From: Saccoglossus kowalevskii
Taxonomy: Eukaryota > Hemichordata > Enteropneusta > Harrimaniidae
Length of the DNA: 35,375 bases
Direction of reading: 5' to 3'
Assembly: GCF_000003605.2 (NCBI RefSeq)
Contig: NW_003151253.1
Span: forward strand, 221,914-257,288
A program made the position numbers and the translations under genes. Shown piece by piece: positions 1 through 35,375 of this stretch (the stretch's first letter is position 1; each line of letters starts with the position of its first letter). The notes under the pieces were generated by a model that saw nothing but the letters and a program-made list of their open reading frames with translations, was not told where the DNA came from and ran no database searches.

Positions 1-11
1 TGCCTTGGTTT

Positions 12-650
12 ACCATGTTTTCTTGAGCTTTTTGTTGGTTGGTTTAGCTGCTCCTTAGTTCAGAGTTTCCACTTCTGGGTATCTGGTTCTTTTGACGATG
101 GCTACTACATGGTTTATCATGGTATGGTTTATCATCTCTAAAACTAACATAGTTAGCTGTCTGCTGCTGTGTTTTCTTTGTTTTCCGGTTAACCACTATT
201 GCATATTCCTCAACTATTAAGTATTTGATGATTTTCTCTGTAGTATCTGTACCAGTTGCTGGTAGTGGGTATCCAATGGATCTGCTGATCATTCTTTCCT
301 GGTTCATGTACTAATTTATAATCTACATTGTGCATGTCCATGACCCATTTCTCTATCCTTGGTGGTAGCTTCGATGTTGCTTTGTTAATCATCGGTAGTA
401 GCGGTGTGCTGTAATGATTTTGAATATGTTGAACAAGATAAATGATGAACCTGTACATTGCCAATGCGAGTTGTAAAGCATCTTTCTCTTTTCTCTTTTT
501 GATTATATGTTTTCTTGAACAACCCGGCAGATAGTCATAAATGGAAGCTAGCTTAAACTCCTAATATGATTGGTTTCGTACCTTCTATGGTAATTGCAAT
601 TGCTTCTACCTTACAAACCTTACCAAGTATCAGAGTAATATCAAAGTAGA
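12..650 (-). mobile_element. Ty3/gypsy retrotransposon fragment, RNase H tail region (copy A)
   Basis: Reading the minus strand gives a decayed but recognisable C-terminal piece of a Ty3/gypsy RNase H domain, with the family phrase PPRIEKWVMDMHNVDYKLVHE followed by PGKND (about 330-400). After it come SIGYPLPATGTDTTEKI (about 200-290), matching the usual post-RNase H 'SRHP' stretch. Stops and frame changes break it, and no intact RT, integrase or LTR is seen. The fragment runs off the left edge of the window. A second copy in the same orientation lies at 15249-15977, alignable over most of its length. Ty3 assignment rests on recalled family motifs. Confidence 0.75.
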
Positions 651-734
651 ATCTTTTGCTCAAAATGGCAAAAACAAGTTCTAATAAAAGAACGCTTAGA
701 AAGAACTTCCGTGTTATAGACACAATGCAAATTA

Positions 735-1310
735 ATTCAAAATTACTGGAAAAGCTGAAAACTAATTATGCAAATCAGGTAAGTAATATGAACAAAAGGT
801 CTGCACAATGCAACAAACTATCTATAAACCAAGTTTCATTGAAATGTGACGAGAACCAAGAAATTACAAATTATTATGCTAATTAGGAAATTAATTTGAA
901 CAGATTTTAACCCAAACCTAATCAGATTCTACATGTACCAATTTTATGTACCAATTTTCATTGAAATGGAATAAAAAGTACTGTAGATAAGTGTGAAAGC
1001 TTAAAATTGATTAATTATGCAAATTATGTAATTAATTGCCTAGTCCTAGAGTATCTATGTACCAAATTGCATTGGAATGTGATGATTAGTACTTGAAAAA
1101 ACAGTGTGATAGTTAAAAACTGATTAATATGCACAAATATTTAATCAGAGCTAATCAAGTCTCTGCATATCCTAGAGGATCTATGTACCAAGTTTCAATG
1201 TATGATTAGTAGTTAAGATATCAGTGGAAAAGCTGAAAATTAACTAATTATGTAAATTTAGTTATTTTTATGTACAAATATATCCCCAGAAATAATCAGG
1301 TATCTGCATA
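735..1310. repeat. Degenerate tandem repeat, unit about 120 bp
   Basis: A word resembling GCTGAAAATTAATTATGCAAAT recurs near 754, 996, 1112 and 1232, with a weaker copy near 870. A second word resembling TGTACCAAGTTTCATTGAA recurs near 830, 950, 1060 and 1185. Spacing is about 113-125 bp, so at least four to five diverged copies of an AT-rich unit are present. The short open frame at 656-886 lies inside it and is not considered a gene. No known satellite name is claimed. Confidence 0.7.
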
Positions 1311-1439
1311 GTTATTGGACATGTAGCTCAGTCGCGTTTGCAAACACCTATTAACACTATTAGCAGATACAGTTTATTGACTCAAGTGATTCTAGTCGTT
1401 AATTACCACGTGGCAGAACAACATCGCCTATCCGGACAA

Positions 1440-2570
1440 ACAAGCCATCAGGAATACTGGTCAATAGGATCATGACCGTGGATAATTTTATAGGTTTTAA
1501 TTAGGTCGGTAGAGTTGGAAGCTCGGCTTTCGCAGCCTTACAGTATAGAATATGTTTTGTATGGTTGAAACAGATTTTGGTGCACACATCTGAACACGTT
1601 CTATATCATCCTCTCTGTGAGTATGGCGAACAAATGCATGATGAATATTCCAAATTAGGTCGTATAAGTGGCTTGTATATTTGTTTGAATACATCTTCAT
1701 TCATGTACTTAAAGGTGTGACAAAGACAACCAAAAATGCGGTTTGATTTAAAAACAATGTTGCTGACATGCTCAGAAAACTTTAGTTTGTTGTCAATAGT
1801 TAACACTCAAGACACTGCTTTCAACAAGTGAGTATTAGCATTAGCATTTTCCTGAATGGAAACACATTTCCATGTTTTAAGACCAGTTCTGTAGATAATG
1901 CTTAAGCTGAGCTGAAGCTGGGTTTGTAAGAGCAGGATATATCTTTTTGATCTTGTTCACTATGACCTTGCAGGCAATGTTAGAGATTCTGGTCGGTAAT
2001 TACAAGCTTGTATGTGGGCTCCTTTTGTAATCACCATTGTCCAAGCGGGACTGAAAGATATAATTAATGCTTTACAAATTAAGGGTGCCATCGCGTTAAC
2101 GTTATTTCCATGCTATAGGTCACCCATAATATCTTTGATTCTGAGATCATAAAACTACTTAGTGGCTCACCTTCCATGTGTTTCTGTGGGATGTCTGGTA
2201 TATTTTCCATATTTTCGGTCACTTGTATTTTGAGTGCATGTACCATCCTTCTTAATTAGTTGGGTGATGCCGAGTCTAATTTTGCGTCTGCTGTTTACAT
2301 ACTTCCTGGCACTTTTATTGTTGTGATTACATTCTTTTCCAGTTGGAATTCAACCTCCTACCTTTTTGCATGTAATGTTCCGCTGAATGCTTGGCTTGAA
2401 TAATTATTTGATAATCAAAAGTATCATGTGTATTACAGTATCTCATCCATGTTGTGTTCTTCCTTCCAACAATCTCTAAGAGATTCATGGACCATCCATA
2501 TTGGTTTCCTGCGCGGCTTGCTGTCAGTATTAAAAAGCCCCCTTGGTATCTCTTTCTAAACCACTTCATT
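1440..2570 (-). mobile_element. Non-LTR retrotransposon (CR1/L2/jockey-like) remnant
   Basis: On the minus strand, pieces of one pol protein appear in order. First is a linker between endonuclease and RT (2569-2330: RKNTTWMRYCNTHDTFDY then QIIIQAKHSAEHYMQKGRR). Next is an RT start with NYRPESLT (about 1979-2003), matching the NYRPISLT motif. Then RT thumb sequence (1800-1606: IDNKLKFSEHVSNIVFKSNR, and RPNLEYSSCICSP). A post-RT tail DLIKTYKIIHGHDPID lies at 1459-1506. Frames change several times and stops occur, so it is dead. The catalytic RT core between about 1810 and 1970 is largely lost. Clade placement is approximate. Confidence 0.8.
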
Positions 2571-2819
2571 AATTTTACTTCCCAAGAAATCCATGTGTAT
2601 TACCTGTGCTTCTTCTCAGGTTTCCAATATATGCCAAGTAATTCAGCCATCCTAAAATAATTGCTTTGTTGAATAAGAATGTGGTTCTAGTCATATAACA
2701 GGGATCAGTGTGAGTGGATCTTGAAATATAGACATAGATGTTCAGTCGCCCCAATGGGAGCTGTATAGAACAAAGAAGAACTATTGCCTTTTTCAGATTA
2801 AAATATCGAGTCATCACAG

Positions 2820-4340
2820 GTTAGGGATTGGCCTAGTAGCCTCACCACATTTTGGTAAAAATGGTATATATAATGCATTCAACAAACAAGACGGGGAATC
2901 AATACTGATTCCATGTGGAATTTTTGGTTCATGTCACCATTTGATGCAGTTGACACTAAAATCTACTGGTTAAATCAGTCAACATGGATACATATCTAAG
3001 AGTATGATGCAAATCATTATCACTATGCCTTTTAGCAGTTGCTGGTCCACCACTGCGACACACACAGACAATGACAGTTTTAGAATTGGGTTATTCAGTA
3101 TGGATATATATCATCTCAATGTGTGTGGTAGATTCAAATGAGGTTTTGAAGAGGAAATGTTTCTCGTGTACATTTATTAGTGATATAACTCTGAACATCG
3201 TGTTTACCTCATTCCAAGTTGTCTTAGCACATACACCTGTTGGACTATCTTTCTGTTGCTGAATTGTGTAGTATGTGCCTTAGTGTTGTTAATGAAAAAT
3301 ACAAGCTTGGCAACCAAACTAAATTAAACTAATTAAATCAAATCATTTTTAATTAATCGCATCAAAATCGTTTGTAGATAAATATAAGTGAAGTTAGATA
3401 GATTATTTGATTCCAAATACAAATACTTGAGGAGGCGGCTGCTTTTGACTAACCATTTAAAAAGCGTGCGATTGCAGCGTAGAATTTACATGACTTCATT
3501 GCGGAGTGTATTTCCAAAGACGTCACTTGATCACGCATTTCAAAGCACATTAAATGCAGTGATATTCAATGCTGCTGAATCCGTTAAGAATGACACAGCT
3601 CCGCTCATATAACACTCGAAATTGATGACATGAATGTCAGGCCTGTATTTAAATTTGCATATAATAACTCAATAAAGAATATCGAAGTTATTAATATCCT
3701 CATACCAAACACTGATAAATAAGATTCCTAGTTACGTTACGTTAATGTTCAATGTTGAAGATGATGGTCAGTTGCAGCTACTATCTGCATGCTGTTGACT
3801 AGCCAATGCTTCACATTGTGTTTAATCGAACGTTATAATTATCATGATTCAGTAACGGTAAAAAACAATGTATTATAAAATAATGACAAATCCTAACTCG
3901 TCACGGCTCGCCATTAAAATCCAATACAGATTGACCATTTGCGTGAAAGCGACGTTTTTGTGTTTGAAACAAAAGTTTTTATGTCACCAAAAACATCGAT
4001 AGAATCATTGGGACGGCTATGTTGTGAGTGACACAAATCCCGTTGTTTCAAGAACAAGTTGTATACCGTAATTAAAGTTGACTACAAGATCAATCAATAA
4101 TGTTAACTCTGTTTTATAGAGCTCAAATCAAATATAAACTCCTACAATTACGAAAAAGGCTGCACGTGCGCACATATATATAATCCAATATAAGCGCTGT
4201 CTACGAACAATAATTGTGTCATGTATGTCATATTTTTAGATGCTACAAACTATATCTACAGACTCTTGTAAATTTGTCAGCTGTAATAAAAACATACCAC
4301 AATCTTACATTGATATGTTTTCCAATTACATTTACCCATC
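2820..4340. other. Intergenic stretch with nothing assignable
   Basis: AT-rich sequence with only short open frames. The longest, 74 codons on + at 3388-3612, resembles no family I recognise and has no splice or start context that would promote it. No repeat, RNA gene or transposon signature was recognised. Confidence 0.5.
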
Positions 4341-4349
4341 ATGTTTTTG

Positions 4350-4668
4350 TTACAAGAAAGATGCATACACTTGAAAAAGAAAATTGTAGATACCATCTGC
4401 CACGATAATCATTTGATTGGTAACTGACTTCATAGACAAAGTTAGGATATGGGAAAACGTTTGAAAGTTTTGTATTCGCTCTATCGCTCTCTCAACATTA
4501 TTTCTGAGCCGAATGATTTTTCGCGCCTCTAGTATTTTCTTTTTATTAAGGCGCTTCCTCTTTCCTGAATTACACTTTCTAGTAAATGAAGGAGTGACAA
4601 GTATTGCTTTTCGTTTCAAAAGCAGTCCCTCAGTATTAAAACCGCGATGAGGTATGATTTTAACGCTG
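4350..4668 (-). pseudogene. Harbinger/DDE_Tnp_4-type transposase, C-terminal fragment
   Basis: The minus-strand frame ends with a segment characteristic of the C-terminus of DDE_Tnp_4 (Harbinger/PIF-like) transposases: ILEARKIIRLRNNVERAIER followed by IQNF. This is the recalled 'RxHVERxIxRIKxF' helix that carries the last acidic catalytic residue. The frame also holds HRGFNTEGLLL upstream, at the place of the usual ADRGFxIxDLL motif, here with H instead of the catalytic D. Nothing upstream (4670-5030) continues the protein, so it is a truncated, inactive remnant. No terminal inverted repeats were found. Confidence 0.65.
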
Positions 4669-4669
4669 A

Positions 4670-5530
4670 CTCAACTAGTTCAAAGAAACCATTGTTCATT
4701 GTAATAAATTAGTAGGATACATTGCCATCCCATAACTCGGATACAAATGCAAGTGTCAGGCATTTATATGGAGTAGACGAAGTTTGAATAAAAACAATCA
4801 ATAATACCCCTGTTTACTTGGTCGCCGCGACTAGGGAAAAGTTTGAAAAAAAATAGCGCCATATAGGTTATCCAGATAGTAAAGATTTCAGTCGATCTTC
4901 TAAGTGTAGAAAACAAATTCTGAAATAATTGTTGGTCTTTCAGTCATCACCCGTCGAATCAATGCAATCCAATTTCGTTAAAAATGTTTTAAATCACGAA
5001 AAATTTTAATTAGTGGTGGGGATATGTTTTTTTTTTTTTATGGTATAATGGCGGCCGTTTTTGGATTTATGCTAATTGGAAAAAATACCCGATATGATTC
5101 ATCAAGTGATATCTCAGCAGAATTCATTAAAACATTTTGTAGATCCAGTTGGTCACTTTGTCTGCCAGGCTAAGCCCAGAAATGTAAAAATAATTTCCAT
5201 GAAAAGCATTCATAGCTTATTTATCAGATTATCTACGCCATCGCATCATAAATCCTGCTTTTTAGCTTTATACCAAAATAGGGTAGCATTTTGTTTAGTA
5301 TAACTTGCATATATTAAAATAGTCAATTATTTCAATCAATCCCGAAGGAATAATATAATATTTGCTATAGAACAAGACTTCCTCAAATATATGTGTATGA
5401 TTTGATGTGTGTCTTGTATGTATATGGATGGACATGTGTGTATGGGGGATTAAAGTTCATGAGCTATATATAGGAAGAGTGAATAATTAAGAATACTGGT
5501 ATAAATGGATACACACACACCTATTTTTCA
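4670..5530. other. Region upstream of SLC36 gene; unclassified AT-rich sequence
   Basis: It contains a T-rich run near 5027-5040 followed by ATGGTATAATGGCGGCCG and a word GGATTTATGCTAATTG, reminiscent of dispersed repeats in marine invertebrates but not classified. A promoter or untranslated first exon of the SLC36 gene should lie here or further upstream, because 5531 is preceded by an acceptor-like TTTTTCAG. No promoter element could be supported. Confidence 0.4.
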
Positions 5531-5628
5531 GCGGACTGCACTATATTCGTAGTCTCCAACCGCTGTAGCCAAAATATTGAGATGAACTGAACAAGGAAAC
5601 ACGGTTTCTTCATCTCGACGTTGACTGT

Positions 5629-5696
5629 ATGTGTGAAATGTCACTACTACATCATGGTGACAGCGAGGCTCGGCTCTTTTTAGAACATTCCACCAC
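5629..5696 (+). CDS. SLC36A-like: SLC36-like exon 1 (start codon)
   Basis: The start ATG at 5629 is the first after an in-frame TGA near 5578; a second in-frame ATG at 5638 is an alternative. It encodes a short cytoplasmic N-terminus ending [11 protein letters not shown]. Donor AC|GTAAGTAC at 5697. The exon probably begins at 5532 after TTTTTCAG, which makes 5532-5628 5' untranslated. Less certain than later exons because the N-terminus is poorly conserved in the family. Confidence 0.7.
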
Positions 5697-8600
5697 GTAA
5701 GTACTAATTGTAACATATGTAAGCAATGCCTGGGATACAGATATTTTCAGACCGTAACCATTTTGGTTCCTATATTTACTAGTCATTGTGCTGTTTTAAG
5801 TTTTAACTAGTGGGCTGAAATATGTAGAGAATTTTAATATAAGCATGCAAACTGTATTTTATATAACAGGTTTGTGTCGCACAACAAACGGATCAACATA
5901 ACAACAAAATGGCGCACACCATCATATAAATAGAACTCAGGTTCTAATGAGCATGGTCGCATTATTTTTTCTATGTGTAACTGATAACTGGATAGCACTG
6001 GGTATCGATCGCCCAACACGATCACGATATTTTAATAAGCGTTATGAAGCTTGACATGTAGTTGCTAGTGCTAGGATACGTTTACTAAGCATATGAAGTA
6101 ATAAACTCTATATTCTTGTTTCCAGGAATCTACAGACACTAATGCATCTATTGAAAGCAAACACTGGTCCGGGATTTCTGGGAATGGCATACACTGTGAT
6201 GAATGCTGGAATTTTGGTACGAATGTTATAATATATATCAGACATTTCTATGAATATGAATGTTATGTGATGGTGTGGTATTGACCGTATTTTACTCATT
6301 GTTGAGAAGCGATATTAAACAATATAACGCAGTAACAGAACCTGCTCGCACAACAACTGAAATTATAATGCAATTTGTCATGTTTATCAGACCATCAGCA
6401 AAATATTTCGACTGACCTCAAACATTTAGCATCGTATTAATGGCTGTACACGTTTATGAAATACTATTACGCAAAACGATGCATTTATTATTAGACAAAA
6501 ACAAATAACACAGAATCAGCGACTAGAGCGTAGCCTTTTTGTATTGCGTTTGTATTGTGACCAAACCATTGTGATCATAGGGGTGGCTGGTACAATCACT
6601 TAGTTGAATATATTACAAACGCTATTTTGAAGAGTTCGCTCAAATAACAATTCATTAAAATCAGAATGAAAACAACTTTTTACAAATTTACAAATCAGAT
6701 ACTTTACAAAACATGCAGAACACTGTCTAACCTCATTTGAAAACCTAATACTGCATTTATATATGCTTTGATCGATTACAGTACAAACGTTATCTTTGTT
6801 CATTTATGTGCAGTGTTTCAAAAAGTCATGCCCCAAAATGTCATTAGAGGGCCACGTCAAAAATAACGTATATATGACCTGTTTCTTCAATAAAAAGACA
6901 GATATATGCAGCAAACTAAATAAACACACATTATGTGATTATTTATCATTGGTTTTCGATCGTTTATGCTGTATAAACATAAACGATGAACATACAAACA
7001 CAACATCCTTACGAAATTGTGCTTACAGCTTGGACCAATAGCGTTAGTCATCATTGGAATTATATGCACACATAGTATGAAGATATTGGCTGACAGCAGT
7101 CACGCCCTCTGTAGGCGGTAAGTAAGTTATACTTCATAATCTACGTATTAGAAACACTACCGGTTTCGGTCAGGATGCAAGTAACACGTCTCTGATTAAA
7201 ACTATTGGTTAATATCCTAAAGCGTGTTCCAGAAAAAATATGCAAGCAGTTGCACTCCACATTTGAAAGTGATTAAGATCTGAATGGCGAATGATTATTA
7301 CGACAACTGAGAAAATATTGCAAAATACAAAAGTCAGTTCTACAAATACGTTGTCTTTCAAAGCGTGTGAACATTTTCTTTTTGTAATTTGAGCTACATG
7401 CGACATATGTGTGTCAAAAAAAATAACGAAAGTATACATGTATGTTTGTTTCATAAATGGGAAAATGTTTCTTGACTACGGTGATGTTACGCATGAGGCG
7501 ATGCGGTTGTAGTAATAATCAAGTACGTTGGCTTTTAAGCGTGTGAACATACTCTTCTGTTTTTGTAATTTGAGCTACATGCGATATATGTGTGTCAAAA
7601 ACAAAAATAAATAACGGTAAGTATACATGTATGTCTGTTTCAGAAATGGTAAAATGTTTCTTGACTACGGCGATGTTACGCATGAGGCGATGCGGTTGTC
7701 ATCTGCAAAATGGTTTAATTCTTATGGCAGTGTAGGCAGGTAAGAAACTCATCCCGTTATTAAATCTATTCAACAATAACACGACGTCACATCACTGCGT
7801 ACGATCGGGAATTGAATTGTGTAGATAATATGAAATATTAAAATATTTCATAACGTGAATATATTCAGAAACAAGTTGACGCAATAATTCTATTAACAAT
7901 TTATCGCGTTAATGTGGTACGTGCGCAGCTGATTTATCAAACGCTGCGTTTTTATGGTTGGTAACGTAAACCAATTAATAGATTAATTGTGTTAATCAAT
8001 TGTTTACTCGTATTTCAAAGCATCGTTTAAACCACAGTCCACTTGTTCGTGAGTTGTGTAAATCATTCGATTGAAACATACATTGAATCATTGAATCAAA
8101 GAATAGTTAATGTATTGATGGCTCCAAAAACACATTATGGCAAATATAGGGTAGTCTGAATTATTAACAAAATATTACAAGACGTTCTGCAATTACTTCG
8201 ATACGCGCTCGAACGTTGTTACCAATGACTTGCAGAATGTGTGATTCGACTGTGGTTTGTCAATTCCTTATTGATTTTAATCATACTCTAACTGTCTTTT
8301 TTGTCACATCTTTCAGGGCAGTAGTGAATACGTTCCTTGTGTTTATTCAACTTGGGTTCTGCAGTGCATATTTCATATTTATAGCTTCCAACGTTCAGCA
8401 GGTATATATGAATTAGAACTTTATAACAAAATTGTTACTTACTCTAAACCCGTGTTATGTCCCATACAGCCGACAGACATACTAACCGAACCTACGATTT
8501 TGAAACTAGTGAACTTTACATTTTATTTACAGTTCACAATACTCAACCCCCTGTCTGTCAAATTATTGGTCAAATACCTGACACACCTGATGTTTTTGTG

Positions 8601-9570
8601 AATTCAGTGTCAAATAGTTATAAAATGAGAAAAGAGATGTTAGTTTATTCTGAAATAACATTACGTGCTGATGTTCAAGTAAAAGAACTTAAACTGCACT
8701 CTCATGATTCAACATCACTACATACATATGAATATAATCAACATTTAAACAGACACATTTTAACTTAAAGTTTGTTTGTTCATATTTGTAGGCGTACCAC
8801 AATTTCCATAAAAACAACACTCCTGCGATACAAGTATTCATGGTCATATTTGCCGTCTTTATTATTTTATATTGCTATATCAGAAATCTGGATAATTTAG
8901 CAATTTGTTCAACTTTTGCTAACATTATAGTAGTAGTTGGAGTGATTATCATATATCAGGTACGTTTTTAGAAAGAAATACACGTGTAAGAAAAATATAC
9001 AATACAACTGTTTGTGCGTTTTGTTCCCTCTGGAATCTCAACGCGATGATATGCAACTTGCAAAAAAGAGAGTTTCAAATCAAAGATAGCTTGCTGGCGG
9101 CCACAATTTCGCTTTATTAAAGCGGAGGAGTCGCCACCTACGCATGCGTCAGGTGGCCCTGGCGTGTCATTGTTTACAAACAAGCGTCTACCCATGAGCG
9201 TTTGCGTTCTTAGCGTATGTTGTTATCATCGCTAAGGACTCAATTACCGCGCGTGCACAGGTAACGACCCTCCCGCTTTAAGTTCACGTGTTATATTTTG
9301 TCGTACGTATTCGACAACTAATTTTATTGAGACTTGGTTCATGGGCGAAACATATTAATATGGCCAGGGTCAAGCTCATTTCTATTTACGCATTCAGACC
9401 TTCCCATGTTTCCACTTCATTCTGTGACACTATGAGTTAGAAATACGGTCGAGTCTCCCGTACGCAGAATGAGATCTTTTGAATTATAGTTTTCAGATGT
9501 TTACAGAGTGGTCTGGTGCAAACTATGTAGTTCTTGAAGTTCGAGCTGCATTCCAATAGTAACTATCAAA

Positions 9571-9613
<43 letters not shown>

Positions 9614-9630
9614 GTAAATAAATAAATAAG

Positions 9631-9705
<75 letters not shown>

Positions 9706-12700
9706 ATATTGATTTTGTGTTATGCATTCTTTCAATATTCAGCTTTTCCTATTGTTTATTAAAATTTAATAGAGTACACCATTATTTCTTATTCAATAAT
9801 CGTTAACAAAATAAGGCCTAAAGTGAGGTTATGTATTATTTCGTTAACACTGTTCATAGACATTTAGTTTACGCTAGTTTTATTAAGAAATATAGTTTTC
9901 AAAACACTCGAATTGCGGTTTTAGAGATGCATTGGTAAAATAAAAAATCATTATGACCATTGAAAGTGTGGTCTGATTTATCACACTGAACTGCAATATC
10001 AAACTATCTTATCATAACAGTACCTTATCCATGGAATTGCTGAGAAAAGAACAGATGTGAGTTCCTTACCACTTGCAAGAAATATTTCGAATTTGCCATT
10101 ATTTTGGGGACCAGCAATATATGCATTTGAAAGCATTGGAATAGTAAGTAATAACTATGACAAAGTAATACCTGCTTTATTACGTGAATCGTTTTTCATA
10201 TTCGACGTTATGTTAGCAACATGACATACGACAACATTCATGGATTTATTCCAATACCGTGTTGTTGCGGCTGTTAGTTTTAACTGTCAACGTTTTACCA
10301 AGTCGGTTTTCAATGTTCAGGCTTTTCCCATTTCTTATCTTAGGTACTTCCAGTCGAAAATAAAATGAAACATCCACATGATTTCAAGAAAGTTCTCTAC
10401 ACTAGTATGTCTATTGTGACGACTGCGTTTGTTACTTTTGGGACCCTTGGATACCTGTGCTTTGGTCCAGGCGTCTTGGATACAATTACACTGAATCTAC
10501 CAGAAGATCAGGGGTAGGCTTTCAGAGAGATACATTTTCAATATTATAATATATGTCAACGTTAGTAATTTCCTAGATTGTTAGTAATAAGCAGGGGATA
10601 TCAGTTAGGTAAAAGGTGATCAAAATATGTTGTTTTTTTTTCGCTCATTAGGTAAAGCACCGTAATATTTACTAAAGTTACTTATATACTTTATGTGCAT
10701 TGATGTTGTATTAATAACTTTAATTTACAAAATTCCTAATAAAAGGTAATCAACTGTAGTATGAGAACATCGCTTGTAATATAATCATTGTTACTCGCAG
10801 CTGCGTTCACATGCATTTATAACTAACTTTCTATGGGAATATATCGTAACACACGTCAATATTTCTTGTCACCCGTTAACGTGATTGCCCTTTATAAACT
10901 TAATAACAATCCATTTAATATAGAACATGGCATATTATTCTGTATATAGTACAGTACATTGTATAAATAGTGAGCAAAAAAAAAACGTTTATAATTATAC
11001 CAGTAATTACCAGTACAGTCAGCTGGCGTACAAGTGATAATATGACATAACCCCACACCCTCCCCATGGCTTTCGTTGCGTATGGAAGTTATTTTCACGA
11101 GTGATGCGGTGTATCCTGCGGCCGTACTTTCACGAGTGAGCGAAGTTAACTTCCATACGCAACAAAAGCCAGGGGAGGGTGTGTGGTTCCGTTATTATCA
11201 CATATGTTCCATATTATTGTTTATTTCATATTAAAAAAAGAACGTGCAAGCATGCCGTGCAACTGCGGTACACCACTGACGGGTTGACTTTCATCGACAG
11301 TGGTCGTCGCTGAGCGGCACCCTACAATATCGTTTGTGATGTTGCAGCTGGTCGTGGATTGAACGAGTCTTGGTTGCCGGTTATAATGTTGCTCATTTGG
11401 CGTTAGTAATCTTTATTTGGAACTGAGTAATGTCGCCAGCAGAAACCTCCCGGTATCTCGATGTTGATGGTTGCGGCTCCATAGTAATCGCTGATTTCAC
11501 TGCGGGTGGGTCATCCGAAAGCCCTTCATGGCTTATAAAACTCGTAGTATTCCATGTGATGTACACCTAATATGCCAACAATTTCGCTGAACGATTTGAA
11601 CCGGATAAAAATTGCAGACGAAAATGTGTTTACAAAATAAAAATGGAAATGCCATGTATTGCATGGGTGATATGCAAATTAGCTTTAGTCAAAATAAGTG
11701 ACTGCATAAAAATACCATTACTGTTGTTCAAATGTTTGTTTATTTCTTCATCCGGGATATTATCGTAAGCTGAGGCAAAACGTAACGCTTTGCTTAATAG
11801 ATCCACGCTTATCACTCACGCCAAACAAACATTGTTGATCCACAATCAATCGCCAAACAAACATTGTTGATCCACAATCAATCGCCGTGGCGAAATAGGG
11901 GCTCCAACACGTTTGATGTCACAATGGGAAGTTACGATGGCGCAGAGACCTGTGAACTTGTGGGCTGCTTCCTGCTTTCACAGCTCAAAGCACAGTTAAA
12001 AAAGAAAGTCCGCATCGGTCTATACAGAGATGATGGCTTAGTCGCCTTAGACGCCACACCCAAAGAGACTGAAAAAATCAAAAAAAGCTATCTGTCTCGT
12101 GTTTAAAAACAACGGCCTAAAGATCACGATCGAAGCAAACAAGAAAATTGTAAACTTCCTTGATGTCACGCTAAACCTCATTGAAAAATCGCACAGTCCC
12201 TTCATAAAGCCTAATGCCAACTTGGTATATGTACACAAGGAGAGTAATCACCCACCCGCCATCACAAAGAATATCCCGGCCGGCATTAACAAGTGTCTTT
12301 CTGCAATATCGTCAGATAAGAAGATTTTTGACATCGTGGCACCACCCTACCAAAGAGCTCTACGCGAAAGCGGCTACAAACACCAACTAAAGTTTGAGCC
12401 CCCACGGAGAAGGGTAAAAAAAACGGCCGCGTAGCAACGTCCTTTGGTTCAACCCACCATATAGCTGCAACGTCCGCAACAGTATAGGAAAGCGATTCCT
12501 GGATCTAATCGACAAGTGCTTTCCTACCGGCAACAACCTCAAGAAAATATTTAACAGAAATACAATCAAAGTCAGCATCGAAGATACCATCAATAAGAAA
12601 AACAAACACCAACTCGCGACCGAAAATAACACTACCACTGACGAAACAAATTATGCAATTGCCAGAAAAAAAAACATGTCCACTAGACGGGAAGTGTTTG

Positions 12701-14297
12701 CAGTCTGGCGTCGTATACCAAGCGGAAGTTACGCGTTTAGACAAACACACCAGCGAAACGTACGTTGGACTTACTGGTAATGAGTTCAAAACAAGATACA
12801 GAAACCACACGGCCTCATTTCGCAATCAGGCCTCCAGAAATGCGGCAGAACTAAGTAAACACGTCTGGTCACTCAAAGAAAAAGATATTGAATATAAAAA
12901 ACAATGGAAAATGTTTGCTCGCGGTAGCCCGTATAATATATAGCAAACGATGCATTTTACGTTTGAAGGAAAAATTTATCAATTTTTAGACCCCACCACT
13001 CCACACTAAACAAAAGGATCTGTGTCATCATGCCGACACAGATCAAAAGCTCTAATATTTAACAATTAGACTTTCTATTTAATTTTAATTAATATGTTAA
13101 TTTGCGAAGCTTATAATGTATGCTCTTTGGTGCAGTGAATTATTAAACATAAAGCTTCTGATGAGTGAGGTACTTGTATCTTACGAAACAGTGCTGTCGA
13201 GTTTCAATATTCATGTAGTTGTATATTAATTTCTCTATCACCGTATTCACCCGCTCTACATATACTTTGTATTGAGCACTTTTGTTTTGGAATAATCGAC
13301 TTTCGTATCTACACTATATATATATTATATATATCTTTCCCTTTTGTTTTGATTGTTTGTTTTCATCTTTTTCGCCCGTATTATTATTACTATTGTTTGA
13401 ACTGCAGTAAATTTACTTCCGATCTGGTGAACGCAAAAAGACAACTTAAGATAACATTAATCGTTTATATTGTTTACTTTTTAGACTCTATATTTCCTTG
13501 AAGATATTATTCTCCATGGTGATGTTTGTCAATTATGGTTTACAATTCTATGTAATAATACAGATAACATGGCCATGTGTGCAAGAGTATGTACCAGAGA
13601 ATTATCGAGTATTCGGCGAATATGTAATCCGAACAACACTTGTTCTAATCACATGTAAGTATGCATCTACTATTTTTCCTTATCTTTCATTGTCAACGGT
13701 TTTATTACTAATTAACACATTCAACGCAGCAGCTATTCCCCTCCAATGGTTGCGTGGCACTTGTCATGTTTGTATATGTATATTTCTATAAGTTGTGTGT
13801 CAATATTTATCTAATTACTTTCCAATGGCTTTATAGTTGCTAACATTTATTTGGAAACACATGTAAACGTTAATTGAGCTTTTAAAGGTTACAATTAATC
13901 TGTTGCTATAATTTCACTAGATACTTTCATTTGCGTGACATATTTTTCAGTGGTATTTGCAGCAAGTATTCCACACCTGGGTCTGTTCATCTCATTGGTT
14001 GGATCATTTGCAGGCAGTGGCCTAACTCTGATTTTTCCGCCAATCATCGAAGAACTTACATTTTACAATGGTTACAGAGAAACAACGTCAAGATTGAGAC
14101 TGACAAAAAATGTTTTAATAGTTGTTTTTGGAATATTGGGATTTATATTCGGTACTTTTGCGTCAATTGTAAAAATAATTTCTGCATTCAAATTCGTGCC
14201 AGATATGTGTATGCTAATTCTGGATAATTCAACAATGATTAATGCAACGGCAGTACCATCCTGCCTCCTTTTTAAGAACTCGAATATTCATTATTAA
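5629..14297 (+). CDS. SLC36A-like: SLC36-type proton-coupled amino acid transporter (10 coding exons)
   Basis: The gene encodes a predicted polytopic membrane protein that should move small amino acids with protons across plasma or lysosomal membrane, as known for SLC36/PAT members. Coding exons: 5629-5696, 6126-6216, 7029-7117, 7644-7739, 8317-8401, 8792-8959, 10021-10143, 10344-10513, 13485-13654, 13951-14297. They sum to 1407 nt (468 residues plus stop), with every junction in phase and every intron GT..AG. Length matches the family (about 450-500). Landmarks: [20 protein letters not shown] near residue 25-45 (PAT 'HLLKGNIGTGLLGLP'), [17 protein letters not shown] (54-70), [11 protein letters not shown] (about 90), [17 protein letters not shown] (about 122-140), NYGLQFYV (about 312) and [11 protein letters not shown] (about 360). 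The N-terminus before the first helix is short (about 24 residues). Which paralogue it is, and its substrate, cannot be told from sequence. Confidence 0.9.
6126..6216 (+). CDS. SLC36A-like: SLC36-like exon 2, first transmembrane helix
   Basis: Bounded by TTTCCAG and GTACGA. Encodes [20 protein letters not shown] and the rest of TM1, the most diagnostic segment of the family. It contains an unwound-helix type glycine motif (NTGPG where vertebrate PATs have NIGTG). Phase 2 in, phase 0 out. Confidence 0.92.
7029..7117 (+). CDS. SLC36A-like: SLC36-like exon 3, TM2
   Basis: Starts after GCTTACAG and ends at CG|GTAAGTAAG. Encodes [20 protein letters not shown] and [10 protein letters not shown]. 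The vertebrate counterpart reads LGPISLLxIGI, then HCM and LCxR. Phase 0 in, phase 2 out. Confidence 0.92.
7344..7510 (+). pseudogene. Dead tandem copy of SLC36 exon 4 and its upstream intron
   Basis: This segment repeats 7521-7699 at about 90 percent identity by eye: 3' intron sequence plus the first two thirds of exon 4 ([18 protein letters not shown]). In this copy the acceptor CAG is CAT, the duplicated exon stops at GCGGTTGT and runs into an in-frame TAG, and no donor follows. It therefore cannot act as an alternative exon as it stands. The offset between copies is 189 bp at the 3' end. Confidence 0.85.
7644..7739 (+). CDS. SLC36A-like: SLC36-like exon 4
   Basis: Bounded by CTGTTTCAG and AG|GTAAGAAA. 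Encodes [20 protein letters not shown] then [11 protein letters not shown], the loop before TM3 (vertebrate 'DYGDTVMYGLE'). Its first two thirds and upstream intron are tandemly duplicated just before it (7344-7510). Phase 2 in, phase 2 out. Confidence 0.9.
8317..8401 (+). CDS. SLC36A-like: SLC36-like exon 5, TM3
   Basis: Follows ATCTTTCAG and ends at CAG|GTATAT. Encodes [20 protein letters not shown] and ASNVQQ, matching the PAT motif TQLGFCCVYFVFLADN. Phase 2 in, phase 0 out. The following intron contains an open frame of 103 codons (8457-8768) that is not continuous with the exon and resembles nothing recognised. Confidence 0.92.
8792..8959 (+). CDS. SLC36A-like: SLC36-like exon 6, TM4-TM5
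   Basis: Exactly 56 codons between TTTGTAG and GTACGT. Encodes two hydrophobic segments joined by [17 protein letters not shown], which fits the family segment FIRNLRALSIFSLLANI. Phase 0 at both ends. Confidence 0.92.
9100..9240. other. GC-rich intronic island with three hairpins
   Basis: Within SLC36 intron 6. Three perfect or near-perfect inverted repeats occur in 130 bp: CGCTTT/AAAGCG (9110-9124), GCCACCT..AGGTGGC enclosing the palindrome ACGCATGCGT (9133-9157), and CTTAGCG/CGCTAAG (9209-9236). Base composition and CpG content differ from the flanks, so it may be a small mobile repeat. No family recognised. Confidence 0.5.
9567..9708. repeat. Microsatellite (TAAA)n
   Basis: About 35 units of TAAA with two or three single-base interruptions (AAGTAAAT near 9611 and 9627), inside SLC36 intron 6. 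The long low-complexity minus-strand open frame across it is an artefact. Confidence 0.97.
10021..10143 (+). CDS. SLC36A-like: SLC36-like exon 7
   Basis: 41 codons between TCATAACAG and GTAAGTAAT. Encodes [20 protein letters not shown] then AFESIGI, matching the PAT segment '[22 protein letters not shown]' that continues in exon 8. Phase 0 at both ends. Confidence 0.93.
10344..10513 (+). CDS. SLC36A-like: SLC36-like exon 8
   Basis: Follows TATCTTAG; ends CAGGG|GTAGGC. Encodes [14 protein letters not shown], then [20 protein letters not shown] and YLCFG, matching family 'LPLENxMKxPxxF' and 'GxLGYLxFG'. Phase 0 in, phase 2 out. It is followed by a 2.97 kb intron filled with mobile elements. 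Confidence 0.93.
10514..11033. other. SLC36 intron 8, 5' part: nothing assignable
   Basis: AT-rich intronic sequence with no recognised repeat, RNA gene or exon-like segment. Confidence 0.5.
11034..11202. mobile_element. Foldback/MITE-like inverted-repeat element
   Basis: The arms 11034-11103 and about 11128-11202 are reverse complements over about 70 bp with a few mismatches, separated by about 25 bp. Each arm contains ACACCCTCCCC and GTTGCGTATGGAAGTTA (or its complement). The outer ends read GTGATAAT and ATTATCAC. It encodes nothing and fits a miniature inverted-repeat or foldback element. Target-site duplication is not clear. Confidence 0.75.
11203..11731. other. SLC36 intron 8, middle part: unassigned
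   Basis: A somewhat GC-richer stretch (about 11270-11560) sits between the foldback element and the Penelope-like insertion. No protein motif or repeat structure was recognised on either strand. Confidence 0.4.
11732..11818 (-). mobile_element. Inverted 5' segment of a Penelope-like element
   Basis: The minus strand encodes [20 protein letters not shown] then DEEI. From memory this resembles the segment that directly precedes '(I)KHARKSLLF' in Penelope-like reverse transcriptases. Similarity fades past about 11732. The segment lies head to head with the + strand RT fragment that begins at 11819, as if the 5' end of the element were inverted. Confidence 0.55.
11819..11882 (+). repeat. Perfect 32-bp tandem duplication at the element junction
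   Basis: The 32-bp unit beginning CGCCAAACAAACATTG occupies 11819-11850 and again 11851-11882 without mismatch. The second copy continues in frame as [10 protein letters not shown] into the RT fragment. It marks the head-to-head junction of the inverted and sense segments. Confidence 0.95.
11855..12945 (+). pseudogene. Penelope-like element: RT tail plus GIY-YIG endonuclease, frameshifted
   Basis: Plus-strand pieces in consistent order. [10 protein letters not shown] and [18 protein letters not shown] lead into RT motif [12 protein letters not shown] (11864-12106). A frame change follows, then [26 protein letters not shown] and [20 protein letters not shown] (12099-12434). Another change follows, then [20 protein letters not shown] (about 12449-12510). 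Last comes [18 protein letters not shown] and [20 protein letters not shown] then LSKHVWSLK (12653-12943), a GIY-YIG endonuclease with a preceding cysteine pair. The RT N-terminal half is missing. RT plus C-terminal GIY-YIG is diagnostic of Penelope-like elements. At least two frameshifts make it inactive. It lies in sense orientation inside SLC36 intron 8. Confidence 0.85.
13017..13044. repeat. Perfect 10-bp inverted repeat (hairpin)
   Basis: GATCTGTGTC (13017-13026) and GACACAGATC (13035-13044) enclose an 8-nt loop. It lies between the end of the Penelope-like coding remnant and the hammerhead motif, so it may belong to the element's 3' untranslated region. Confidence 0.8.
13147..13216 (+). 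ncRNA. Hammerhead ribozyme motif (type I topology), Penelope-associated
   Basis: All conserved core elements are present in order: CTGATGA (13158-13164), stem II GTGAG/CTTAC (13165-13169 with 13180-13184, one G-U) with a 10-nt loop, GAAA (13185-13188), and a short stem III A15.1-U16.1 plus CAG/CUG with a 2-nt loop (13188-13197). C13198 is the residue 5' of the expected cleavage site. Stem I AAGCTT/GAGTTT (13152-13157 with 13199-13204) has two G-U pairs, and ACAT/ATGT (13147-13150 with 13213-13216) extends it past an internal loop. Hammerheads are known in the repeats of Penelope-like elements, and a tiny stem III is typical there. Activity is not shown. Confidence 0.8.
13217..13484. other. 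SLC36 intron 8, 3' end
   Basis: AT-rich, with a short palindromic TATATA stretch near 13315-13333. It contains the acceptor TTTTTAG used by exon 9. The boundary of the Penelope-like insertion was not determined. Confidence 0.5.
13485..13654 (+). CDS. SLC36A-like: SLC36-like exon 9
   Basis: Bounded by ACTTTTTAG and ACAT|GTAAGT. Encodes [20 protein letters not shown] then [12 protein letters not shown], matching family 'SVKLLYSIGIFxTYxLQFYVP'. It ends RTTLVLIT before TM10. Phase 2 in, phase 1 out; a short internal ATG-initiated frame is only part of this exon. Confidence 0.93.
13951..14297 (+). CDS. SLC36A-like: SLC36-like exon 10 (stop codon)
   Basis: Follows TATTTTTCAG. Encodes [20 protein letters not shown] then [15 protein letters not shown], the strongly conserved AAAP C-terminal pair of helices. 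A last helix ([17 protein letters not shown]) and a tail of about 40 residues lead to TAA at 14295-14297. No AATAAA follows closely; an ATTAAA near 15089 is the nearest candidate polyadenylation signal. Confidence 0.92.
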
Positions 14298-15248
14298 CTG
14301 ACATTTTACGATTTTAACAAATATCTAACTAGATAATTTAAATGACAAGTTGTATAGACAACATGGGATAAACACAAGGCAAAGTCAGTAATTCGCGATT
14401 GTTGATCATAGTCGTATAGCCTACGCGTCGCAATGCGTTAGTATCCTAGGACTTTAGAATCATCAGCAAATTAATGATGGCAATAACTTTTTAGTTGTCA
14501 AAATAATTTAAATATTGTTAAATTATTTCATGGTTGTGATATCGATGTTATCTAACACACAAGAAAGGTGGGATCGTGAGATTTTCGGCTATACGCCGGA
14601 AATAGTGTGAATCTCATCTAAACTGAGTTTATTATATTAACTAACACGGGGCAAGCATGTGTTGGCAACGTGTTTTATAAAACGACTTGTGTGTATGCAG
14701 TATACACGATATATTTGCGATGTATTCCTCTGTTTTTCATTCTGTACTTTTAAATTATTGTACTTGTGGTTAATCACAAAGTAATCTGCATGCGATCAGC
14801 TATAATTTAGAACTGGACATCTCTCAGATTTCTGTAAATTAGTGGATGCTGCCACACAAATCTGACAAACACTTCATGATATAGTTTATTTGCAAACGGT
14901 CGCCGAGAGCAGGTTAAGGTGGAGGGGGAACTCCTTTTGTGTTTACCCTCTATGGTCATTTAGTCCACCGTTCCTCTTAATTATATATATCTGTGATATT
15001 TGGAAGAGTGTGGGTACAGAATAGTACACTATTCGGGGAGAAAGAACAACTTGAGTCACGTGGTTCTCTCATATTTCATGCTCACAAGTATTAAACATAT
15101 TTAATTATAATCATTGATTTGCACAATTATTATTACCCACGCAAAGAAGCAGCGCCACCAAACACATCATCGATTTCTCCCTCTGCGAATTCTGCAAATT
15201 ATCTGTAAACGTTAGATAAACCATTGCCACTTTCTAGCTGTTAACGTT
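14298..15248. other. Intergenic, 3' of SLC36 gene
   Basis: It should contain the SLC36 3' untranslated region. No coding potential, RNA gene or repeat family recognised. Confidence 0.5.
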
Positions 15249-15977
15249 TACCGTTTTCTTGAGACTGTTCTTGGTTTGTTTAGCTGGTCTTTAGTACACT
15301 GTTTCCACTTCTTGGTATTTGGTTCATTTATAGATGACTACTAATTTATAATGCCCATCTGAATACGACCCTTCGAAGTCAACTGGTGTGACATCCCATA
15401 GTTTCCCTGTTTATGCAGTTGAGCAGTCACTTGCCATTCATTGCATTGCATTAGTCTAAAAATCGACGCTTCTGCTGTATATAATTCATAGCTTATGTAG
15501 ATACGTGTGATGTCTGTATCCGTTTTATGCTGCTCCCAGTCATTTCTAAAACTAACACAGTTTTTGTCTTCTGTTTTTTTCTTTGATCCGGTTAACCACT
15601 ATTGCATTATTCCTCAACTATTAATTGTTTGATGATTTTCTCTGTAGTATCTGTGCCAGTTGTGCATGTCCATGACTCATTTCTCTATCCTTGGTGATAT
15701 TTTCGATGTTGCTTTGTTAATCATCGGTAGTAGCGGTGTACTTTAATGATTGTGAATCTGTTGAAACAGACACATGCTGAAACTGTACTTTGCCAATGCC
15801 ATTGCTAAAGCATCTTTATCTTTTCTCTTTTTGATTATATGTTTTCTTGAACAACCCAGCGGATAGTCATTAATGGTAGCAAGCTTCAACCCCTAATATG
15901 ATTGGTTTTGTACCGTTTATTGAAATTGCTATTACCTTACAAACCATACAAAGTATCAAAGTAATATCAAAGTAGAA
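15249..15977 (-). mobile_element. Ty3/gypsy retrotransposon fragment (copy B)
   Basis: Aligns by eye with 12-650 in the same orientation, including the start near TTTTCTTGAG and the end near TACAAACC..AAAGTA. Minus-strand translation gives STPLLPMINKATS and PRIEKWVMDMHN, then jumps to WHRYYRENHQ. It lacks the VDYKLVHEPGKND stretch present in copy A, and it carries extra sequence (about 15340-15540) that copy A lacks. Dead fragment. Confidence 0.75.
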
Positions 15978-16622
15978 ACTAAATATGCTAAAAACATTTC
16001 CTAAAACAAATTGAAGATATCAAAAAATTTAAGATATCACAAAATGGACAAATCTGACATGGTCCATCCAAGGTACTATTCACACAAAATTGCGAATAGA
16101 AGATATCGTCATGAAATGATCAAACCTGACAGGAGTTAACGCAATGCATGTGCCTTTAAAATATCATCACTAGACGTCAGTAAAACATTTTAAAAGATTC
16201 TGGTTGATACTTTGCATATTGTTTGGCGGATCGTCTTCTCATGCTCAACTCCCATCTACACATCAGGGCAGGTGCACAATAGAAATCAAATCAAAAGGTT
16301 CAGTAATTATTGAGGAGAGACCGCCTACATATAACCAGACAGCGGACAGATTGTATACCAAACTAACATTATTATTTTATATTATCAAAATGTTGGGGGG
16401 GAAATCTCTTTCAACTAATAAAGCATACATTTCACTGCTAAACAAGGATTTTTCACAGCTGCGTAAAATATTCTTCAATCTCTCAATATCAATACAACTG
16501 AAAACTGACAAAAATTAGTACTGCAATGAAACCGAATTTAAACGAATACACTGTTTCAAGTACCGTTTTTGTGTCAAAAATTTCCCTCATTAACAAAAAA
16601 AGTTTTAGCAGACCACAACTTC
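15978..16622. other. Intergenic, 3' of the ABCC gene
   Basis: It holds the 3' untranslated side of the ABCC gene on the minus strand. A 104-codon + frame (16204-16518) has no recognised similarity and is not called. No canonical polyadenylation signal was found on the minus strand close to the stop. Confidence 0.5.
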
Positions 16623-33139
<16,517 letters not shown>

Positions 33140-35375
33140 CTAGGAAGAAATCCATGGACCTGAATTATTTAAAATCGGTAATTAATCTGTCGAGGGTTAT
33201 TAATTATTTTAAACTGTAGGATGAAATAGTAAATATATTTTGCTTCAGTGATGTTTTCAAACTTTGCTTTAATTCCTGTCTGAATTCACCTAAGAGTCTA
33301 TATAGATGTCCTTATTACACTTATATGTTCAAATGAAGTGTAATATTATACTTCAACCAGTAAATATCTATTCCGAATGGTGTACACACGTTTTTCGTTT
33401 ATCCGTCCACTATTATTTCAAAAATTTACGATGATTAAGTCAGTTGAGAATGAGAATGGGTTCCAAACGTTGGTACTGAAAACGGGAAATTATACAAAGT
33501 TATCTGAATACGAGCGTTAGTATCGTACATTGCCATGGGCTATTGTGGACACAGCTGTCCAAATCAAATAATCCATATATTATACCGAGATTTAGGTCTT
33601 AATCCGCCCTCATAACGGTTATCTATCTTTATCTTGGCAGTTAACACCCTTTGATTAAAAAAAAACCATCAAACCTAAGAGGATTGAAAAAATGAACTAA
33701 TGGTTCTAACTGGTAAAATATAATTAAAAACACAAGTACAGAAAGTATATTGAGGGAATGAACTATAAATAATATCATACCAAAATCATGACGCCCAAAT
33801 TGGCTCTTACATTTCCCTCTGCTCCACCCCGCATTGTGGGAGCGGACATTTGCAGGTAAGTAGTCTGTGTTTACTATTGGAACAGGTTTGAAAGTCAAAA
33901 CCAACTGAGGGCGTAAAACGCGTTACTGTAAGTGCCATTATTAACCCCCATCATGTTGACATTGTGTCTTGTCAGAGTGAATAAATAAATGACAATCTAA
34001 ACTTGATTAGGATTAAATGAGATTTACCCTTCGAGCGCCATAATTTTCCCTCCAAAATTTTGCCTGTTTTTTTATCTTTTTTTCGCCAAATTAACATAAT
34101 ATACTAATGGTTACACGTCTTAATTTTAAAAAAATCAAAAATGATAGGTTCATTTAGTTTGTGAACTTTGGCGCTCAAAATGTTTAGATGCAAGGTCACT
34201 AGACGTGTGATGTTCGACTGCGAAGCTACCCGAATACTATAAAGCTTTCTTTCAATATTTAGATCATATTTTCGTGACACACGTTCTGTTACTTGACTAA
34301 TAACAATTTTATAAATCAAAATCTAATACGTCTCCGCGCAATATAATTTGGCGGTCAATGGCTCATCTTAACTTTGTTATCTTTGCTATCAAATATTGGC
34401 AATGAAACACTAAACAAGTGTATGATAGACGTAGTCATGGTGATATCACAGTCTATGGCTAGTTGTGTTTGGTTTCTGTTTTAAGATTTATCACTTCGTT
34501 TTTGATTTATAGTTTTGTCTGACACATTGAAAACACTATTTTTGCACGCGTCTGTGCCCTCATGGTTAATTTAACAATCTACAGCGCTAGCCATTCAGCG
34601 ACAGTGCGTGTTTCTGTCACAATACATACTGTATAACAAGTATAGTGCATATAGTACTCAAGTACTCACACAGTACTCACACTTTTGCCTGACAAACAGC
34701 TGTTACAAACTAAAAAATGGATTCCCGTTATAAATCTGTGTTCATTGTGGACGAGATCGATACCGATACGCCTACTACGCCTACGTGGTGTCACGGCGAT
34801 CGTCCTGACAGTTTTCAAATGTATAAATGTTTTACGTTTAAAGGTTGTATGTTTATCTGAAAGCGCCGTATACAAGACGGCAAAATGATTTGGTTTAAAT
34901 TTGAAACGGTGAGTAATGGGACCACCTCATTTGCGCGCCCAATCAAATATTGAATTGAAAATATACTATGCGCAACAATAACTATTTATACATTTCAATG
35001 ACAGCCGAACCACTGGCAACCAACCAGCCAATCAACGAACGTATTGCGCAACGACGTCATTTGAAAACGTTCCAATGTTACCCAATCGGCTAATAAAAAA
35101 ACCTCTCGATGCCTTTGTTGTGCCGAGAGTAAAGCTTTTCCTACCACGATTGCGCACGGGTTCGTAGTGACGGTCATACATGGTAGATTTCAGCGAAAAC
35201 GTTCGAATCAGACGACGCCTCAGATATGGTGAATAACACAATACAACTAACTGAGGATGAGATAGATTTCAGAGACACTTATGTTCGGCTTCACGTTGAT
35301 TGAAACCTACACATTTTATTTGGGGGTGATATAATGGTATATGTTATTATCATTCTTGATTTGAGGTCAGAGGTC
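33140..35375. other. Region upstream of visible ABCC exons, unresolved
   Basis: TMD0 exons of a SUR-like protein were looked for on the minus strand and not recognised. A GC-richer patch (33780-33960) has splice-like motifs on both strands (AG|GTAAGT at 33840 on +; CACAG and GTAAGA on -) without recognisable protein. The region may be a long intron, intergenic, or hold poorly conserved exons. Confidence 0.4.
34717..34860 (+). CDS. Small open frame with good initiation context, unrecognised
   Basis: A 47-codon frame begins AAAAAATGG (A at -3, G at +4) and reads MDSRYKSVFIVDEIDTDTPT, then TPTWCHGDRPDSFQMYKCFT, to a TGA. Composition (acidic and T/P-rich) looks less random than other short frames here. 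It could be the first exon of an unseen + strand gene, for example by splicing at a downstream GT, or chance. No similarity recognised. Confidence 0.25.
   Translation: MDSRYKSVFIVDEIDTDTPTTPTWCHGDRPDSFQMYKCFTFKGCMFI

Follow-up and report, generated by a model that had tools for sequence, protein, structure and literature searches.

An SLC36 gene of Saccoglossus kowalevskii carries a hammerhead-like motif inside one of its introns, within a repeat, which raises the question of whether the motif is a self-cleaving RNA and whether any cleavage would serve the host gene or the repeat. The window analysed is a stretch of 35,375 nucleotides. The intron (10514..13484, 2971 nt, plus strand, as are all features below unless noted) has its donor after 10513 and its acceptor before 13485; these splice sites are usable, and the frame is kept and open. 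The upstream exon (10344..10513) matches Aa_trans at 2.3e-14, position 10344 being the start of the open frame and not of the exon. The downstream exon (13485..13654) is placed by its splice sites and by the PAT1 match of the spliced frame, and the last exon seen, which includes the stop codon (13951..14297), by an Aa_trans match of 6.4e-10 and the spliced frame. Compared with a library of solved structures, the spliced frame matched PAT1/SLC36A1 at an E-value of 2.9e-39. The splice sites and this match support the sense placement of element and hammerhead in the SLC36 intron given in a preliminary description of the locus. The predicted cut after nucleotide C17 of the motif leaves 286 nt before the exon start at 13485, a slight correction of the approximately 290 nt reported there.

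The repeat is a 5'-truncated and 5'-inverted copy of what looks like a Penelope-like element (11737..13334), delimited by alignments to sibling loci. The leftmost piece shared with siblings starts at 11737, and of the alignments to the 39 other loci fetched, nine stop at 13334 and ten at 13246; these bounds leave out a separate 106-nt match (11034-11139) in locus L155. The first reverse transcriptase piece (11737..11812) lies on the minus strand, as expected of a 5' inversion: in L136, L140 and L168 it adjoins the following reverse transcriptase piece and is inverted relative to the window. That following piece (11882..12103) contains in translation the sequence YRDD (12023-12034), which is taken to be the reverse transcriptase motif. 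It is followed by a C-terminal reverse transcriptase/linker piece (12051..12434), 60-90% identical to pieces of other copies, and by an endonuclease piece (12509..12943) whose translation reads VYQ...TYVGLT...RYRNH, presumably a GIY-YIG-like motif. The piece at 11882..12103 and a longer sibling frame had no Pfam or PDB match, and the endonuclease piece had no Pfam match above the cut-off and no structure support. Since Pfam, NCBIfam and PDB give no support for either kind of piece, and a single-sequence AlphaFold model of the element protein was poor and gave none for the class, the assignment to Penelope rests on the YRDD and GIY-YIG-like motifs. Scans of viral contigs confirmed no relatives of the element proteins, and no convincing target-site duplication was seen at 11737/13334. 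Penelope-like elements have a reverse transcriptase of telomerase type upstream of a GIY-YIG endonuclease; their pLTRs, which carry the hammerhead, are often arranged head-to-head at the 5' end. In the present family, inverted partial copies of the 3' end are present at L156, L170 and L171. The hammerhead sits after the end of the open reading frame, which agrees with its described position 3' of a coding remnant that looks Penelope-like.

The motif (13147..13216, including the outer stem I pairing) is a type I hammerhead according to its sequence, covariance model R2 and simulation. A CUGANGA core, GAAA and an NUH triplet occur at the correct spacing, and three stems are pairable with stem I open. 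The core CUGAUGA (C3 to A9) occupies 13158..13164 and GAAA (G12 to A15.1) occupies 13185..13188, the latter read from the sequence and the aligned copies. Stem II (13165..13184) pairs 13165-13172 with 13177-13184 in 8 bp closed by the loop CUUG, with G.U in two of the eight pairs. The two arms of stem I (13152..13157 and 13199..13204), also placed by sequence and aligned copies, form 6 bp; two of these are G.U, as previously claimed. An internal loop (13205-13212) faces A13151 and separates this stem from an outer pairing of ACAU with AUGU (13147-13150 with 13213-13216). C17, the predicted cleavage-site nucleotide by its place within the motif, is 13198. Helix III (13188..13197) is the self-complementary ACAGUGCUGU (ACAG-UG-CUGU). 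The earlier account gave a 4-bp stem III with a 2-nt loop; since a 2-nt loop cannot close, helix III of a monomer consists of 3 bp and a GUGC loop.

A string of this kind could arise by chance in a repeat family and never have been a ribozyme, a reading judged extremely improbable. A descriptor scan of both strands of the window returned a single match at stem I of at least 3 bp. Of 2000 windows of the same length simulated with an order-1 Markov model, 43 contained a match when stems I/II/III had to reach at least 3/3/2, three at 4/4/2, one at 5/5/2 and none at 6/5/2. A covariance model built from 17 viral type I hammerheads (R1) ranked this motif as the top site in the window (E 0.018). A second model, built from 119 viral matches and from viral hammerheads only (R2), matched 13152-13204 with 24.4 bits and an E-value of 1.3e-5, the runner-up in the window scoring 9.9 bits. 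Sequence, simulated windows and these two models thus bear out the complete core with three pairable stems. The Rfam search proposed in the preliminary description gave a different answer from R1 and R2. By the standard set there, a covariance-model match above threshold, its silence counts against the motif. It also speaks for a chance origin, as do the weak match of a sibling copy given below and a fold energy no better than that of shuffled sequences (z -0.56, 49/200). No hammerhead was found in the whole window at the gathering threshold, nor at E<=10 on 601 and on 64 bases around the motif, where only chance families appeared. The silence at gathering says little, because only one of 32 viral hammerheads found by the descriptor (31 type I and one type III, from eight loci) passed RF00163 there. 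At E<=10 two of two viral hammerheads were found in 64-base stretches, one with 30.0 bits (E 2.3e-6) and the other with 30.5 bits (E 1.6e-6), and the sibling copy L150 matched nothing but RAGATH-1-hammerhead, at an E-value of 3.4 that falls far short of the gathering threshold. Set beside these viral controls, the family deviates from what Rfam models as type I; the window hammerhead is a weak, off-model form, for which its permissive Rfam miss counts as real evidence. Five pattern-scan matches (L001-L005) were rejected as hammerhead controls, since none is a hammerhead by the descriptor scan and Rfam marks pemK RNA in four. A diverged relative, L179, retains the core, stem II and a perfectly palindromic helix III and scores 26.5 bits with R2, which argues against chance. 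Its aligned letters are the same at 52 of 53 hammerhead positions, compared with 30 of 39 on the upstream side and 35 of 43 on the downstream side, although the first figure is flattered by several insertions inside the motif, gaps being excluded from the counts.

The element has 41 DNA matches in the genome, and the core pattern has 39 (none in the reversed control). Of 41 aligned rows, 33 keep the whole core, the window copy among them; row L156_1988, whose homology does not span the region, was dropped from these core and stem-pair counts. The G13167.U13182 wobble of stem II is common to most aligned copies, and the positions of G13170.U13179 and U13157.G13199 are G-C in most others, so neither stem II wobble is the compensating G-U that had been suggested. 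The two substituted pairs weaken the window copy because most other copies have G-C there. This makes a dead fossil, cutting neither as monomer nor as dimer, worth considering: with one weakening wobble at the base of stem I (U13157.G13199) and another in stem II (G13170.U13179), the predicted hammerhead fold has -6.5 kcal/mol, against -11.2 kcal/mol in 14 of 23 folded siblings, and Rfam is silent at E<=10. Every core position of the window copy is nevertheless intact and all of its pairs are still standard, and such a fossil is considered unlikely. Mutation and pair-change counts, from which rows L156_1988, L171_2901 and L162_2966 were left out for homology short of the region, gave seven private mutations in the 13 core sites, where permutation gives a mean of 7.2 (P 0.56). 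Private mutations are thus as frequent in the core as elsewhere, and as the family decays its core receives no special protection. Pair changes that broke a pair (21) outnumber those that kept one (16), which leaves no covariation within the family. Domestication of the hammerhead by the host was rejected, as the family shows no sign of core protection.

The predicted energies of helix III favour a dimer over a monomer. Helix III has +1.3 kcal/mol as a hairpin and -12.4 kcal/mol as a 10-bp self-duplex, and the predicted pairing probabilities of the monomer are 0.96 for stem II, 0.02 for stem I and 0.00 for helix III. Weak or dimer-dependent activity, as the preliminary description anticipated, therefore appears likely from these predictions. 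The descriptor used to choose the viral folding controls requires the stems to be paired, which biases these controls to good folds. A ribozyme active as a monomer, which would cut the SLC36 pre-mRNA before splicing and so tune SLC36 expression, is quite improbable. It would fit the placement in sense, 286 nt before the downstream exon, the intact core and the in vitro activity reported for the intronic hammerheads of RECK and C10orf118 (PMC3088659). The unstable helix III and the predicted misfolding speak against it, although not decisively, because energy models are blind to tertiary contacts; so do the two stem pairs that are stronger in most aligned copies and the unprotected family core. 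The proposal that self-cleavage competes with splicing is likewise not supported, given the predicted instability of helix III and near-absence of stem I in the monomer, the unprotected core and the lack of a partner: neither the descriptor scan nor R2 found a second hammerhead in the window. Direct tandem pairs would be expected if dimers cut inside one element RNA, so their absence speaks against the dimer reading. None occurred in 40 fetched loci (flanks of about 2.8 kb, copies largely truncated), 27 of which had one model match at E<=0.5, and no second hammerhead was found in 3.3 kb farther upstream of copy L178.

The favoured reading, with a probability of roughly 0.8, is a type I hammerhead from the 3' end of a Penelope-like element that cuts as a dimer in the element's life cycle, the SLC36 copy being a passenger. 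The hammerhead would form part of the element's 3' untranslated end, and the 5'-truncated, 5'-inverted insertion would have brought it passively into the intron. Element RNA would most likely be cut after C17 once two copies pair; because the 10-nt helix III is self-complementary, two hammerheads could join through a common 10-bp helix III, each completing the core of the other. The lone copy in the SLC36 pre-mRNA, with no partner found in cis and poor predicted folding by itself, would cut slowly, and for these reasons little effect on splicing is expected. It is very improbable that the SLC36 pre-mRNA acts as a trans half-ribozyme, its palindromic helix III pairing with that of element transcripts or of further copies; if it did, introns with the repeat would be cut only under element expression, linking element activity to host gene output.

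Among known systems, the passenger hammerhead most likely belongs with the dimer-type Penelope hammerheads, an already known kind. The hammerheads of Penelope-like elements are described as minimal type I ribozymes, possibly cleaving as dimers and having no loop I/loop II tertiary contact (PMC7761336; Cervera and de la Pena 2014 and Luense 2017, as cited in PMC7761336, PMC6155905 and PMC7229834). Like these forms as described, the present motif has a type I core at the non-coding end of a reverse transcriptase plus GIY-YIG element (here a putative one), a weak helix III and a plausible dimer mode. It differs in a helix III of 3 bp with a palindromic loop, theirs being described as absent, and in having no direct tandem pair in the 40 fetched loci. 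A self-complementary stem or loop III is shared with the repeats of Aedes, newt and axolotl: in Aedes the palindromic loop III is reported to give a 10-bp stem in the dimer (Perreault et al. 2011, PMC3088659), and the amphibian forms reportedly have low monomer activity (PMC3088659, PMC7229834). Unlike the amphibian forms, which are short repeats in tandem, the motif here lies inside a coding retroelement. The RECK hammerhead, reported as conserved in mammals and birds, and that of C10orf118, in mammals, are likewise type I motifs in sense within host introns (PMC3088659, PMC6155905); unlike them, the SLC36 motif is a repeat copy. Animal non-LTR retrozymes, as described in PMC7229834, are likewise animal repeats with a type I hammerhead, but around the present motif no tandem array of 170-400 nt was found, and the element carries remnants of reverse transcriptase and endonuclease. 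Rfam missed the window copy at E<=10 and 31 of 32 viral controls at gathering, which calls for caution when ribozymes are ruled out by Rfam. The 39 core-pattern matches provide natural variants enough for comparing monomer and dimer cleavage. The family adds an apparent Penelope-type hammerhead with a dimer-style helix III, standing between the forms that lack helix III and those of retrozymes.

The motif is read from the sequence on the plus strand as a CUGAUGA core (13158-13164), stem II (13165-13184), GAAA (13185-13188), helix III (13188-13197) and C17 (13198), enclosed by stem I (13152-13157/13199-13204), while ACAU and AUGU, at the outer bounds set in the preliminary description (13147 and 13216), may pair as a further helix. 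The descriptor counts 6, 8 and 4 bp for stems I, II and III, although a monomer sterically allows only 3 of the 4 pairs in helix III. A loose hammerhead pattern is not beyond chance in the window (9 matches, 6.4 expected), and the plain fold of the motif is no better than that of shuffled sequences (z -0.56). Stems of 6/5/2 bp were reached by 0 of 2000 Markov windows, and the motif is more than chance once all three stems are required. Rfam gave no hammerhead match for the whole window at gathering, or at E ≤ 10 for stretches of 601 and 64 bases around the motif. The miss at gathering is uninformative, since the Rfam hammerhead model RF00163 exceeded its gathering score once for the 32 descriptor-found hammerheads in 8 control loci, drawn from viral contigs with canonical hammerheads. 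A permissive Rfam setting detected both viral hammerheads tried (E 2.3e-6 and 1.6e-6) but yielded only RAGATH-1-hammerhead (E 3.4) for a sibling copy from the S. kowalevskii genome (L150). The miss at E ≤ 10 thus shows that these copies are far removed from the type I model of Rfam. Two covariance models were made from viral hammerheads and contain no animal sequence: R1 from 17 pieces and R2 from 119 R1 hits in 72 viral loci. R2 scored the motif at 24.4 bits (E 1.3e-5; E-values of both models are rough, owing to short calibrations) and the rest of the window at 9.9 bits or less. The hammerhead motif proposed here is upheld by the Markov and R2 results, and the proposed covariance-model check came out divided, negative with Rfam and positive with R2. 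The motif is a new family member of an already known kind of hammerhead. Separately, the canonical pattern occurred in at least 120 stretches of viral contigs, and several of these contigs (within L007-L125) carry two or more hammerheads of type I or III. A conserved hammerhead-like string adjoining pemK RNA in four loci of another pattern scan (L001, L003, L004, L005) was not accepted as a hammerhead by the descriptor scan.

A 161-base query found at least 41 places in the 572-Mb host genome, window included; of the 170 candidates, 40 were scored. Across the genome, a motif search with exact core strings gave 39 occurrences (reversed control, 0), and one with a stricter string gave 34 (control, 0). 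In the alignment, which includes the window and from which one row was set aside, 33 of 41 rows keep an intact core, and in the 40 stretches fetched for comparison, one being the window locus, R2 at E ≤ 0.5 found the motif in 27, once per locus. A diverged relative, L179, retains the core and stem II, has gained inserted bases in loop II and close to stem I, and its helix III is now a perfect palindrome; its upstream flank, unlike its hammerhead, aligns poorly, a pattern that suggests the motif was under constraint as the element evolved. A hairpin (GATCTGTGTC...GACACAGATC, 13018-13045) also lies at the element 3' end. Its loop and part of its 3' arm match 23 other fetched loci, the matches mostly beginning within the 5' arm, so that the conservation seen covers the loop and part of the 3' arm.

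The element reading frames contain LYRDDGL and a GIY-YIG-like stretch, which we take as marks of a Penelope-like element; libraries and single-sequence structure prediction gave no confirmation of this class for its proteins. Alignments between copies stop at 13334 (9) or 13246 (10), and the part common to copies starts at 11737, one separate match in locus L155 (11034-11139) being left aside. The piece at 11737-11812 reads as part of a reverse transcriptase coding region, but it is inverted. Three loci (L136, L140 and L168) have it adjoining the following piece and inverted relative to the window, and by this comparison the window copy is judged to have lost its 5' part and to carry a 5' inversion. 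Near the inversion junction, 32 nt are perfectly duplicated in tandem (11819-11850/11851-11882); inversion and duplication together (11737-11882) presumably resemble twin-priming products of other retroelements. An imperfect inverted repeat at 11042-11195 (34-nt arms, 88%; 24-nt arms, 83%), part of which has a 106-nt match in L155, is perhaps a small hairpin transposon.

In the 53-nt window monomer, predicted pairing is 0.96 for stem II, 0.02 for stem I and 0.00 for helix III, and the best fold has -12.9 kcal/mol versus -6.5 kcal/mol for the hammerhead fold. All three stems exceed 0.5 in 84% of 129 viral controls folded identically, which were picked by a descriptor demanding good stems. Helix III is at 0.09 or less in 23 of 23 siblings folded; its weakness thus belongs to the family.

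Three plus-strand open frames with GT/AG borders (10344-10513, 13485-13654 and 13951-14297) join in frame, and their product matches PAT1 (SLC36A1) at 2.9e-39, which confirms the sense placement of the motif, and of its element, in an SLC36 intron. The intron is 2971 nt long, and 286 nt would separate the predicted cut, after 13198, from the exon. The further suggestion, that self-cleavage competes with splicing, is not supported: strong competition is unlikely, as the pre-mRNA would carry one half-ribozyme with an unstable helix III and stems weaker than in most aligned siblings. The preliminary description was therefore right in its observation and only in part in its interpretation. Across the family, the core collects private mutations at the rate of other sites (7, with 7.2 expected); on this indirect, family-level evidence, nothing suggests that the host keeps the ribozyme. 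Further along, minus-strand ABC transporter exons occupy 16929-25345 and look, we assume, like an ABCC/MRP gene; three of four ABC frames tested match ABC_tran or ABC_membrane, and the fourth (30748-31077) has no match.

For isolated helix III, the predicted energy is +1.3 kcal/mol when it folds into a hairpin and -12.4 kcal/mol in a self-duplex, and we infer that element RNA would be cleaved by hammerhead dimers. Two results count against dimer cleavage: none of the fetched loci showed two hammerheads in direct tandem, and stem pair changes within the family (16 kept, 21 broken) are not compensatory. For a Penelope-like hammerhead in Anolis, PMC11167929 reports that catalytic mutants were without effect on insertion in vitro. 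Head-to-head inverted partial copies of the element 3' end, at L156, L170 and L171, are like the head-to-head inverted arrangement of Penelope pLTRs described in PMC3846280. The layout of helix III would suit a duplex of two RNAs, like the Aedes hammerhead, in which, according to a figure legend in PMC3088659, two RNAs make a 10-bp stem.
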